In this document: positions 1-64,000 of the stretch, one piece after another | Layout of the letters: each line of letters starts with the position of its first letter | How positions within the stretch are numbered: the first letter of the stretch is position 1 | DNA from: Candidatus Tepidiaquacella proteinivora | GTDB taxonomy: Bacteria > Bacteroidota > Ignavibacteria > Tepidaquicellales > Tepidaquicellaceae | Length of the DNA: 64,000 nt | Assembly (NCBI GenBank): GCA_013348845.1 | Contig: CP054675.1 | Location: 558,001-622,000, forward strand | Direction of reading: 5' to 3' | Notes under the pieces: model-generated | The model's input: only the letters and a program-made list of their open reading frames with translations | The model's database searches: none | Told to the model about the DNA's origin: nothing | Made by a program: the position numbers and the translations under genes

Positions 1-632
1 TTCTCAATTTTAACCGGAATTACTAATCTGCCATCACGAAGAGAAATTATATCATCTCTCACTAAATCCTGGTCAGATACCTGATTTAGAATTCTGTTTA
101 AGGTTTTTCTTAAATGTTCAGATTTTTTATTTATTTCATTTCTTATTCTTTTCAGATTTACGGAGGCTGAGTCTTTTACCAAGCCATTATCATCTACTGT
201 AGATTCGATATGATACTCAATAGACTTTTCGTAGAATAATTCATTGGTTAATTTAAATAATAAATTATATCTCTCTTTATTTTCTTTATATGCTGAATAT
301 ATTTTATTTTTAACATTTTTCACAATTTTTAAAAAATCCAGAACCCATAACAGTTTTTCAGCTGGTATATAATAACCTTCAACATTCATACTACTTAAAA
401 TCTTTCTTATATCCTTTAAACCCGTAAAATCAATTCCACCTTCAATTAAAATCAAATCTTTCATTTCCTGAACCTTATTCAATTCATAATTCAAATCAGT
501 TAAATCAGTATAAAAAGGTATTTTATCGCATAAATCTTTCGCAGAATCAGAGTAGCAGAAAGATTTAATTTTATCAAGAATCTTATTAATCTCAAGTTTA
601 TCTGAAAGATTTTTTAATTGATTATCATTCAT
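1..632 (-). CDS. mutS2: Endonuclease MutS2, N-terminal part (runs off left edge)
   Basis: The minus-strand frame opens with ATG at 632-630 and stays open to the window edge (about 210 residues). The tail of the visible part, with RIRNEIN followed by DIISLRDGRLVIPVKIE, matches the conserved MutS2 clamp/lever region. The ATPase and Smr nuclease domains would lie outside the window. MutS2 is known as a MutS paralogue acting in recombination suppression and collided-ribosome rescue. Its start overlaps the CvpA stop in an ATGA arrangement, which suggests translational coupling. The cvpA-mutS2 neighbourhood is also seen in Firmicutes, which supports both calls. Confidence 0.85.
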   Translation of the reverse strand, partial: MNDNQLKNLSDKLEINKILDKIKSFCYSDSAKDLCDKIPFYTDLTDLNYELNKVQEMKDLILIEGGIDFTGLKDIRKILSSMNVEGYYIPAEKLLWVLDFLKIVKNVKNKIYSAYKENKERYNLLFKLTNELFYEKSIEYHIESTVDDNGLVKDSASVNLKRIRNEINKKSEHLRKTLNRILNQVSDQDLVRDDIISLRDGRLVIPVKIE

Positions 633-1159
633 TTATTAATATTTAAATCCGGAAAGAAAAAATTATTTAAATCCATAAATGACTTTTCTGAACCTGTTAT
701 ATATACTCTAATTGTTTCATAAACTTTAGGAGCAACATTCACTACATACGGATATGTTATGGATTTATCTTTATCTTGTTGAGTTAATATTTTTGCTGAA
801 TTTGCAAGTAGAAGCAATATACTTGCAATTAATAGACCTTTTAAAACTCCGAAAGCAAAGCCACCAACTTTATCAACAAATTTTGTAATGAAGTTAAGGT
901 TAGATATTTTTGAAGCAAAATATAAAGCAATGAGATAAATAATAATAATGATAGCACAAAAGGTAATAATGCTTAAAACTCTTTCATCGTAGTAAAATTT
1001 CTTCAAAGCATATACTAAACCCTGATGAAATCGTGTTGCAATATATAAACCAACAATAATAGCACCTAAAGAGAATATGGATTTTAATAATCCTCTTTTT
1101 AAATTAAGTAGTGCAGGAATCAAAATTAAAATAATTATTATAAAGTCTAAGTAATTCAA
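629..1159 (-). CDS. cvpA: CvpA family membrane protein
   Basis: This 176-residue protein has about four hydrophobic segments (roughly residues 4-20, 25-43, 62-83 and 100-122) followed by a soluble tail. That is the normal size and layout of CvpA. The first helices carry the family-like NLKRGLLKSIF stretch between TM1 and TM2. CvpA was named for colicin V production in E. coli; its wider role in envelope homeostasis is poorly defined. It sits between the YqeY-like gene upstream and mutS2 downstream, overlapping the mutS2 start by 3 bases. It is probably part of one minus-strand operon starting near 2351. Confidence 0.85.
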   Translation of the reverse strand: MNYLDFIIIILILIPALLNLKRGLLKSIFSLGAIIVGLYIATRFHQGLVYALKKFYYDERVLSIITFCAIIIIIYLIALYFASKISNLNFITKFVDKVGGFAFGVLKGLLIASILLLLANSAKILTQQDKDKSITYPYVVNVAPKVYETIRVYITGSEKSFMDLNNFFFPDLNINK

Positions 1160-1193
1160 ATTAAAAAGATGTATCTGTATAAAAAATTGTCAT

Positions 1194-1652
1194 TTAATTC
1201 TGTGTTGGTTGAATTTTAGACTTAACGATATCCTGAACTATTTTCCCATCAATTTTCCCTTTAAGTTCTTTCATTGCAAGCCCCATTATTTTCCCGAAAT
1301 CCTTAGGGGTTATTTCCGAAAAACCCGAAATAATATTATCTATAATTTTTTCAGCTTCCTGCACAGACAACTGTTCCGGCAAGTATCTCAAAATAATTTC
1401 TAATTGTTTTTTTTCTCTTTCAACCAAATCATTCCGCCCTGCTTGTTCAAACATTTCAATAGCTTCTTTTCTCATTTTTACCTGTTTGTTAAGAAGCTGA
1501 ATTTCTTCTTCCGGGTTCATTTCCCTGTTCATCCCGGATTTATCCATCTTTAATATTTCGGCACGAATTGAACGCAACGTTTCAGTCAATACAGCATCCT
1601 GTGCCTTCATTGCTTCTCTTAAGTCGTTATTAATTTTTTCCTTTAAGCTCAT
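1194..1652 (-). CDS. GatB/YqeY domain-containing protein
   Basis: This is a 152-residue stand-alone YqeY-like protein. It begins MSLKEKINNDLREAMKAQD and contains the typical RSIRAEILKMD, IEMFEQAGRNDLVERE, LRYLPEQLS and GKIMGLAMKELKGK segments, full length for the family. YqeY resembles the tail domain of GatB, the amidotransferase subunit that binds tRNA. The free-standing protein has no firm role, though a tRNA-linked function is often assumed. It starts 6 bases after the stop of the upstream TPR gene and is followed 34 bases later by cvpA, so co-transcription is likely. Confidence 0.88.
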   Translation of the reverse strand: MSLKEKINNDLREAMKAQDAVLTETLRSIRAEILKMDKSGMNREMNPEEEIQLLNKQVKMRKEAIEMFEQAGRNDLVEREKKQLEIILRYLPEQLSVQEAEKIIDNIISGFSEITPKDFGKIMGLAMKELKGKIDGKIVQDIVKSKIQPTQN

Positions 1653-1658
1653 ATTAAA

Positions 1659-2351
1659 TTATTTTGGTGGTGAATATCTTTCAAGTTGACCTAAATATTT
1701 CGATTTAGGAAATTCAGTCTTGAACTCTTCTATCAGCTTTTTTGTACCTTCATAATCTTTAGCAAGATATAAATTTTTAATAGCATTAAACAGATATTCA
1801 TCTGAATTTAATTGTTCTTTATTTACTTTGTAGGCTTTTTCAAATTCCTTTGCAGCATTTGTATAATCCCCTTTTGCTTCATAAACCGAACCTAATCCGG
1901 AATGTGAAGCAGCTTTAAGATATTCAACCCTACCGGAATAATCCTTATAATAATATTCTGCTTTGTCATAATCTTTAAGAGCCATAAAGGAATTAGCAAG
2001 AAGTATTTTTGCTGTTTCTCCACTTTCCGTTGATCCATAATTATCAACAATAAATAATAACCCTCTTGATTGTCCAAGTGAATCGCCATATATTGCCTGA
2101 TCATACGCACCAGTTAAATACACCTGCCTTACTTTCATTAACTCAGCAGAAGCTTCTTCATTTTCAGAAGATTTTTTCTTAACATATAAGATAGCAACTA
2201 CAACAACAACTAAAATTATTAATAAAGCTGAATAAAAATATTTCTTATTTTTATCAATAAAATCTGAAATAACAAGATAATAATTAAACAATTTGTTATC
2301 CTGGTGAATTTTTCTCTGGTGAGCGGATGTTTTCTTAAGTGTCTTAGCCAT
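1659..2351 (-). CDS. Membrane-anchored tetratricopeptide repeat protein
   Basis: This 230-residue protein has a basic N-terminus, one strong transmembrane segment near residues 40-58 and a C-terminal array of TPR-like helices (for example SFMALKDYDKAEYYYKDYSG and SHSGLGSVYEAKGDYTNAAKEFEKAY). The topology (short cytoplasmic N-terminus, one TM, periplasmic TPRs) resembles YfgM/YbgF-like envelope proteins in Bacteroidota. No enzyme motif is visible, so a scaffolding or assembly role is only inferred. It is the first gene of the minus-strand run TPR-yqeY-cvpA-mutS2. The ~90-base divergent gap towards the YgfZ-like gene presumably holds promoters for both directions. Confidence 0.8.
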   Translation of the reverse strand: MAKTLKKTSAHQRKIHQDNKLFNYYLVISDFIDKNKKYFYSALLIILVVVVVAILYVKKKSSENEEASAELMKVRQVYLTGAYDQAIYGDSLGQSRGLLFIVDNYGSTESGETAKILLANSFMALKDYDKAEYYYKDYSGRVEYLKAASHSGLGSVYEAKGDYTNAAKEFEKAYKVNKEQLNSDEYLFNAIKNLYLAKDYEGTKKLIEEFKTEFPKSKYLGQLERYSPPK

Positions 2352-2489
2352 TATATAAAATTTATTTAAAATATTAAAATTAATTATTATTCTTTAATTA
2401 TTAAAGTCTATTTTAACAAAGTTCATTTAATTTAAATTTCTTAATTGTTATCTTGCAAAGTATTTGTAATCTATTTCTTAATTGTTTTA

Positions 2490-3371
2490 ATGCTTGATTT
2501 ATCAGATAAATATTATAAATCTAAGGTTTCCTTAATCACTCTTGAAGGAAAAGACAGTTTATTATATCTCCAAGAATTAACTACAAATAATATTACAAAT
2601 TTACAACCTAACTTTGTAAAAATTACTTTATTATTAAATGAATCCGGTGGTCTTATAGATGTACTATATGTTTTCAATTATGACAATCAAGAGAACAAGA
2701 TAATAATTGCATATTCACATAATGAAGAAAAAGTAGTAAGATATTTAGAAAATAATATTAATAATAAAGATATAGTTATATCAAAAATGACCGAAAACTA
2801 CTATAAAGTTTTATTACTTTCATATAATACTTACAGTATATGTGCAGATTTAGGATTAAAAATACCAGTTGCAGATAAATTTACGCATAATGAAAATTGC
2901 ATTTCATTCTATGACGAAATTAACGAGTCAGTATGTATCTTAATCCCGGAAAGCAAAATGACGGAGTTTAATTCCAAAGCAAAAAAATATATTGAACTTA
3001 ATACTAATGATTTTAATTACTATCGTATTACAAGGCGAATCCCACAACATCCTTATGAAATTAATGAATCAATAAAACCAGAATCCTGTAATCTTGATAT
3101 TTATTTAAATAGAAAAACAATTAACACAAATGAAGAAGAAAACGATATAATTTTAAGAAATGAGATGCATTGTTTTTCTTCTTATAGCGAATTAAATCCT
3201 GAAGATTTAATATATAACAATGATAACAATTGTGGCTTTATTAGCAGTGTTGCTATTAAAGACAATATACATTATTGTTTAGCTTTCATATCCCCATTTG
3301 ATATCAAAATAAAAGACAAATATTACACTAAAATAAAGAGTGAAAAAAATTTTTTAAATTTCATAATATAA
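2490..3371 (+). CDS. YgfZ/GcvT-like folate-binding protein, degenerate
   Basis: The fold can be read from the N-terminal segment [20 protein letters not shown] followed by [18 protein letters not shown], which match the tetrahydrofolate-binding YgfZ/GcvT family (Fe-S protein maintenance). An ATG at 2490 gives a start matching the family (MLDLSDKYY). An in-frame start at 2445 would add 15 hydrophobic residues and looks less likely. The family signature KGCYxGQE, expected after the [13 protein letters not shown] segment, is missing and replaced by [10 protein letters not shown], so the conserved cysteine is lost. The protein may be a functional divergent member or a decaying one. It is followed 10 bases later by fbaB. 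Confidence 0.65.
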
Positions 3372-3381
3372 AAAAACTACT

Positions 3382-4449
3382 ATGAATAACGAAATCATAA
3401 ATTTACTTGGAAAAGAAAATGAATACCTTTTAAATCATGAATGTAAAACTATCTCAAAAGATGTTTTACATTTACCTGGTCCGGATTTTATTGAAAGAGT
3501 ATTCAAAGATTCTGACAGAAATCCATCTGTATTAAGAAATTTACAATTAATCTTTAACACTGGCAGATTAAAAGGTACAGGGTATCTTTCTATTCTCCCT
3601 GTTGACCAAGGAATAGAACACTCAGCAGGCGCTTCATTTGCTCCAAATCCTTTATATTTTGACCCTGAAAATATAGTTAAATTAGCAATAGAAGGTGGTT
3701 GTAATGCAGTTGCCTCAACACTTGGTGTATTAGGTGCTGTTTCACGAAAATATGCATATAAAATTCCCTTTATATTGAAAATTAATCACAATGAACTACT
3801 CTCTTATCCAAACAAATATGACCAGATATTATTTGCAAATGTAAAGCAAGCATTTGATATGGGAGCGGTAGCAATAGGTGCGACTGTCTATTTTGGTTCA
3901 GAAGAATCAACAAGACAGATACAGGAAATTTCTGAAGCGTTTTCTTATGCACATGAATTAGGGCTTGTAACAATATTGTGGTGTTATCTCAGAAATCCCG
4001 CTTTCAAAATTAAAAATGATAAAGATTATCATGTATCAGCAGACCTGACAGGTCAGGCAAATCATTTAGGAGCAACAATTGAAGCAGACATAATTAAACA
4101 AAAGTTACCCGAAAATAATAGCGGATATCTTGCACTACCAAATTTCGGAAAAACACATAAACTCGTTTATGAAAAACTTACAACTGATAATCCAATAGAC
4201 TTAACGAGATATCAGGTAGTAAATAATTATATGGGAAGAATCGGATTAATCAATTCCGGCGGTGCTTCAACAGGAAAAGATGAAACAGATTTAACAGAAG
4301 CAGTTAAGACAGCAGTCATTAATAAACGCGCTGGTGGAATGGGACTAATCTCAGGGAGGAAAGCATTTCAGAAGCCAATGAAAGAAGGGATAAAATTACT
4401 TAACCTAATTCAAGATGTATATTTAGAAAAAAGTATAACAGTAGCATAA
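3382..4449 (+). CDS. fbaB: Class I fructose-bisphosphate aldolase (FbaB/DhnA type)
   Basis: This 355-residue protein matches the archaeal-type class I aldolase seen in E. coli FbaB. The diagnostic segment is [18 protein letters not shown], followed by [25 protein letters not shown] and the C-terminal phosphate-binding part [12 protein letters not shown] with [15 protein letters not shown]. The enzyme cleaves fructose-1,6-bisphosphate to DHAP and glyceraldehyde-3-phosphate through a Schiff-base lysine, without metal; the specific lysine was not assigned here. The length is normal. It acts in cytoplasmic glycolysis or gluconeogenesis and lies 10 bases after the YgfZ-like gene. Confidence 0.92.
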
Positions 4450-4460
4450 AAAAAATAACT

Positions 4461-4577
4461 ATGAATAAACCGAAAAAGTTAGTCTTAAAAAAACACAGAA
4501 AAAAAGAGAAAAAGCGAAAAGAAAGGAAAAAATTATTACTCCAGCAGGCGAGTAATAAAAAGAAGGTGACCAACTAA
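4461..4577 (+). CDS. Very small, highly basic protein (38 aa), possibly ribosome-associated
   Basis: A 38-codon frame starts with ATG 11 bases after the fbaB stop and ends at TAA 4575-4577. The product is extremely basic: about half of its residues are Lys or Arg, with a core such as LKKHRKKEKKRKERKKLLL. Such composition is typical of small ribosomal proteins, and the KKHRKKxKKRKxR pattern is reminiscent of the AURKAIP1/COX24 (mS38-like) basic motif. That resemblance is by eye only. The purine-rich DNA could be chance, but the tight spacing after fbaB and the clean start and stop make it worth listing. Confidence 0.45.
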   Translation: MNKPKKLVLKKHRKKEKKRKERKKLLLQQASNKKKVTN

Positions 4578-4617
4578 TTAATTACTATTACTATTAATTC
4601 TGCTGAAATATACAATT

Positions 4618-6036
4618 TTGACTGAAACAGAAGCACAAAATAAAAAGAAATTTAAGATTGCATTAAATTCTTTATTTGCTGCTTTATTTATTGTCACAAT
4701 AAAGTTTATTGCTACTTATATCAGCGGAAGTATTGCAGTACTATCCGAATTATTTCACTCTTCCATTGATTTATTAGCTTGCACTGCTACACTTATATCA
4801 GTTAAATATTCCGCAAAGCCACCTGATAAGGGACATCACTACGGACACGAAAAGATTGAAAGTTTATCTGCACTATTTCAGGTATTAATACTGATTTTAA
4901 TGTGCATATATTTAATTTATGAATCAATTGATAGAATAATTAATCCTTATCATCCCAATATAAATATCTGGATATTCCTTGTAATAATCCTATGTATAGG
5001 TATTGATTACTCACGAGCGCGTGCATTAATGAAAATAGCACGAGAAACAAACTCACAAGCACTGGAAGCAGATTCTTTGCATTTTTCTTCTGATATTTTA
5101 AGCTCTGTATTTGTTTTAATAAGTATGGTATTTACATACTATAAAATTCCACCCTTGTATAAAGATGTTCCTTTAGCGGACCCCATAGCTGCTATAATCG
5201 TATCAGTAATAATATTTATAACTACTTTAAGACTCACGAAGAGAGCATTTAATTTACTGATGGATAAAGCCCCAGAAGAGTTATATGAAAAAATTAAAAA
5301 TATTATTTCAGAAAATAAAAGAATAGAAGGAATTAAATCTCTGAGAGTTAGAGTATCAGGCAGGAAAATATTTATTGATTCTCAAATCTTAATAGGACGG
5401 ACAAAAATGTTTGCAGAAGCTCACGATATTGTAAATGATATTGAAAATACAATTAAATCAATATATCCTGATTCTGATATTGTAATACACACAGAGCCGA
5501 TACCATCTAAGGATGAAACTCTAATTGATAAAATACGATTGATAGTAAATAAGGAAGGATATAAATGTCATGATTTATTTACATATAAAATTAACGATAA
5601 ATATTATACCGATATTCACATTGAGATGGATTCCAGAACTGACTTAAACATTGCACATAATAAAATTACCTTGCTTGAAGAAAAAATTAAAAAAGAACTT
5701 AAAGAAATCGAATATGTGCAAATTCATATAGATCCCTCTGCGCAAATGATACACGAAACAGAAGATATTACATCAGAATCAAAATCAATGATTGAAAAAA
5801 TTGAAAATATTTTAGAATTAAATTATAAAGATATTTATTACCACGATATTAGAATTTTCAATACACCAATGGGATTAAGATTATCATTTAATTTAGAGTT
5901 TGATGAGGATACAGAGTTTGATAAAGCACATAATACTATAAAAGAAATAGAGAGTAAATTAAGAAATGAATTTAAAAACAATGTACCACCTCTTACAAAT
6001 ATAATTATTCATCCTGAACCAAAAGGACATAAATAA
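4618..6036 (+). CDS. Cation diffusion facilitator transporter with three tandem C-terminal domains
   Basis: The 472-residue protein starts with TTG. The N-terminal ~210 residues form the six-helix CDF transporter. The metal-site motif HxxxD occurs in TM2 (ELFHSSIDLL) and again in TM5 (DSLHFSSDILSS), a pattern usual in Zn-type CDF exporters. A His-bearing loop (KGHHYGHEK) lies between TM2 and TM3. The cytoplasmic part is unusual: three successive ZT-dimer-like modules, near residues 215-300, 300-375 and 385-470, each with an AHD/AHN-type helix and an IHxxP ending. The family normally has one. It abuts the next gene (stop at 6036, start at 6037). Metal specificity is inferred only. Confidence 0.88.
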   Translation: MTETEAQNKKKFKIALNSLFAALFIVTIKFIATYISGSIAVLSELFHSSIDLLACTATLISVKYSAKPPDKGHHYGHEKIESLSALFQVLILILMCIYLIYESIDRIINPYHPNINIWIFLVIILCIGIDYSRARALMKIARETNSQALEADSLHFSSDILSSVFVLISMVFTYYKIPPLYKDVPLADPIAAIIVSVIIFITTLRLTKRAFNLLMDKAPEELYEKIKNIISENKRIEGIKSLRVRVSGRKIFIDSQILIGRTKMFAEAHDIVNDIENTIKSIYPDSDIVIHTEPIPSKDETLIDKIRLIVNKEGYKCHDLFTYKINDKYYTDIHIEMDSRTDLNIAHNKITLLEEKIKKELKEIEYVQIHIDPSAQMIHETEDITSESKSMIEKIENILELNYKDIYYHDIRIFNTPMGLRLSFNLEFDEDTEFDKAHNTIKEIESKLRNEFKNNVPPLTNIIIHPEPKGHK

Positions 6037-7044
6037 ATGATTAAAGAAATAAAAGTCGGAATAATAGGAGTAGGTCATCTTGGTGAAATGCATCTCAGGA
6101 ATATATTAGAAATCACAAGAGAAAATACAAATGTAAAGCTATCGGGAGTATATGATATAGATATAGAAAGATTGCACACTATTGAGAAAAGATATAAAAT
6201 AAAAATTTATAGCTCTTTAAATGAATTATTAAACGATGTAAATACAGTTTTAATTTCAACCCCAACGAATACTCATTTTGAAATTGGAAAATATTTTATT
6301 GAAAATAATAAAAATGTATTTATTGAAAAACCTGTAACATCAACATTAGAGGAAGCAAAAAAATTAAAACAGATTTCAGAAAATAAAGACATTGTAATTC
6401 AGATAGGCCATATAGAAAGATTTAATCCTGCTTTATTATCAGTAGAAAAATATGATATATCCCCTTTATTCATCGAGAGTCATAGATTATCACAATATAA
6501 TCCAAGAGGTACTGATGTGAGCGTTATACAAGATTTAATGATACACGATATAGATTTAATATTAAATTTGGTCAAATCTGAACTTATTAGTATAGACGCA
6601 AGCGGTGTACCTTTATTAACAGAAAAAATTGATATAGCAAATGCAAGATTAAAGTTTAAGAATGGTTGCGTAGTTAATGTAACTGCTTCAAGAATTTCAC
6701 AAAAGAAAATGAGAAAGATGCGTATATTTCAAAAAAATGCTTATATATCAATAGATTTTCAGGAAAATACAGCAGAGGTGTATTTATTAAAGAATTTAAA
6801 AGAAGTTTCAAAATTGAAACTAAAGAAAATTAAATTCCCTGAAATAGGAAAAGCAATTGTATATGATAAACCTGTGATAAAGCATAAAAACCCAATGAAA
6901 ATAGAGCAAATCAAATTTTTTGAGTGCATACTAAAAAATGAGAAGCCTATAGTATCAATCGAAGATGGTATTAAAGCAATTAAAGTTGCGGAAGAAATTA
7001 TAGAAAAGATTAAAGAATCACAAAAATTTATTTTAAATGCGTAG
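6037..7044 (+). CDS. Gfo/Idh/MocA family NAD(P)-dependent oxidoreductase
   Basis: The 335-residue protein begins with a Rossmann fold, IIGVGHLGEMH at about residues 9-19. It then shows the family STPTNTH segment, the VFIEKPVTSTLEEA motif with the conserved EKP lysine, and QIGHIERFNPAL. A catalytic-region MIHDIDLIL segment follows, as in sugar dehydrogenases of this family. The GHIERFNPA signature also occurs in UDP-GlcNAc 3-dehydrogenase-like members, so a nucleotide-sugar substrate is possible but unproven. It starts one base after the CDF stop and overlaps the metallophosphoesterase by 8 bases, so these genes are very probably co-translated from one mRNA. Confidence 0.85.
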   Translation: MIKEIKVGIIGVGHLGEMHLRNILEITRENTNVKLSGVYDIDIERLHTIEKRYKIKIYSSLNELLNDVNTVLISTPTNTHFEIGKYFIENNKNVFIEKPVTSTLEEAKKLKQISENKDIVIQIGHIERFNPALLSVEKYDISPLFIESHRLSQYNPRGTDVSVIQDLMIHDIDLILNLVKSELISIDASGVPLLTEKIDIANARLKFKNGCVVNVTASRISQKKMRKMRIFQKNAYISIDFQENTAEVYLLKNLKEVSKLKLKKIKFPEIGKAIVYDKPVIKHKNPMKIEQIKFFECILKNEKPIVSIEDGIKAIKVAEEIIEKIKESQKFILNA

Positions 7045-7903
7045 ATTTAAGATTGCACATATATCAGACTTACACATTGATTATAATGATAAAAATTTAA
7101 TCAAAGAATTTGAACTATTGTTAAAAAAAATTAATTCAAATAATGTAAATCACCTTATTATTACCGGTGATTTAATTCATAATCCAATAGAAAAAAATTA
7201 TTTTATTTTAAAAAATATTTTAAAAAAATATGGATTCTGGAGTTATAATAAATTAACAGTAACAATAGGAAATCATGAAATATTTGGTGGCGCAGAAAAA
7301 ACTCATACATTTCCCTATCAATGTAAATATACAAATTATAAAGAAAATGTTCATAGTTTTCTGGTGTTCTTTGAAAAAATTCTATCGAAAAACTCTTCTC
7401 CTAAATTTCCAATATTAAAAGAAATTTCTGATAATATTATTTTATTTATATTTAATTCAGTTGCTAATTGGTCAGCAAACAAAAACCCAATTGGTTCAAA
7501 TGGAAATGTTAATACTGAACAATTTAGAATTGCAAATAAAATTTTAAAAAATAACATTTTCATAAATCACATCAAAATTGCAGTCATTCATCACCATTTT
7601 TATTATACAGCAAATCATTTCTATGATGAGTTGCACAGGTTATGGTTATATTCTGAAAGAGATACAATGGTAATGCATAATTATAAAAAAGTACTTAATT
7701 TTCTAAAGAGAAATGACATTGACTTAATTTTACATGGGCACACTCATTACACGAATATATATAAGAAGAATAATATTACAATAATAAATAGTTCTGGTTG
7801 TTTAAAACCACTATCAAATGTTAAAAAAAGATTATTCACTCTGATTGAATTAGATAATAAAACAAAAAGAAGTGAATTTAAAACAAAAATAATTGAAGCC
7901 TGA
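7037..7903 (+). CDS. Calcineurin-like metallophosphoesterase
   Basis: This 288-residue protein carries all the metallophosphoesterase metal-binding motifs in order: ISDLHID (DxH) at about residue 10, ITGDLIHN (GD), IGNHEIFGG (GNHE), VIHHHF and LHGHTHYTN (GHxH). The family hydrolyses phosphomono- or diesters at a dinuclear metal centre, and the substrate cannot be read from sequence. There is no signal peptide, so it is cytoplasmic. The ATG lies inside the end of the oxidoreductase gene (8-base overlap) and the stop overlaps the start of the following nucleotidyltransferase by 11 bases. Such close nesting suggests co-expression. Confidence 0.88.
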   Translation: MRRFKIAHISDLHIDYNDKNLIKEFELLLKKINSNNVNHLIITGDLIHNPIEKNYFILKNILKKYGFWSYNKLTVTIGNHEIFGGAEKTHTFPYQCKYTNYKENVHSFLVFFEKILSKNSSPKFPILKEISDNIILFIFNSVANWSANKNPIGSNGNVNTEQFRIANKILKNNIFINHIKIAVIHHHFYYTANHFYDELHRLWLYSERDTMVMHNYKKVLNFLKRNDIDLILHGHTHYTNIYKKNNITIINSSGCLKPLSNVKKRLFTLIELDNKTKRSEFKTKIIEA

Positions 7904-9317
7904 AAAGATAAATATTGAAAGTTTAATATCACATCCTGTAATTAATAAAATCAAATCTATTGCAGAGAAAAAAAAGTTTAATGTATATATTGTAGGTGGA
8001 TTTGTTCGTGATAAATTACTTGGTATTGATTCAAATGACATTGACTTTATGATAATTGGAGATGCTATAAAATTTGCTAAAATCGTTTCTAAAGAGATAA
8101 ATGTTCCCCTACTTGCAGTTTATAAAAATTTTGGAACTGCTCTAATTAATTATAATGATTATAAAATTGAATTTGCTTCTGCGCGAAAAGAAAGTTATAA
8201 AAGAACCTCAAGAAAACCAATTGTAGAATATTCAAATCTTGATGATGACTTGTCCAGAAGGGATTTTACAATTAATGCGCTTGCTATAGATATACATAAA
8301 CCGGATATGATAATTGACAAATTTAATGGATTAACCGATTTAAAAGATAAAATAATCAGAACCCCACTTGACCCGGAAAAGACTTTCGACGATGACCCTC
8401 TAAGAATTATGCGCGCCATTAGATTTGCATCTGAGCTGAATTTTTCAATTGAGCAAAAAACTTTTGAAGCAATAAATAAATACGCAAACAGATTAAAAGA
8501 AGATTCTGTAGTTTCTCAAGAAAGAATTACAAATGAATTTTTATTGATTTTACAATCTAGTAAACCTTCTATTGGATTAAATTTAATGCTTCTATCGGGT
8601 GTAATGGATGTAGTTTTTCCTGAAATATCAAAACTATCAGGTGTAGAACAGTTATCGGATTATCATCATAAAGATGTATTTCATCACACACTTCAAGTTG
8701 TTGATAATGTCGCAAGAGAGACAGAAAATCTATGGTTAAGATTTTCAGCACTTGTACATGATATAGGAAAACCACAGACAAAAAAATTTGATAGCAAAAA
8801 TGGCTGGACTTTTCATGGTCATCCTGAACAAGGTGCAAGGATGATGAAAAATATTTTTCTTAAAATGAGATTACCTATGAATAAACTTGAATATGTAAAA
8901 AAACTTATTCTCTTGCATTTAAGACCTATCGCTTTAACAGAAGAAAATGTAACTGATTCAGCATTCAGAAGATTGGCTTCTGAGGCAGGTGAATATTTAA
9001 AAGATTTATTTTTACTATGTAGAGCCGATATCACTTCTAAAAATCAAGATAAAGTTCAGAAATATCTAAAAAACTTTGATAATGTAGAAAAAAGAATAAT
9101 TGAGGTTCAGGAAAAGGATAATTTAAGGAATTTTCAATCACCGGTAAGGGGTGACGAAATAATGGAGATATGTAATCTTAAACCTTGTAAAAAAGTAGGA
9201 ATTATTAAAAAGAAAATTGAGGAAGCAATTCTTGAAGGGATAATTCCTAATGATTATAATGCTGCAAAAGAATACCTTTTTAAAATAAAAGACGAAATTC
9301 TCTCACAAAAAGACTAA
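7893..9317 (+). CDS. cca: CCA tRNA nucleotidyltransferase / poly(A)-polymerase-type enzyme with HD domain
   Basis: This 474-residue protein starts with TTG inside the end of the previous gene. The N-terminal class II nucleotidyltransferase head shows YIVGGFVRDKLLG, the metal-binding DID in SNDIDFMI, and the RRDFTINALAID and DDDPLRIMRAIRFA motifs. An HD-superfamily domain follows in the middle (HHTLQVVDNVA and ALVHDIGKP) with a helical tail. These enzymes add or repair the 3' CCA of tRNA. Of the two tRNA genes in this window, tRNA-Leu lacks an encoded CCA, consistent with need for it. A poly(A) polymerase activity cannot be ruled out by eye. Confidence 0.9.
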   Translation: MKPEKINIESLISHPVINKIKSIAEKKKFNVYIVGGFVRDKLLGIDSNDIDFMIIGDAIKFAKIVSKEINVPLLAVYKNFGTALINYNDYKIEFASARKESYKRTSRKPIVEYSNLDDDLSRRDFTINALAIDIHKPDMIIDKFNGLTDLKDKIIRTPLDPEKTFDDDPLRIMRAIRFASELNFSIEQKTFEAINKYANRLKEDSVVSQERITNEFLLILQSSKPSIGLNLMLLSGVMDVVFPEISKLSGVEQLSDYHHKDVFHHTLQVVDNVARETENLWLRFSALVHDIGKPQTKKFDSKNGWTFHGHPEQGARMMKNIFLKMRLPMNKLEYVKKLILLHLRPIALTEENVTDSAFRRLASEAGEYLKDLFLLCRADITSKNQDKVQKYLKNFDNVEKRIIEVQEKDNLRNFQSPVRGDEIMEICNLKPCKKVGIIKKKIEEAILEGIIPNDYNAAKEYLFKIKDEILSQKD

Positions 9318-9339
9318 TCTTCAATAAAAAATAATCGTA

Positions 9340-10569
9340 CTAAAAATTGTAAATAAAGGAGACTAATCCTCTTATATTGGTAACTGTCTTACCATTTATT
9401 ACTTTTCCTTTATCGTTATTATTATTAATTCCTATACTCGCAGATGTAATTTCCAGTTCTGTTGCAATTTTTGTTTTTCCAGAAATAATTGCAAATCTTG
9501 GAGAGATTCTAAATTGATAATCTATATTTCCTCCTCTGGTATAATATATACCTGTTGTATTATCATCAGTACCAATATTTTTTATATATCCGACAAAAAT
9601 TGCAAGCTCTATATTTTTTATGTAAGATAATTCAAGCCAAGATGAAAGAGAACTTAAATTTGTATATTCTTCTTTACCTGTTGTAGTATCAAAAGATTTA
9701 ACTGCATATCCACCAAGCATAGTATAATCAGCAAGATTCTGACCCCATACACCTTCTATTTTTAAGGTTAAATCATTAAAAACGAACTTTGCATAAGCAA
9801 GGGCAGAAAAACTATTAATTCTAATATCAGTTGTGATATTTTTTGTTGTAATTGTTCTCGGCATTAAAGATTTATATCCACCACCAAATCCAAATAAATA
9901 TTTATCCTCTTTATACTGAAATTGTAAATGTAAATCCGGAATTAAACTGTTTCTTAAATAAACAGAAGAGAAACCATTTGGACCGTTGCTTTGAAAATCT
10001 CTTTGAGACATTGCAGCAGCAATAATATTTAATTTATTTGCTTTTATTGTGAATCTCAATTGAGGATTTCTTGAAAAAGGTTGAAATGGAGCGCCAGTAT
10101 TAAAAGATATAGTTGCAGGAGAGCAATCAGTAACAAACATAGGATGCCAGAATTGCCCTGCTAAAATCGAAAACGATTCCCAGTCGAGTTTTACATAAGC
10201 ATGCCTTAATCTGAATCCGTTAACATCAGCATCACTCGTACCAAAGAATTCCCCTTCTATTAATCCGGAAGTTTTTGCGTCAAAGAAATCAGGTCCTGAA
10301 ATTTTTCCTAAAACACGAGACTGAATTGAGAGGAAATTAAACGATGGTTTAGCATTAATGTCTTCATTATAGGAGTTCAACACTTCTTTTTCAGGGAAAA
10401 TCATAAAATGTCCTTCACGAATAGATTGAGTAACACGTGAATCATAAAACATATCATATTTCACAAATCCGGATAAAGAAATACCAAATTTCCCATCATC
10501 TTTAACCTGTGATTTTAAATCACTTAAAAGACATAGCATTAAGGAAAATAAAATTAATAATTTTTTCAT
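9340..10569 (-). CDS. Putative outer-membrane porin (beta-barrel)
   Basis: The 409-residue protein has a clear signal peptide (MKKLLILFSLMLCLLSDLKSQ), then alternating amphipathic strands throughout and a C-terminal VSFIYNF ending with the terminal aromatic residue usual for barrel proteins. The early segments GFVKYDMFYDSR and GQFWHPMFVTDCSP resemble DcaP-like or related porins of Bacteroidota. No substrate can be inferred. It is a single gene on the minus strand with its 3' end 23 bases from the cca stop (convergent). Its start faces a 293-base AT-rich gap that leads to tRNA-Ser. Confidence 0.72.
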   Translation of the reverse strand: MKKLLILFSLMLCLLSDLKSQVKDDGKFGISLSGFVKYDMFYDSRVTQSIREGHFMIFPEKEVLNSYNEDINAKPSFNFLSIQSRVLGKISGPDFFDAKTSGLIEGEFFGTSDADVNGFRLRHAYVKLDWESFSILAGQFWHPMFVTDCSPATISFNTGAPFQPFSRNPQLRFTIKANKLNIIAAAMSQRDFQSNGPNGFSSVYLRNSLIPDLHLQFQYKEDKYLFGFGGGYKSLMPRTITTKNITTDIRINSFSALAYAKFVFNDLTLKIEGVWGQNLADYTMLGGYAVKSFDTTTGKEEYTNLSSLSSWLELSYIKNIELAIFVGYIKNIGTDDNTTGIYYTRGGNIDYQFRISPRFAIISGKTKIATELEITSASIGINNNNDKGKVINGKTVTNIRGLVSFIYNF

Positions 10570-10862
10570 ACATTTTTTTATTTTAAAAATAATTTATTGA
10601 TTCAAATATTAAAATATAAAGTAGAAAAAAATCCGTAATAAATCAAATTTTCAAATTTTGAAAAATTAAGAATTAATTAATTTTAAAAAACAAAATACTC
10701 CTAAAAAAAATATATTTAATGCAATTAATTAAAATAACTGTAAAAATAATATTTATTATAAGCTAAAAATTAATTTAAAATACATTTGCGTTGAAGTAAA
10801 AAAATATTTTATCTATTTTGCAAATAGTTCTTTAAATAAAATCAAAAATAGGACCAACCACA

Positions 10863-10954
10863 GGAAGGGTGGGTGAGTGGCTGAAACCAACGGTTTGCTA
10901 AACCGTCCTACGGATAAACCCGTAGCGCGAGTTCGAATCTCGCCCCTTCCGCCA
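10863..10954 (+). tRNA. tRNA-Ser(GCT)
   Basis: The acceptor stem GGAAGGG pairs with CCCTTCC, followed by discriminator G and an encoded CCA at 10952-10954. The anticodon arm ACGGT-TTGCTAA-ACCGT places GCT in the anticodon. A long variable arm (CTACGG...CCGTAG) and a GCGAG-TTCGAAT-CTCGC T-arm complete a class II serine tRNA. Its 3' end borders the decayed recombinase, so it is the likely attachment site of the island. Confidence 0.96.
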
Positions 10955-10974
10955 TTTTCAAAATTAGTATTTTG

Positions 10975-12469
10975 ACTGATTGTTGCCTCGCCATCGTTTC
11001 GTTAAGGCTCGGCAGTAATGAGAATTTTATATGGATTTTTGAAATCCAAAAAAATTTTACATAATCAAACCAAAGTTCGAACCAATCTTTTTAAGAAAAT
11101 CCAAAACCCTTCACGGGATTTTCTTGCAAAGCGATAATTTGGCTTTGTTTCAAGGTATTTATGAATCGGGCGGCGAGTTCGAACCGATTATTGCATTTTT
11201 CCTCAAAAACCGTTAAAATGTTCTCAAGAGTTGTTTTTGATTGACGGGTTTATTCTTTGCTTCTCGGTATTCGTCTAAAAACAAAACATTTTAATATTAG
11301 CATTAATAAGTTTTTCCAGTTTTTCATTGATTTCCAAAATTTCCTTATTTATCTTTTGAGGAAAAAAGTGAGATGATTGAATTTTCTTTTTTCTCTTTTT
11401 CCAATTCGTTTAACATTTTATCAACCCAATCATCAGGCAAAGAAACTTTTTGTATTGCTTCGTTAATTTGAGATGAAATTTTTTCTTCCTGTGTAAAAAC
11501 ATTTGCTAACATTTTCGATTAGGATTTTTCTTGGTGCAATAGTAGCTAGTGTATTGTTTTCCGCTCTTTTCATCTTTTCTGTCAGCCTAGATTGTATAGC
11601 CACATTCGCCGCATTTAAATCACTACCGATAAAGAAAAAATTTCATTTTGTCTGCTTTTTGCGGTTTGCTCCTTTGCTTTATCACTTCTTGCACTCGGTC
11701 AAAAAGTTTTTGTAATAATCGGTTTGTGCTTTCCTTCAAAGTATTCTCCTTTATAACTTATCAATCCATAGTAAAAAGAATTTTGTAAAAGATACTGATA
11801 ATTAGAAACGGAAAGCATTTTGTATCGCAGATCTCGTAATCCATGCTCATTGATAATTTTTCGAATTCCTTTGAAGGTATATTTTCCGGTGGCATAAAGC
11901 ATAAATGCTTTTTTGATGAGTGGGGCTTTTTCTTTAGGAACATAAAACTTTTTCGTTGCCTTATTATTGAGATAACCAAGTTGCGCAATTTGAGGCCATA
12001 AACCTTTTTTTAACTTTTGTCTGTACCCCTCTCTTAATATTTTCCGAAAGATTATCAATATAATATTTTGACTACCCAAAGGTGATTGAAAGCATAAATT
12101 TTCCTTGCATTGTCGGATCAAACCAAAAGGTCGGAAATTTTAGCTCTTAGATAACTTTAGTATTCACAAGATAAATGATTTGACCGCCGTCAATGCTGTT
12201 TCTCGCTAATCTATGAAGGTGCAACGCTAAAATTCCCTTGGCTTCGCCCGACTCAATTCATTTCAACATCTCGGCGAATACCGGTCGTCCAGGTTTCTTA
12301 GCAGTTTGTTTTTCGATAAGAATATCAACCACTTCCAGAATTTCTTTTTTCGACAATTATTTAAGCTCGGCGATTTGGTCATGATAATACGCACTTGTCT
12401 ATATTCACTATCAGTTGATTTATGGGTTTATATAAAAAACTTTCGGGTTTGATTGTTTTCTTGTGTCAT
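10975..12469 (-). pseudogene. Decayed large serine recombinase
   Basis: Reading the minus strand across all three frames rebuilds one large serine recombinase of about 500 residues. It starts MTQENNQT at 12469, then KSTDSEYRQ (resolvase active-site region) and EKQTAKKPGRPVFAEML. Next come LHRLARNSIDGGQIIYLV and FPTFWFDPTMQGKFMLSI, then the recombinase domain YATGKYTFKGIRKIINEHG with SFYYGLISYKGEYFEGKH. FKCGECGYTI (zinc ribbon) and a C-terminal tail reaching about 10975 finish it. At least four in-frame stops and several frameshifts separate the pieces, so it cannot be active. The longest intact piece is 11699-12121. The 3' end sits about 20 bases from the tRNA-Ser 3' end. Confidence 0.88.
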
Positions 12470-12716
12470 ATTATTTTTGTTATTAGGCAGTCAAGATATT
12501 TAAAATTATTACTTTGTCTTTCGTCAAAGGATAAAAAATGATTGTTTAATAAATTTTTCAAATTTATATTCGCCTTCGGAAAACAAAACTTTCGTTTGAG
12601 CGAGAAAAAATTGTTTATGGATTTTAAAAAACCGTATAAAATTATCGTTTCTTCCGAACCCGAAGGTAGTGAGGGTGTGGCAACACCCTTCAAAAACGCT
12701 GAAATTGTAAATTGGC
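12470..12716. other. Non-coding spacer between recombinase remnant and cassette
   Basis: No supportable gene. Short open frames exist on both strands but overlap each other and match nothing. A small hairpin, GGGTGT-GGCA-ACACCC, lies at 12673-12688. Base composition is noticeably richer in G+C than the surrounding host DNA. Confidence 0.5.
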
Positions 12717-13004
12717 GTTACCTTCTGGATAAAATCCGAACTTTTTTGGCGAAAATCCTGTCACCATTTTTTAATTTTCGCCAGCAGTGCTACGATACAG
12801 CGTAGCGTTTCCGAAAAGTTGGCGCTTACTTTGACTGCCAAAGCCAACAAAAATTTTTATTATTATTATGAAGAGCAACGATTTTTTACTTAAAAATGAT
12901 TTAATTTTTTGGAGGCATTGGCATCCAGTCTTTTTCTAAAAGGACTGGGTTTTTCGGCCCCCAAAAAAACACAAATCCTGCTTATGTAGGATAATAAACG
13001 GAGC
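12717..13004 (+). repeat. Left long inverted repeat of the cassette
   Basis: This aligns along its whole length with the reverse complement of 16206-16486. Shared blocks in the same order include CGAACTTTTTTG, CGAAAATCCTG, TTTCCGAAAAGTTGG, ACTTAAAAATGATTTAATTT, CCAGTCTTTTTCTAAAAGG and TCCTGCTTATG. Divergence is mostly substitutions and small indels. It contains its own hairpin at 12925-12948 followed by GTTTTTC. Confidence 0.85.
12925..12955 (+). terminator. Terminator-like hairpin in the left repeat, pointing into the cassette
   Basis: CCAGTC...GACTGG arms with a TTTT/AAAA extension form a stem, followed on the plus strand by a short T run (GTTTTTC). As a terminator it would stop transcription arriving from the left before it enters the cassette. 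The equivalent hairpin in the right repeat points the opposite way. Confidence 0.45.
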
Positions 13005-13019
13005 GTAGTTAAACTTTAC

Positions 13020-13048
13020 TTGATTTTTATTTAAAAATTTCATATATT
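13020..13048 (+). promoter_or_regulatory. Putative sigma70-type promoter of the defence operon
   Basis: TTGATT at 13020-13025, a 17-base spacer and TATATT at 13043-13048 lie 54 bases upstream of the regulator start. This is close to TTGACA-N17-TATAAT. It differs from the Bacteroidota-type promoter (TTG, then TAnnTTTG) expected for host genes. AT-rich DNA gives chance matches, so this is a prediction only. Confidence 0.45.
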
Positions 13049-13072
13049 AATATATTATTAAAATTGTTGCTA

Positions 13073-13099
13073 TATACTAAGTATAGTAAAATTTTACTA
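13073..13099. promoter_or_regulatory. Double palindromic operator (C-box-like) before the XRE regulator
   Basis: Two palindromes overlap by two bases just before the regulator ATG at 13102. TATACTAAGTATA (13073-13085) is perfect around its central A, and TAGTAAAATTTTACTA (13084-13099) is a perfect 16-mer. Paired operators immediately upstream of a controller gene are the known layout for restriction-modification C proteins, which activate and then repress their own operon. The binding assignment is inferred from position. Confidence 0.6.
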
Positions 13100-13101
13100 C
13101 G

Positions 13102-13314
13102 ATGTCAAAGAAACTTTCAATAATCGCCCAGAATATCAAAAAGTACCGAGAGAAAAATGGTATTTCCCAAGACAAGTTGTCAAAACTTGCTGGTATTACT
13201 TTGAATACAATTACAAAAATTGAATCAGGGGCAACACCTGATCCTAGAATTGAAACTGTTAGAAAGATTGCTGACGCTTTAGGTATAAGCGTTGACGATT
13301 TGTTAAAAAGATAA
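13102..13314 (+). CDS. XRE-family regulator, likely restriction-modification controller (C) protein
   Basis: This 70-residue protein is almost entirely one helix-turn-helix domain: IAQNIKKYREKNGISQDKLS, then KLAGITLNTITKIESGATPDP and TVRKIADALGISVDDLLKR. The length and fold equal those of C proteins, small dimeric activator/repressors that delay endonuclease expression until methylation is complete. The two palindromes directly before its ATG and the methyltransferase starting 4 bases after its stop support that role. The opposite-strand frame over the same bases is a shadow. No Shine-Dalgarno sequence is present. Confidence 0.88.
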   Translation: MSKKLSIIAQNIKKYREKNGISQDKLSKLAGITLNTITKIESGATPDPRIETVRKIADALGISVDDLLKR

Positions 13315-13318
13315 GAAT

Positions 13319-14611
13319 ATGACACTTCAAAACAATAAAAATTTTAAGAAAAAAAGAATGATTTATAGAGATCAAGATATTAATACTTCTTGGGCATATA
13401 AAACAAATGATAGCCTTAAAAAAGGTAACCTTATTCTTTTAGATAATGTTCAGTTTATCTATGAATTGGCTCTTGCGCAGCTGGAACTTCAATCTTTAAA
13501 TATTAATTTTCAAGTCACAAATGGTTTAAGGGAGTTTAAGCTTTTAACTACAAAGAATTTAGATAAACTAGCAAGAAGAACAGCTTACTTTAAAATAGTT
13601 GACGGTAAATTAACTGACTATTTCCATATCATCCAAAAAAATATTACGCGTTCTGTAAATCAATATTTAACTCACTGGATTTATCCGTATAAAGGGAAGT
13701 TTCATCCTCAGATGATAAGGGCTTTTTTGAATATTATTGGTTTAAAAGAAGGTGATAAGGTTTTAGATCCCTTTATTGGTAGTGGAACTACAGCTTTAGA
13801 GGCAAAGTTGCTGGGGATTGATTGTATCGGTATAGATATCTCGCCCTTATGTGTCCTTCAAAGTAAGGTCAAAACAGAAAGCATTGAAGTCATTAATGAA
13901 ATTGAAGAAATTAAAGATAGTATTTTAAACAAGGCAAAACCTGGACTTTTTAATCAAGAAGATAAGCCATTTTTAGAAACAATTAACTCTATACTAGATG
14001 AGAAGGTTAAAAACTTTTATAAAATGGTTTATCTAGTGGCAGTAAGTGATAATGCTCGGAGGGGAAGAAATTTTGATCAATCTTTTTATAAAAATTTGGA
14101 ATTGATGATTAAATCGGTTAGAGATTTTAGAGATATTGCCGAACAATTGAATTTAAAATTGGGGAAAACAGAAATTATGTTAGAGGATTCTCGAAATTTA
14201 CCTCAAGACGATGAGAGTATTGAAGGGATAATAACATCACCACCTTATTCGATTGCTTTGGATTATGTTTCAAATGATGCTCATGCTCTAAAAGTATTAG
14301 GATATAAGTTGTCAGAAATTAGAGAAGAATTTGTCGGAGTAAGGGGACGTGGCCCAGAAAGAATTAATTTATATAATCAGGACATGAAAAAGAGTTATGA
14401 AGAAATGTATCGGGTACTTAAACCAAAAGGGTTTGCTGCCATCGTTATTGGAAATGCTACTTACATGCGCGAAGAGGTTAAAACCGTTGAATTTACGATT
14501 GATTATTGTCAAAATGTAGGTTTTAGATTGGTCAAAAATATAGATAAAATAATTTTTGGTCTTTATAATGTGATGCAAAAAGAAAATGTTTTAATATTTC
14601 AAAAACCATAA
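13319..14611 (+). CDS. DNA methyltransferase (N4-cytosine/N6-adenine type)
   Basis: This 430-residue protein has the AdoMet-binding motif DPFIGSGTTALEAKLLG near residue 148, with an acidic motif II in IDCIGIDISP. The catalytic SPPY motif (GIITSPPYSIALDYV) is near residue 305. SPPY is typical of exocyclic-amino methyltransferases. Motif I precedes motif IV, unlike the common beta-class order (IV before I). The N-terminal ~130 residues, including HWIYPYKGKFHPQMIRAF, probably hold the target-recognition part. It lies 4 bases after the regulator and 6 before the endonuclease, as in a type II system. Recognition sequence is unknown. Confidence 0.88.
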   Translation: MTLQNNKNFKKKRMIYRDQDINTSWAYKTNDSLKKGNLILLDNVQFIYELALAQLELQSLNINFQVTNGLREFKLLTTKNLDKLARRTAYFKIVDGKLTDYFHIIQKNITRSVNQYLTHWIYPYKGKFHPQMIRAFLNIIGLKEGDKVLDPFIGSGTTALEAKLLGIDCIGIDISPLCVLQSKVKTESIEVINEIEEIKDSILNKAKPGLFNQEDKPFLETINSILDEKVKNFYKMVYLVAVSDNARRGRNFDQSFYKNLELMIKSVRDFRDIAEQLNLKLGKTEIMLEDSRNLPQDDESIEGIITSPPYSIALDYVSNDAHALKVLGYKLSEIREEFVGVRGRGPERINLYNQDMKKSYEEMYRVLKPKGFAAIVIGNATYMREEVKTVEFTIDYCQNVGFRLVKNIDKIIFGLYNVMQKENVLIFQKP

Positions 14612-14617
14612 ATAAAT

Positions 14618-15292
14618 ATGAGTAATGAACAAGAAAAATACATAAAAGAATTAGAGGAAACAATTTCCCAGTTCTTAAAACCATTAAAGAACATTCCGTT
14701 TAAAATTGCTATCAAAGCAATATCTGGTTGTAAAGTAATACCTTTTAATAAAAATAATCCGGACGATCAGCAGTTGTTAAAAGATTTAATTGAAGCAACA
14801 AAAATAGCTGCTAGGAATGCCAATCAGAAAGGGATATTTACAAGAAGAGAGAATGAAGTAGGAAATCATATCGAACCTTTTATGATTGAAGCTTTAAATC
14901 AAATCGGACTTGAAGCAGATAGGCCTGAAACAAAAGAAGGGAAAAAAAAAGCGATTGGTTATCCTGATATCTTCGTTTGGGATAGAAAAGGAAGACCAAA
15001 CTATATTGAGTGTAAAACCTATAATGAAAGAAATTACCAGACCACACAGAGATCATTTTATTTTTCCCCTGCAGAAAGACCGACAGATTTTAAGGTCATT
15101 TATGATGCAAGACATTTGATAATCAGTTTCAAAATTGAAAACGCAGAACGAGAAGGAGAAAGGGCTTTTGTTCCTGTATACTATAAAATCTTTAGTACAG
15201 ATAATCTTATTGGACAAATCAAACATGAGTTTAACTCTTCAAACAAACAAATGTATACAACTCAAGCTTTATTAGCCGAAGGCGATGTTTGA
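14618..15292 (+). CDS. Type II restriction endonuclease, PD-(D/E)xK fold
   Basis: This 224-residue protein has a readable nuclease core: YPDIFVWDRKGRPNYIECKTY gives the PD (D117) and ExK (E131, K133) catalytic triad. An upstream acidic helix, ENEVGNHIEPFMIEAL (E80 onwards), fits the first conserved glutamate of the fold. The protein directly follows the methyltransferase and is the obvious cognate cutter. No specific restriction-enzyme family was recognised, so recognition site and cut type remain unknown. The stop overlaps the start of the next gene by 8 bases, which suggests coupling to the downstream TIR module. Confidence 0.8.
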   Translation: MSNEQEKYIKELEETISQFLKPLKNIPFKIAIKAISGCKVIPFNKNNPDDQQLLKDLIEATKIAARNANQKGIFTRRENEVGNHIEPFMIEALNQIGLEADRPETKEGKKKAIGYPDIFVWDRKGRPNYIECKTYNERNYQTTQRSFYFSPAERPTDFKVIYDARHLIISFKIENAEREGERAFVPVYYKIFSTDNLIGQIKHEFNSSNKQMYTTQALLAEGDV

Positions 15293-15704
15293 TACTAAAT
15301 ATAGTATGGAAAATAAACATAAACATTTAGAATTTATCCAAGCAATAATTAATAGAATGGCAAACCATTCCTTTATAATGAAGGGTTGGGCTATTACATT
15401 GGTTGTTGCTTTATTTGTTTTAGTCCCAAAGCATCCTGATAAGAAGTGTATTGTGATTGCCTTTTTACCTGTTGTAGTTTTTTGGATTTTAGATGGGTAT
15501 TTCTTATCTAGAGAAAGAAAGTTTCGGTACCTATATGATGAAGTAAGAAAGAAAAATGATAAGGAAATTGACTTTTCGATGGATGTATCTAATTTTAAGG
15601 AGTGGAAAATTAATTGGTTTTGTTCAGTTTTTTCTAAGACACTTTTATTTTTTTATATTTCTCTGGTCGGCGCTATGCTAATCGTGTATTATTTAATAAA
15701 ATAA
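15285..15704 (+). CDS. Small multi-TM protein, putative membrane effector partner of the TIR-like protein
   Basis: This 139-residue protein (an alternative ATG at 15306 would remove 7 residues) has hydrophobic helices near residues 32-49, 54-72 and 112-137. The segments RMANHSFIMKGWAITLV and FWILDGYFLSRERKFRYLY look strongly conserved. From memory, this type of small membrane protein recurs beside DUF1863 TIR-like genes and resembles SLATT/2TM effectors, but no Pfam name can be assigned safely. Its place between a nuclease and a TIR-like sensor, with an 8-base overlap upstream and 6 bases downstream, suggests a membrane-disrupting or signalling role in phage defence. That function is inference. 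Confidence 0.75.
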   Translation: MFDTKYSMENKHKHLEFIQAIINRMANHSFIMKGWAITLVVALFVLVPKHPDKKCIVIAFLPVVVFWILDGYFLSRERKFRYLYDEVRKKNDKEIDFSMDVSNFKEWKINWFCSVFSKTLLFFYISLVGAMLIVYYLIK

Positions 15705-15710
15705 AATCAT

Positions 15711-16202
15711 ATGGCAAGACGAGTATTTTTCAGTTTTCATTACGAAAGAGATATCTGGCGGGCAAGTCAGATTAGAAATAGCTGGGTAACAAAACCAAAT
15801 AGAGAATCAGCTGGTTTTTGGGATTCTGCATCTTGGGAAGCAGCGAAGAAAATAGGTGAGGACGCAATAGAAAGATGGATTAATAATCAGTTACATGGTA
15901 CATCGGTGACAGTAGTGTTGATTGGTACTGAGACAAGCGAAAGGAAATATGTTAAATACGAAATTAAGAGAAGCTATGAAATTGGAAATGGCATGCTGGG
16001 GATTTATATCCATAATATGAAGGATCAATTTGGTAGAACAGATGTAAAAGGCAAAAATCCATTCGATAATTGGTATTTAAACAGAAATGGACATATAATT
16101 TATTTTTCATCTCTTTACCATACTTACGATTGGGTTTATGATAGAGGTTATAAAAATATAGGCGATTGGATAGAAAAAGCAGCAAGAGATGTTGGAAGAT
16201 AA
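15711..16202 (+). CDS. TIR-like (DUF1863/MTH538) protein, ThsB-like
   Basis: This 163-residue protein matches the MTH538/DUF1863 TIR-like family along its length: ARRVFFSFHYERDIWRASQI at the start, then RNSWVT and GTSVTVVLIGTETSERKYVK, followed by YEIKRSYEIGNGMLGIYIHN. Proteins of this family include ThsB of the Thoeris anti-phage system, which makes a cyclic-ADP-ribose-type signal from NAD. E84 in VKYEIKRS is a candidate catalytic or structural glutamate, not confirmed. The gene ends 4 bases before the right inverted repeat, so it is the last cassette gene. No ThsA (SIR2-SLOG or macro) partner is present; the adjacent membrane protein may replace it. Confidence 0.88.
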   Translation: MARRVFFSFHYERDIWRASQIRNSWVTKPNRESAGFWDSASWEAAKKIGEDAIERWINNQLHGTSVTVVLIGTETSERKYVKYEIKRSYEIGNGMLGIYIHNMKDQFGRTDVKGKNPFDNWYLNRNGHIIYFSSLYHTYDWVYDRGYKNIGDWIEKAARDVGR

Positions 16203-16205
16203 CTC

Positions 16206-16486
16206 TGCCCTATTCATTACCCTGCATAAGCAGGACTTGGGCCGTGAGGCGTTTCTGAAAACCCCAGTCCTTTTAGAAAAAGACTGGGTACCAAAGCTGC
16301 CAAAAATTAAATCATTTTTAAGTGAAAAAAATTCGTCGCTCGTCCTAATAAAATTTTGCCGGCTTTGTCAGTTGGCATCAGCCAACTTTTCGGAAACTTT
16401 CGGCTGGATTGTTGCTATGTTGACGACAATTAAAAATTGTTGTCAGGATTTTCGTCAAAAAAGTTCGTATTTTGTCCAAATAGTAC
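16206..16486 (-). repeat. Right long inverted repeat of the cassette
   Basis: This is the reverse complement of the 12717-13004 repeat, with the conserved blocks listed there in mirror order. It contains CCCAGTCC...GACTGGG (16263-16288), the hairpin CCTGC-ATAA-GCAGG (16221-16234) and GTTGGC-ATCA-GCCAAC near 16371-16386. The 117-residue frame running through it is not a supportable gene because it mostly translates the repeat. Confidence 0.85.
16258..16288 (-). terminator. Terminator-like hairpin in the right repeat, pointing into the cassette
   Basis: Read on the minus strand, the CCCAGTC/GACTGGG stem is followed by GTTTTC. If active, it stops leftward transcription entering from host DNA. 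On the plus strand it has no T run after it, so it is not an obvious terminator for the TIR-like gene. Confidence 0.35.
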
Positions 16487-16671
16487 CACAAAAAGGGGCT
16501 TTAACAACTATAATTCAATTTATCATATATTTTTTATTTTAATTAATTTTAAAAAAATATAGACTTACATATCTCATTGATAGATTTTTATTTATCTAGT
16601 ATCGTAATATTATAATAATTAAATAATATTATTTATTTAAATGAAAACATTTACGAAACAATTATAAGTAA

Positions 16672-16914
16672 TACACGACCCCAAAAACAGAATTATGGAT
16701 ATTAGGTAGGATTAATAACGAAAATAACCTTGCCCTATTGATTTCAAATCCAACAAATAAAAATATACAATACACTACAAAAGATATATAAGAACAAAAT
16801 ATTCAACTGTATCAAGTAAATGATAATTCACAAGAGATTCAAAATATAATATTAGATGAACCGACGACAATAATTAAAAGTTATTCTATTCAGTTTTTAA
16901 TTTTCCAAAAATAA
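16672..16914 (+). pseudogene. Interrupted fragment of an unidentified protein
   Basis: One frame reads TELWILGRINNENNLALLI, then SNPTNKNIQYTTKDI, an in-frame TAA, then EQNIQLYQVNDNSQEIQNII and KSYSIQFLIFQK before a final TAA at 16912-16914. The beta-strand-like pattern continues smoothly across the internal stop, as expected for the C-terminus of a once larger protein. No start or N-terminal part is seen; it may have been lost when the island formed. The family was not recognised. Host-like AT-rich base use suggests it was host sequence. Confidence 0.45.
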
Positions 16915-16962
16915 AATAGAAAAAAATTTTTATAGAATATTATTAATATTTCAGAAAAATTT

Positions 16963-18996
16963 TTATTTAATTTTTTGTAGCGCAATATTAACCGCATCAA
17001 GCATTGGTTTTACTGAAATGTCAGAACCAACGGCGTTTTTCATCCATTCCTGAGGAATAATATTCCCTGCTGCACACATACGTTCCATTTCCGCACCAAG
17101 TTTTTTCCCTTCCAAATAGTTTTCAATTTGGAATTCTATAATATGACCAATTGCATAATTCGGGAGATATAAAGGATTATCAATCATATGGGAATATATT
17201 GCAAGTATTATCTGGTCTCTTAAACCAAATGCATCAGCGAAATATTTATTCCATACTTCTTTAGCAATTGAAATTACAGCTTGTTTGAGTTCTGCAGGCG
17301 TAGCATCAGGATGCTCATATAACCATTTCCAGACTTTTATATCAACAAGGGAAACGCCCATAATTTCATAGGTTTTCCAAAAATTATCAAGAATATCATA
17401 ATACTTTTTATCAGGGTCAGTATCTTTTATACCCAGGACTTCAAGGTCTCTTGACTGAAAAACGAAAGCAAATGCTTCAGTAAAACTTATATTAGGAACA
17501 CCAATAAGAGTATAGTAATCCATTTTATATAAAGTAAGTGTCTGTTCAACACAGTGCCCAAATTCGTGCATTGCAATATTATATCCTTTATAATTCATAC
17601 CATCTTTACCTACTCTGGTTCTTAATCTGGCTTTAAATTTTTTAATTAAAGAACCTGTAGCATGTCCCGGGCCACGAGAAGGGTCAACCTGAATTTTATC
17701 TGCGATATATTTTGCGCTTTCTTCTGAAAAATCAAGTTTCAATAATATATTATATAAATCCGCTTCAAAAGCTTCCGGGGTTGGATATTTTGCTTTAGTA
17801 ATTTTATCAAGTTCTGCTTCATCAATTGTGGATTTTTTTCTAAAACCAGTGTACCAGATATCAAAAGGTAATAAATCTCTATTAAGTCTCTTTTTTATAA
17901 TATTAGCAACTTGTTTAACCTGTTCAGAACTCATCAACTCTTCATACATCTCCTCCACTTTTTTAAGAGATATTTCCCTGCCGCCTTCAAAGCTTCTTAG
18001 AATATGAGTTTTATAATCAGGATAATATTCATCATACATTCTCATTGCGTTGAATGCATTAAGAAACTTCTGATATCTCATATCATTTTCTCTTTGCAAT
18101 TCGACTTTTTTATCATCTTTATAAGTTTCATTTGTATATGGATTCCATTTATATTGGGGAGAATTCACGATATCAGCAGGAATTTCCTGTAATATAATTC
18201 TTTCCATAACTTTATAAATCATTTTCTGTTTATCAAGGTCCTGCGGGTTTGTATATCGCGCTTTAATTTCATCTCTCAAACCCCAGTGACTTACAAGTTT
18301 CATATCATCAGGAAATAATTTTTGCATTTTATCATCAAGAAGATTTCCCATATAGATATTATATTCTGAGATATACTGGTCGGCATCAGTAAGAATATCA
18401 CTTACTTTTTGATTTACATCAGCGGGGATTCTTGCAGTATAATTTCCAGCAAGTCTTGCATAGGCCCATTGTAATCTATTCCAATCTGCACCAAGAGTTT
18501 CTCTTTCTTGAAGTGAATATTTAGGGAAATTTAATAACACCAGAAAGATATATTTATTTGCAAATAAATCATCATATAAATGCGCAAAAGGATTATAGCT
18601 ACCCATAATTAAATCAATTGGTTCGGTTTTCCCCCAGTCTAAATCTATAGGTAATCTTAATTCAATCATCATTTCATTTAAATAACCATTAAGGATTTCA
18701 TTATAATATTCAAATTTATCAAATAAATATTTCTGTTTATTCTCATCTCCGGCAAAATTTTCTATACAAAATTTTTTAAACTCTTCAACATTACCATCAG
18801 ATTCCTGCCAGAATTCTGCTACCTGATTAACACCTTTTTGAATTCTAAACTTTTGAGTATCACCATATTGAGATAATAAAATATTTATTACTTCTTTTAT
18901 GGTCTTTTCATCAATTACACCTTTTTTGACCTGTGAAAAGCCAGAAATGGTTAATACTAACAGAAATAATAAAACGGTTTTAAATAATGTTTTCAT
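16963..18996 (-). CDS. Secreted zinc metallopeptidase (gluzincin, M3-like)
   Basis: This 677-residue protein has a signal peptide (MKTLFKTVLLFLLVLTISGFSQ) and a mostly helical body. A zinc site lies near residue 474: AMHEFGHCVEQTL (HExxH), with the likely third ligand glutamate about 30 residues later in SFTEAFAFVFQSRD. This order matches helical gluzincins such as M3/M32-type peptidases. The specific family is not certain. The signal peptide suggests periplasmic peptide breakdown. Its start overlaps the end of the aminotransferase gene by 17 bases, so MarR regulator, aminotransferase and peptidase probably form one unit. Confidence 0.78.
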   Translation of the reverse strand: MKTLFKTVLLFLLVLTISGFSQVKKGVIDEKTIKEVINILLSQYGDTQKFRIQKGVNQVAEFWQESDGNVEEFKKFCIENFAGDENKQKYLFDKFEYYNEILNGYLNEMMIELRLPIDLDWGKTEPIDLIMGSYNPFAHLYDDLFANKYIFLVLLNFPKYSLQERETLGADWNRLQWAYARLAGNYTARIPADVNQKVSDILTDADQYISEYNIYMGNLLDDKMQKLFPDDMKLVSHWGLRDEIKARYTNPQDLDKQKMIYKVMERIILQEIPADIVNSPQYKWNPYTNETYKDDKKVELQRENDMRYQKFLNAFNAMRMYDEYYPDYKTHILRSFEGGREISLKKVEEMYEELMSSEQVKQVANIIKKRLNRDLLPFDIWYTGFRKKSTIDEAELDKITKAKYPTPEAFEADLYNILLKLDFSEESAKYIADKIQVDPSRGPGHATGSLIKKFKARLRTRVGKDGMNYKGYNIAMHEFGHCVEQTLTLYKMDYYTLIGVPNISFTEAFAFVFQSRDLEVLGIKDTDPDKKYYDILDNFWKTYEIMGVSLVDIKVWKWLYEHPDATPAELKQAVISIAKEVWNKYFADAFGLRDQIILAIYSHMIDNPLYLPNYAIGHIIEFQIENYLEGKKLGAEMERMCAAGNIIPQEWMKNAVGSDISVKPMLDAVNIALQKIK

Positions 18997-20194
18997 ATTT
19001 TTTATCCTTTAGAATTTTTTTTAAAGAGTTAATTAAATATTTATATTGTTCAATTGTATTATATGCCTGAGACGCTATTCTTAAAATTCTGTTTGGAGGC
19101 TTTTCCCAATATGTTACGATTACTTCAATATTAAAATCGTAGTATAAAATATCCTGCAGTTTACTTCTATTATTTGTAATATAATAATTGATTTGTTTGT
19201 CTTCAAAAAAAGGAATCCCATACATTGTACCTGTCATATCTTCAGGATAAGGCAATTCGATATTAAATTCATCACAAATCATTTTACCTGCTGTATAAGC
19301 TAATTTATGGTTCCTTCCCAATAAACCTTTTAACCCATCCTTATGGAGAGAGCTAAGAAATTTAATTGCTTTTGGAATGCAAAGGAATGATGTAATATCC
19401 AAAGTCCCCTGCCATGAGAATTCCAGCTGAAATTTATTTACAGTATCATTGTTAGTATACCTACTTGTAACTAATGGATGAATAGAATCCTGATATTCTT
19501 TTTTAACATATAAAAAAGCAGAACCTTTAGGTGTGCATAGCCATTTATGACAATTTCCTGTATAAAATTCCGGATTAATGCTTTTTATATCTAAATCTAC
19601 CATCCCAACAGTATGAGCGCCATCGATAAGAACATCAATATTATACGAATGCAAAATATCAGTAATTTCTTTAACAGGGAAAACAATCCCTGGTATGGAA
19701 GATATGTGATCTATAAGAGCAAGTTTTGTTCGCGGAGTAATAGCAGATGAAATCAAGGAAATAACCTGTGATTTATCATTTATAGGTAAATTTATTTTTA
19801 CCTCATTAACAAACAGAGAATTTTTCTTCGCGACAAAATTAACAGCGTTCCTGCAAGAAGGATAAATTTGATTAGTAATAAGAATCTCGTCACCTTCTTT
19901 AAAATTATAAGATTTTAAAATTGTATTGACCCCGGTAGTTGCATTATTTACGAATACTAAATCATCATAATCGCAATTTATTAAATCGGCTAATGCCTTT
20001 TTAGATTGATAATATAACTCTTCATATTCTCTTAAAAAAAATCTAACTGGTTCACTTTCAAGTTTTCTTCTTAAAGAAAACTGTTTTTTTAGAACTGGTT
20101 TAGGACAAGCGCCAAATGAACCATGATTAAGAAATACTATATCCTTATCCAAACCCCAGTACTTTATATACTTCGAATAACCATTTCTTTTCAT
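18980..20194 (-). CDS. PLP-dependent class V aminotransferase (isopenicillin-N-epimerase-like)
   Basis: This 404-residue protein starts with the family hallmark FLNHGSFGACPKPVL. It continues with FVNNATTGVNTILKSY, the PLP-binding aspartate in VLIDGAHTVGMVDLDI and the Schiff-base lysine in GNCHKWLCTPKGSAFLY. These features place it among isopenicillin-N-epimerase or cysteine-desulfurase-like class V enzymes. Substrate is unknown; most such bacterial genes have nothing to do with penicillin. It follows the MarR regulator by 16 bases and overlaps the metallopeptidase, hinting at amino-acid or peptide catabolism under MarR control. Confidence 0.87.
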   Translation of the reverse strand: MKRNGYSKYIKYWGLDKDIVFLNHGSFGACPKPVLKKQFSLRRKLESEPVRFFLREYEELYYQSKKALADLINCDYDDLVFVNNATTGVNTILKSYNFKEGDEILITNQIYPSCRNAVNFVAKKNSLFVNEVKINLPINDKSQVISLISSAITPRTKLALIDHISSIPGIVFPVKEITDILHSYNIDVLIDGAHTVGMVDLDIKSINPEFYTGNCHKWLCTPKGSAFLYVKKEYQDSIHPLVTSRYTNNDTVNKFQLEFSWQGTLDITSFLCIPKAIKFLSSLHKDGLKGLLGRNHKLAYTAGKMICDEFNIELPYPEDMTGTMYGIPFFEDKQINYYITNNRSKLQDILYYDFNIEVIVTYWEKPPNRILRIASQAYNTIEQYKYLINSLKKILKDKKYENII

Positions 20195-20210
20195 CCGGAA
20201 GAAATTTTAT

Positions 20211-20615
20211 TTATAAAATTTTTATTAACTTTTCTAAATTTCCTTTTATAGATTGTAATTCCTGATTAGTTAATTTTGTTCTGATTTTCTTTTCACATTC
20301 ACTTAATAATTCTTCAATTTCATCTTTAACTTTCAGACCTTTTGATGATAAGGAAATAATATTACATCTTTTATCTTTTTTATGTTTTTCTTCTTTCAAA
20401 TAACCCCGGTGGATCAGTTTGCTTATCACTCTACTACCACGGGAAGAAGATAACCCCATTTTAGCAGAAAGATTCTGGCATGTTAATTTTTCATTTTTAT
20501 CTATTGAAAGTAAGGCATTAAATTCCGATGGTGATAATTTTATTTTTAATCTAATGTTATCTAATTGAGTTGAACAATTATTCTTAAGTATTGATAATGC
20601 TTCAATTATTTTCAT
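20211..20615 (-). CDS. MarR-family transcriptional regulator
   Basis: This 134-residue protein has a winged-helix core: LSPSEFNALLSIDKNEKLTC, QNLSAKMGLSSSRGSRVISK for the recognition helix, then LIHRGYLKEEKHKKDKRCNI with SLSSKGLKVKDEIEELL for the wing and dimer helix. That is the standard MarR layout and size. It is the first gene of a minus-strand unit with the aminotransferase and metallopeptidase, so it may regulate them and itself. The ligand is unknown. No clear palindromic operator was identified in the AT-rich region upstream. Confidence 0.88.
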   Translation of the reverse strand: MKIIEALSILKNNCSTQLDNIRLKIKLSPSEFNALLSIDKNEKLTCQNLSAKMGLSSSRGSRVISKLIHRGYLKEEKHKKDKRCNIISLSSKGLKVKDEIEELLSECEKKIRTKLTNQELQSIKGNLEKLIKIL

Positions 20616-20775
20616 ATTTTTTTATTGCTACTAACAAATATATTAATGCTTATTTTTTCAAACAATACATTAATGATTGCGTATAACTTTAAATAAAATT
20701 ATTATAAGTTTTACTTAATTGATTGCAGATTCGCAATAATAAAGGAGTTTGTAATCTGTTATATAATTCTTAATA

Positions 20776-20808
20776 AAAAACCCTTTGATTATTTAGCCAA
20801 AGGGTTTT
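20776..20808 (-). terminator. Rho-independent terminator (likely bidirectional)
   Basis: AAAACCCTTTG and CAAAGGGTTTT arms form a stem with a T run on either strand. It lies about 35 bases past the stop of the decayed sorting-domain fragment, consistent with being that gene's original terminator. Confidence 0.75.
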
Positions 20809-20843
20809 ATTCTTTAAATAACTTATTTTAGCAATTCGATTGA

Positions 20844-21115
20844 TTACTTTATCAGCATCATTATCTCTATATCAGTAAATCCGTATGTTTCAAGTCTGTA
20901 GAAATAAACACCACTCGCTAATTCAGAACCATTAAACTGAACTGTATAGATACCCGACGCTTTTACCATATTTAGTAATGATTTTATTTCCTTACCAAAA
21001 AGGTCAAAAATTTTTAATCTAATAAATCCCTGTTTCGGTATTTCAAATCAATTTTTGTTGTAGTATTAAATGGGTTTGGATAATTATCACTCAAACAATA
21101 TTACAATATGCTTTA
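20844..21115 (-). pseudogene. Remnant of a T9SS cargo protein (C-terminal sorting domain)
   Basis: The minus strand encodes YCLSDNYPNPFNTTTKID, then a one-base deletion shifts the frame into EIPKQGFIRLKIFDLFGKE, SGIYTVQFNGSELASGVYF and TDIEIMMLIK ending at TAA 20846-20844. This is a complete type A sorting domain of type IX secretion broken by a frameshift. No matching passenger domain exists upstream, where a stop lies directly before the fragment. The gene was evidently deleted except for its tail. Confidence 0.82.
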
Positions 21116-21245
21116 AACTAAAAAAAATAAAACTATGAAAAATTTTGTTATTTATATAAAGGAAATTAATCATTAAATTAACTAAAGATTGAACTTTATA
21201 CTTAATAATTTGTTAAGAATAATAAATTCATATTATTGAAATATT

Positions 21246-21521
21246 ATGAAGAAAAAATCAAAGATTTCTAAAAAGCGTAAAAGTTCAAAAACTGAATATA
21301 TACAACAACCTGAAGTATATACTTCTGACAATCCATTGTTCTGCACGGAATGTGACCATGATTTAGATATCTTTTGGTTATCAGAAAGAGCCAAAAATAC
21401 CGAAGCAGTAAAGAAGAACCATGAAAGATGTGTACAAACAGGAAAATTCAAAGGGGAACTTTGTGCCAAAATGTTTATTATAAATGATGAAGACATAGAT
21501 TTGTGGCTAAAAGAAGATTAA
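21246..21521 (+). CDS. Small Cys/His-containing hypothetical protein
   Basis: This 91-residue protein has a Lys/Ser-rich N-terminus (MKKKSKISKKRKSSKTEY) and a compact acidic C-terminal part. It contains CTECDHDLD, then NHERCVQ and GELCAKMF, so five cysteines or histidines could bind a metal. No family was recognised. The opposite strand also has an open frame of similar length here, so the coding strand is not beyond doubt. The acidic DEDIDLWLKED ending and host-like codon use favour the plus strand. It stands alone before tRNA-Leu. Confidence 0.6.
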   Translation: MKKKSKISKKRKSSKTEYIQQPEVYTSDNPLFCTECDHDLDIFWLSERAKNTEAVKKNHERCVQTGKFKGELCAKMFIINDEDIDLWLKED

Positions 21522-21636
21522 AAATATAAAGAGATATTTATATATCCATTCAAAAATTCAACAATTAAGGTAATCGTTTAAGTAATTTAATTATTCATTT
21601 TATTTTTATATAAATTAAATTATTTTGGATATTTAA

Positions 21637-21718
21637 GCGCGGTTGGCGGAACTGGCAGACGCGCTAGACTTAGGATCTAGTGGGGCAACCCGTGGGGGTT
21701 CGACTCCCCCATCGCGCA
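21637..21718 (+). tRNA. tRNA-Leu(TAG)
   Basis: The acceptor stem GCGCGGT pairs with ATCGCGC, with discriminator A at 21718 and no encoded CCA. The anticodon arm CTAGA-CTTAGGA-TCTAG gives TAG. A long variable arm (TGGGGCAACCCG) and a GGGGG-TTCGACT-CCCCC T-arm fit a class II leucine tRNA. A TATTTTG at 21621-21627 is a possible -7 promoter element. clpX begins 22 bases after the tRNA, so the two may be co-transcribed. Confidence 0.96.
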
Positions 21719-21739
21719 CAAGATAAGTAATATTTAAAA

Positions 21740-23023
21740 ATGAATAATAAAACACAAACAAAAACATCTCAACCAAGATGTTCTTTCTGTGGAAGGACAG
21801 CTGATAAGGTTACCAGTATGATAAAGGGACCTGCTAATGAAGGCGGAAAATCTGCTTATATTTGTGAAATCTGTGTAGGTACTGCAATGCAGATTATTAA
21901 GATGAGTTTAACAAATAATACCGATAAATCAGTCGCAAAACTTAAGTCTAATTTTACTCCAGCCGGAATTAAAGCATTTTTAGATGAATATGTTATAGGA
22001 CAGGATAGAGCAAAGAAGTCCCTTGCTGTTGCTGTTTATAATCACTACAAACGAATAGATACAAATAATTTTATCACATTAGATGAAGTTGAGATAGAAA
22101 AGAGTAATATTCTTTTAATAGGTTCAACCGGAACGGGAAAAACATATTTAGCTCAGACACTGGCAAAATTTTTAAATGTACCTTTTGCAATTGCTGATGC
22201 AACAACATTAACAGAAGCAGGATATGTAGGAGATGATGTAGAATCTATACTAGTAAGATTATTACAAAATTGTAATTACGATTTAGCAAAAGCAGAAAGA
22301 GGGATTATATATTTAGACGAAATAGATAAAATATCGAGAAAGAGTGAGAATGTATCAATTACCCGGGACGTTTCCGGAGAAGGTGTACAGCAAGCATTAC
22401 TAAAAATAATAGAAGGAACTGTAGCGGGCGTTCCACCTAAAGGTGGGAGAAAACATCCGGAACAACCCCTAATTTATGTTAATACAAAAAATATATTATT
22501 TATTTGTGGCGGTGCATTTGATGGGCTTGAAAAAATAATTGAAAAAAGAATAGCTACAAGTTCAATTGGATTCGGTGCTCAGATACATGGTAAAAAAGAT
22601 ATAACAAAAGATGAAATTCTTGCAAAAGTAGAACCCGAGGATTTAATAAAATATGGATTAATCCCAGAACTTGTAGGAAGACTACCCGTTATCAGTACAC
22701 TGGATACATTAAATAAAGAAGCGTTATTAAATATACTAACGGTTCCCAAAAACGCAATAATTAAACAATTTAAAAAATTATTCCGTATGGAAGGTGTAGA
22801 ACTGGAATTTAAAGAAGATGCATTAGAAGCAATTGCCGATATAGCAATTAAAAGAGGCACAGGAGCAAGAGCGCTAAGATCAATTCTTGAAAATGTAATG
22901 CTTGACATCATGTATAAAGTACCTTCCAAACAAAATATAACTCATTGTATAATTACAAAGGAAGTTGTTGTAGATAAAAAAGAGCCGGTATTTCTTAATA
23001 CAAACAAAAAGGCGATGGCATAA
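21740..23023 (+). CDS. clpX: ATP-dependent Clp protease ATP-binding subunit ClpX
   Basis: This 427-residue protein has the N-terminal zinc-binding domain with C14-x2-C17 and C42-x2-C45. The AAA+ module follows, with Walker [16 protein letters not shown] near residue 128, Walker [12 protein letters not shown], sensor and arginine-finger regions ([14 protein letters not shown]) and [17 protein letters not shown] in the small domain. Size and order are those of full-length ClpX, the hexameric unfoldase that feeds ClpP. clpP and tig, its common neighbours, are not in this window; here clpX follows tRNA-Leu directly. Confidence 0.97.
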
Positions 23024-23304
23024 TAAATTTATCTGAATTGTTGGAATTATTTGCATCTGAAGAAATAAATTTACGGGGATATTTAGAATAAATTTTTTTA
23101 AAAATACAATCTTCTTGTATATAATTTAAATCTTTTTATTATTGTACTTTATTACATTTTAAAAGGATTAAAAATAGTTTTATCTTATTTTCATAAATAT
23201 AATATTTCAAACTATTTATTACTGATTAATATGGTACTTTAAAATATAATTAATTAAATGTTTAATTACATTTATATTAACGATAATTAATTTTATTTTT
23301 TGCA
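23024..23304. other. AT-rich intergenic region before alaS
   Basis: No gene is supported. A 20-codon frame without a start codon (LSELLELFASEEINLRGYLE) follows clpX but has no context. The rest is extremely AT-rich and presumably contains the alaS promoter; no confident element can be pointed out. Confidence 0.5.
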
Positions 23305-26055
23305 ATGGAAAGTAAAATGAGCGAAAATTATAAAAGTTCAGAAGAAATAAGAAATAGTTTTTTAGAATTTTTTAAGAAAAAAGGACACAAAATAATACCA
23401 TCCTCATCACTAATTCCATACGAAGACCCGACTTTACTTTTTACTAATGCAGGTATGAATCAGTTTAAAGATGTTTTTCTTGGAATAGGAACCCGTGAAT
23501 ATACCCGATGCGCTAATACGCAAAAATGTATAAGGGCAGGTGGTAAACATAATGACCTTGAAGAAGTTGGACTTGATGGATATCATCATACTTTTTTTGA
23601 AATGCTTGGTAACTGGTCATTTGGAGACTACTATAAATCAGAAGCAATAAGATGGGCATGGGAACTTCTCACAGATGTATGGAAATTGCCTAAAAACAGA
23701 CTATGGGCAACAGTTCATTTTACAGATGATGAAGCTTATGAAATATGGCTGAATGAAACAGATATAGATAAAGCACATATATTAAGATTTGGTGATAAAG
23801 ATAATTTCTGGGAAATGGGAGAAACCGGACCATGTGGACCGTGTTCTGAAATACATTATGATTTAACTGAAAACCTATGTAAAGCGGAAGACATAAATGC
23901 AAATTTGGAAGATGTAATAGAAATATGGAATCTGGTTTTTATTCAATATAACAGAAACGAGAATGGTGAGCTTACTCCCCTACCTAAAAAGCACATAGAT
24001 ACCGGTATGGGATTTGAGAGAATTGTAAGGGTGTTACAAAATAAAAAATCCAACTACGAAATTGATATATTTGAAAAAATAATCAGTAAGATTACTGATT
24101 TAATAAAAATAGAATATGCTGGTGAAAATATTTCTCCAATTAATGCAATAGCTGATCATTCAAGATGCCTGATTTTTGCAATTGCTGATGGAGCAATTCC
24201 ATCAAATGAAGGTCGTGGCTATGTATTGAGAAGAATACTAAGAAGGGCATCCAGATTATCACGAAAAATAGGATTTAATGATTCATTCATATACAAACTT
24301 GTACCGATAATTGCAGAAATATACAAGCATATATTTCCTGAATTAAAAGAAAAACAGGAATTCATTGAAAATATTATAAAGTCAGAGGAAGAAAACTTTA
24401 ATTTAACTTTAGGAAGAGGTATAGAATTATTTAACGAAGTATATGAAAAAATAAAAAGAGAAAGAAAGAAAATCTTTCCCGGAGAAGAAGCTTTTAAACT
24501 TTATGATACTTATGGTTTTCCACTTGACCTTACTCAAGTTATGTCGAAAGAGAAAGGTTTAGAGGTAGATTTGGAAGGATTTGAAAAAGAAATGGAAATG
24601 CAAAAAGAAAGAGCAAGAAATGCAAGAAAGTTAAAGGATGAAGATATAAATACTGAAATTGCAGAAATCAATGCAAAAATTAAAAATTATGAACTTAACT
24701 ATAATCCTTATGATATTAATCCCGATGGAATAAAAACAAAAATAATAGATACATATAAAATTGGAGATAAAACAATAGTTATACTCGAAACGAATCCTTT
24801 CTATGCTGAATCCGGAGGGCAAATAAGTGACACAGGAAAAATCATTCTACCTGACGGAAAAGAATTAAAAGTAATTGATGTAAAAGCGAAAAATATTTTG
24901 ATTCTGGAAACAGATAATAATATTGAAATACCGAAAACAGAAGTAATAGCATTAATTGATTATGAAAGAAGAAAAGATATACAACGCAATCATACAGCAA
25001 CACATCTTTTGCATGAATCTCTAAGGAGAGTACTTGGAGAGCATATAAAACAAATGGGTTCTCTTGTTTCGGATGAATACTTAAGATTTGATTTTCCACA
25101 TTTTAAGAAATTAACCCACAAAGAAATTGAATTAATAGAAAATTATGTAAATGAAAAAATAATTGAGAAAATTGATGTAAATGTGATTAATGAGTTAGAT
25201 ATAAAAAAAGCAGATGAAATCCCTAATATCAGAAAATTTTTCGGAGATAAATACGAAGATAAGGTACGGGTAGTAATAGCAGGTGAAGATTTTAGCGCTG
25301 AATTGTGCGGAGGTACACATGTAAGGAATACATCTGAAATAGGATACTTTAAGATAATAAAAGAAGAAAGCGTTGCCGCAGGTGTAAGAAGAATATTTGC
25401 AGTTACCGGAAGAGGAAATATTAAATATTTAAAGGAAAAATTACTTTTAAATATTAATTATTTAAATGATATAAGGAAAGAGACTTCCTCTGATTTAAGG
25501 AATAAATTTCTTAACTTAGAGAATCAAATTAATACTGCTGATTATGAAAATACCGAATTAATAAAATTTTTATATAAAGAATTTGACAATTTATCAAATG
25601 AACTGAAACAATTTCAAAAGAAATTAGAAGAAGAAAAGAAAAAATCTGATAAAGAATTAAAGCGTAAAAATATTGAACGCGTTAATGAAGAAATTGATGC
25701 TGCTATATCAAATCCTGAATCTATTGATGATGTAAAATACATAGCAAAACAGGTAACATTAAATAATATGGATGAGTTAAGGGAAGTTGGAGATAGATTA
25801 AGAAAAAAATTTAAAGATGGTGTAGGATTATTGGCACTGGTCGCAGAAGGCAAAATAAACCTGCTTTGTACAATCGGAGACGATATACTCAGTAAAAAAA
25901 ACTTAAATGCAGGAAAAATAATCAATGATGTTGCAATTCAACTTGATGGAAAAGGCGGCGGAAGACCACAAATGGCAACAGCAGGAGCAACAGATTTAGA
26001 AAAATTAGAAAATACATTAATAAATTTTAGTAATATTTTAAAAAAATATTTATAA
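23305..26055 (+). CDS. alaS: Alanine--tRNA ligase
   Basis: This 916-residue protein has the class II aminoacylation core (SSEEIRNSFLEFFKKKGHKI, TNAGMNQFKDVFLG, GGKHNDLEEVGLDGYHHTFF and GRGYVLRRILRRASRL). The editing domain shows its zinc-type motifs HTATHLLHESL near residue 563 and CGGTHV near residue 668. A coiled linker and a C-Ala domain with GGGRPQMATAG finish the protein. It charges tRNA-Ala and clears mischarged Ser or Gly. It may start at 23305 or at the second Met 12 bases on. The sugar-nucleotidyltransferase begins 3 bases after the stop. Confidence 0.97.
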   Translation: MESKMSENYKSSEEIRNSFLEFFKKKGHKIIPSSSLIPYEDPTLLFTNAGMNQFKDVFLGIGTREYTRCANTQKCIRAGGKHNDLEEVGLDGYHHTFFEMLGNWSFGDYYKSEAIRWAWELLTDVWKLPKNRLWATVHFTDDEAYEIWLNETDIDKAHILRFGDKDNFWEMGETGPCGPCSEIHYDLTENLCKAEDINANLEDVIEIWNLVFIQYNRNENGELTPLPKKHIDTGMGFERIVRVLQNKKSNYEIDIFEKIISKITDLIKIEYAGENISPINAIADHSRCLIFAIADGAIPSNEGRGYVLRRILRRASRLSRKIGFNDSFIYKLVPIIAEIYKHIFPELKEKQEFIENIIKSEEENFNLTLGRGIELFNEVYEKIKRERKKIFPGEEAFKLYDTYGFPLDLTQVMSKEKGLEVDLEGFEKEMEMQKERARNARKLKDEDINTEIAEINAKIKNYELNYNPYDINPDGIKTKIIDTYKIGDKTIVILETNPFYAESGGQISDTGKIILPDGKELKVIDVKAKNILILETDNNIEIPKTEVIALIDYERRKDIQRNHTATHLLHESLRRVLGEHIKQMGSLVSDEYLRFDFPHFKKLTHKEIELIENYVNEKIIEKIDVNVINELDIKKADEIPNIRKFFGDKYEDKVRVVIAGEDFSAELCGGTHVRNTSEIGYFKIIKEESVAAGVRRIFAVTGRGNIKYLKEKLLLNINYLNDIRKETSSDLRNKFLNLENQINTADYENTELIKFLYKEFDNLSNELKQFQKKLEEEKKKSDKELKRKNIERVNEEIDAAISNPESIDDVKYIAKQVTLNNMDELREVGDRLRKKFKDGVGLLALVAEGKINLLCTIGDDILSKKNLNAGKIINDVAIQLDGKGGGRPQMATAGATDLEKLENTLINFSNILKKYL

Positions 26056-26058
26056 GTT

Positions 26059-27045
26059 ATGAAAGCAGTAATTCCAGTTGCAGGGTCAGGAACAAGACTC
26101 AGACCACATACGCTGACAAAGCCAAAAGTATTAATGACAGTTGCCGGAAAACCAATGATATATTACATTATAGAACAATTAATAAGGGAACAGGTAGTTT
26201 CAGAAATAATTCTGATTACCGGTACAATGAGTGATATGTTGAAAAAATATTTGAGAAAAGAGTTTAATTTCAAATTCACTTTTATAAATCAGGAAAAACC
26301 TTTGGGGCTCGGACATGCAGTATATTGCTCAAAACCAGCATTCAAGGATGAAAATATGTTAATTATTCTTGGTGATACTTTATTTGATGTATCGTTGAAA
26401 GAAATATGTGCAAGTAATTTTTCTGTTATTGGAGTTAAGCAAGTGGAAGATCCTAAAAGATTTGGAGTAGTTGAAACTGATAAAGATGGTTTTATAACAA
26501 AATTTGTGGAAAAACCAGCATCCCCCGAAATATCACCTTCAAGGAATGCAATAGTTGGTATATATAAAATAGAAAATTCTAAATTGTTATTTGAAAGTCT
26601 CGAATATTTAATCGACAGAAATATTCAAACAAATAATGAATTCCAACTCACTGATGCCCTTAGTAAATATTTAGAAAGCGGTGAAAAGTTAATCACATTT
26701 CAGGTAGATAACTGGCTTGATTGTGGAAAGAAAGAAACAATACTTGAAACAAATGCTTATTTATTAAGAAAGATGAATCTCACATACAGTATTAAAGGTA
26801 GTTTGATAAATAACTATTGCTATATAGGAAAGGATGTTAAAATAATAAACAGCATTATAGGAAATTATGTTACAATATCAGATAATTGTGTCATAGAAAA
26901 TTCTATCATAGTTAATTCAATATTAGAAAAAAACTGCAGGATAGAAAATTCCATTATAATGAATTCACTACTTGGGGAACATTCAAAAGTTAAAGGGAAA
27001 AGAAATGAATATAGTATAGGTGATTTCAGTGAGATTGAATTATAG
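26059..27045 (+). CDS. Sugar-1-phosphate nucleotidyltransferase with beta-helix tail
   Basis: This 328-residue protein begins MKAVIPVAGSGTRLRPHTLT, the nucleotide-binding signature of the glucose-1-phosphate thymidylyl/mannose-1-phosphate guanylyl transferase family. FVEKPASPEISPSRNAIVGIY and DNWLDCGKKETILETN follow in the active-site region. The last ~80 residues contain isoleucine-rich hexapeptide repeats (ENSIIVNSILEKNCRIENSI) of a left-handed beta helix. The reaction forms an NDP-sugar for cell-surface polysaccharides; base and sugar specificity are not readable. It starts 3 bases after alaS. Confidence 0.87.
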   Translation: MKAVIPVAGSGTRLRPHTLTKPKVLMTVAGKPMIYYIIEQLIREQVVSEIILITGTMSDMLKKYLRKEFNFKFTFINQEKPLGLGHAVYCSKPAFKDENMLIILGDTLFDVSLKEICASNFSVIGVKQVEDPKRFGVVETDKDGFITKFVEKPASPEISPSRNAIVGIYKIENSKLLFESLEYLIDRNIQTNNEFQLTDALSKYLESGEKLITFQVDNWLDCGKKETILETNAYLLRKMNLTYSIKGSLINNYCYIGKDVKIINSIIGNYVTISDNCVIENSIIVNSILEKNCRIENSIIMNSLLGEHSKVKGKRNEYSIGDFSEIEL

Positions 27046-27069
27046 AATAATTACAGGGTAGAAAATCTC

Positions 27070-27405
27070 TCAGGAATACGAATAAGGAATAGTGAATGCA
27101 AAAAACATAATAAGAATTCCTATTATAATAATTGATAACACAATTAATACAACATTAACTATTCCCAACCACATACCAGCAAGCGCCATACTTTTATTTT
27201 CCGGGGCTGACCTGTTCTCTTTTATATCATTCAATTCACTTGCTCCAAGGATCCAAGCAACTATACCAAATATTAAGGGGCAAACTATATAAGAAAGAAT
27301 TCCGAAAATTAAAGCGAGTAATGCTTTTGTACTTGTTTCAGACCTATTGTAACTTTGATATTGTTTTTGTTGCGGATAATTTTGTTGTGTATAATCTTCC
27401 TGCAT
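27070..27405 (-). CDS. DUF4190 small membrane protein
   Basis: This 111-residue protein has a Gln/Tyr-rich N-terminus (MQEDYTQQNYPQQKQYQSYN) followed by two long hydrophobic segments around residues 27-54 and 75-105, with GASELNDIKENRSAPENKSM between them. The SLALIFGIL-like and GLWLGI-like helices match the DUF4190 pattern found in many bacteria, of unknown function. It lies 11 bases downstream of the BatA-like gene on the same strand, so both are probably expressed together. Confidence 0.75.
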   Translation of the reverse strand: MQEDYTQQNYPQQKQYQSYNRSETSTKALLALIFGILSYIVCPLIFGIVAWILGASELNDIKENRSAPENKSMALAGMWLGIVNVVLIVLSIIIIGILIMFFAFTIPYSYS

Positions 27406-27416
27406 AACTTTAATTA

Positions 27417-29489
27417 TTATTTTTTAAAAAATACTTTAATAAATATAATTTCTAATATTATAAATATTATTGCAAGGTATAAAAAAAGATTGGTTAAGTC
27501 TTTCCCGGTTCGGTTTTCATATAAAATATCTTCCAATTTATTGATATCTTTAACAACACTTATCTTCTGAAATCCAAGATTTTCTAATTTGGATTTCATT
27601 TCCTTATCGTCAAGATATTTAATTTCACTTTCGGTTGTATCAATATTAATAGTGAAAAATTGCTTCTTCAAACCTGAAGAATCACTAAGAAAATAAATCC
27701 CGGGGTTATTTAATTCCTTAGTTGCTGAAATCGAAGCAAAGCCCTTATGAATTTTTTCTGAATGAATAATAGTATTGTCAATTTTTTTAATAAAATCATA
27801 ATCTGACATTGCATATATAATCCCGGTTTTACCAGTGATTATATTATTGGAAAAATTCTTATTTGATAAATAATAAATGCTTTTTATAATTAAAACAGGA
27901 AATATATCACTTAAAGGAAAATCCGACATTAATAAATTTGATGATACTGCAAAAAGTAATACCGGTGAATAAGCATCAGAACTTTCAGACAGAAAATAAT
28001 CTTCATCATTTATCTTAATTATTGGTATAGCATCTCTTGGATTACTTAACTTGTAATATTTAGATATTTGTGGAGAATTTTTCAGGAATATTTCAGAATT
28101 ATCTTTATTTTTGAATTTAAATATCCCTTCGGAGATATAATGATTGAATTCAGAAAATTTTAATTTTATTTCATCTTTATTATAAACATCAATTAATTTC
28201 TGTAACTTAATTGAAGAAATTAACTGGAGAAAAGAATTAAAATTATCTATATCAACATTAATGGATGGAAAAATCAATATTCCCCCGCCATTTTCATGAT
28301 AGTCTTTAATTTTAGAAATTTCTTCATTATTCAGATTACTTTTACAGTTGATTATTAAAACATCATAATTAGAAAGATCTTTTGGTAATTTATTGGAAGT
28401 CTCAGAAACAATAACTTCCCTGCTCTGAATTGAATTGAAAGACTTAATTGCAATATTAAGAAATTCAGAATCCTTTATATTTTCGCCATATATAAAAACT
28501 TTTATTTGCTGCGGAAGATTAAATATGTAATAATATTTATTGTCTTCAATAAAATCATCATAAGTATTGTCTATATTTTGTATATCTGCAATTATATAAA
28601 ATAAGTTTTTAATTTCAGGGGTAAAATTAAAATCTATGTTTTGAATCTCTTCAGGCTGGAAAGTTAAATACTTTTCTAAAACCAAACTATCGTTGCAGAA
28701 AATATTCAATCTCTTATTAGTTACCTGATTATTATTGAAATTTTTTATTCGTAATTTAAATTTTGATTCTGTATATGTATCAATAATACCAGACAAATTT
28801 TCAATACCTAATAAACCGATATTGCTCGTTTCTCGTTTTAGTACAGGTATAAGATAAAAACTGACATTTTTAAGCGGTGAATTTTCGTCCAGCACAAAAC
28901 TTTCCTGCCTGAAATTTATTTCCTGAAAATCTGACAGAATAAAAATTTCCAAATAACTTTCCGGAATTCTTTCTCTTATACTTTCTACTGTTCCAAGTAA
29001 AGAAAAAATTGAGAACGGTGTATATGATATTTTGAAAATATTAGAATCAATTAAATCTCTGTAATTAAACTCTGAATCAGAATTCAGAATTATTATATTA
29101 TCAGTCGGATTAAAGTTTTTTAATATGTCAGATAAGATATCGCGTTCAGTCTCAATTAATTTTTTATCTCCCTGATAAACATTCATACTAAAAGAATTAT
29201 CAACTAAAATTATACCAGTTTTATTTATAGAAGCATTCCCGTAATTTTCACTTTTTATAAATGGTTTTGAAAAAGATAAAACAAGAAATGTAATAATTAA
29301 AATTCTTATCAGCAGGAGGATTAATTCTTTAATTTTAATTTTATGTATTTCTTTCTCTTTTACTTCTTTCAAAAACATTATTGTACTGAATTCAATTTTT
29401 ACAGCTTTCCTGAGATTTAGCAAGTGAATTATCAAAGGAATAAATACAGCGAGTAGTGCAATCAGTAAATATGGGTTCAAAAATGTCAT
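27417..29489 (-). CDS. BatA-like membrane protein with von Willebrand A domain
   Basis: This 690-residue protein begins with the aerotolerance BatA N-terminal region: MTFLNPYLLIALLAVFIPLI, then IHLLNLRKAVKIEFSTIMFL and a second helix near residues 55-75. A VWA domain follows with the metal-site-like IILVDNSFSMN (DxSxS, here DNSFS). A long periplasmic part is rich in beta strands with a glutamine-amidotransferase-like segment YHENGGGILIFPS, and one TM helix lies near the C-terminus. Bat-type proteins are often linked to MoxR ATPases and envelope stress; no MoxR gene is in this window. Confidence 0.85.
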   Translation of the reverse strand: MTFLNPYLLIALLAVFIPLIIHLLNLRKAVKIEFSTIMFLKEVKEKEIHKIKIKELILLLIRILIITFLVLSFSKPFIKSENYGNASINKTGIILVDNSFSMNVYQGDKKLIETERDILSDILKNFNPTDNIIILNSDSEFNYRDLIDSNIFKISYTPFSIFSLLGTVESIRERIPESYLEIFILSDFQEINFRQESFVLDENSPLKNVSFYLIPVLKRETSNIGLLGIENLSGIIDTYTESKFKLRIKNFNNNQVTNKRLNIFCNDSLVLEKYLTFQPEEIQNIDFNFTPEIKNLFYIIADIQNIDNTYDDFIEDNKYYYIFNLPQQIKVFIYGENIKDSEFLNIAIKSFNSIQSREVIVSETSNKLPKDLSNYDVLIINCKSNLNNEEISKIKDYHENGGGILIFPSINVDIDNFNSFLQLISSIKLQKLIDVYNKDEIKLKFSEFNHYISEGIFKFKNKDNSEIFLKNSPQISKYYKLSNPRDAIPIIKINDEDYFLSESSDAYSPVLLFAVSSNLLMSDFPLSDIFPVLIIKSIYYLSNKNFSNNIITGKTGIIYAMSDYDFIKKIDNTIIHSEKIHKGFASISATKELNNPGIYFLSDSSGLKKQFFTINIDTTESEIKYLDDKEMKSKLENLGFQKISVVKDINKLEDILYENRTGKDLTNLFLYLAIIFIILEIIFIKVFFKK

Positions 29490-29578
29490 AACTTCAGAAA
29501 ACTAATTTTATTGTTTTTACAAGATTATCAATGTATTTTAGAAAAATAATGAAGTATAAAATTATATGAAATGATTTT

Positions 29579-30220
29579 ATGAAGGAAAAACAAAAAGGAA
29601 TTATATTTCTTAATGGTTGTATTCCAGGAAAGAACGTTTATAAACACTTTATAAAAAGAAATGATTATATTGTATTTGCTGATGGAGCTGCTGATTTAAT
29701 GAAAAAGAAAAATTTAATACCAGATGTTATTTTAGGTGATCTTGATTCAGTTACAAACAATACATTAAAATATTTCCTTAACAGGAATGTAATTGTTATG
29801 AAATTTACTGACCAGGAGACAACAGATTTTGAAAAATCACTTTTGCATTTGGTGGAAAAAGGCATTAATGAAGTCATTGTCTTTGGTTATATAAGTTTAA
29901 GACCTGACCACACTTTAAATAATTTCAGTATATTGAAACGATATTATAGGAAAATGAATATCTATTTTATAGATGAAGATTATATGACTAATTTTATTAA
30001 ATACAAAACAAGGTTTAAATATAAAAGAAATAATGTAATATCACTCTTACCTTTTCCCTACGCTAAAGGAATAACAACCAAGGGCTTGCAATATCCACTT
30101 AATAACGAAGACTTAACACTTGGAATTCGCGAAGGGACTCTAAACTATTCTATATCAGATAATATCTCAATTTCATTTATTGAAGGTGATTTACTATTGA
30201 TAAGAAAACATTTCTTTTAA
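29579..30220 (+). CDS. thiN: Thiamine pyrophosphokinase
   Basis: This 213-residue protein shows the thiamine diphosphokinase pattern: FADGAADLMKKKNLIPDVIL, GDLDSVTNNTLKYF, then DQETTDFEKSLLHL and GYISLRPDHTLNNFSILKRY. The Asp residues of GDLDS and TDFEKSL bind ATP-Mg and thiamine. The enzyme makes thiamine diphosphate in one step. It is about 20 residues smaller than eukaryotic forms but normal for bacterial ThiN. It starts 90 bases from the divergent BatA-like gene and is followed 6 bases later by a sodium symporter, an attractive but unproven thiamine transporter candidate. Confidence 0.87.
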   Translation: MKEKQKGIIFLNGCIPGKNVYKHFIKRNDYIVFADGAADLMKKKNLIPDVILGDLDSVTNNTLKYFLNRNVIVMKFTDQETTDFEKSLLHLVEKGINEVIVFGYISLRPDHTLNNFSILKRYYRKMNIYFIDEDYMTNFIKYKTRFKYKRNNVISLLPFPYAKGITTKGLQYPLNNEDLTLGIREGTLNYSISDNISISFIEGDLLLIRKHFF

Positions 30221-30226
30221 TACGAT

Positions 30227-31648
30227 ATGAACTCTATTAATCTTGAAATTGGAGATTATATTGTCATAATTGCTTATTTTTTAGTCTGTATTTTTTTAGG
30301 TACAACAACGAAGAAAAGCGATGATAATTTAACAGATTATTTAATAGCAGGCAGAGCTATAACATTGCCTGCTTTTGTTGCAACACTTGTTTCAACTTTT
30401 TACGGAGGAATTCTTGGAATTGGAGAATTTACATATCGATATGGTATATCAAGCTGGTTACTTAATGCACTACCCTACTATATTTTCATTTTAATATTTG
30501 CCTTCTTTTTTGCAGAAAAAATAAGAAAATCTGAATTAAGAACTATTCCTGAAAAATTAGAGCAATCGTTCGGTAGTAAAGTGAGTTTCTTTGGTTCAAT
30601 AATGATTTTTTTCCTTACTACACCAGCACCATACTTATTAATGCTTGGCGTGTTAGTACAAATGGTTTTTTCGATTGATTTATGGATTGCTATGCTAATA
30701 AGTATATTTGTTTCTATAGTATATCTTTTTAAGGGTGGATTAAAAGCAGATATAAGAGTAAATATATTAGAATTTATTGTAATGTTTGCAGGTTTCATTA
30801 TGATATTACCATTTTGCTATTTTAAAATAGGAGGATTAGAATTTTTAAAAAGCAACTTACCACAAAGTCATTTTTCGCTTAGCGGAAGTCATAGTACGTT
30901 ATATATAATAGTTTGGTTTTTTATAGGATCATGGGCATTAGTTGATCCATCATTTCATCAAAGATGTTATGCAGCAAAAACTACAAAAGTAGCAAGAAAC
31001 GGGGTTTTAATTTCACTCTTTTTCTGGATTTTATTTGATTTTCTTACTGTAACAACCGGGTTATATTCGGCTTCTTATCTTAAAAATTTAAATAATCCGG
31101 TAGCAGCATATCCAACTTTAGCAGATAAAATTCTTCCACAAATATTAAAGGGATTCTTTTTTGCTTCACTACTTGCAACTATTATGTCAACATTTCATTC
31201 ATATTTATTTATTTCAGCAACCACTTTCGGTAAAGATATAATGAAATCATTTCCGAGGTTTTCAAATAAATCTAATTATATTGAGTTATCCAAAGCTGGA
31301 ATAATTCTTACATCTGCAATATCTTTTCTATTACCATTTATTATTCCCTCTGTGGTTGATATGTGGTATACAATAGGAAGTCTTGTAATACCACCATTAC
31401 TTATAGCAATAATTTTTTCTTATACAAGTAAAAACTACATTCAAAAGAAATTTATATTGGTATCAATGATATCCTGTTTTTCTGTATCACTGTTCTGGTT
31501 TATTCACGGCAATCTCAAAAATAGCGAAAATGTATCTAGGTATTTACTGAATATAGAACCCTTATACCCAGGTCTGGGAGTCGGTATAATATTTATTTTA
31601 ATGGGATTAGTTATTAATTTAGTAAGAAATGATAAACATAAGATTTAA
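30227..31648 (+). CDS. Sodium:solute symporter (SSS family)
   Basis: This 473-residue integral membrane protein has about 12-13 predicted helices. N-terminal family features include LTDYLIAGRAITLPAFVATL and FYGGILGIGEFTYRYGISSW. The middle carries the sodium-site-like GSWALVDPSFHQRCYAAKTT and LASLLATIMSTFHSYLFISA with AtTFGKDI. SSS transporters couple sodium to sugars, amino acids, vitamins or nucleosides. The neighbour thiN, 6 bases upstream, raises the possibility of a thiamine-related substrate. The stop lies inside the start of the patatin gene (20-base overlap). Confidence 0.86.
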   Translation: MNSINLEIGDYIVIIAYFLVCIFLGTTTKKSDDNLTDYLIAGRAITLPAFVATLVSTFYGGILGIGEFTYRYGISSWLLNALPYYIFILIFAFFFAEKIRKSELRTIPEKLEQSFGSKVSFFGSIMIFFLTTPAPYLLMLGVLVQMVFSIDLWIAMLISIFVSIVYLFKGGLKADIRVNILEFIVMFAGFIMILPFCYFKIGGLEFLKSNLPQSHFSLSGSHSTLYIIVWFFIGSWALVDPSFHQRCYAAKTTKVARNGVLISLFFWILFDFLTVTTGLYSASYLKNLNNPVAAYPTLADKILPQILKGFFFASLLATIMSTFHSYLFISATTFGKDIMKSFPRFSNKSNYIELSKAGIILTSAISFLLPFIIPSVVDMWYTIGSLVIPPLLIAIIFSYTSKNYIQKKFILVSMISCFSVSLFWFIHGNLKNSENVSRYLLNIEPLYPGLGVGIIFILMGLVINLVRNDKHKI

Positions 31649-34379
31649 AAATATATATTATGCAATTTCATTATTATTTTATCTGTTTTCAGCTTCGGTA
31701 ATTTTTCCTCAAATAATTCCGGACAGTTCTAAAACAATACTTACTCTACCATTACACCCAAAAGAAAATTTAGATACAAATAAATTCAATATTTTCCCAA
31801 AGAAATATAACTACAAAAAAGTTGCACTCGTATTAAGTGGTGGTGGTGCAAGAGGTTTTGCACAAATTGGAGTTTTGAAGGCGTTAGAAGAAAATGGAAT
31901 AAATTTCGATATTATTGTTGGAACAAGTATAGGCGCAATAATAGGCGGACTATATGCTACAGGTTATACTGCAAGTGAATTAGATTCATTAGCAAGGAAT
32001 ATTAATTGGGAAGAAAATCTTAAACTAACGAACAAATACAGCAGGCAACAACTTTTTCCCACACAAAAGAGTATTCAGGATAAAAGTATTCTCACTGTTT
32101 CATTAAAAGGATTTAAACCAATAATTCCGACTTCCCTATCGAGCGGTCAACAAATCACAGAAATATTAAATACAATATTTTTAAATTCAAGGCACAGACC
32201 TGACGAAAATTTTCAAAATTTAAGATATAAATTTTTCTCAGTAGCGACCGATTTAAATGTTGGAACACGAGAGATCCTTTCAAACGGAAATATTACCGAG
32301 TGTGTAAAAGCTTCCTTCACATTTCCGCTATTATATACCCCAATGAACATTAACGGAAAAATGTTAATTGATGGTGGTTTGACAGCAAATATCCCAGTGG
32401 ACATTGCTTTAGAAAAAGGTGCTGATTATGTTATCACAGTAAATTCAACAAGTCCCTTAAAAACGGAGGAAGAGTTAAAAGAAAATCCAATAAATACTGC
32501 AGACCAGATTGTATCAATTACAATGGCAAGATTAAATGAACAGCAGTTGAAGAAATCAAATTTTACAATTACTCCCGATATCGGCAGACATAATGCTGAA
32601 GATTTCAGAAGTATAGAAAATTTAATATTTAAAGGCCGTGAAGCTACTATAGAATTAATTGATAAATTAAAAAACGCTCTTGATTCGCTCGAAGCAAATG
32701 CATCACCACAAAGAAATTACTTTATTATTAATCCAAAGGTAATTATAGAATCACAAATCGTACCTGAAAGCATAAAAAGTCATATAATTGAAGAACAGGA
32801 AAATAAGTTTGTGAAACATACAGATATTGAGAAAGCAATGCGAAAACTATATGACCTCGGATATTTTAAAAATTTGAGTGCCGAAATATACAGAAATGAC
32901 GGGATTCTGATTTTAAAATATAAATTTGAAGAAAATCCGGTACTAAAATCAATAAAGACAAATTCGAAATTTGAATTTATCAATAATATATTGGATGAAT
33001 TTGCAAATGAAAATACGAATAAAATAATTAACTACAGAAAGTTAGAATCATTATATGAATCGTTATTGGGTAAGCTTAAAGCAAATGGTTACAGTTCAGT
33101 AGATATCACAAAATTTTATTTCAACTGGGATAATAATACATTAGAAATAGAATTTGACAATGGATTATTAGATGATATTATTATAATAGGTAATAATAAT
33201 ACAAAATCAGAAATGATATTTTCTGAACTAACGATAGATAAGAAAAAACCGGTAATAGAATCCGATATATTAAAAAACTTGAGAAATTTATACAGTCTGA
33301 ATTTATTTACACAACTAACATTCAATATTATAAATAAAGACAATAAAAAATTATTAATAATTAATTTAGTTGAAAAAAGCCCCAAGAATTTAAGTCTTGC
33401 AGTTAGAGCCGACAATGAAAGAAATCTTCAGGCATTTATAGATATTAGAGACCAAAATATATTCAAATCCGGTACTGAGGCAGGATTTTCTATAATAGGT
33501 GGGTTAAGAAATTTAGATTTAAAATTAGAAATAAACAGATATAAAATATTCAAAACAGATTTTACGGTAAACATTTCAGGATACTATTCATTTATAGACC
33601 ACTATTTGTATAAAGAAGAGCAATCTGAAAGTTCTTTTTCAGTAATTCAATTAGGAGAATTTAAAAATATTAAATTTGGCTGCAGTTTTCTGATAGGTAC
33701 TCAACTGGAAAAAATCGGAATTGTATATTCTCAATTGTTGATAGAAAACACGCTTACAAGAAATATAAGCAATACAAATTATGATATTGAAACAAGAATT
33801 TTTAAATTAAGATTTGGTGGTAAAGTAGATACACAGGATGAATATCCTTTCCCAAATAAAGGAACAATAATCGAATATTATTATGAAACTGCACAAAACC
33901 AATTAAGAGGCTCTGAAGCTTATTCAAAACTTTATTTAGATTTCGAGCATTATTTTCAGATTGATAAATCATTATCATTAAAACCGAAATTTGTTTTTGC
34001 ATTTGCAGATAATACTACACCTTTCACAGATTGGTTTTTTATGGGCGGAGAAAATAACTTTATGGGAATGGTCGAAGATGAACTAAATGGAAGACAACTC
34101 TTTATATCATCAGTAGAATTCCGATATAAACTACCTTTTAAAATATTCTTCGATACTTATATCTCTTGCAGATATGATTTAGGTAGAATCTGGAGTAATA
34201 CCTCAGATATAAAACTAATAGATTTAAGACACGGCTTCGGAATGTCAGCAATATTTAATACACCATTAGGGAAAGCAAGTTTTTCTGCAGGAAAGTGCTT
34301 TTTTATAAAAGAGGATAAAAAAAATACTATTATTTGGGGTCCAAATACATTTTATTTTACAATAGGATATGATTTATAA
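31629..34379 (+). CDS. Patatin-like phospholipase fused to POTRA and BamA-type barrel (PlpD/FplA-like)
   Basis: This 916-residue protein has a hydrophobic N-terminal segment at about residues 9-28, consistent with a signal peptide. The patatin domain has the oxyanion motif GGGARGFAQIG at 71-81, the nucleophile S100 in VGTSIGAI and the catalytic aspartate near 248 in IDGGLTANIPVD. POTRA-like segments follow (residues ~390-560), then an outer-membrane BamA/type Vd barrel: RADNERNLQAFIDIR, GKVDTQDEYPFPNKGTIIEY and the C-terminal FYFTIGYDL. This resembles type Vd autotransported lipases. Phospholipase A activity on the cell surface is inferred. Confidence 0.88.
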   Translation: MINIRFKNIYYAISLLFYLFSASVIFPQIIPDSSKTILTLPLHPKENLDTNKFNIFPKKYNYKKVALVLSGGGARGFAQIGVLKALEENGINFDIIVGTSIGAIIGGLYATGYTASELDSLARNINWEENLKLTNKYSRQQLFPTQKSIQDKSILTVSLKGFKPIIPTSLSSGQQITEILNTIFLNSRHRPDENFQNLRYKFFSVATDLNVGTREILSNGNITECVKASFTFPLLYTPMNINGKMLIDGGLTANIPVDIALEKGADYVITVNSTSPLKTEEELKENPINTADQIVSITMARLNEQQLKKSNFTITPDIGRHNAEDFRSIENLIFKGREATIELIDKLKNALDSLEANASPQRNYFIINPKVIIESQIVPESIKSHIIEEQENKFVKHTDIEKAMRKLYDLGYFKNLSAEIYRNDGILILKYKFEENPVLKSIKTNSKFEFINNILDEFANENTNKIINYRKLESLYESLLGKLKANGYSSVDITKFYFNWDNNTLEIEFDNGLLDDIIIIGNNNTKSEMIFSELTIDKKKPVIESDILKNLRNLYSLNLFTQLTFNIINKDNKKLLIINLVEKSPKNLSLAVRADNERNLQAFIDIRDQNIFKSGTEAGFSIIGGLRNLDLKLEINRYKIFKTDFTVNISGYYSFIDHYLYKEEQSESSFSVIQLGEFKNIKFGCSFLIGTQLEKIGIVYSQLLIENTLTRNISNTNYDIETRIFKLRFGGKVDTQDEYPFPNKGTIIEYYYETAQNQLRGSEAYSKLYLDFEHYFQIDKSLSLKPKFVFAFADNTTPFTDWFFMGGENNFMGMVEDELNGRQLFISSVEFRYKLPFKIFFDTYISCRYDLGRIWSNTSDIKLIDLRHGFGMSAIFNTPLGKASFSAGKCFFIKEDKKNTIIWGPNTFYFTIGYDL

Positions 34380-34408
34380 ACAAAAATTCTTATTAAAAAC
34401 TAATTAAT

Positions 34409-34439
34409 TTGATATAAAAAATAAAAAACTACATATTTG
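34409..34439 (+). promoter_or_regulatory. Possible Bacteroidota-type promoter of purB
   Basis: TTG at 34409-34411, 20 bases of spacer and CATATTTG at 34432-34439 lie 18 bases before the purB ATG. This differs by one defined base from the Bacteroidota TTG-N19-21-TAnnTTTG pattern. It remains a guess in DNA this AT-rich. Confidence 0.35.
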
Positions 34440-34457
34440 TAAAAAAAAGATTAAAAA

Positions 34458-35750
34458 ATGATTCAGAGATATACAAGACCGGAAATGTCCAATATATGGT
34501 CAGATGAAAATAAATTCAAAATCTGGCTAAAAATAGAAATCTTAATATGCGAAGCATTAAATAAATTCAAAATTATTCCTGATAAATCGCTCGAAAATAT
34601 TAAGAAAAAAGCAAAATTTGATATTAAAAGAATTAATGAACTGGAAAAAGTAATAAAACATGATGTTATTGCATTTTTAACCAATGTTGCAGAAAATGTG
34701 GGAGAAGATTCTAAATACATTCATTTAGGAATAACAAGCTCTGATATATTGGACACAACACTTGCATTACAAATGAAACAAGCCGGAGAAATTATAATCA
34801 AAGATTTATTAATGCTTAAAACTGTACTTAAACAAAAAGCAAAAAAATACAAATATCTGCCACAAATTGGAAGAACACACGGAGTACATGCTGAACCAAT
34901 AACACTTGGTTTAAAATTTGCAAACTGGTATGATGAAACAAACAGAAATATAGAAAGAATGGAATATGCAATAAAAACAGCAAGTGTTGGAATGATTTCC
35001 GGAGCTGTCGGAACTTATAGTTATTTATCACCTAAAGTTGAAGAATATGTTTGCAGGAAACTTAAATTAAGAACCCCAAAAATCACTTCACAAATAATAT
35101 CAAGAGATATACATTGTCAATATATAAATACGATAGCGATAATAGGTGCAACTCTTGAAAAAATAGCCTTAGAAATAAGACATTTACAAAGAACTGAGGT
35201 TCTCGAACTGGAAGAAAGTTTTACAAAAGGACAAAAGGGATCATCTGCTATGCCCCACAAGAAAAATCCAATAACAGCAGAACAAATATGCGGACTGGCA
35301 AGAATATTAAGAGCAAATTCAATACCTTCATTAGAAAATGTAGCACTCTGGCATGAAAGAGATATTTCCCACTCTTCAGTAGAAAGGATAATACTCCCGG
35401 ATTCTACTATTCTATTAGATTATACTTTAAATAAAATTGCTAACTTACTTAAATATATAGTAGTTAATAAAAATAATATAAGTAATAATTTAAAGCTTTT
35501 AAATGGAATCTATTTCTCTCAAACTGTGATGTTGAAGTTAATTGAAAAAGGATTGACAAGGGAAGAAGCTTATAAAATAATACAGGAAATTTCATTTAAA
35601 TGCTGGAAGAATAACACTGATTTTAAAAATGAACTTATTAAAAACAGGAAGGTTACTCAGTTACTTTCTGTTAAGGAAATAGAAACTATTTTTGATTTGA
35701 AAAGATTTTTAAAGAATATTGATTATATATATTCCCGTCTGAATTTATAA
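34458..35750 (+). CDS. purB: Adenylosuccinate lyase
   Basis: This 430-residue protein matches PurB throughout: MIQRYTRPEMSNIWSDENKF, KHDVIAFLTNVAENVGEDSK, then HLGITSSDILDTTLALQM and QIGRTHGVHAEPITLG. The superfamily signature KGSSAMPHKKNPITAEQICG lies near residue 264. The enzyme acts twice in purine synthesis, forming AICAR and AMP with release of fumarate. Length is normal. Its stop overlaps the stop of lexA on the opposite strand by 6 bases (convergent). Confidence 0.96.
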   Translation: MIQRYTRPEMSNIWSDENKFKIWLKIEILICEALNKFKIIPDKSLENIKKKAKFDIKRINELEKVIKHDVIAFLTNVAENVGEDSKYIHLGITSSDILDTTLALQMKQAGEIIIKDLLMLKTVLKQKAKKYKYLPQIGRTHGVHAEPITLGLKFANWYDETNRNIERMEYAIKTASVGMISGAVGTYSYLSPKVEEYVCRKLKLRTPKITSQIISRDIHCQYINTIAIIGATLEKIALEIRHLQRTEVLELEESFTKGQKGSSAMPHKKNPITAEQICGLARILRANSIPSLENVALWHERDISHSSVERIILPDSTILLDYTLNKIANLLKYIVVNKNNISNNLKLLNGIYFSQTVMLKLIEKGLTREEAYKIIQEISFKCWKNNTDFKNELIKNRKVTQLLSVKEIETIFDLKRFLKNIDYIYSRLNL

Positions 35751-36374
35751 CTTAATTTTCTCATAATTTCTTCTTAGCTCAATTACCTTACCAAGAATCT
35801 TAAAAGGTCTATTGATAATTGATTTATAAAATGGATTTGAAGCTTCAAGATAAATCCTGAATGTATTCTTTCTTAATTTTTTAACAGTTGCTTCTTCGTC
35901 AATAAGCGCAATTACTATATCCCCATCTTCTGCAGTATCCTGCTTTTTAACAACTACAATATCACCATCATAAATGCCTGATTCTATCATACTATCTCCC
36001 TGCACTTTTAATGCAAAATGCATCTTTTGTCCATTCGGGGTTTTTTCAATTGTAATATACCCGTTAATATTTTCATTTGCAAAAATAGGCTCTCCGGCAG
36101 CAACATTACCATAAATCGGAATTAAATCAAATTCATTTAAATTTGGTTTTGAAACACCTTCTGAATTCCTGATTATTTTAATCCCTCTTGCTGTATCTCT
36201 TCTTCTTTCTATATAACCTTTTCTTTCAAGAGCGTAAATATGGTCCTGCACGGTACCTATAGTTAAATTAAAATATTCAGTGATTTCTTTCAATGTGGGT
36301 GGATAGTTATTTTCTCTTAAATATTTTTCAATATAATCAAGAATCCTTTTTTGCTTTTTAGTTAATTTATGCAT
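35745..36374 (-). CDS. lexA: LexA repressor
   Basis: This 209-residue protein has an N-terminal winged helix-turn-helix (LTKKQKRILDYIEKYLRENN, then PPTLKEITEYFNLTIGTVQD). The self-cleaving domain has the scissile A93-G94 bond in NVAAGEP, the nucleophile S128 in QGDSMIES and the general-base lysine K165 in EATVKKL. These are the three elements of LexA cleavage upon RecA activation. Size is normal. The AT-rich upstream region carries no SOS box that could be recognised by eye, and the operator sequence of this lineage is unknown to me. Confidence 0.94.
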   Translation of the reverse strand: MHKLTKKQKRILDYIEKYLRENNYPPTLKEITEYFNLTIGTVQDHIYALERKGYIERRRDTARGIKIIRNSEGVSKPNLNEFDLIPIYGNVAAGEPIFANENINGYITIEKTPNGQKMHFALKVQGDSMIESGIYDGDIVVVKKQDTAEDGDIVIALIDEEATVKKLRKNTFRIYLEASNPFYKSIINRPFKILGKVIELRRNYEKIKL

Positions 36375-36432
36375 AATTAAATATGGTATTAATAAAAATT
36401 AATGTCAAGTAAAAAAAAATTTCAAATTTTTA

Positions 36433-36957
36433 TTAATATTCCATATTCTGATTTTTTTTGTAATTTTCTACATACATAATATAATTCATCGCCCTTTGTT
36501 TTATAGAAGCAATTTCTTCTAAAGATAAATCTCTAATTATTTTACCAGGAACACCGGCTACAAGAACGCCTTCCGGCACTATAAAATTCTCTTTAATTAA
36601 AGTACCAGCAGCAATTAAAGAATTTGAATTAATAGTGCAATTATCGAGTAATAATGCACCCATACCGATAAGAACAGAATCTTTTATATTACATCCATGA
36701 ATAATAGCGCCATGCCCAATAGAAACAAACTTCCCAATCATTAATGGATATTTTTTATAAGTTACATGTAAAATTGCTCCATCCTGAACATTTGTTCCTT
36801 CCCCAATTCTTATGTAATTCACATCTCCTCTGACTACACAATTAAACCATACACTAACATTTTTTTCAAGCACAACATCGCCAATGATAATGGAGCCATC
36901 ACCAATAAAAACACTTTCATCAACTTTTGGTTTTATCCCTAAATATGTTTTAAGCAT
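36433..36957 (-). CDS. Gamma-carbonic-anhydrase family hexapeptide protein
   Basis: This 174-residue protein is a left-handed beta helix of hexapeptide repeats (VFIGDGSIIIGDVVLEKNVS). The gamma-carbonic-anhydrase-like histidines appear in GAILHVTYKK and GHGAIIHGCN. VLVAGVPGKIIRDLSLEEI closes the protein, as in YrdA/PaaY-like members. Activity as a carbonic anhydrase is not assured: many homologues are inactive or acyltransferase-like. It ends the minus-strand series behind the cobalamin riboswitch; whether the riboswitch controls it too depends on read-through from the adenosyltransferase gene 16 bases upstream. Confidence 0.88.
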   Translation of the reverse strand: MLKTYLGIKPKVDESVFIGDGSIIIGDVVLEKNVSVWFNCVVRGDVNYIRIGEGTNVQDGAILHVTYKKYPLMIGKFVSIGHGAIIHGCNIKDSVLIGMGALLLDNCTINSNSLIAAGTLIKENFIVPEGVLVAGVPGKIIRDLSLEEIASIKQRAMNYIMYVENYKKNQNMEY

Positions 36958-36972
36958 TAATAAAAGAATTTA

Positions 36973-37551
36973 TTAATATTCTATTCCTTTTCTTGCAACA
37001 ATGCCACAATCAAAATAATGTTTAATCTTTCTCATTTCAGTTATTAAATCGGCGCTATCCCTGAGTTTTTTCCAGATTTTTAATCCAGTTAAAATTAATT
37101 CAAAATTTCTATTTTTATTATACAATTCGATTATTCTTTCAACCTGACTTTTCTTTATTAATCCTGTTGAGACAGCAGAAATTATTTCATCAAGTATTAA
37201 AATATCCTGCTCGCCATTATTGATCATTTCCTCAGCAATTTTCAGACCTCTTTTTGCTTCCTCAAAATCCTCTTTAATATTTTTAAACCTGAAAATGCCT
37301 TTATCGTTTATTCTCATAATACCAGTGTTATAAATATCAATTTTAAAACCTTTTTGCTTTAAAGAATTTATGATATTAACATCTGATGAAAAGTTACTAT
37401 CTCCTTTTTTATCAAATTGAATTATTGTAACCTTTTTTCCTGAACCGAGCGAACGAAAAGCCAAACCTAAAGCAGCTGTGGTTTTACCTTTTCCATTACC
37501 AAAATAAATATGTATAAAATTCATTTTATCTCTTATTTTTGGCTTATTCAT
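36973..37551 (-). CDS. cobO: Corrinoid (cob(I)alamin) adenosyltransferase, CobA/BtuR type
   Basis: This 192-residue protein has an N-terminal P-loop, YFGNGKGKTTAALGLAF, with G18-T24 as the modified Walker A of CobA/BtuR. TVIQFDKKG-like (VTIIQFDKKGDSN) follows, then DILILDEIISAVSTGLIKKS and ELILTGLKI. The enzyme transfers adenosyl from ATP to Co(I), yielding coenzyme B12. It lies 34 bases downstream of the TonB-dependent receptor, which is preceded by a cobalamin riboswitch. The gene pair therefore couples B12 uptake with its activation. Confidence 0.92.
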   Translation of the reverse strand: MNKPKIRDKMNFIHIYFGNGKGKTTAALGLAFRSLGSGKKVTIIQFDKKGDSNFSSDVNIINSLKQKGFKIDIYNTGIMRINDKGIFRFKNIKEDFEEAKRGLKIAEEMINNGEQDILILDEIISAVSTGLIKKSQVERIIELYNKNRNFELILTGLKIWKKLRDSADLITEMRKIKHYFDCGIVARKGIEY

Positions 37552-37585
37552 TTAACTAAAAAAATAATTTACAAAACAATTTAAA

Positions 37586-39514
37586 CTAATTAAATATGGA
37601 TATTTTTGCTATAACATTTCTTAATGGCATAGGATATCCTTCAATTACAGAATAATCAGTATTTGTAATATTATTGATTTCAAATGATAAACGCAATTTA
37701 ATATAACCAAAATAAATATTATAAAATAAATTCGCGTCAAGAACGCCTGCAGGATTAAGGGAATTATTGTTTTCAGAATCTGTATATCTCTTTCCAATTA
37801 AGTTATAAAATAAATTTATTCCGATATCCTTATAACAAAAACTTAAATTAGACTTCAGAATGTTTAATGGAACATTTGGTAATTGTTTATTTACTGATAA
37901 GTCTCCCTGAAAATCCTCATTTATTTTCTTTGCGTAATTAAAAGTATAATTAAACTCGAAATTTAATGAAATATCAGTATTAATTTTGTAATTTGATTTT
38001 AAAGAAGCAGAAATAATATTTGACTTTGATTTCCCAATATTAACAGGAGAATACATACCTAATTCAGGATTATAAAGCCAGGTAATTTTGTTTGTCATCA
38101 ATATATTAGTATATGATAATTCAATCAGATTCTCACCAAATAAATTTATTCCGTAAATAAAACCAATATCGAAATTAACAGCGGATTCCGGTTTTAAATT
38201 TTTATTTCCACCGGGGACCCAATACAAATCATTAAAAGTAGGAATTCTCCCGTTATTACTTAGGCTACTTCTGATATGAAAATTTATGTTATAAAAAGGT
38301 TTATAATTTATTCCAATTTTAGAATATATTTTTTTATAATCAACATCAGAAGCAGATTCAAATCTGATGGATGGAAAAATTCTAAAATTATTTATAATGC
38401 TATATTCTCCGGTTAAAAAAATACTTGATAAAGTTCTTCTAATATCTTTTAATGATTCACTTTCAAATTTGTTATAATTTAATTCTACCCCTGAATATAT
38501 TTTTATCTGATTAAATGATTTTGAAGCATCTAACTGAAAAACATAGTTTTTATTATTATAATAATCTCTGAACAAAGAAACAGCTTCATAGTTAATAATA
38601 TTTTCCTGATATGCCAATTGAGTTTTCAAAAAGAAATCTTCTCTTTTGTTAAATACAAATTGTAATATATTATCAAAATTTCTATCTTTTTGTTTTTCAG
38701 TAAGCATAAAGAAAGAATTTAATGCAGATGGTAAGTTTCTATCTAAAACATAATAATAGCCATAATATTTTATTTTAAGACTTTTAGAAATTTCAAAATC
38801 AGAGTTCAGAAATATTTTATCACCAGTGAATGAGGCATTTTCTCTTTGTCTTTTTTCATTATATACTCCGTTAAAAAAGAAATAATCATAATTATTATTA
38901 GATTTTTCTTTTGAATATCCAACATTTACAAAACCATTTTTATTTAAAAATGTTGAATTAATATTCAAAAAATAATATCCATAATTACCAGCACTACTAT
39001 TTACACGCCATAAGAAATTATATTTTTTTTCATTTTTAAAATCAAATTCTTCAGTTCTAATGTTTATAATTCCCCCTGATGCATCAGAGCCATAAAGCGA
39101 ACCCATTCCCCCACTAATTATTTCAACCCTTTCCACATTTTCCATTGGAATCATAGATAAATCTACCTGAGAATTTTGTTGTGAATTCAATTTAACTCCA
39201 TTTAATAAAACTGCGGTTTGTTCTGCACCCAATCCGTTAAAAGATATTGTTTTTAAAGAATTAATTCCGGCATAAGATTTCAGATGGATTCCCCCGCAAT
39301 AATTAATTACATCATAGAGTTTTCCACCATTAAGATTATTAATTTTATCTTTTGTAAAAATTTTAACATCCGCAGGAGAATAATAAAGTGAATGAACTAC
39401 TTTATTACCATAGACAACAATTTCATCAGTTTTGTAAATTACAGAATCCTGCTGTGCAAAAGCAGAAACAGAAAGAAAACAAACTAAAAGAAAAAGTTTT
39501 ACTTTGTAACACAT
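37586..39514 (-). CDS. btuB: TonB-dependent outer-membrane receptor, cobalamin-type (BtuB-like)
   Basis: This 642-residue protein has a signal peptide (MCYKVKLFLLVCFLSVSAFA) and an N-terminal plug domain: DVINYCGGIHLKSYAGINSL, SFNGLGAEQTAVLLNGVKLN, then VERVEIISGGMGSLYGSDAS with GGIINIRT. A long beta barrel follows, ending in AKISIFN. The plug pattern and the cobalamin riboswitch directly upstream support B12 or cobinamide as substrate. The TonB/ExbBD energising proteins and the BtuFCD inner-membrane transporter are not in this window. It heads the unit with the adenosyltransferase and gamma-CA-like gene. Confidence 0.9.
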   Translation of the reverse strand: MCYKVKLFLLVCFLSVSAFAQQDSVIYKTDEIVVYGNKVVHSLYYSPADVKIFTKDKINNLNGGKLYDVINYCGGIHLKSYAGINSLKTISFNGLGAEQTAVLLNGVKLNSQQNSQVDLSMIPMENVERVEIISGGMGSLYGSDASGGIINIRTEEFDFKNEKKYNFLWRVNSSAGNYGYYFLNINSTFLNKNGFVNVGYSKEKSNNNYDYFFFNGVYNEKRQRENASFTGDKIFLNSDFEISKSLKIKYYGYYYVLDRNLPSALNSFFMLTEKQKDRNFDNILQFVFNKREDFFLKTQLAYQENIINYEAVSLFRDYYNNKNYVFQLDASKSFNQIKIYSGVELNYNKFESESLKDIRRTLSSIFLTGEYSIINNFRIFPSIRFESASDVDYKKIYSKIGINYKPFYNINFHIRSSLSNNGRIPTFNDLYWVPGGNKNLKPESAVNFDIGFIYGINLFGENLIELSYTNILMTNKITWLYNPELGMYSPVNIGKSKSNIISASLKSNYKINTDISLNFEFNYTFNYAKKINEDFQGDLSVNKQLPNVPLNILKSNLSFCYKDIGINLFYNLIGKRYTDSENNNSLNPAGVLDANLFYNIYFGYIKLRLSFEINNITNTDYSVIEGYPMPLRNVIAKISIFN

Positions 39515-39535
39515 AACATTATATTTTAATTAATT

Positions 39536-39589
39536 AAAAAAAAATCCTTTAGTTTTCAAAATCCAGTAAAGATTTTGAAGGCTAAAGGA
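39536..39589 (-). terminator. Intrinsic terminator of the cobalamin riboswitch
   Basis: Read on the minus strand, the stem has a 19-base left arm at 39589-39571 pairing with a right arm at 39563-39545 (TTTAGCCTTCAAAATC against GATTTTGAAAACTAAA). A run of T's at 39544-39536 follows. It lies between the aptamer and the btuB start, so it is the likely expression platform. Confidence 0.85.
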
Positions 39590-39639
39590 TTCCTTAAAAC
39601 TCTTCACAATCTTTACCTGGAAGATTGGATGAAGAAACT

Positions 39640-39793
39640 CTTCAGGATAGGTCTCCTGACTTCAGTAAGACTTTCGTCTCCCATTTCACCTTCCCATCCA
39701 GATGGACAGTGGATAAAAAGAAATGGTTTCACTGTTACAGTTGCGCGGACAGTTCCGGACTTTCACCGGATTCCCTTTATAAACATCCTGAAG
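39640..39793 (-). ncRNA. Cobalamin riboswitch aptamer
   Basis: On the minus strand CTTCAGGAT (39793-39785) pairs with ATCCTGAAG (39648-39640) to form the P1 stem. Inside it are the conserved GGGAATCCGGTGAAAGTCCG, the core GAACTGTCCGCGCAACTGTA, and the B12 box GTCAGGAGACCTATC near 39662-39648. This is the standard cobalamin-riboswitch consensus. Ligand binding is expected to favour the downstream terminator and switch off btuB and the genes behind it. Confidence 0.95.
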
Positions 39794-39826
39794 ATATGAG
39801 AAAGAACTTTTTATGTATTTAAACTG

Positions 39827-40318
39827 CTAATAATAAGAATGAAAATCAAGTATAATTTTTCTATCTTTCAAATGAAGTAATCTGTATTTCACACCTGCCA
39901 TATCAAACATTTTCTTAGAAGCTTTTACACTATCGGTATCTTTATATTTATCTGATAAATATAATATCTCTTTAATTCCTGATTGAATAATAAGCTTTGC
40001 ACATTCATTACAAGGGAATAATGCAACATACATTCTTGCTCCATGTAAATCTTTGGTAGAGTTTAAAATAGCATTAGCTTCTGCATGAACTACATAGGGA
40101 TATTTTGTATCATTAATATTATCTGCTTCTTTCTCCCAGGGTAATTCATCATCACTGCAGCCAATGGGAAATCCATTATACCCAATGCCAACAATTTTGT
40201 TATTTTCATCTACTATACACGCACCAACCTTTGTAGCCGGGTCTTTACTTCTATAAGCAGAAAGAAGCGCAATACCCATAAAATATTCATCCCATGAAAT
40301 ATAATCTTTTGCTTTCAT
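39827..40318 (-). CDS. Deoxycytidylate (dCMP) deaminase
   Basis: This 163-residue protein carries the zinc deaminase motifs: [10 protein letters not shown] (H78, E80) and [10 protein letters not shown] (C103, C106), preceded by [20 protein letters not shown] and [15 protein letters not shown]. These match dCMP deaminase (ComEB-type) rather than cytidine or tRNA-adenosine deaminase. It converts dCMP to dUMP for dTTP synthesis. Its start overlaps the stop of the P-loop kinase gene by 4 bases, so both probably belong to one minus-strand unit with the lipoprotein gene upstream. Confidence 0.92.
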
Positions 40319-40848
40319 AATAATAGTTTTAACTTTTCTCTTAATTCTTCTAAAGAACCATCATTAATAATAAGATAATCAGCAAATGCTATAGGACCAG
40401 CTTTTTCTATATTTTCAATTTCGTTTATATCCCTTTGGATTGATTCTTCGAGTTTCAATGGTCTTACATTTCTTTCAGATAATCTTTTATATCGTAAAGG
40501 TTTTGAAGTATGTAAAGCGAGCAGCTTAAAATTTTCTCCAAATTCTGATTTAATAATCTTAAATTCAGTCCAGGAATATAAACTTTCTATAACAACATTA
40601 CCTTGTTTAAAGAATTCTCTAATTTTATCAAGACTTTTAATAGCCATAACACCCATACCATATTTTTTTCTGAGTTCCTCTCTGACAAACTTCTCGTTTT
40701 CTTCATTAATATCAAGCCCCCTTTTTTTCAATTCATCTAAGACAACTTCACCAAAATATACTCTCAAATATCCATTTTCCGAAAAAAATTTAACCGCCTC
40801 ACTTTTGCCAGAGCCACACAATCCAACAACAGCAATAATCTTGTTCAT
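40315..40848 (-). CDS. P-loop nucleotide kinase-like protein (UPF0200-like)
   Basis: This 177-residue protein starts with a Walker A motif at residues 9-16 ([20 protein letters not shown]), then [16 protein letters not shown] and [16 protein letters not shown]. Near the C-terminus [19 protein letters not shown] resembles a LID/adenine-binding region, followed by [14 protein letters not shown]. That ending is similar to dephospho-CoA-kinase-like and UPF0200 proteins, which are common in archaea. The exact substrate is unknown; dephospho-CoA and nucleoside monophosphates are candidates. It overlaps the deaminase by 4 bases, which fits a nucleotide-metabolism role. Confidence 0.78.
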
Positions 40849-41274
40849 TTACTTTTCTAAATTAAGGAAAATCTTATATGAATTTAAATCTATTTCTCTC
40901 CTTGTAAATGAGATTTCATCTTTAATGGGATTGTAAAACTTTTCTATAAGTAAATTTTTCTCTTTGTCACCGTCCTGATATGACAAAATATACAATGTTG
41001 AAGAAATCTTATCGATTGTAACTTTTTCAGATTTGGAAATGATAGGATAAATTTCATTTTCAAGATATTCAGTAAGATACTCATCTTCTTCATTAAGGAT
41101 ATCATCAACTAAATTTAAAGCAAATGATTCTGCAGGTGAAACAGAAGTTGTATCATTATCATCGGTATTTACATCCAATAAACTTTTATCATTCTTATCA
41201 CACCCGATTAATGAAAACAATACTATTAATAATAATAATGATAATCTGAAAAATAAGTAAGAGTTTTTTGTCAT
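40849..41274 (-). CDS. Small putative lipoprotein
   Basis: This 141-residue protein has a signal sequence ending in a lipobox, LFSLIGC with C25 as the lipidated cysteine, followed by an acidic stretch (DTNTDDNDTTS-like, LLDVNTDDNDTTSVSPAES). The rest is a soluble domain with strands such as VTIDKISSTLYILSYQDGDK. No family was recognised. The stop directly abuts the start of the kinase gene (one base between stop and ATG frames) and the SPT-like gene ends 4 bases upstream, so it is embedded in a minus-strand unit. Confidence 0.75.
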   Translation of the reverse strand: MTKNSYLFFRLSLLLLIVLFSLIGCDKNDKSLLDVNTDDNDTTSVSPAESFALNLVDDILNEEDEYLTEYLENEIYPIISKSEKVTIDKISSTLYILSYQDGDKEKNLLIEKFYNPIKDEISFTRREIDLNSYKIFLNLEK

Positions 41275-41278
41275 ATAT

Positions 41279-42472
41279 CTATTTAATTATATTCATTTCC
41301 CTGCCAATATCTCCAAACACTTCAAGAATTTTATTTAAATGTTTATCTTCGTGTGTAGCCATATAAGAAGTTCTGAGCATAGCTAAATTAGGAGGAACGC
41401 CTGGAGAGACAAATGCATTTACAAAAACACCTGCATCAAAAAGTTTTCTCCAGAATTTAAAAGTTAGCATATCATCACCTAAAATAACCGGAACAATAGG
41501 GGTTCTACCATCAGTAACTCTAAAACCAAGTTCTTTCAGACCTTTTCTCATTTTGTTTCCATTATCAACCAATTTAATAATTCTTTCAGGTTCCTGAATT
41601 AAAATATCCAGTGCAGCGTCAGCAGCAGCAACTGCAGCTGGTGTAGGTGATGCAGAAAATATAAGAGCAGAAGAATGATGTTTTAAATAATTAATAACTG
41701 CCTTTTCCGCAGCAACAAAACCACCAAGCGATGCAAGAGTTTTAGAAAAAGTACCGAAAATCATATCAATTTCTTTATCAAGTCCAAATTCAGATGCAGT
41801 ACCTCTACCACCTTTTCCCAAAACACCTAAAGAATGAGCATCGTCAATTAAAATTCTCGCATTGTATTTTTTGCAAACTTTGTTCAGGTTAATTAAATCT
41901 ACTATATCACCCGTTGTGGAAAAAACACCATCAGTTGCAACAAGTTTCGGAGCATCAAGAGGAATTGAGCTTAAAGTTTTCTCAAGGTCTTCCATATCAT
42001 TGTGCTTATATCTCAAGTGTTCTGCAAAAATACCCTTAGCCATAATGTTACCGGCAACAATGCTTGCATGATTATCCCTATCAGAGATTATATATTCATC
42101 CTTATTAACGAGAGTTGGAATAATACCTTGCGCAGTTTGATAACCTGTCGAGTACAATAAGACGGCTTCTTTACCTATGAAATCAGCAAGTTTCTCTTCA
42201 AGCTTAATATGAAGGTCAAGAGTGCCCGTTAAATAACGCGAACCTGAACAACCAGTGCCGTACTTGTCAATCGCTTTTTTTGCTGCTTCGATTACTTTCG
42301 GGTGAGTTGTTAAACCGTGATAATTATTAGAGCCAGCCATAATAATTTCACGTCCTTCAATTCTTACTACCGGACCTTCATTTTCTTCAATTGCCCGGAA
42401 ATATGGGTAAAGTCCCAACGCTTTTACTTCATCAGCACGGGTAAAGTTATAACACTTCTGAAATAAATCCAT
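41279..42472 (-). CDS. Serine palmitoyltransferase-type alpha-oxoamine synthase
   Basis: This 397-residue PLP enzyme of the alpha-oxoamine synthase family begins [20 protein letters not shown]. It shows [60 protein letters not shown] and the PLP lysine in [16 protein letters not shown] (about residue 245). The family also includes 2-amino-3-ketobutyrate CoA ligase and 8-amino-7-oxononanoate synthase. The [11 protein letters not shown] and LDLHIKLE pattern resembles bacterial SPT most closely, suggesting sphingolipid-base synthesis. The divergent NAD-dependent epimerase next door would fit a ketosphinganine reductase. Exact substrate is not proven by sequence. Confidence 0.78.
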
Positions 42473-42564
42473 AATTAATAATTAATCTTACAAATATCGG
42501 TAAAAATTTATTAATAGAAAATACATTAAATTATTGATAATTTAAATAAATTAATATCTTTTTT

Positions 42565-43548
42565 ATGAAAGCTCTTGTAACCGGAGGAACAGGTTTTGTT
42601 GGAAGCCATTTAATAGATAAGCTTCTTGAAAACAATTTTGATGTTTATTGTACGATAAGGAAGACTTCAAACTTAAAATGGTTAAAAGGTAAAAAATTAA
42701 ATTTAATAGAAAGTAATTCTCTGAATGATAGTTTTATAAAAGAAATAATAGAAGATGTTGATTATATTTTTCACATTGCAGGTATAGTTAAAGCAAAGAC
42801 TGAATCAGAATATGAAAAAGGAAATTATATAATAACAAAAAACCTGCTTGATTTAGTATTAAAATCACATCACAAATTAAAGAAATTTGTATTTATATCT
42901 TCTCAGGCAGTATGTGGTCCTAATCCTGATGAAAAGCCAATTGATGAAACTTATATTCCAAAACCTATAACTGCATATGGCAGGACAAAATTAAAAGCGG
43001 AACAGGAAGTTCTACTTCATAAAGATAAAATACCAGTTACAATAATAAGACCATGTGCAATCTTTGGACCGAGAGACACTGAAATACTTGTATATTTTAA
43101 AACATATTCGAAAGGGTTAAACGCAATTATAGGATTTAAAAGAAAATATTTGAGTTTAATTTTCATAGATGATTTAATTAATGGGATTTTACTCACTACA
43201 AAGAATGAAAGAGCAAATGGCGAGATATTTTTTCTTTCAAATACAGAATTTTATGATTGGGATGAAATTGCAAGCACCACTGCAAAAGTTTTCAACAAAA
43301 AGGCATTAAAAATAAGAATCCCACACTGGATTGTATATTCTGCAGGTGCAATATCAGAATTTTTTAGTTTTTTTTCAAAGTGTGCAGCGACACTAAATTT
43401 AGAAAAATGCAAGGATATAACACAAACACGATGGGTTTGCTCAAATAAAAAAGCAAGAGAAATATTAGGATTTAAAGAAAAATATAGTCTTGAAGATGGA
43501 TTTAGAAAGACTGTAGAATGGTATAAAGAAAAAGGTTGGATAAAATAG
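42565..43548 (+). CDS. NAD-dependent epimerase/dehydratase (extended SDR)
   Basis: This 327-residue protein has the Rossmann motif VTGGTGFVG at residues 5-13, the FIFHIAG-like strand (YIFHIAGIVKAKTESEY) and the catalytic Y138-x3-K142 in AYGRTKLKAEQ. FVFISSQAVCGP is the active-site strand. The family includes sugar epimerases and 3-ketosphinganine reductases. It is divergent from the SPT-like gene (92 bases between starts), so a role in sphingolipid-base reduction is possible. Its stop is immediately followed by argS. Confidence 0.8.
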   Translation: MKALVTGGTGFVGSHLIDKLLENNFDVYCTIRKTSNLKWLKGKKLNLIESNSLNDSFIKEIIEDVDYIFHIAGIVKAKTESEYEKGNYIITKNLLDLVLKSHHKLKKFVFISSQAVCGPNPDEKPIDETYIPKPITAYGRTKLKAEQEVLLHKDKIPVTIIRPCAIFGPRDTEILVYFKTYSKGLNAIIGFKRKYLSLIFIDDLINGILLTTKNERANGEIFFLSNTEFYDWDEIASTTAKVFNKKALKIRIPHWIVYSAGAISEFFSFFSKCAATLNLEKCKDITQTRWVCSNKKAREILGFKEKYSLEDGFRKTVEWYKEKGWIK

Positions 43549-45198
43549 ATGAAAGAATATTTAAATCAAATAATATCAAACACAATTAAAAAACTCCAAT
43601 ACCCCGGAGTTACTATTCAGATAGATATCCCAAAATCAGCTAAGAATGGAGATTTTTCAACTAACATTGCTTTCTTATTGTCAAAAGAATTAAAATTACC
43701 ACCTAAAAAAATTGCTGAAGAAATTGTCAATAAAATTGAATATAATAAAGATTATATCATTAAAATTGAAATTGCAGGGAATGGTTTCATCAATTTTTTT
43801 GCTTCAGATAAATTTTTCATTAACGGGTTAATAAGTATTTTAAAAGAAAAATCAAATTTCGGAAAATCTTACTTAAACAAAGGAAAAACCGCAAATATAG
43901 AATGGGTAAGCGCAAATCCTACCAAACCATTACATGCAGGTCACGGAAGACAAATATGTCTTGGTAAAGCAATTGCGAACATGCTTGAATGGATTGGTTA
44001 TAAAGTTGTGAGAGAATATTATTATAACGATGCCGGTATGCAAATGACTCTACTTGCTAAATCTGTTAAGGCAAGATATGAACAGCTTTTCGACAGCGAA
44101 TACCCATTCCCTGAAGATGGATATCAGGGAAATTATATTATAGAAATTGCAAAAAATATTTATAACAAATACGGTGATAAATACCGAAACTCTGATGATT
44201 TAGAATTTTTTAAAAAAGAAGGGGAAAAATACAATTTTACATCAATTAAAAATACTCTTGAAAAAATTGGAATAAGACATGACATTTTTTTTAATGAATC
44301 AGATTTATATAAAAATGGTTCTATCGATAAAATTATCAGGGAATTTGAAGTCAGGAATCTGAGTTATAAAAAAGATGGTGCAATCTGGTTAAAATTATCT
44401 GAAAAACTCAAACAAGATAAAGTAATTGTAAAGTCAACTGGTGAATACACATACAGGTTACCAGATATGGCATATCATATAGATAAATTACAACGAAATT
44501 ATGATTTGATTATAGATATATTCGGAGCAGACCACAGCGATACATATAAGGAAGTTCTTAGCGGTATTGAATTACTTGGTTATGATACAAGCAAAATAAA
44601 AGTTATAATTCATCAGATGGTTACTTTTAAGTCTGGTAATAAATCATTGAAAATGAGTGGCAGATATGGAACATTTTACTCTCTTGATGATTTGATAAAT
44701 GATATAGGAATAGATGCGACACAATTCTTTTTCATTATGCGCAGTTCTAACTCCCATCTTGATTTTGATATTGAGCTTGCAAAGGAACAATCAGATAAGA
44801 ATCCTGTCTATTATTTACAATACGCACATGCAAGAATTTGTGGTATTTTAAGACATAGCCGGGAAGTTTTTCCTGACTTTGAAAAAAGTAATTTTTCAGA
44901 TGTAAATTTTGATTTGCTGAAAACAGCAGATGAAATAAACTTAATCAAAGAACTGACTAAATTTCCTTATGAGGTACTTTCTTCCTGCATTGACTTTGAA
45001 CCACATAGAATTATTTCCTATTTAAATTCCTTAGCAGAATGTTTTCATAGATTTTACAGAAATAACAGAGTTCTTGATATTTCAAATACTTCTTTAATGT
45101 TAGCTCGTTTGTATTTGTGTCTTGCTGTCAAACAGGTATTGAAAAATGGATTTGACATAATAGGAATATCAGCACCGGAAAGGATGGAAAAAGAATAA
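43549..45198 (+). CDS. argS: Arginine--tRNA ligase
   Basis: This 549-residue class I enzyme has the arginyl-specific N-terminal region (PKSAKNGDFSTNIAFLLSKE). The HIGH motif follows as ANPTKPLHAGHGRQICLG, then the EYYYNDAGMQM segment and a KMSKS-like loop, KSLKMSGRYGTFYSLDDLI. The DALR anticodon-binding domain ends the protein (YAHARICGILRHS and RLYLCLAVKQVLKNG). Length is normal. It starts directly after the epimerase stop without a gap, and a terminator follows. Confidence 0.96.
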   Translation: MKEYLNQIISNTIKKLQYPGVTIQIDIPKSAKNGDFSTNIAFLLSKELKLPPKKIAEEIVNKIEYNKDYIIKIEIAGNGFINFFASDKFFINGLISILKEKSNFGKSYLNKGKTANIEWVSANPTKPLHAGHGRQICLGKAIANMLEWIGYKVVREYYYNDAGMQMTLLAKSVKARYEQLFDSEYPFPEDGYQGNYIIEIAKNIYNKYGDKYRNSDDLEFFKKEGEKYNFTSIKNTLEKIGIRHDIFFNESDLYKNGSIDKIIREFEVRNLSYKKDGAIWLKLSEKLKQDKVIVKSTGEYTYRLPDMAYHIDKLQRNYDLIIDIFGADHSDTYKEVLSGIELLGYDTSKIKVIIHQMVTFKSGNKSLKMSGRYGTFYSLDDLINDIGIDATQFFFIMRSSNSHLDFDIELAKEQSDKNPVYYLQYAHARICGILRHSREVFPDFEKSNFSDVNFDLLKTADEINLIKELTKFPYEVLSSCIDFEPHRIISYLNSLAECFHRFYRNNRVLDISNTSLMLARLYLCLAVKQVLKNGFDIIGISAPERMEKE

Positions 45199-45200
45199 AA

Positions 45201-45226
45201 AAACCCGTAATGCAACGGGTTTTTTG
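45201..45226 (+). terminator. Rho-independent terminator after argS
   Basis: AAACCCGT-AATGCA-ACGGGTTT forms a short GC-containing hairpin followed by TTTTT on the plus strand. It also has an A run on the other side, so it could serve the convergent T9SS gene as well. Confidence 0.88.
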
Positions 45227-45252
45227 TTTGGGAAAAATTTTTAAAAGAACTT

Positions 45253-47916
45253 TTATTTTATGAGGAGCATTTTTTTAGTCTCAGTAAATCTTTCCGTATT
45301 CAATACATAAAAGTAAATACCACTTGGTAAATCCATCCCATTAAATTCAACTTCATAATATCCAGACTCTATTTTTTTATCAATTAATATTGCAACTACC
45401 CTTCCGGTTATATCATATACACTAAGTTTTACATAGGTCAACTCAGGAATACTGAAACATATCCTGGTTTTCGGATTAAAAGGATTTGGATAATTTTGTA
45501 ACAATGAGAATTTAGATGGACTTCCGATCTCAACCGAATTATTCAGTTCAAAAAATTCAAAATTGCCATTGTAATCAATTTGTTTTAATTTGTATCTATA
45601 AATACCCTTGTTTAAACTCCTATCAAAATAATTATAAGTAACAGGTGTTTTAGAATTACCAGCACCTTTTATAAATCCAATTTTATTCCAATTATCTCTA
45701 TCATTATTTAATTTTCGGTATATTTCAAAACCTGAATTATTTATTTCTTCAATTGTTGTCCAACTTAATTTAACATCTCTTTCTTTTACAGAATAATCGA
45801 ATGAAGCAAGTTTAACAGGTAATGCACCTTCAACTTTAATAAAATTGTTTGCTGTAATACTTTGTCCATCAGGATTTGTAATAGTTACATCTATAAATAT
45901 ATCTACTTCCAGATTGTTCCTTTGAATGTTCTGTGTATTTAAATTTAGTGTTATCGAAGTAGGACTATTATATGTAATGCTATTAACTATAACACCATGT
46001 GAACAGGAAGCAGAAATTCTGTTTGTGAAACCTTGACCGGGATCATAAAACCCTTCAACTGATGAGTTTATCGTAACAAAAACTGAATCCATATGTGCAG
46101 TAATAGCAGATGGATTAGGAGTCAAGGCAGTATCGGGTGGCGGAGGAGGAGCAAGAATTTTTCCTACAATACAACCCCATGAATCTGTAGAATCACAATA
46201 TTCCTGTATAGTCCATATAGTCATATCATCTGAAGGGTCAAGAGAAGTAAATGAATAATCACCCCATCGTCTGCATCCCCTACTCTGATAATTCTCCCAT
46301 GGCAAATTATAAGCACTATTACTTAATTCATAGTTAATTACCGGTCTGAAACTCGTTGGCGGGTCATTATTCAATCTGTAAGTGTAAGATGCAGAAAGAT
46401 ATTGATTTGCACCAGCAGAAGTAAAACCAACGACAACATTACCCTGTCCATTGACAGTCATAGTAGGAAAGAAATAATATACCGGATTATTTAAAGATGA
46501 ATCATATATTGTACCAGCTCTATACACATAAGGTGTTTGTCCAGTTTCTATTCCTTTAATTTCATACCACCTTATACCATTTCTATCACCATTGGCACCA
46601 GCTACACCACTGCTATCAACCCTTAAATTATGAGAAGTCCAAAGGCTTCCAACATTATTGATTTTTCGATAATGAGCATAAAAAAGTCTGTCATCAGACG
46701 CATCAATTTTTGCAGAGTCTCCATAGTTATTCCCAAGATGTGGTACTTTTAAAGGACTATATGTTGTAAGTGCTGTACTAAAAGAGATATCTTCTGATGA
46801 TGAAGGATTTCCACCGGGGTTTGAAATTCTTCGGAGGTTTAATAATCCATAATATAAATTATCAACTCCAATAAAATATCCTTCAGTTGCGTTAGGGTCG
46901 TAATTATCAATTCCTTGCGGTGAAAACAAACCTGCTCTATTAGGTTTACTTACAAATGTAAATGTAGTTCTTACAATAGGTCCACTACCTAAAATTGAAC
47001 TTTTCCTTACAACAAATCCACGGGTCCCCTGATATGTTCCATTATTTGTATTAAATAAATTACCACCAATATAAACAGCATTTTTATCAACAGCTAAAGA
47101 AGGAAAATCAACAAAATAATTATTATCTCGAAAATAGAAAAATGTAAAATTTGATGATGATGTTATAACAGAAGAGCTACTGACTGCAATCATAATTCTG
47201 TTTCTTCCTAATCCGGTATATGGCATATCACCCATTATAATAAACCATCTGCCTGAAAGTCTATCATATCTAACTCTGGGGTCAGTCGTAGTCCATCCTG
47301 TAGTCTTTACGGAATTAAAAAAATTATCAGTCGTCGTATTTAAGTAGCCATCTTGCTGGCAAGTATTTTTATTATATGTAATAATTCTCCCGTTTACAAT
47401 ATATACAAATTGAGAAGGACCAACAGCTCCCATTGCATCTGGTGGAATATAGCCGGAAGATACAATGTTCCCTGCTTTAAATTTATGACTTACTTTAGTT
47501 TCGCGATAAGAAAAATCTGAAAAATTATCTTCAATAGAAAATTTTGAAGCTGTAATAACATCAGAATTCTGCTCTAAATTACTTCTATCAGCTTTCTTTT
47601 TGGAATTTGTCCTGAATCTCTGAACAACTTCTTTTGTAATATATTTATCCCTTTCCATAATTTTTCCAACACTTTCAACAAAACCAATATCCCCATTTAA
47701 AGATTTTTGATTTAATTCAGCAGGGATTAAAGAATCATTACTTAAAACAGAAGGATAAGCAGTAAAATAATTACCATTTATTCTAATATTTTTATCTGTT
47801 TCATTTTGAAAAATTATAAATGCACTAAATAAAATGATAATTAATAACAATAAGAAAATAACATATATTAACTTATTTACAGAAATTTTTTCTAAATAAG
47901 TAATATTTTGTTCCAT
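45253..47916 (-). CDS. Large surface protein with T9SS type A sorting domain
   Basis: This 887-residue protein has an N-terminal membrane segment at about residues 16-38 and a beta-rich passenger (VSHKFKAGNIVSSGYIPPDA, MGAVGPSQFVYIVNGRIITY, SGRWFIIMGDMPYTG). A fibronectin-like stretch follows (VKLSWTTIEEINNSGFEIYR). The C-terminal ~80 residues form the type A sorting domain: LLQNYPNPFNPKTRICFSIP, then YDITGRVVAILI and SGIYFYVLNTERFTETKKML. These tails direct secretion and surface attachment by the type IX system. Passenger function is unknown. Confidence 0.85.
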   Translation of the reverse strand: MEQNITYLEKISVNKLIYVIFLLLLIIILFSAFIIFQNETDKNIRINGNYFTAYPSVLSNDSLIPAELNQKSLNGDIGFVESVGKIMERDKYITKEVVQRFRTNSKKKADRSNLEQNSDVITASKFSIEDNFSDFSYRETKVSHKFKAGNIVSSGYIPPDAMGAVGPSQFVYIVNGRIITYNKNTCQQDGYLNTTTDNFFNSVKTTGWTTTDPRVRYDRLSGRWFIIMGDMPYTGLGRNRIMIAVSSSSVITSSSNFTFFYFRDNNYFVDFPSLAVDKNAVYIGGNLFNTNNGTYQGTRGFVVRKSSILGSGPIVRTTFTFVSKPNRAGLFSPQGIDNYDPNATEGYFIGVDNLYYGLLNLRRISNPGGNPSSSEDISFSTALTTYSPLKVPHLGNNYGDSAKIDASDDRLFYAHYRKINNVGSLWTSHNLRVDSSGVAGANGDRNGIRWYEIKGIETGQTPYVYRAGTIYDSSLNNPVYYFFPTMTVNGQGNVVVGFTSAGANQYLSASYTYRLNNDPPTSFRPVINYELSNSAYNLPWENYQSRGCRRWGDYSFTSLDPSDDMTIWTIQEYCDSTDSWGCIVGKILAPPPPPDTALTPNPSAITAHMDSVFVTINSSVEGFYDPGQGFTNRISASCSHGVIVNSITYNSPTSITLNLNTQNIQRNNLEVDIFIDVTITNPDGQSITANNFIKVEGALPVKLASFDYSVKERDVKLSWTTIEEINNSGFEIYRKLNNDRDNWNKIGFIKGAGNSKTPVTYNYFDRSLNKGIYRYKLKQIDYNGNFEFFELNNSVEIGSPSKFSLLQNYPNPFNPKTRICFSIPELTYVKLSVYDITGRVVAILIDKKIESGYYEVEFNGMDLPSGIYFYVLNTERFTETKKMLLIK

Positions 47917-48372
47917 ATTAATTACAATTTACACTTCTATACTTTACAAATTTCATACCAAAAAAAATTTTTAAAAAAAGGGGATTTTTTTGCTATTTAA
48001 CGCATAGAAGTATAAAAATGAGAAAACTAATCTCATAATGAGATAATATTATCATTTTAACCAACATACAACTTTACATAATATTTTGTATTTTATAAAA
48101 AGTAATAACATATTATTGTAAATTAATAATTTATAATTATGCGAAGTAAATATATAAATTTTTATGGAGATTAATTTTAAGGCTGTTTAATGAAATTTTA
48201 GTAGTATATTAGCATTAATACTTTATATAATTTAAATGCTATTACAAATCGGATGATTTAATAAAATGGGCGTACCATTTTCCCCGTTGATTGTTGTTAT
48301 GATTTTCTCAACTGAAATTCACTCTTCTACTAAAAGGAAAGACTGAATTTTCTTAAAAACTGCAATTATAAA
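47917..48372. other. AT-rich intergenic region between two T9SS cargo genes
   Basis: 456 bases with no convincing gene. The stretch 48265-48345 has a short plus-strand frame (MGVPFSPLIVVMIFSTEIHS) and a minus-strand frame, neither supported. It presumably contains the promoter of the 45253-47916 gene, but no element stands out. Confidence 0.5.
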
Positions 48373-50874
48373 TTATTTCACCAATACCATTTTAAATGTC
48401 CTTGTGAAATTACCTGCTTCCAGACGATAAAAATAAATTCCACTTGGATAATTACTTGCATTCCAACTCGTTTGATATGTTCCTGCCTGCAAGTATGAGG
48501 ATATTAATTTTTCGATTTCTTTTCCTAATGCGTTATATACTGTAAGTTTTACATATTCTGATTTTGGTATGGAGAATGAAATATGGGTTACAGGATTAAA
48601 GGGGTTTGGATAGTTCTGATTTAAAGAAAATTCAGTAGGTATTTGATTACCTAAAGATTTTATTCCAATAGAACTGCTTCCAAATTTCAGTATGAATGCA
48701 TCATAATAATCTCCGCCGTAGGTAGATTGGAAATATGCACCACCACCCGGATTATATAAAGGCAAATAGGTCGAATGAGTAATTCCTGCAACAAAAATAT
48801 TTCCAGAGCAATCTGTATTTATGGAAAAACCAAGATCAATGTGATTTCCTCCATAATAAGTAGCCCACTGCCGAATACCTGAATTTGAAAATTTTAAAAT
48901 AAATGCATCATCATAGCCTGTTGCCCCAATAGTACCCTGAAAATAAGCACCACTGCCGGGATTATATAAAGGAAAGTCAGTTGATAAAGTTGTTCCAGTT
49001 AAAAAAATATTTCCAGAGGAATCAGTAGAAATAAAGAGGTCTTTTTCATTATGACTTCCGCCATAATAAGTAGCCCATTGCCTAACACCTGTGTTTGAAA
49101 ATTTTAAAATAAAAGCATCTTCTCTTCCACTTTTTACCCCCTGATAGTAAGCACCGCTACCGGGATTAAATACAGGAAAGTTTGCAGTACTGGTATATCC
49201 GGTTATAAAAACATTTTCCGAAACATCGGTTGCAAGATAAGTACCATAATCATTACTATCACCTCCATAATATGTTGCCCATATCCTTGTGCATGAGTTT
49301 GTAAATTTCAGAATAAAGGCATCATTAAGTCCTCCACTTGAATTCTGAAAGTAAGCACCACTACCAGGATTCTGAAGAGGAAAGTTTAGTGACTCAGTTT
49401 TTCCTGTCATAAAAACATTTCCGGTTACATCTGTAGTAAGACAATTGCCATAATCTCCTCCATTACCGCCATAATATGTAGCCAATAGCCTTACTCCGGA
49501 GTTTGTGAATTTTAATAAAAAGACATCAGACCATCCACCAAAAGTTCCCTGATAATAAACACTACCCCCAGGATTAAACAAAGGAAAAGAAGTTGAATAA
49601 GTATATCCAGTAAGAAAAACATTTCCTGAAGCATCTGTTGCAATAGAAGTTCCATAATCAGTACCAACTCCTCCATAATAAGTAGCCCACTGCCTTACAC
49701 CTGTATTTGTAAATTTTAAAATAAACACATCTTCATTTCCACCATTAGAACTTTGATAATAAGCACCACCACCAGCATCCTGCAAAGGAAAGTTATTCGA
49801 AAGTGTTATTCCTACAACAAAAACATTCCCTGTAGCATCAGTAGTAATAGAATATCCATAATCATTAACGTTTCCCCCATAATAAGTAGCCCATTGTCTT
49901 ACCCCGGAGTTTGAAAATTTCAAAATAAATGCATCATAATAACCTTCTCCCCCAATAGTACCCTGAAAATAGGGACCGATACCAGGATACTGTAATGGGA
50001 AATTAACGGATGTTGTCAATCCAGTAACAAATAAATTTCCTGAACTGTCTGTGGTAAGTGTACGGGCATAATCAATACCACTTCCACCGTAAAAAGTAGC
50101 CCATACTAAAGCAAGCGGCGGGTCTATTATTAATTTATCATTACCGCTCCAATTCATAACCTCATAACCTATTATTCCATTTTCATTTATCCTGTATCTT
50201 ATATCTACCTCATTTATTCCTTCATAAGATACTATCCTACCATCTTTTATTTCTCCCAATGGTGTGAATAATATCATTTCTCTACCATCCGAACTTAATC
50301 TGACATCTGCCCATCTTACTCTGAATTTTATCTGGTTTACATCTGCTCCTTTATTCACTTCAAACTCATAGTGTAACACTCCCTGATGATCATATTTAAA
50401 TATCAGGTCAATTCCCTGATATACCTCTTTGACCCTTATTTTATTGTAACTTTTTACATAAAGAATACCTTCAGGACATTGAGCAAGGTAATAATTAGAA
50501 TAACCAGGAAGTTCTTCATCACAGATTACATTAGTTTTCGCAATATTTGAATTTAATAAATCAATGTCAATCCTTGCGTAATGTAATTTTGAGTTTTTAA
50601 TTTTATCCCACTCATTTAGGTTTTGGTTTGCTCCTGATAAAATATCCCCATTTTCACTTTGATATATCACATAACTGAATCCATCAGTTTTAAAAAAAAT
50701 TGAATAACCATTTTCTTTCGAAAAGAAAACAATATCATTTACTTTCTGTCCATCAAAACTTGTTATTTGCCCGTAATTAATTTCAAACCCTTTATAACTG
50801 ATTGGAAAACTTTTACTTTGAGAGTAATTAAATAAAAAAAATAAACAATTAAGTAGGAGGAAAAATTTTCTCAT
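48373..50874 (-). CDS. SBBP-repeat beta-propeller protein with T9SS sorting domain
   Basis: This 833-residue exported protein has a signal peptide (MRKFFLLLNCLFFLFNYSQS). The next ~230 residues form a region typical ahead of SBBP repeats (NYGQITSFDGQKVNDIVFF, YDHQGVLHYEFEVNKGADVN). Seven tandem repeats of about 68-71 residues follow, each starting W/LATYYGG and containing TDxxGNVFVTG, NFPL and DAFILKFTNTGVRQ. They probably form a seven-bladed propeller. The C-terminus is a type A sorting domain (NYPNPFNPVTHISFSIPKSE, SGIYFYRLEAGNFTRTFKMV). It is likely a secreted or surface protein; binding partner unknown. Confidence 0.9.
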   Translation of the reverse strand: MRKFFLLLNCLFFLFNYSQSKSFPISYKGFEINYGQITSFDGQKVNDIVFFSKENGYSIFFKTDGFSYVIYQSENGDILSGANQNLNEWDKIKNSKLHYARIDIDLLNSNIAKTNVICDEELPGYSNYYLAQCPEGILYVKSYNKIRVKEVYQGIDLIFKYDHQGVLHYEFEVNKGADVNQIKFRVRWADVRLSSDGREMILFTPLGEIKDGRIVSYEGINEVDIRYRINENGIIGYEVMNWSGNDKLIIDPPLALVWATFYGGSGIDYARTLTTDSSGNLFVTGLTTSVNFPLQYPGIGPYFQGTIGGEGYYDAFILKFSNSGVRQWATYYGGNVNDYGYSITTDATGNVFVVGITLSNNFPLQDAGGGAYYQSSNGGNEDVFILKFTNTGVRQWATYYGGVGTDYGTSIATDASGNVFLTGYTYSTSFPLFNPGGSVYYQGTFGGWSDVFLLKFTNSGVRLLATYYGGNGGDYGNCLTTDVTGNVFMTGKTESLNFPLQNPGSGAYFQNSSGGLNDAFILKFTNSCTRIWATYYGGDSNDYGTYLATDVSENVFITGYTSTANFPVFNPGSGAYYQGVKSGREDAFILKFSNTGVRQWATYYGGSHNEKDLFISTDSSGNIFLTGTTLSTDFPLYNPGSGAYFQGTIGATGYDDAFILKFSNSGIRQWATYYGGNHIDLGFSINTDCSGNIFVAGITHSTYLPLYNPGGGAYFQSTYGGDYYDAFILKFGSSSIGIKSLGNQIPTEFSLNQNYPNPFNPVTHISFSIPKSEYVKLTVYNALGKEIEKLISSYLQAGTYQTSWNASNYPSGIYFYRLEAGNFTRTFKMVLVK

Positions 50875-51307
50875 ACTTTGCTCCCTTATTTATTTTCTTA
50901 AGGTAAAGTAAGTTAACTAATTAAAATTGTCAAGTGATATTAGTGGTGAATCCCAAATATAATTAAGGAACAATCTGTAATTGATATATTTACTTTTTTA
51001 GTGTTAATATTAAGGAATAATTTTCATTCTTCTAATTCCTATAAAAAAAATATTAGTTTGTGAACATAAAGCTTAAAAGTAGGAAATGAACAAATTTTAT
51101 AAAAAATTAAAATTTTTATCACTCTGAATATCTTAAAAATGATAAAAAAATAATTATTAATACTTTAAAGAATATATTCTGATTCTAAATAAATTTAATC
51201 AGCAAATTAAAACAGATAATAAGTCTAAAAAAATGTGTATAAAATAATCGAGGCTGTTTTAAGGACAGCCTCGATAAAATTAAGTTGCTTTTAAAAGAAA
51301 AAAAATT
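50875..51307. other. Intergenic region upstream of the propeller gene
   Basis: AT-rich with no gene seen. It contains the terminator at 51249-51273 for the neighbouring Lys-rich gene and presumably the promoter of the SBBP gene near 50880-50950, without a clear element. Confidence 0.5.
51249..51273 (-). terminator. Hairpin terminator after the Lys-rich exported protein
   Basis: CGAGGCTGT-TTTAAGG-ACAGCCTCG is a perfect nine-base-pair stem. On the minus strand it is followed by ATTATTTTAT, a weak T-rich tail, about 35 bases past the stop at 51308. Confidence 0.78.
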
Positions 51308-51420
51308 TTAATTTTTCTTTTCTTCTTTCTTTACATCCTTCTTTTCATCCTTCTTTACATCTTTCTTTTCATCCTTCTTTATATCTTTCTTTTCATCTTT
51401 TTTCTCATCCTTTTTCTCAG
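51308..51420 (-). repeat. Short tandem repeat encoding the Lys-rich tail
   Basis: Units alternating TTCTTTACATC and CTTCTTTTCATC (plus-strand view), period about 24 bases, give the KKDVKKDE peptide repeat. The units are imperfect (VAL/ILE and codon changes), so it is an old array with room for copy-number changes. Confidence 0.75.
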
Positions 51421-51808
51421 TAGTTTGTTCATCAAGTTTCTTTACTTTTTTCTTCTTTACAAAGGTTTTCTTGAAGAATTTATCTTTAATTTTGCTATAA
51501 CAATCAGATTGATCCTTTGTAAATATCTTAGCGAATTCTGCATTAACACCTTCCTGCATCTTCTTCATCTCTTCTTCACGAGCCTTTTTATCTTTCTTTT
51601 CTGCTTTCAATGCATCTACTTTCTTTTCATATTCTAAAAGTGTCTGATAAACCTTAACATACTGCTCATTGGAAAGTTTTAATTTTTTCCAAAGGTAATC
51701 TGCTTTTTTACCTGCCCTATCACCAGGCCAATTAGCAGCAAAAGTAGAAGTTGTAAATGCAAAAAAAAGCAGTACAACAAAAAGGGATACGAATAATTTT
51801 TTTACCAT
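51308..51808 (-). CDS. Exported protein with helical domain and Lys/Glu/Asp repeat tail
   Basis: This 166-residue protein has a signal peptide (MVKKLFVSLFVVLLFFAFTT, cleavage after STFAA) and a helical region (YLWKKLKLSNEQYVKVYQTL) similar in style to LTxxQ/Spy-type periplasmic proteins. The tail after residue ~115 is a highly charged low-complexity repeat of KKDEKKDV type. The matching DNA is a tandem array of ~24 bases, so the tail length may vary by slippage. Function is unknown; a periplasmic chaperone-like or binding role is a guess. Confidence 0.78.
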   Translation of the reverse strand: MVKKLFVSLFVVLLFFAFTTSTFAANWPGDRAGKKADYLWKKLKLSNEQYVKVYQTLLEYEKKVDALKAEKKDKKAREEEMKKMQEGVNAEFAKIFTKDQSDCYSKIKDKFFKKTFVKKKKVKKLDEQTTEKKDEKKDEKKDIKKDEKKDVKKDEKKDVKKEEKKN

Positions 51809-52021
51809 AGTTTAAATAATTTAATTTAATTAAAAAATACAGCAAACAAACATATATAAATAAAATTAAAAAGTAAATATAAAAATTTAAAAAGAGTAAT
51901 TAATTTCTAAAAATTTTAAAAATTTTCTATTTACTAATTATTATATCATTTTTTAAAATATTTTTGATATTGATTGATACTAAAATTTAAAAAAAATAAG
52001 TCTATGTTTTTTAATAAAATA

Positions 52022-52056
52022 AACCCCGCTGAAACGGAATAATTTTCAGCGGGGTT
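52022..52056 (-). terminator. Strong hairpin terminator after the alpha-2-macroglobulin gene
   Basis: AACCCCGCTGAAA and TTTCAGCGGGGTT form a 13-base-pair stem with a nine-base loop. On the minus strand TATTTTATT follows. It lies 20 bases after the stop at 52076. Confidence 0.88.
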
Positions 52057-52075
52057 AGCACATATTTAATAAAAT

Positions 52076-55000
52076 CTATTCGGTAATTATAAGTTTTAAA
52101 TCCGTTGTATTACCATTCATTTCCGGATAGTACATAAGCATTGCCCTTGCAGGATTAACATAATAATGACCGGGAATCTGCGCTCTCATTATGTAAGAGA
52201 ATTCCTGTTCTCCGCCATATAGATAAGTTGCAAAGAAAGTTATTCTGTTATCTCTTACATCTTTATCTGCATACCACCATCTCCAGAAATAGTATTTGTA
52301 TCCTTCATAGTTCTTTTCATCTTCTATTTGATAAGCCCAATCGTCTTTTATCACTTCACAACCTGCAGGGAGGGGTTCTTCAAGCATAAAATAATTCAAT
52401 TCTTTTTCTTTTGAATAAACCTTTATTTTCACAAAAATCATATCACCGGATTTGACTTCACCACTGAAATATTTTTTTCTATAAGTAATTTTATCACCTG
52501 AATAATGGACATATTTTTCAAGATTATAATACTCTCTTTCAACTCTAAACCAGTTTTCTGTTGCGCTTATATTATTAGAGTTATCGAAATAATATACATT
52601 ACCGGAAAAATACAATTTCCCTTTACCGGATTTTTCAATTCTTATTTCATTGCTCCCTTTTTGAATTTTATCGTAAGAAATTCTTATCAATGAATCTTTT
52701 TTATATACATCGTCTTTAGAATATTTTCGCTCATAAATAAATTCATTGTTTAAGAATACTTTGACATTAAAATCCGGATCCAATTCATCCGTGATTTTTA
52801 GGTAATCTATCAATGAATAAACAATAATAGCCGTTTCCTGAGTACTTCTCCAGGATAGCCCTTTCCTTTGCATAAGCAACCACCTTACAACTTTATCAAT
52901 CAATGGACTATTTGGCTTTATTTTCACAAGTGCCTTAAGAACCATAGCTGTAGTTTGTACTTTATCATCCTGCCAATTATAATGAAATGACGAGCCTTCC
53001 CAGTAAGTTAATTCATCACCAACCATTTTAGCATTTTCAATAATTTTATCAATTTCAACTAAAGAAGAAGCATTATCTCCTATATTAGAATATGAAAGAG
53101 CAATTAGACTTCTTGCATAATCATTAACATCTTTATATTTAATATTTAACAATTCGTTATCGATAAATTTAACATCTTTATCTTTAGTAAGAGACAAAAC
53201 ATATAACATATATGCTTTTGTAACATAATTACTTTCAGATTTTAGTAATGATTTCAATGCTGATATACCTTTGGTATAAACACCACTTTTGATATCAAAT
53301 CCTGCATCAGAAGCAATTGTTAATCCATAAACGACATAAGCAGTCATATAAGGATTACTTTTATCATTCACCCACCAGCCCCAACCACCATCAGAATGTT
53401 GCATACTGTATAATCTTTTCAGACCCTGATTAACCATTTCCGGGAGTTCTCTTTTGGTTTTATCTTCAAGCGGGACATTAAATTCCTTAAATGCTTCAGC
53501 AACCACAACTGATGGCAAGAACCTACTCATAGTTTGCTCAACACATCCGTATGGATAACCAACAAGTTCATCAAGAGAAGTTAAAATAGTAGAAGCGATT
53601 GATGGAGATAATGAAAATTTCAGACCAGCCGAACGAATATCAACATAATCAGGTATGGAAAATGATTTTGAATCTGTTTTCCATTCTTCAGATATATTCG
53701 ATGCTATCATATTAACCATTTCAAGACCCCTTGGTTGTAAGGGAACTGAAATTTCCACTGCATCAGATTCCTGATCTGTCAGTGCTTCACAATAAAGTTT
53801 TGCATACCCAAAGGGATTGTTTACTTTAATTTTCCAATCAATACTCTCATCAGAATTTGATTTTAATTTAAGAATTTTAACAGAATCTCCGATTAAAGAA
53901 ACGCCTTCAGCTTTAAATTTAATTCTTGTATTCTTATCATTATCAAGATAATTATGAATCACTGTTGTAATTAAAAGTTCATCATCCATTTGCAAAAATC
54001 TTGGAGTTTCCATTCTTACCAGTAAATCTTTTCTTGTAATTACTTTTGCAATTACCTGACCTACTTTTGTATCTTCAGTAATTACTCTTGCAGTCATGCG
54101 CCATTCTGTAAGATTATCAGGATATTTAACATTTACATAAGCGTATCCATCATTATCTGTTTTTACATAAGGCATCCATAAGATCGCATCTCTGAAATCC
54201 GTTCTAACTTCAGGTTCAACTAATTTACCATCCTTATCCTTTTCCTTACCATCCTTACTTATATCCTTTCTTAAAGGTTTTCCGGTTTCCTCTTTCAGTT
54301 CGCCCCGAGGAGCATCAATTTCTGACTGAATTTCATAATCAACAATTTTATTTAAATCTTTCTCGGTATAAAGTTTAATTGTTTTGGTTTCCCCTTTTTT
54401 AACTTTGAGCTTTACTAATGCATCGCTTTTTTCTTCTCCCATAAATACACTGATTTCATATTCACCTTCCGGTAACTTAAATTCAAATTCACCAGTAACA
54501 GTTGTTTTATCAGCATAAAATTCGTCGTCTACTAAAATAATCGCATCGGGGACAGGATTTTTATTTTTATCATAAAGGGTACCCTTGATAGTACCCAATT
54601 CAGACTCTCTTGCAGACTTTAAATTAAAATGTTCATAAATAGTAATCAACCTTGAATATCCATAGATGACTGAACGTAAATTGAAAGTTGTATTAACAAA
54701 TGTATTCAATGAAGAATAGAAAAACTGTCTTATATCTTTAGTCTTATCTTCTTTTATTGAATATATACTTTCGTCAACAATTCCAAGTGATACTTCAGCA
54801 TTGCTAACAGGATTTCCTTTATAATCAACAACTCTAACTTTTAACTCTCCTTCTTCTCTGGGTTTATAAAAATTCTTAGAAGGTAAGAGTTCTACAGTTA
54901 AAAACTTATCTTCAGGAATTACAGTAATTTTTTTTGTTTCACTATAAAGTTGAAAATCTTTTACATAACTTACTGTAAAAGCGAAAGCAGAATTAAATTT

Positions 55001-57049
55001 ATCATCAACTAAAAATTCAACAACTGCAGATTTCTTATTTGTTTTCAAAGAATTATAAAATAAAATATTATCAGATTTAGCCGAAACAATTATATCAACA
55101 TCTTCATCAGGCGTCATAATGAATACTTTACAAATATCTCCTTTTTTGTAGGAATCCTTATCAAACATAATTTGTAATTGTTTTGAATCCTGCCCATACC
55201 AATACCAGTAATTACCAGAATAAACATAAAAAGAAGTGGAAGATGTAATTTCGTTGCCTTTTTCGTCATAAGCGATAAGTTTAGCTTCATAAAAGCCTTC
55301 AGATTCCTTATCAGGAATTTCATAATATTCAGTAGATTTACCATCAGATTTAGTTCTACCATTGATAGTTTTAACCAATTCTTTCTCCATTTTATCATAA
55401 TAATAATATCTACTTCTATAAATTTCCAGTTTATAACCAGTCTCAATTGGTTTATCACCGAAATTCATAGCATTTATATTAAAGCTGACAGTTTCACCTG
55501 GTTTATAAAAATATCTTGATGTTTTTATGTTTGTATAAAACCCACCCCTTGTAACAAAAACTGTTGTCAACCCTGAAATTTCTCTTCTTGATTTATCTAC
55601 AACTCTTGCTTGAACAATATATCTGTAATCCGTGTAATAATCTCTCCACCACCACCAATAGCCATTGTATTCTTCTTTGAAATCCTCATTTACATTGTAA
55701 ACAAAATCAAATTTCCCTTCTTTATCAAGTTTTCCTTTCCCGGAATAAATCATCTTTGCTCCTGTAAAATTTTCATCAAGACTGGAATAAAACTCATTTT
55801 CTTCATACCACCAGGCATACTCAGTAAATTTCCACCAGGGGGTAAAATATCGTACCTTATAAATATTATATTCAACATCTGCGTCAACCACAGGATTTCC
55901 AAAAAAGTAATTAGCAGAGACAGATGCTTTAATAAGATCTTTACCGTAGTATTGACTTTTGTCGGTAGAGACAGCAACTTTATATTCAGGCTTTTTATAT
56001 TGTTCTACGGTAAAAGATTTTGAATACGATTTATTGTCTGATACAACAATATTAATTAAATAATCACCTAAATTAGCTTCATCATCTATCTTATAATTAC
56101 CACTAATACTACCATTTTCGTTAGTATAACTTTTAGTTTCATATACAGTCTGACTTTTGGGGTCTGTGATTTTTACTGTAACCTCTTTATTGGAGTAAGA
56201 TTTAAAGCCATATAAATCCTTTTGCTTTATGGTAGCTTTAAATAGTACTTCACTACCCGTCCTATACACAGGTTGTTGAGTTGTAATATAAACAGAATAA
56301 AGTTCATTTGGGAAAGAATAATAAGCATAGGGGTCAGATATAATTAAATCATTATCCTTATGACCTATTATTAAAATATCAGGACCCTGATTATTGACTA
56401 AAGAGAAATCAGGGGTATATTCACCATAAAAGACGCCGTTTTTAGTTGTATTTTTAAATTTGCTTTTCCCATTCTGGAAAAACTCCAAAGTTGCACCATC
56501 AATTGGCTCCCCAGTTTTTCTATCAACTACAAATGCAAGAACATTATTATTACCAGTTTCTGTAATTACTCCATAGGGAGAAACGATAAATCCGGTATAA
56601 GCAACGAACCTGCCTGACTTTACCTGAACAATATATGCACCAACATCATATTTCCCTAAATCCACATTTTCATTTATATAAAAATAATAATAGTCTTTTA
56701 TCCCGGAATATTTCTTTGTAATAGATTTCACTTCCTCTGTATAATATAGTAAATTAGAGCTGTCTTTACCAATAGTATTTAAATAATACTTTGAAGATTG
56801 GTTGGAATAAAATTCAACAATATTTTTAACTTTTAGAATCTTAAACTCAAATTTTTTAGTCATTTTTTCTTTTGCATTATAATCATAACTATATACTTGC
56901 AGGGTTACTTTTTCATTTGGATAATAAAGATTTGTCATATAAACACTAAAAGTGTTGGATTCTTCAGTTTGAGAATAAAGTTTACTGATTGATGTCATAA
57001 CAATGAATAACATTAAAAATGAATTGAAAAGAAATTTTTTGGGTTTCAT
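52076..57049 (-). CDS. Bacterial alpha-2-macroglobulin-like protein with CxEQ thioester
   Basis: This 1657-residue protein has a signal peptide ending near residue 27 (ISKLYSQ) and then a series of macroglobulin (MG) beta domains (for example VYRTGSEVLFKATIKQKDLY). A carboxypeptidase-regulatory-like insert near residue 820 reads GTIKGTLYDKNKNPVPDAII. The A2M core follows (LTEWRMTARVITEDTKVGQV), with the thioester motif GCVEQTMSRFLPSV near residue 1166 and the thioester-domain helices (SMQHSDGGWGWWVNDKSNPY). The protein is thought to trap periplasmic proteases. PbpC, its common neighbour, is absent here. Confidence 0.93.
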   Translation of the reverse strand: MKPKKFLFNSFLMLFIVMTSISKLYSQTEESNTFSVYMTNLYYPNEKVTLQVYSYDYNAKEKMTKKFEFKILKVKNIVEFYSNQSSKYYLNTIGKDSSNLLYYTEEVKSITKKYSGIKDYYYFYINENVDLGKYDVGAYIVQVKSGRFVAYTGFIVSPYGVITETGNNNVLAFVVDRKTGEPIDGATLEFFQNGKSKFKNTTKNGVFYGEYTPDFSLVNNQGPDILIIGHKDNDLIISDPYAYYSFPNELYSVYITTQQPVYRTGSEVLFKATIKQKDLYGFKSYSNKEVTVKITDPKSQTVYETKSYTNENGSISGNYKIDDEANLGDYLINIVVSDNKSYSKSFTVEQYKKPEYKVAVSTDKSQYYGKDLIKASVSANYFFGNPVVDADVEYNIYKVRYFTPWWKFTEYAWWYEENEFYSSLDENFTGAKMIYSGKGKLDKEGKFDFVYNVNEDFKEEYNGYWWWWRDYYTDYRYIVQARVVDKSRREISGLTTVFVTRGGFYTNIKTSRYFYKPGETVSFNINAMNFGDKPIETGYKLEIYRSRYYYYDKMEKELVKTINGRTKSDGKSTEYYEIPDKESEGFYEAKLIAYDEKGNEITSSTSFYVYSGNYWYWYGQDSKQLQIMFDKDSYKKGDICKVFIMTPDEDVDIIVSAKSDNILFYNSLKTNKKSAVVEFLVDDKFNSAFAFTVSYVKDFQLYSETKKITVIPEDKFLTVELLPSKNFYKPREEGELKVRVVDYKGNPVSNAEVSLGIVDESIYSIKEDKTKDIRQFFYSSLNTFVNTTFNLRSVIYGYSRLITIYEHFNLKSARESELGTIKGTLYDKNKNPVPDAIILVDDEFYADKTTVTGEFEFKLPEGEYEISVFMGEEKSDALVKLKVKKGETKTIKLYTEKDLNKIVDYEIQSEIDAPRGELKEETGKPLRKDISKDGKEKDKDGKLVEPEVRTDFRDAILWMPYVKTDNDGYAYVNVKYPDNLTEWRMTARVITEDTKVGQVIAKVITRKDLLVRMETPRFLQMDDELLITTVIHNYLDNDKNTRIKFKAEGVSLIGDSVKILKLKSNSDESIDWKIKVNNPFGYAKLYCEALTDQESDAVEISVPLQPRGLEMVNMIASNISEEWKTDSKSFSIPDYVDIRSAGLKFSLSPSIASTILTSLDELVGYPYGCVEQTMSRFLPSVVVAEAFKEFNVPLEDKTKRELPEMVNQGLKRLYSMQHSDGGWGWWVNDKSNPYMTAYVVYGLTIASDAGFDIKSGVYTKGISALKSLLKSESNYVTKAYMLYVLSLTKDKDVKFIDNELLNIKYKDVNDYARSLIALSYSNIGDNASSLVEIDKIIENAKMVGDELTYWEGSSFHYNWQDDKVQTTAMVLKALVKIKPNSPLIDKVVRWLLMQRKGLSWRSTQETAIIVYSLIDYLKITDELDPDFNVKVFLNNEFIYERKYSKDDVYKKDSLIRISYDKIQKGSNEIRIEKSGKGKLYFSGNVYYFDNSNNISATENWFRVEREYYNLEKYVHYSGDKITYRKKYFSGEVKSGDMIFVKIKVYSKEKELNYFMLEEPLPAGCEVIKDDWAYQIEDEKNYEGYKYYFWRWWYADKDVRDNRITFFATYLYGGEQEFSYIMRAQIPGHYYVNPARAMLMYYPEMNGNTTDLKLIITE

Positions 57050-57146
57050 ATATTATTATTTTAATTATTTAACATATTAAGTGAAATCTAAATTTTATAG
57101 TCAATTTAATTAAACTATGTTCCCGAAAATTAGACTTTTATTTTTC

Positions 57147-57162
57147 CAAAATAGGTATTTTG
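57147..57162. promoter_or_regulatory. Palindrome in the divergent A2M/CDGSH intergenic region
   Basis: CAAAATA-GG-TATTTTG is a perfect seven-base inverted repeat. It lies 98 bases from the A2M start and 102 from the CDGSH start. TATTTTG occurs on each strand and resembles a -7 element, so it could be two back-to-back promoters or one operator. Confidence 0.35.
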
Positions 57163-57263
57163 ACAGATTAAAAATAAAATTAACAGAAGTCAAAACGGAT
57201 TTTTAATGAATATTAAATTAACTGAAATTTTAATAAATTAAATAAAAATCAAAATAAAAGCTT

Positions 57264-57500
57264 ATGTCAAAGCCAAAAATAGCTCAGAAATCACCTTATA
57301 TACAAGATGTAAAACCAGGACAATATTGGTGGTGTTCCTGCGGATTATCAAAAAATCAGCCATTTTGCGATGGTTCACATAAAGAGACAGAATTCACACC
57401 TATTTCAGTAGAAATTACAGAAGAAAAGAAAATTGCCTGGTGCGGATGCAAACATTCTGCTAATGGCTGTTTCTGTGATGGTACACACAGAAATTTATAG
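57264..57500 (+). CDS. Double-CDGSH iron-sulfur protein
   Basis: This 78-residue protein has two CDGSH-type 2Fe-2S motifs: C24-x-C26...C35-DGSH39 (CSCGLSKNQPFCDGSH) and C60-x-C62...C71-DGTH75 (CGCKHSANGCFCDGTH). The 3Cys-1His set is complete in both halves. Such small proteins (mitoNEET/MiNT-like) hold redox-active, labile clusters; their bacterial role is not well defined. It starts in the 214-base divergent region shared with A2M and is followed 43 bases later by an alpha/beta hydrolase. Confidence 0.92.
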   Translation: MSKPKIAQKSPYIQDVKPGQYWWCSCGLSKNQPFCDGSHKETEFTPISVEITEEKKIAWCGCKHSANGCFCDGTHRNL

Positions 57501-57543
57501 TTAGTTATTAATATTAATAACAACATTTATAAAAACATTAATT

Positions 57544-58332
57544 ATGAAAGAAATAAATATAAATGGAATTACTGTATTTGATTATGAAGGAGAAAAAGCA
57601 CCTCTTATATTTATTCATGCTTTTCCCCTTTCAAGCGAAATGTGGTCAAAGCAAGTAAGTTTTTTTAAAGACAAATATAGAGTTATAACTTATGATGTAC
57701 GTGGATTAGGAAAGAGCAAACAAAATAATAATCAATTTACCCTTGAAGAATATGCTAATGATTTATTATCAATCTATGAAAATTTACATTTGAATAAAAT
57801 ATGTGCCTGCGGATTATCAATGGGTGGTTATATTATATTAAGGGCATTAGAAAAAGCTCCAGAAATTTTTTCCTGTGTAATACTTGCAGATACAAGAGCA
57901 GAAAGAGATACCGATGAAGTTTTAATTTCACGTTCAAATGCAATTATAGATATAAAATCAGGAAAAGTATATGATGTTCTGAACGAATATTTAAAGAAAT
58001 TACTTTCAGAAAAAAGCTATAATGATAAAGATATAAAGGAATATGTTTTCAATATAATGAAAAGCAATTCAGAAGAAGGGATTATAGGTGCATTACTTGC
58101 AATAGCAACAAGGACAACAACTCTTGAATCATTAAAAAACCTGAAAATACCTGCTTTAATTTTAGTTGGAGAACAAGATACTCTGACCCCGATTCAATAT
58201 TCTGAAAGTATGAATAAATTACTTATCAATTCTACACTTGATATCATTCCGAATTCAGGACATCTATCAAATATTGAGAATCCCGAATATTTCAACAATT
58301 CAATATATAAATTCCTTCAAAAAAATTTGTAA
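57544..58332 (+). CDS. Alpha/beta-hydrolase fold protein
   Basis: This 262-residue cytoplasmic hydrolase begins with an IHAFPLSSEMW oxyanion strand. It has the nucleophile elbow CGLSMGGYI (S92), then the acid in LVGEQDTLTP and the histidine in NSGHLSNIENP. This is the complete catalytic triad of the fold, resembling 3-oxoadipate-enol-lactonase-like or PcaD-type proteins. Substrate is unknown: esters, lactones or thioesters are all possible. It follows the CDGSH gene by 43 bases and converges on the APC permease. Confidence 0.87.
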   Translation: MKEININGITVFDYEGEKAPLIFIHAFPLSSEMWSKQVSFFKDKYRVITYDVRGLGKSKQNNNQFTLEEYANDLLSIYENLHLNKICACGLSMGGYIILRALEKAPEIFSCVILADTRAERDTDEVLISRSNAIIDIKSGKVYDVLNEYLKKLLSEKSYNDKDIKEYVFNIMKSNSEEGIIGALLAIATRTTTLESLKNLKIPALILVGEQDTLTPIQYSESMNKLLINSTLDIIPNSGHLSNIENPEYFNNSIYKFLQKNL

Positions 58333-58353
58333 TTATTCTTAGTGAATTCGTTT

Positions 58354-60429
58354 TTATAGATCAGCAATAAATTCTCTGTCATAACTAATAATTCTAATTC
58401 TAATGTGTTTTGATTCATCTGACTGAACAGTCCCCCAAATTAGAGCTAATTGTTCCAATTGAATATCAGGTTTATATTTTGCAGATAAACCTATAACAAC
58501 TTCACGAACACCCAGCATATTAGCAGTATTCATAATTGAGAAGAACGCATTATTAGTTGGTACAATAATAGTAATAACAGGTTTTCCGATTTTTTCTGAT
58601 ACATCGACCACATTACTAAAAAGTTCTCTCTCGTCTTTTTGTAAATCTCTTTCCACAAAAGTAGAAAATTTATCAGTAAAGACTCTACCTATCATAACTA
58701 TAACATCGGTTTTTTCAATATCTGTTTCACTCAATACTTTCTGTAAATGGCTTAAGTTATTCGGGTCTTTCACTGCGACAAGGACCCTGTCATTTAGTTC
58801 ACTCCCAATAGTTTTCGGAGTAATTTCAAATTCATCCTCAAGGTTGAAATGTTCAAGAACTCTTTTACTTTTTTCTGTAAGATATTCTTCCTCAGGACTA
58901 ATTTCTTTAGCTTTAGTTTTCTTTTTATTAATTAATTCTGAAACTGAAAAGATAATAAAGAAAGAGAAAGTAAAAATAAATCCAGATAGAGTCGCAACAG
59001 GTTTAGTGAATAAATTAGTCATAGCAACAAAAAACAAGACAAGGAAGACAGTAATGATACCAAGAGGAATATGTAACCTACCAATATTTAAATTTAAAGG
59101 ATATCTCCATTCTCTTGGTCTTTTATCTTTATATCTTAATACAATCATAGCGAAAGCTTTTAAAGTCAAACTCCAGATCACCCCAAAAGCATAAGCTTCA
59201 CCGAGCAGAAGAATTTCCCCGCCTGATAAAATAATCGTTAAGATCTGCATACCTGCAATTAAAGATAACATTCTATGAGTAGTCCCATATTTTTTTTGTG
59301 GTTTTCTTAGCCAATCAGTTAAGATTCCATCTTCAGCAACTCTATTTAAGACACTATTTGCTCCAACAATTGAAGTATTCACAGCGGCAGAAAGAATCAG
59401 GACACCAACTAAAACTACAAAAGTGTGAATAACCAATTTAAGCCATTCAGGAGCAGCAAGAAACATTGCAATACCACCAATTAAATTATCAATATATTGC
59501 GGTCTGACAGAATCCGGTATTAACATAACTCCAAGAAAAGAAACAGCAGGGGTAACAACAACGCTGAATATAAATATAGTTAAAATAGTTTTTTTGAAAT
59601 TTTTTAATTTAGGATATTCAATTTCCCTATAAACCTGCCCAAGAGTTTCGAGACCACTCATAGCAAGTAAAGAATGTCCGAAAGCGATTAATATGCTAAA
59701 AGCAGTAATAGATTTAATCCAATCCCAATTTTTAAACCAACCAAAAGCTTCATCAGATAAGTTAATTTTTAAATCAGGCAAATTTTTAAAGAAAGGTTCA
59801 CCTTTTATCCACAACGTGAAAAGACTCCAGGCAATAATCAACACACCCATAATTCCGGTAATAATAAAAATTTTCAAAGCTTTTCCTGAAGACTCTTCAA
59901 TTCCTTTAATATTCTCCCAATAAAAATAAGCAACAATAACAATCGCAACAAACATTGCAAACAAATTCTTATTGAGAGAAATGTTAATATTTAAATGTGA
60001 GAAAGTATCATTAATTAAACCAACAAAATAATGTCCTGCGGACACACTACTAATAGGACCTGTAAGTACATAATCAAATACAAGTGCGCTAACAGCAATT
60101 TTTGAAATAATGTTACCAAGTGCAAATTTGACTACTCTATAAACACCACCCCTAACGAACAGAGGTGAGGATTCCATATACAATCCGGAGACGGCAAAAG
60201 AAAATAACATAACACAAAGAATAAAATACGGAGCAACTTCGCCAACAAACTGTTCAGCAATTCCGCCAATGTAATAAGCAGTAGAACCGAGGTCACCCAC
60301 AACGATAGCAGCTGCTCTCCAGAAAGAAATGAAAACAAACATAACAGAAGATAGCACTATTGCTTTTGCAGCCCCTGAAACAACATTTTGTTTATTACTT
60401 AATAAAGGCTCGGTTTCTTCTTTTTGCAT
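58354..60429 (-). CDS. APC-family amino-acid permease with C-terminal USP-like domain
   Basis: This 691-residue membrane protein has about 12-14 helices in the first ~480 residues, with APC features such as GGIAEQFVGEVAPYFILCVM, MSGLETLGQVYREIEYPKLK and NTSIVGANSVLNRVAEDGIL. After the last helix a soluble tail of ~150 residues shows a universal-stress-like fold: DRVLVAVKDPNNLSHLQKVL and VVIGLSAKYKPDIQLEQL. It may sense or regulate transport. Substrate is not visible. The gene is separated from the PpiD-like gene by 34 bases. Confidence 0.86.
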   Translation of the reverse strand: MQKEETEPLLSNKQNVVSGAAKAIVLSSVMFVFISFWRAAAIVVGDLGSTAYYIGGIAEQFVGEVAPYFILCVMLFSFAVSGLYMESSPLFVRGGVYRVVKFALGNIISKIAVSALVFDYVLTGPISSVSAGHYFVGLINDTFSHLNINISLNKNLFAMFVAIVIVAYFYWENIKGIEESSGKALKIFIITGIMGVLIIAWSLFTLWIKGEPFFKNLPDLKINLSDEAFGWFKNWDWIKSITAFSILIAFGHSLLAMSGLETLGQVYREIEYPKLKNFKKTILTIFIFSVVVTPAVSFLGVMLIPDSVRPQYIDNLIGGIAMFLAAPEWLKLVIHTFVVLVGVLILSAAVNTSIVGANSVLNRVAEDGILTDWLRKPQKKYGTTHRMLSLIAGMQILTIILSGGEILLLGEAYAFGVIWSLTLKAFAMIVLRYKDKRPREWRYPLNLNIGRLHIPLGIITVFLVLFFVAMTNLFTKPVATLSGFIFTFSFFIIFSVSELINKKKTKAKEISPEEEYLTEKSKRVLEHFNLEDEFEITPKTIGSELNDRVLVAVKDPNNLSHLQKVLSETDIEKTDVIVMIGRVFTDKFSTFVERDLQKDERELFSNVVDVSEKIGKPVITIIVPTNNAFFSIMNTANMLGVREVVIGLSAKYKPDIQLEQLALIWGTVQSDESKHIRIRIISYDREFIADL

Positions 60430-60463
60430 AGAAAAAAGTTAGATTCAACAAGCAGCCTTAGAA

Positions 60464-62623
60464 TCACATATATAATTCACGATTGTCAATAATATCAGAT
60501 TTCTCTTCAAGATTGTTCAAATATTCCTGAAATGCTGATTGTTGTTTAGTGCTCATAATATTCTTATATATTTCACTACGTTTAGTAAGATAATCAGATT
60601 CATCAAAAGGTGTAATCGATTTCATCTTTATAATATATATACCATCGTTTCCTCTTATAGGTTCAGAAAGTTCACCGGGTTTTAATTCAAAGATTTTATT
60701 GTAAAGTGCATAATCCAGACCAATTTTATTATCAGGACGACTAAAACTAATACTATCTGCGGAAGCGAAAGTGTACATAGGATATAAGTTCTGAAGTGAA
60801 AGAATATCTCCTGCGTGAATATTAGGTCTGATCTGGTTAGCACTATTTAATAAAATCTGGAATTTCTTTTCTCTGATTACGAGAGGTTTAATAACAGAAA
60901 CTTTAATTGAATCGAAGTTTTTATAGCCTTCTGGTATTACTTTAACAATTTGATAAACACCATAACCGTTTTGAGTTTTCACAGGCTCGAGAAAATCCCC
61001 GGCTTTATGTCTGAATGCAAAATTCATAAGTGCTTTTATTTTACTAACATTTGGCAGATTATCGTCTTTTGAGAATTCCGGTGTCAACATAGGAGTTAAT
61101 TTATATATAGAAGCAACGGAATCAAAAGGAATTCCCCTGTCAAGGTCTTTCCAAAATTCATAAGCTTTATTTTTCAGGGCATTTCTCGTAATTTCACTCA
61201 TTGAAACTGTTTTCCTGATCTCAGCGACCTTGTATTCTTTCTTAGATTTAGCAATAACTTTAATAATATGATATCCAAAAGTAGTTTTAATTGGTCCGAC
61301 AACAGAACCTGCTTTAGAGTTGAAGCAAGCATCTTCAAATTCTTTGACCATCCTACCTTTACTGAACCAACCAAGTTCACCGCCGGAATATTTAGAACCT
61401 TCATCTTCAGAATAAGTTAGTGCTAAATCTTCAAACTTTTGACCTTCTTTAGCTTTTTTAAAAACTTCATCAGCTTGTTTTTTCGCAGCGATAGAATCAT
61501 TTCCAAATTTAATTAAAATATGTTGAGCGAATACAAACTCTTCATCACCTTCTTTAATATCAATTATTTTTACCACTTTATAAGCGTCAAAATCTATAAG
61601 CAATTCAGATACATCACCAATTTTTCCATTGAGGAAAAACCAGGCACCTTTTCTTGGCAAATCACCAAGTTTTTTAAAATTGCTATCATACGGAACTTCA
61701 GAGTATTCATTAACGAATGCTATTAAATTAGAATCTTCCAAAGATTTCAATTCAGTAATATAAGTTGTTTCAAATTGTTTTTTCATAAAAGCAGAATCTT
61801 CAGGAGAAGCACTTTCAGGAAATATAACATACTTTAACTGCACCATTTCTCTTTGTCTGTAATCAGATTTATGCTCTTCATAATAATTTTTCAAATCTTC
61901 TTCTGTAACAGAATATAAATTAGAATCAGTAACTGAATTTAAACCCAGCATCATATAGTCAAAGCTTGCTTTGATATTTTCATCCAAATACTTTCTTAAA
62001 ACTTCACCTTCAGTAACAACAGTGGAACCTAAAATTACATCCTGCAGTTTTTCATATTTTAATTGAAGGAACAATTGTTTTTCAATATCTGCCCAAGCTT
62101 TAACAATTTCTGGATTATTACTTTGAAGTGTCTGGTACATAAGGTCAGTTCTAAACACATTGGTAGAGTCAGTAAAAAAGTTTTTTAACCATTGAGGAAG
62201 AGTTTCAGGCCTATTATATACCCAATCTTTAATTTCTTCTTCTGAAACTTTTATCCCAAGTCTGTCGATTTCCTGCTCAATCAAAATTCTTTGAACCATA
62301 CCCTGCCAAACTTGTTCTTTCAATTGCTGAAGAGTTCTTTCATCAATTTCCTTTTTGTTATTTCTTTCGAGATAACCTTTAATCTGATTATTCAGTTCTT
62401 CCATATACTCTTTATATTCAACCTTCTGACCATTAATAACAGCAAAATCAATCTGCCCTCTGCTTAAACCGAGATAATTCATACCCCAGTCAAAAATAAT
62501 AGTACCGAGAAAAGCAATAACAACAATAATAAGAATCAGGGGCATTTTATCCCTCATTCTATTCATAATCCCACGAGGCTGGATTTTCTTTTCTTGTCCT
62601 TTTTCAATGTTATTTTTTGCCAT
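60464..62623 (-). CDS. Membrane-anchored peptidyl-prolyl isomerase (PpiD/SurA-like)
   Basis: This 719-residue protein has a single TM segment near residues 29-51 (PLILIIVVIAFLGTIIFDWG) and a SurA_N-like chaperone region (GQKVEYKEYMEELNNQIKGY, KVSEEEIKDWVYN). A parvulin PPIase domain lies around residues 355-455: FAQHILIKFGNDSIAAKKQA, GGELGWFSKGRMVKEFEDAC and FGYHIIKVI. A more degenerate second parvulin-like part follows (GYGVYQIVKV). This is the PpiD layout: a periplasmic foldase at the inner membrane that aids outer-membrane protein folding. It shares the strand with the APC permease. Confidence 0.88.
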   Translation of the reverse strand: MAKNNIEKGQEKKIQPRGIMNRMRDKMPLILIIVVIAFLGTIIFDWGMNYLGLSRGQIDFAVINGQKVEYKEYMEELNNQIKGYLERNNKKEIDERTLQQLKEQVWQGMVQRILIEQEIDRLGIKVSEEEIKDWVYNRPETLPQWLKNFFTDSTNVFRTDLMYQTLQSNNPEIVKAWADIEKQLFLQLKYEKLQDVILGSTVVTEGEVLRKYLDENIKASFDYMMLGLNSVTDSNLYSVTEEDLKNYYEEHKSDYRQREMVQLKYVIFPESASPEDSAFMKKQFETTYITELKSLEDSNLIAFVNEYSEVPYDSNFKKLGDLPRKGAWFFLNGKIGDVSELLIDFDAYKVVKIIDIKEGDEEFVFAQHILIKFGNDSIAAKKQADEVFKKAKEGQKFEDLALTYSEDEGSKYSGGELGWFSKGRMVKEFEDACFNSKAGSVVGPIKTTFGYHIIKVIAKSKKEYKVAEIRKTVSMSEITRNALKNKAYEFWKDLDRGIPFDSVASIYKLTPMLTPEFSKDDNLPNVSKIKALMNFAFRHKAGDFLEPVKTQNGYGVYQIVKVIPEGYKNFDSIKVSVIKPLVIREKKFQILLNSANQIRPNIHAGDILSLQNLYPMYTFASADSISFSRPDNKIGLDYALYNKIFELKPGELSEPIRGNDGIYIIKMKSITPFDESDYLTKRSEIYKNIMSTKQQSAFQEYLNNLEEKSDIIDNRELYM

Positions 62624-62863
62624 AATTATAAATAAATTCTTTTAAAACAAACTTTAAAATTATATTTTTTCAAATGTAAAATCAATGAATATGTTAAAAC
62701 CATAGCACAACAATAATTGATATTAAAATCTGAAAAATCATAAATATTTTAAATTTAACAGGAATTTAATTATTTGAAACTTTCATAAACCGATAAATGT
62801 TTAAAGAATATCAATTTATATTATGTAATAAATTAACTATATTGAATAAACAAAAAAAATTAT

Positions 62864-63355
62864 ATGAAAAAAATTATCGGTCTTTTCGTTTTATTTGCTT
62901 TTACAATTATTTTCACAGGTTGTCCTTATCAATCCACTATTCCAATTGATGATACGCCTGAAATATCAGTTGATTCAAAACTAATCGGGAACTGGGGTAC
63001 AAGTAATACAAGTTATTACAAGGTATCAAAAAAGTCAAATTATCTATACAGTATTATTTATGTAGAGCTCGATTCTAATGGTATAGAAGAAATATCTTCA
63101 AAATATGAAGGTTATCTGTCTAAAATAGGAAATGTTACATATTTAAATTTAAAAGATTTAGATGAGACTAATAGTGAAGGCAAATACTATATATATAAAT
63201 TTGAGTTTGAAAATGGAAACATAATCTTAACGGGAGTAACCCCTTATATTAAGGAGGATTTTTCTGATTCAAAAGAACTCAAAAAATTCTTTAAGAAAAA
63301 TCAGGATAACAGTTACTTTTTTATGGATCCTGTTGAATACAGGAAAATAAGATAA
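62864..63355 (+). CDS. Putative lipoprotein of unknown function
   Basis: This 163-residue protein has a lipoprotein signal peptide with lipobox FTGC (C20). The mature part starts PYQSTIPIDDTPEISVDS and contains LIGNWGTSNTSYYKVSKKSN, a lipocalin-like opening (GNW) seen in many Bacteroidota lipoproteins. Strand-rich segments follow (SSKYEGYLSKIGNVTYLNLK, YIYKFEFENGNIILTG). A beta-barrel lipocalin-like fold is plausible but not demonstrated. It converges on the epimerase (6 bases between stops). Confidence 0.82.
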   Translation: MKKIIGLFVLFAFTIIFTGCPYQSTIPIDDTPEISVDSKLIGNWGTSNTSYYKVSKKSNYLYSIIYVELDSNGIEEISSKYEGYLSKIGNVTYLNLKDLDETNSEGKYYIYKFEFENGNIILTGVTPYIKEDFSDSKELKKFFKKNQDNSYFFMDPVEYRKIR

Positions 63356-63361
63356 TCTTTA

Positions 63362-64000
63362 TTATAATTTACTTCTATTTTCAGAGAACCATTCATAAGT
63401 AAGTCTAAGACCATCATCAAGGCTTATGAGGGGTTTCCATTTCAATTTACAGGAAGCAAATCTGTAATCAAGGCAGCTTCTTTTCTGCTCACCTGAAACA
63501 GGTTTACCGTGAATTGCTTTAATTTTTTTCCCCGAAATTATTTTAAGAAGATTAAATAATTTATTTACGCTTGTTTCTTCAGCAGTTGATATATTAAAAA
63601 TATCCGAACCCTTATAATCTAAAGAACACAAATTTGCACTTACAACATCAGAAACAAAAATATAATCTCTGGTATTCCTGCCGCTACCATTAATAACGGG
63701 TATTTTACTATTAATCAACTTTTTACAGAAGATAGATACTACTCCTGCTTCTCCCTTTATACTTTGTCTGGGACCATAAACATTACTATATCTTAATATT
63801 ACATAATCTATGTTATAGTAATGTTTGTAGAAATGAAGATATTTTTCAACTGTTAATTTAGAAATACCATAAGGAGAAAGTGGTTTTGTAATATGGTCTT
63901 CACCAGCAGGAAAATGTATTTGTTCCCCATAGACAGCACCGCCGGAAGAAGCAAAAATGATTTTTCTCACATTATTTTTAGCCGCAAGTTCAAATAATCT
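63362..64000 (-). CDS. NAD-dependent sugar epimerase, GalE-like, partial (runs off right edge)
   Basis: The minus-strand frame is open to the window edge, so the N-terminal Rossmann part (GxxGxxG) lies outside. Visible are RLFELAAKNNVRKIIFASSG followed by AVYGE, the catalytic YGISK (PLSPYGISKLTVEKYLHFYK), RYSNVYGPRQSIKGEAGVVS, INGSGRNTRDYIFVSDVV and a C-terminal LTYEWFSENRS. These are hallmarks of UDP-glucose 4-epimerase-like extended SDR enzymes. The protein probably acts in cell-surface polysaccharide synthesis. The internal ATG at 63970 is not its start. Confidence 0.88.
   Translation of the reverse strand, partial: RLFELAAKNNVRKIIFASSGGAVYGEQIHFPAGEDHITKPLSPYGISKLTVEKYLHFYKHYYNIDYVILRYSNVYGPRQSIKGEAGVVSIFCKKLINSKIPVINGSGRNTRDYIFVSDVVSANLCSLDYKGSDIFNISTAEETSVNKLFNLLKIISGKKIKAIHGKPVSGEQKRSCLDYRFASCKLKWKPLISLDDGLRLTYEWFSENRSKL

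What the first reader, a model, noticed from the sequence alone, without database searches (positions are those of the whole stretch)
13073..13099. Two overlapping palindromes in front of the cassette regulator
TATACTAAGTATA and TAGTAAAATTTTACTA are both perfect, overlap by two bases and end 2 bases before the ATG. The arrangement fits a C-protein double operator but could place repressor directly over the start codon region. Since all five genes are in one operon, the same switch may control the TIR module as well, which would be a new combination.
Basis: partly seen in the sequence, partly recalled or inferred. Interest (0 to 1): 0.55.

Follow-up and report, generated by a model that had tools for sequence, protein, structure and literature searches.

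The report
Start-codon operator of a defence cassette
The palindrome just in front of a small regulator gene is very probably that regulator's own DNA binding site, shared with related defence cassettes in other bacteria and sitting inside a predicted promoter that points the opposite way, so the regulator probably tunes both itself and a linked set of anti-virus genes.

Summary
Relatives show they differ in value. The right one (core AGTAAWNNWTTACT, "D2") recurs within 20 nt of the start codon in 9 of 64 homologous regulator starts, all close relatives, against 1 of 291 control starts scanned over 45 nt. The left one is not conserved as a palindrome. D2 lies in the 17-bp spacer of a predicted leftward promoter (TTGACA-17-TATACT, 11/12) whose -35 is inside the regulator's first codons. 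Such opposing promoters are enriched in the family: 21 of 36 starts (null mean 5.1, maximum 12) and 13 of 28 fresh starts (null mean 3.1, maximum 10). Best model: a C.Kpn2I-like autoregulator that blocks an opposing promoter and may obstruct its own rightward operon. The five genes are tightly packed. A second operator-like site (14 of 15 bases) fills the gap before the TM gene, only in this locus; its role is unproven. The gene combination is not unique: the same order recurs with a different methylase and putative nuclease. A real operator very likely; new variant of a known kind; no binding data.

The parts
13007..13020 (+). D2-like site AGTTAAACTTTACT (11/12), abutting the -35 of the predicted rightward promoter
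   Evidence: not found at 11/12 upstream in the other 20 of 21 close relatives, so window-specific and uncertain
13020..13048 (+). predicted rightward promoter P(right) of the C operon, TTGATT-17-TATATT (9/12)
   Evidence: by eye aligns with TTGACT/TTGCTA-17-TATACT and TTGACT-17-TATCCT of L029, L028, L054. The automatic scan picked a different 9/12 pair in the window (TTAAAA-16-TATTAT)
13084..13099 (.). right palindrome TAGTAAAATTTTACTA, contains conserved operator core D2 (AGTAAWNNWTTACT, 13085-13098)
13080..13108 (-). predicted leftward promoter P(left): -35 TTGACA 13108-13103 (inside C codons), 17-bp spacer holding D2, -10 TATACT 13085-13080
13102..13314 (+). C-like regulator, 70 aa HTH_3/XRE protein
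13319..14611 (+). N6/N4 DNA methyltransferase (type II-like)
   Evidence: PF01555 7.9e-19; PADLOC MTase_II 2.8e-35
14618..15292 (+). type II restriction endonuclease
   Evidence: PADLOC REase_II PDLC03511 1.5e-43
15292..15307 (.). second operator-like palindrome ATACTAAATATAGTAT between R stop and TM start codon; 14 of 15 bases shared with 13074-13088
15306..15704 (+). small membrane protein, PDC-M50A
   Evidence: PADLOC 1.5e-50; start supported by homologues
15711..16202 (+). TIR-like protein, ThsB_TIR / PDC-M50B
   Evidence: PF08937 3.1e-25; PDC-M50B 3.4e-67
12726..13011 (+). left arm of imperfect inverted repeat flanking the cassette
   Evidence: 74.8% to 16200-16478
16200..16478 (-). right arm of the inverted repeat
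11063..12449 (-). degraded large serine recombinase, divergent from the C gene (estimated extent)
   Evidence: tblastn pieces in more than one frame

Best explanation
The right palindrome (D2) is the operator of the 70-residue C-like protein. It lies in the leader of the rightward C-M-R-TM-TIR operon and also in the spacer between -35 and -10 of an opposing leftward promoter whose -35 is inside the first C codons. When the protein accumulates, a dimer on D2 shuts the leftward promoter and stands in the way of RNA polymerase coming from P(right), holding the protein and the operon at a set level. The TM/TIR pair shares this control through the common transcript, and possibly also through its own operator-like site at its start codon. 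Shown by computation: the sites, their conservation in relatives, the family-wide enrichment of the opposing promoter, the operon-like spacing. Inferred: binding, promoter activity, roadblock, repression of TM/TIR.
For: D2 at 11/12 or better within 20 nt of the start in 9 of 64 C starts, against 1 of 291 control starts over 45 nt. P(left) at 10/12 or better in 21 of 36 starts (11 at 11/12), 4 of 244 control gene starts, null with the coding part kept fixed mean 5.1, maximum 12 in 500. Fresh sample of 28 starts, prediction written beforehand: 13 at 10/12 or better, null mean 3.1, maximum 10; mean score 9.36 against 7.72, null maximum 8.32. Among the 21 closer relatives 8 reach 11/12 at 17-bp spacing and no other spacing from 12 to 25 gives more than 2. 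Where the protein starts MKS or MSSS instead of MSK the -35 shifts within the codons and stays 17 bp from the -10. Ten representatives below 60% identity: mean 9.70 against 7.97, null maximum 9.30. Predicted fold closest to SinR, CapH, C.BclI and C.AhdI. Direct precedent for a C protein that represses an opposing promoter whose -35 lies by the C start and blocks elongation: C.Kpn2I (PMC6237814; abstract and sections 18, 22, 27 read).
Against: No binding or transcript data. Canonical P(left) is absent or weak in close relatives L054, L026, L031 and L098. With ten representatives the count at 10/12 or better (4) is inside the null range (mean 1.3, maximum 5), and so is the dyad count. Distant relatives show a second peak at 23-bp spacing (9 of 43 at 11/12), which sigma-70 would not use. 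The promoter scan of the region as a whole is at chance level (21 against 20.8). The host may use a promoter type that this consensus does not cover (inference; the phylum was not told by the tools). In the fresh sample some loci come from genomes already used and four are nearly identical.
Confidence: 0.6

Rival explanations
1. Classical C-box double operator: two dimers on the two palindromes activate and then repress a rightward promoter with TATAGT (13083-13088) as -10, giving a nearly leaderless C transcript.
For: TATAGT precedes the start in many relatives; a TTAAAA-18-TATAGT hit, 9/12.
Against: The left palindrome is not conserved; TATAGT has a poor -35; in the stretch from 40 before to 24 after the start only 1 of 36 loci has a rightward site of 10/12 or better, against 21 of 36 leftward. 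An upstream rightward promoter is enriched (mean 9.06 against 7.88, null maximum 8.42).
Confidence: 0.2
2. Element entry switch: the leftward promoter is there to express the neighbouring serine recombinase, and the C-like protein is the element's repressor, shutting off recombination once the cargo is established.
For: A divergent recombinase lies 95-670 bp left of the C start in 11 of 30 loci with enough flank, as close as 95-100 bp in L048 and L070; P(left) at 11/12 in 8 of 11 with and 3 of 19 without recombinase (Fisher 0.0045, not corrected for relatedness).
Against: The association did not replicate: fresh sample 8 with and 16 without recombinase, Mann-Whitney p = 0.36. Many loci with P(left) have no recombinase; the window's recombinase is broken.
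Confidence: 0.2
3. RNA-level control: the palindromes form hairpins in the leader that hide the start codon.
For: The D2 stretch alone folds better than most shuffles (z -3.4; 6 of 200 at least as good).
Against: Only -2.8 kcal/mol; the whole leader has z -1.55 and the TM site z -1.68. Perfect dyad without a loop and position in a promoter spacer fit DNA binding better.
Confidence: 0.07
4. The site before the TM gene is a chance resemblance with no role.
For: Found by eye after the fact. It matches the unconserved left part, not the conserved D2 core. The next-best cassettes have no such site (14 loci), nor do 19 other TM gene starts (best 10 of 15).
Against: 14 of 15 reached in 1 of 4000 random 40-nt start regions (about 0.001 allowing for four downstream genes); TACTAARTATAGTA occurs exactly twice in the 2.4-Mb genome, both in this cassette, though the pattern was written from these two sites.
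Confidence: 0.45

Closest known systems
C.Kpn2I, controller protein acting as an elongation roadblock (PMC6237814; abstract and sections 18, 22, 27 read)
   Same: XRE-type C protein; binding region at the start of its own gene; strong opposing promoter with its -35 there; motif at or just upstream of the start
   Different: In Kpn2I the opposing promoter makes the methylase and the site lies mostly inside the reading frame; here the site ends 2 bp before the ATG, M is in the rightward operon and the leftward neighbour is a broken recombinase
Classical C proteins (C.AhdI, C.Esp1396I, C.BclI)
   Same: Size and fold; small autoregulatory HTH protein ahead of restriction-modification genes
   Different: No GACT/AGTC C-box pair (C-box sequence recalled); C.AhdI, C.BclI and C.Esp1396I only as fold matches, no PDB sequence match to them at 1e-5
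RptR, repressor of a type I RM operon with embedded DarTG2 (PMC12255303; abstract and discussion read)
   Same: Small regulator heading a restriction operon that carries a second defence module
   Different: RptR is not an HTH_3 protein as described there, binds TAGCTA direct repeats over the -10 box and was shown by experiment
Thoeris / PADLOC candidate PDC-M50
   Same: TIR protein matches ThsB and PDC-M50B, membrane protein matches PDC-M50A
   Different: No ThsA with SIR2 or macro domain in the cassette by Pfam; 'PDC-M50' occurs in 0 papers of the library

Membership tests
Restriction-modification C proteins | Small HTH_3/XRE protein of C-protein fold | tested here: met
   PF01381 1.2e-17; PADLOC Control_protein 3.8e-10, behind HTH_VI 5.9e-12 and capH 4.1e-11; fold matches C.BclI, C.AhdI, C.Esp1396I
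Restriction-modification C proteins | Encoded with and ahead of M and/or R | tested here: met
   12 C loci examined for the next gene: 9 methylase, 1 GmrSD, 1 HNH, 1 EamA
Restriction-modification C proteins | Symmetric operator upstream, conserved among relatives | tested here: met
   D2
Restriction-modification C proteins | DNA binding and autoregulation | not testable with these tools
   needs experiment
C.Kpn2I-like roadblock regulators | Opposing strong promoter overlapping the C start, site in its core | tested here: met
   predicted only:
C.Kpn2I-like roadblock regulators | Bound protein stalls elongating polymerase | not testable with these tools
   needs in vitro transcription
Thoeris | ThsB TIR protein | tested here: met
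   PF08937 3.1e-25; ThsB models 5.9e-68
Thoeris | ThsA effector with SIR2 or macro domain | tested here: not met
   only a weak DUF3278 match in the 132-aa partner; none in the other three proteins
PDC-M50 candidate system | PDC-M50A plus PDC-M50B side by side | tested here: met
   1.5e-50 and 3.4e-67, adjacent genes
RptR | TAGCTA repeats over the -10 | tested here: not met
   no TAGCTA in the 13000-13110 sequence

The most novel reading that the evidence does not exclude
A family of interchangeable defence cassettes, found in candidate-phylum bacteria and in this host's class, carries one regulatory head: a C-like protein with a start-codon operator inside an opposing promoter. The opposing promoter serves entry into a new host (recombinase and interference with the operon while the protein is scarce), and the protein then flips transcription towards the cargo and caps it. 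In this locus the same protein has gained a second site at the start codon of a TIR/membrane module, adding module-specific restraint of a potentially suicidal defence.
Probability: 0.18. Interest if true: 0.72.

Novelty: new variant of a known kind. Interest (0 to 1): 0.48.

Why it matters
How small regulators hold anti-phage genes safely in check is largely open. If right, one 70-residue protein and a 14-bp site control exchangeable defence cargoes of several restriction types and, here, a TIR module, through an opposing promoter built into the regulator's own start. The design is compact and portable, and every step can be tested with short DNA fragments in a laboratory strain.

Tried and rejected
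Left palindrome as a conserved second operator: not borne out; L070 keeps 12 of its bases, L054, L026 and L098 do not (for L098). Link between P(left) strength and recombinase: seen, failed in the fresh sample. Internal second operators as a family habit: only the window has a 14-of-15 match among 14 loci (two starts there were off by 6 and 9 nt and were redone, no change). Upstream D2-like site as a conserved activator site: not conserved. RNA hairpin: weak. Recognition-helix to operator correspondence: looked at by eye only; L098 has a D2 operator with a different helix, so not claimed. Viral contigs: no relative of TM or R confirmed; C gave four weak loci, not used except L019, dropped for an unclear start. 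The core-repeat scan of viral contigs gave 12 stretches that I did not read. Plasmid search: 137 records with TM relatives, not followed up. Rows dropped: one search left out L023 (copy of L002), L019, L040, L042, L058 (unclear starts), L020-L022 (distant) and a second L039 hit; one locus without an ATG (L137) was dropped, and 2 of the 29 places without loci were not fetched.

Paper searches: 8; no paper among the listings I saw describes this cassette, but only three papers were opened (PMC12255303, PMC6237814, and PMC5282649 abstract only).

Full report
Observation. Both palindromes are present and perfect: 13073-13085 and 13084-13099, sharing two bases, two bases before the ATG at 13102. 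The window holds six perfect even palindromes with arms of 8 or more. In random 100-nt sequences of local composition such a palindrome occurs in 2.9%, and with a neighbouring second one in 0.075%.

Genes. The 70-residue protein is an HTH_3/XRE regulator (PF01381 1.2e-17; PADLOC Control_protein 3.8e-10). AlphaFold (mean pLDDT 87) places it with SinR, CapH, C.BclI and C.AhdI. It is followed by an N6/N4 methylase, a type II endonuclease (PDLC03511 1.5e-43), a small membrane protein (PDC-M50A 1.5e-50) and a ThsB-like TIR protein (PDC-M50B 3.4e-67). Gaps are 4, 6, 13 and 6 nt. The TM start at 15306 is supported by homologues beginning with the same residues.

Relatives. C homologues were gathered from 332 candidate-phylum genomes (45 with a match), 149 genomes of the window's class (6 with a match) and smaller sets. 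The right palindrome recurs as AGTAAWNNWTTACT: window, L054, L025, L026, L027, L030, L055, L032 and L039 at 11 or 12 of 12 within 20 nt of the start, that is 9 of 64 C starts, against 1 of 291 control starts over 45 nt. L098 has a 12/12 copy 21 nt upstream. The centre varies (AT, AC, GT, CT, TA, AT) while the arms hold. More distant C genes lack it. The left palindrome is not kept as such.

Opposing promoter. The best promoter-like hit of the region (11/12) reads leftward: TTGACA at 13108-13103, 17 bp, TATACT at 13085-13080, with the -35 inside ATGTCAA and D2 in the spacer. The scan as a whole is at chance level (21 against 20.8), so I tested the family. Leftward sites of 10/12 or better: 21 of 36 C starts, 4 of 244 control starts; null with coding letters fixed mean 5.1, maximum 12. 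Rightward sites of that strength in the same stretch: 1 of 36. Five of the 21 (L054, L026, L034, L035, L049) are not at the usual place. I wrote the prediction down and tested 28 fresh starts: 13 at 10/12 or better, null mean 3.1, maximum 10; mean score 9.36 against 7.72. In the 21 closer relatives the 17-bp spacing stands out (8 at 11/12; no other spacing from 12 to 25 above 2), but in 43 more distant ones 23 bp gives 9 at 11/12 against 4 at 17 bp, so the claim is firm only for the closer group. Where the protein begins MKS or MSSS (L002, L055, L030) the -35 moves and the spacing stays 17.

Rightward promoter. An upstream promoter is also enriched (mean 9.06 against 7.88, null maximum 8.42). 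In the window I favour TTGATT-17-TATATT at 13020-13048 because it aligns by eye with L028, L029 and L054; the automatic choice was another 9/12 pair. If so, D2 lies downstream of that start, where a bound protein would hinder elongation, as shown for C.Kpn2I (PMC6237814, sections read). A further D2-like site abuts that -35 (13007-13020) but only in this locus.

TM site. ATACTAAATATAGTAT (15292-15307) fills the 13-nt gap between the R stop and the TM start and shares 14 of 15 bases with 13074-13088. One of 4000 random regions reached 14. TACTAARTATAGTA has exactly two matches in the 2.4-Mb genome, both here; at one mismatch it has 12 in all against 19 for the reversed control, so the background is ordinary. 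It resembles the unconserved left part, lacks D2 and has no promoter. None of 13 other C cassettes has such a copy and none of 19 other TM starts exceeds 10 of 15. I rate function at about even odds.

Combination. L089 has the same order with an unrelated methylase and an unassigned 221-residue protein in the R place; L090 has an XRE-like ORF (by eye), an unassigned protein, a methylase, TM and a ThsB protein; L094 has hsdM, TM, ThsB, hsdS and hsdR. So the TM/TIR pair joins restriction operons repeatedly. Among 12 C loci whose next gene was examined, 9 have a methylase of various types, one GmrSD, one HNH, one a transporter: the regulator heads exchangeable cargo.

Surroundings. The cassette is bounded by imperfect inverted repeats and a broken serine recombinase lies to the left. 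An association of P(left) with recombinase (8 of 11 against 3 of 19) failed to replicate (p = 0.36), so I do not rest the model on it.

Verdict. A genuine C-protein operator at a start codon, very probably; its place inside an opposing promoter makes it a C.Kpn2I-like variant. Binding, transcription and any separate control of the TIR module remain inference.

Noticed in passing
window 12726-13011 and 16200-16478; also L002, L070, L071, L073, L077, L090: Cassettes or their recombinases are bounded by inverted repeats (75-100% identical) in 8 of 16 sequences compared (L081 only around the recombinase).
   Followed up: partly
window 12720-12765 and about 16443-16480; L002, L089, L081, L041, L049: A short element near TGGACAAAATCCGAACTTTTTTGACGAAAATCCTGA recurs at cassette ends across loci; possibly a recombination site. 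12 viral-contig stretches hold part of it (not read).
   Followed up: partly
window 10981-11077 and 12587-12685; L073, L077, L081, L090: The end of the recombinase gene is repeated in inverted orientation on its other side, 99-100% identical in L073, L077 and L081.
   Followed up: no
window 10863-10951: A tRNA gene sits just left of the recombinase remnant, a possible integration landmark.
   Followed up: no
L094 54-6654: TM/ThsB pair inserted between hsdM and hsdS-hsdR of a type I operon.
   Followed up: partly
L005 1460-2718: The endonuclease gene of this related locus is split by a roughly 1.2-kb insertion that looks like an insertion sequence.
   Followed up: no
L003, L005: Relatives of the methylase and endonuclease occur without a nearby C homologue.
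   Followed up: no
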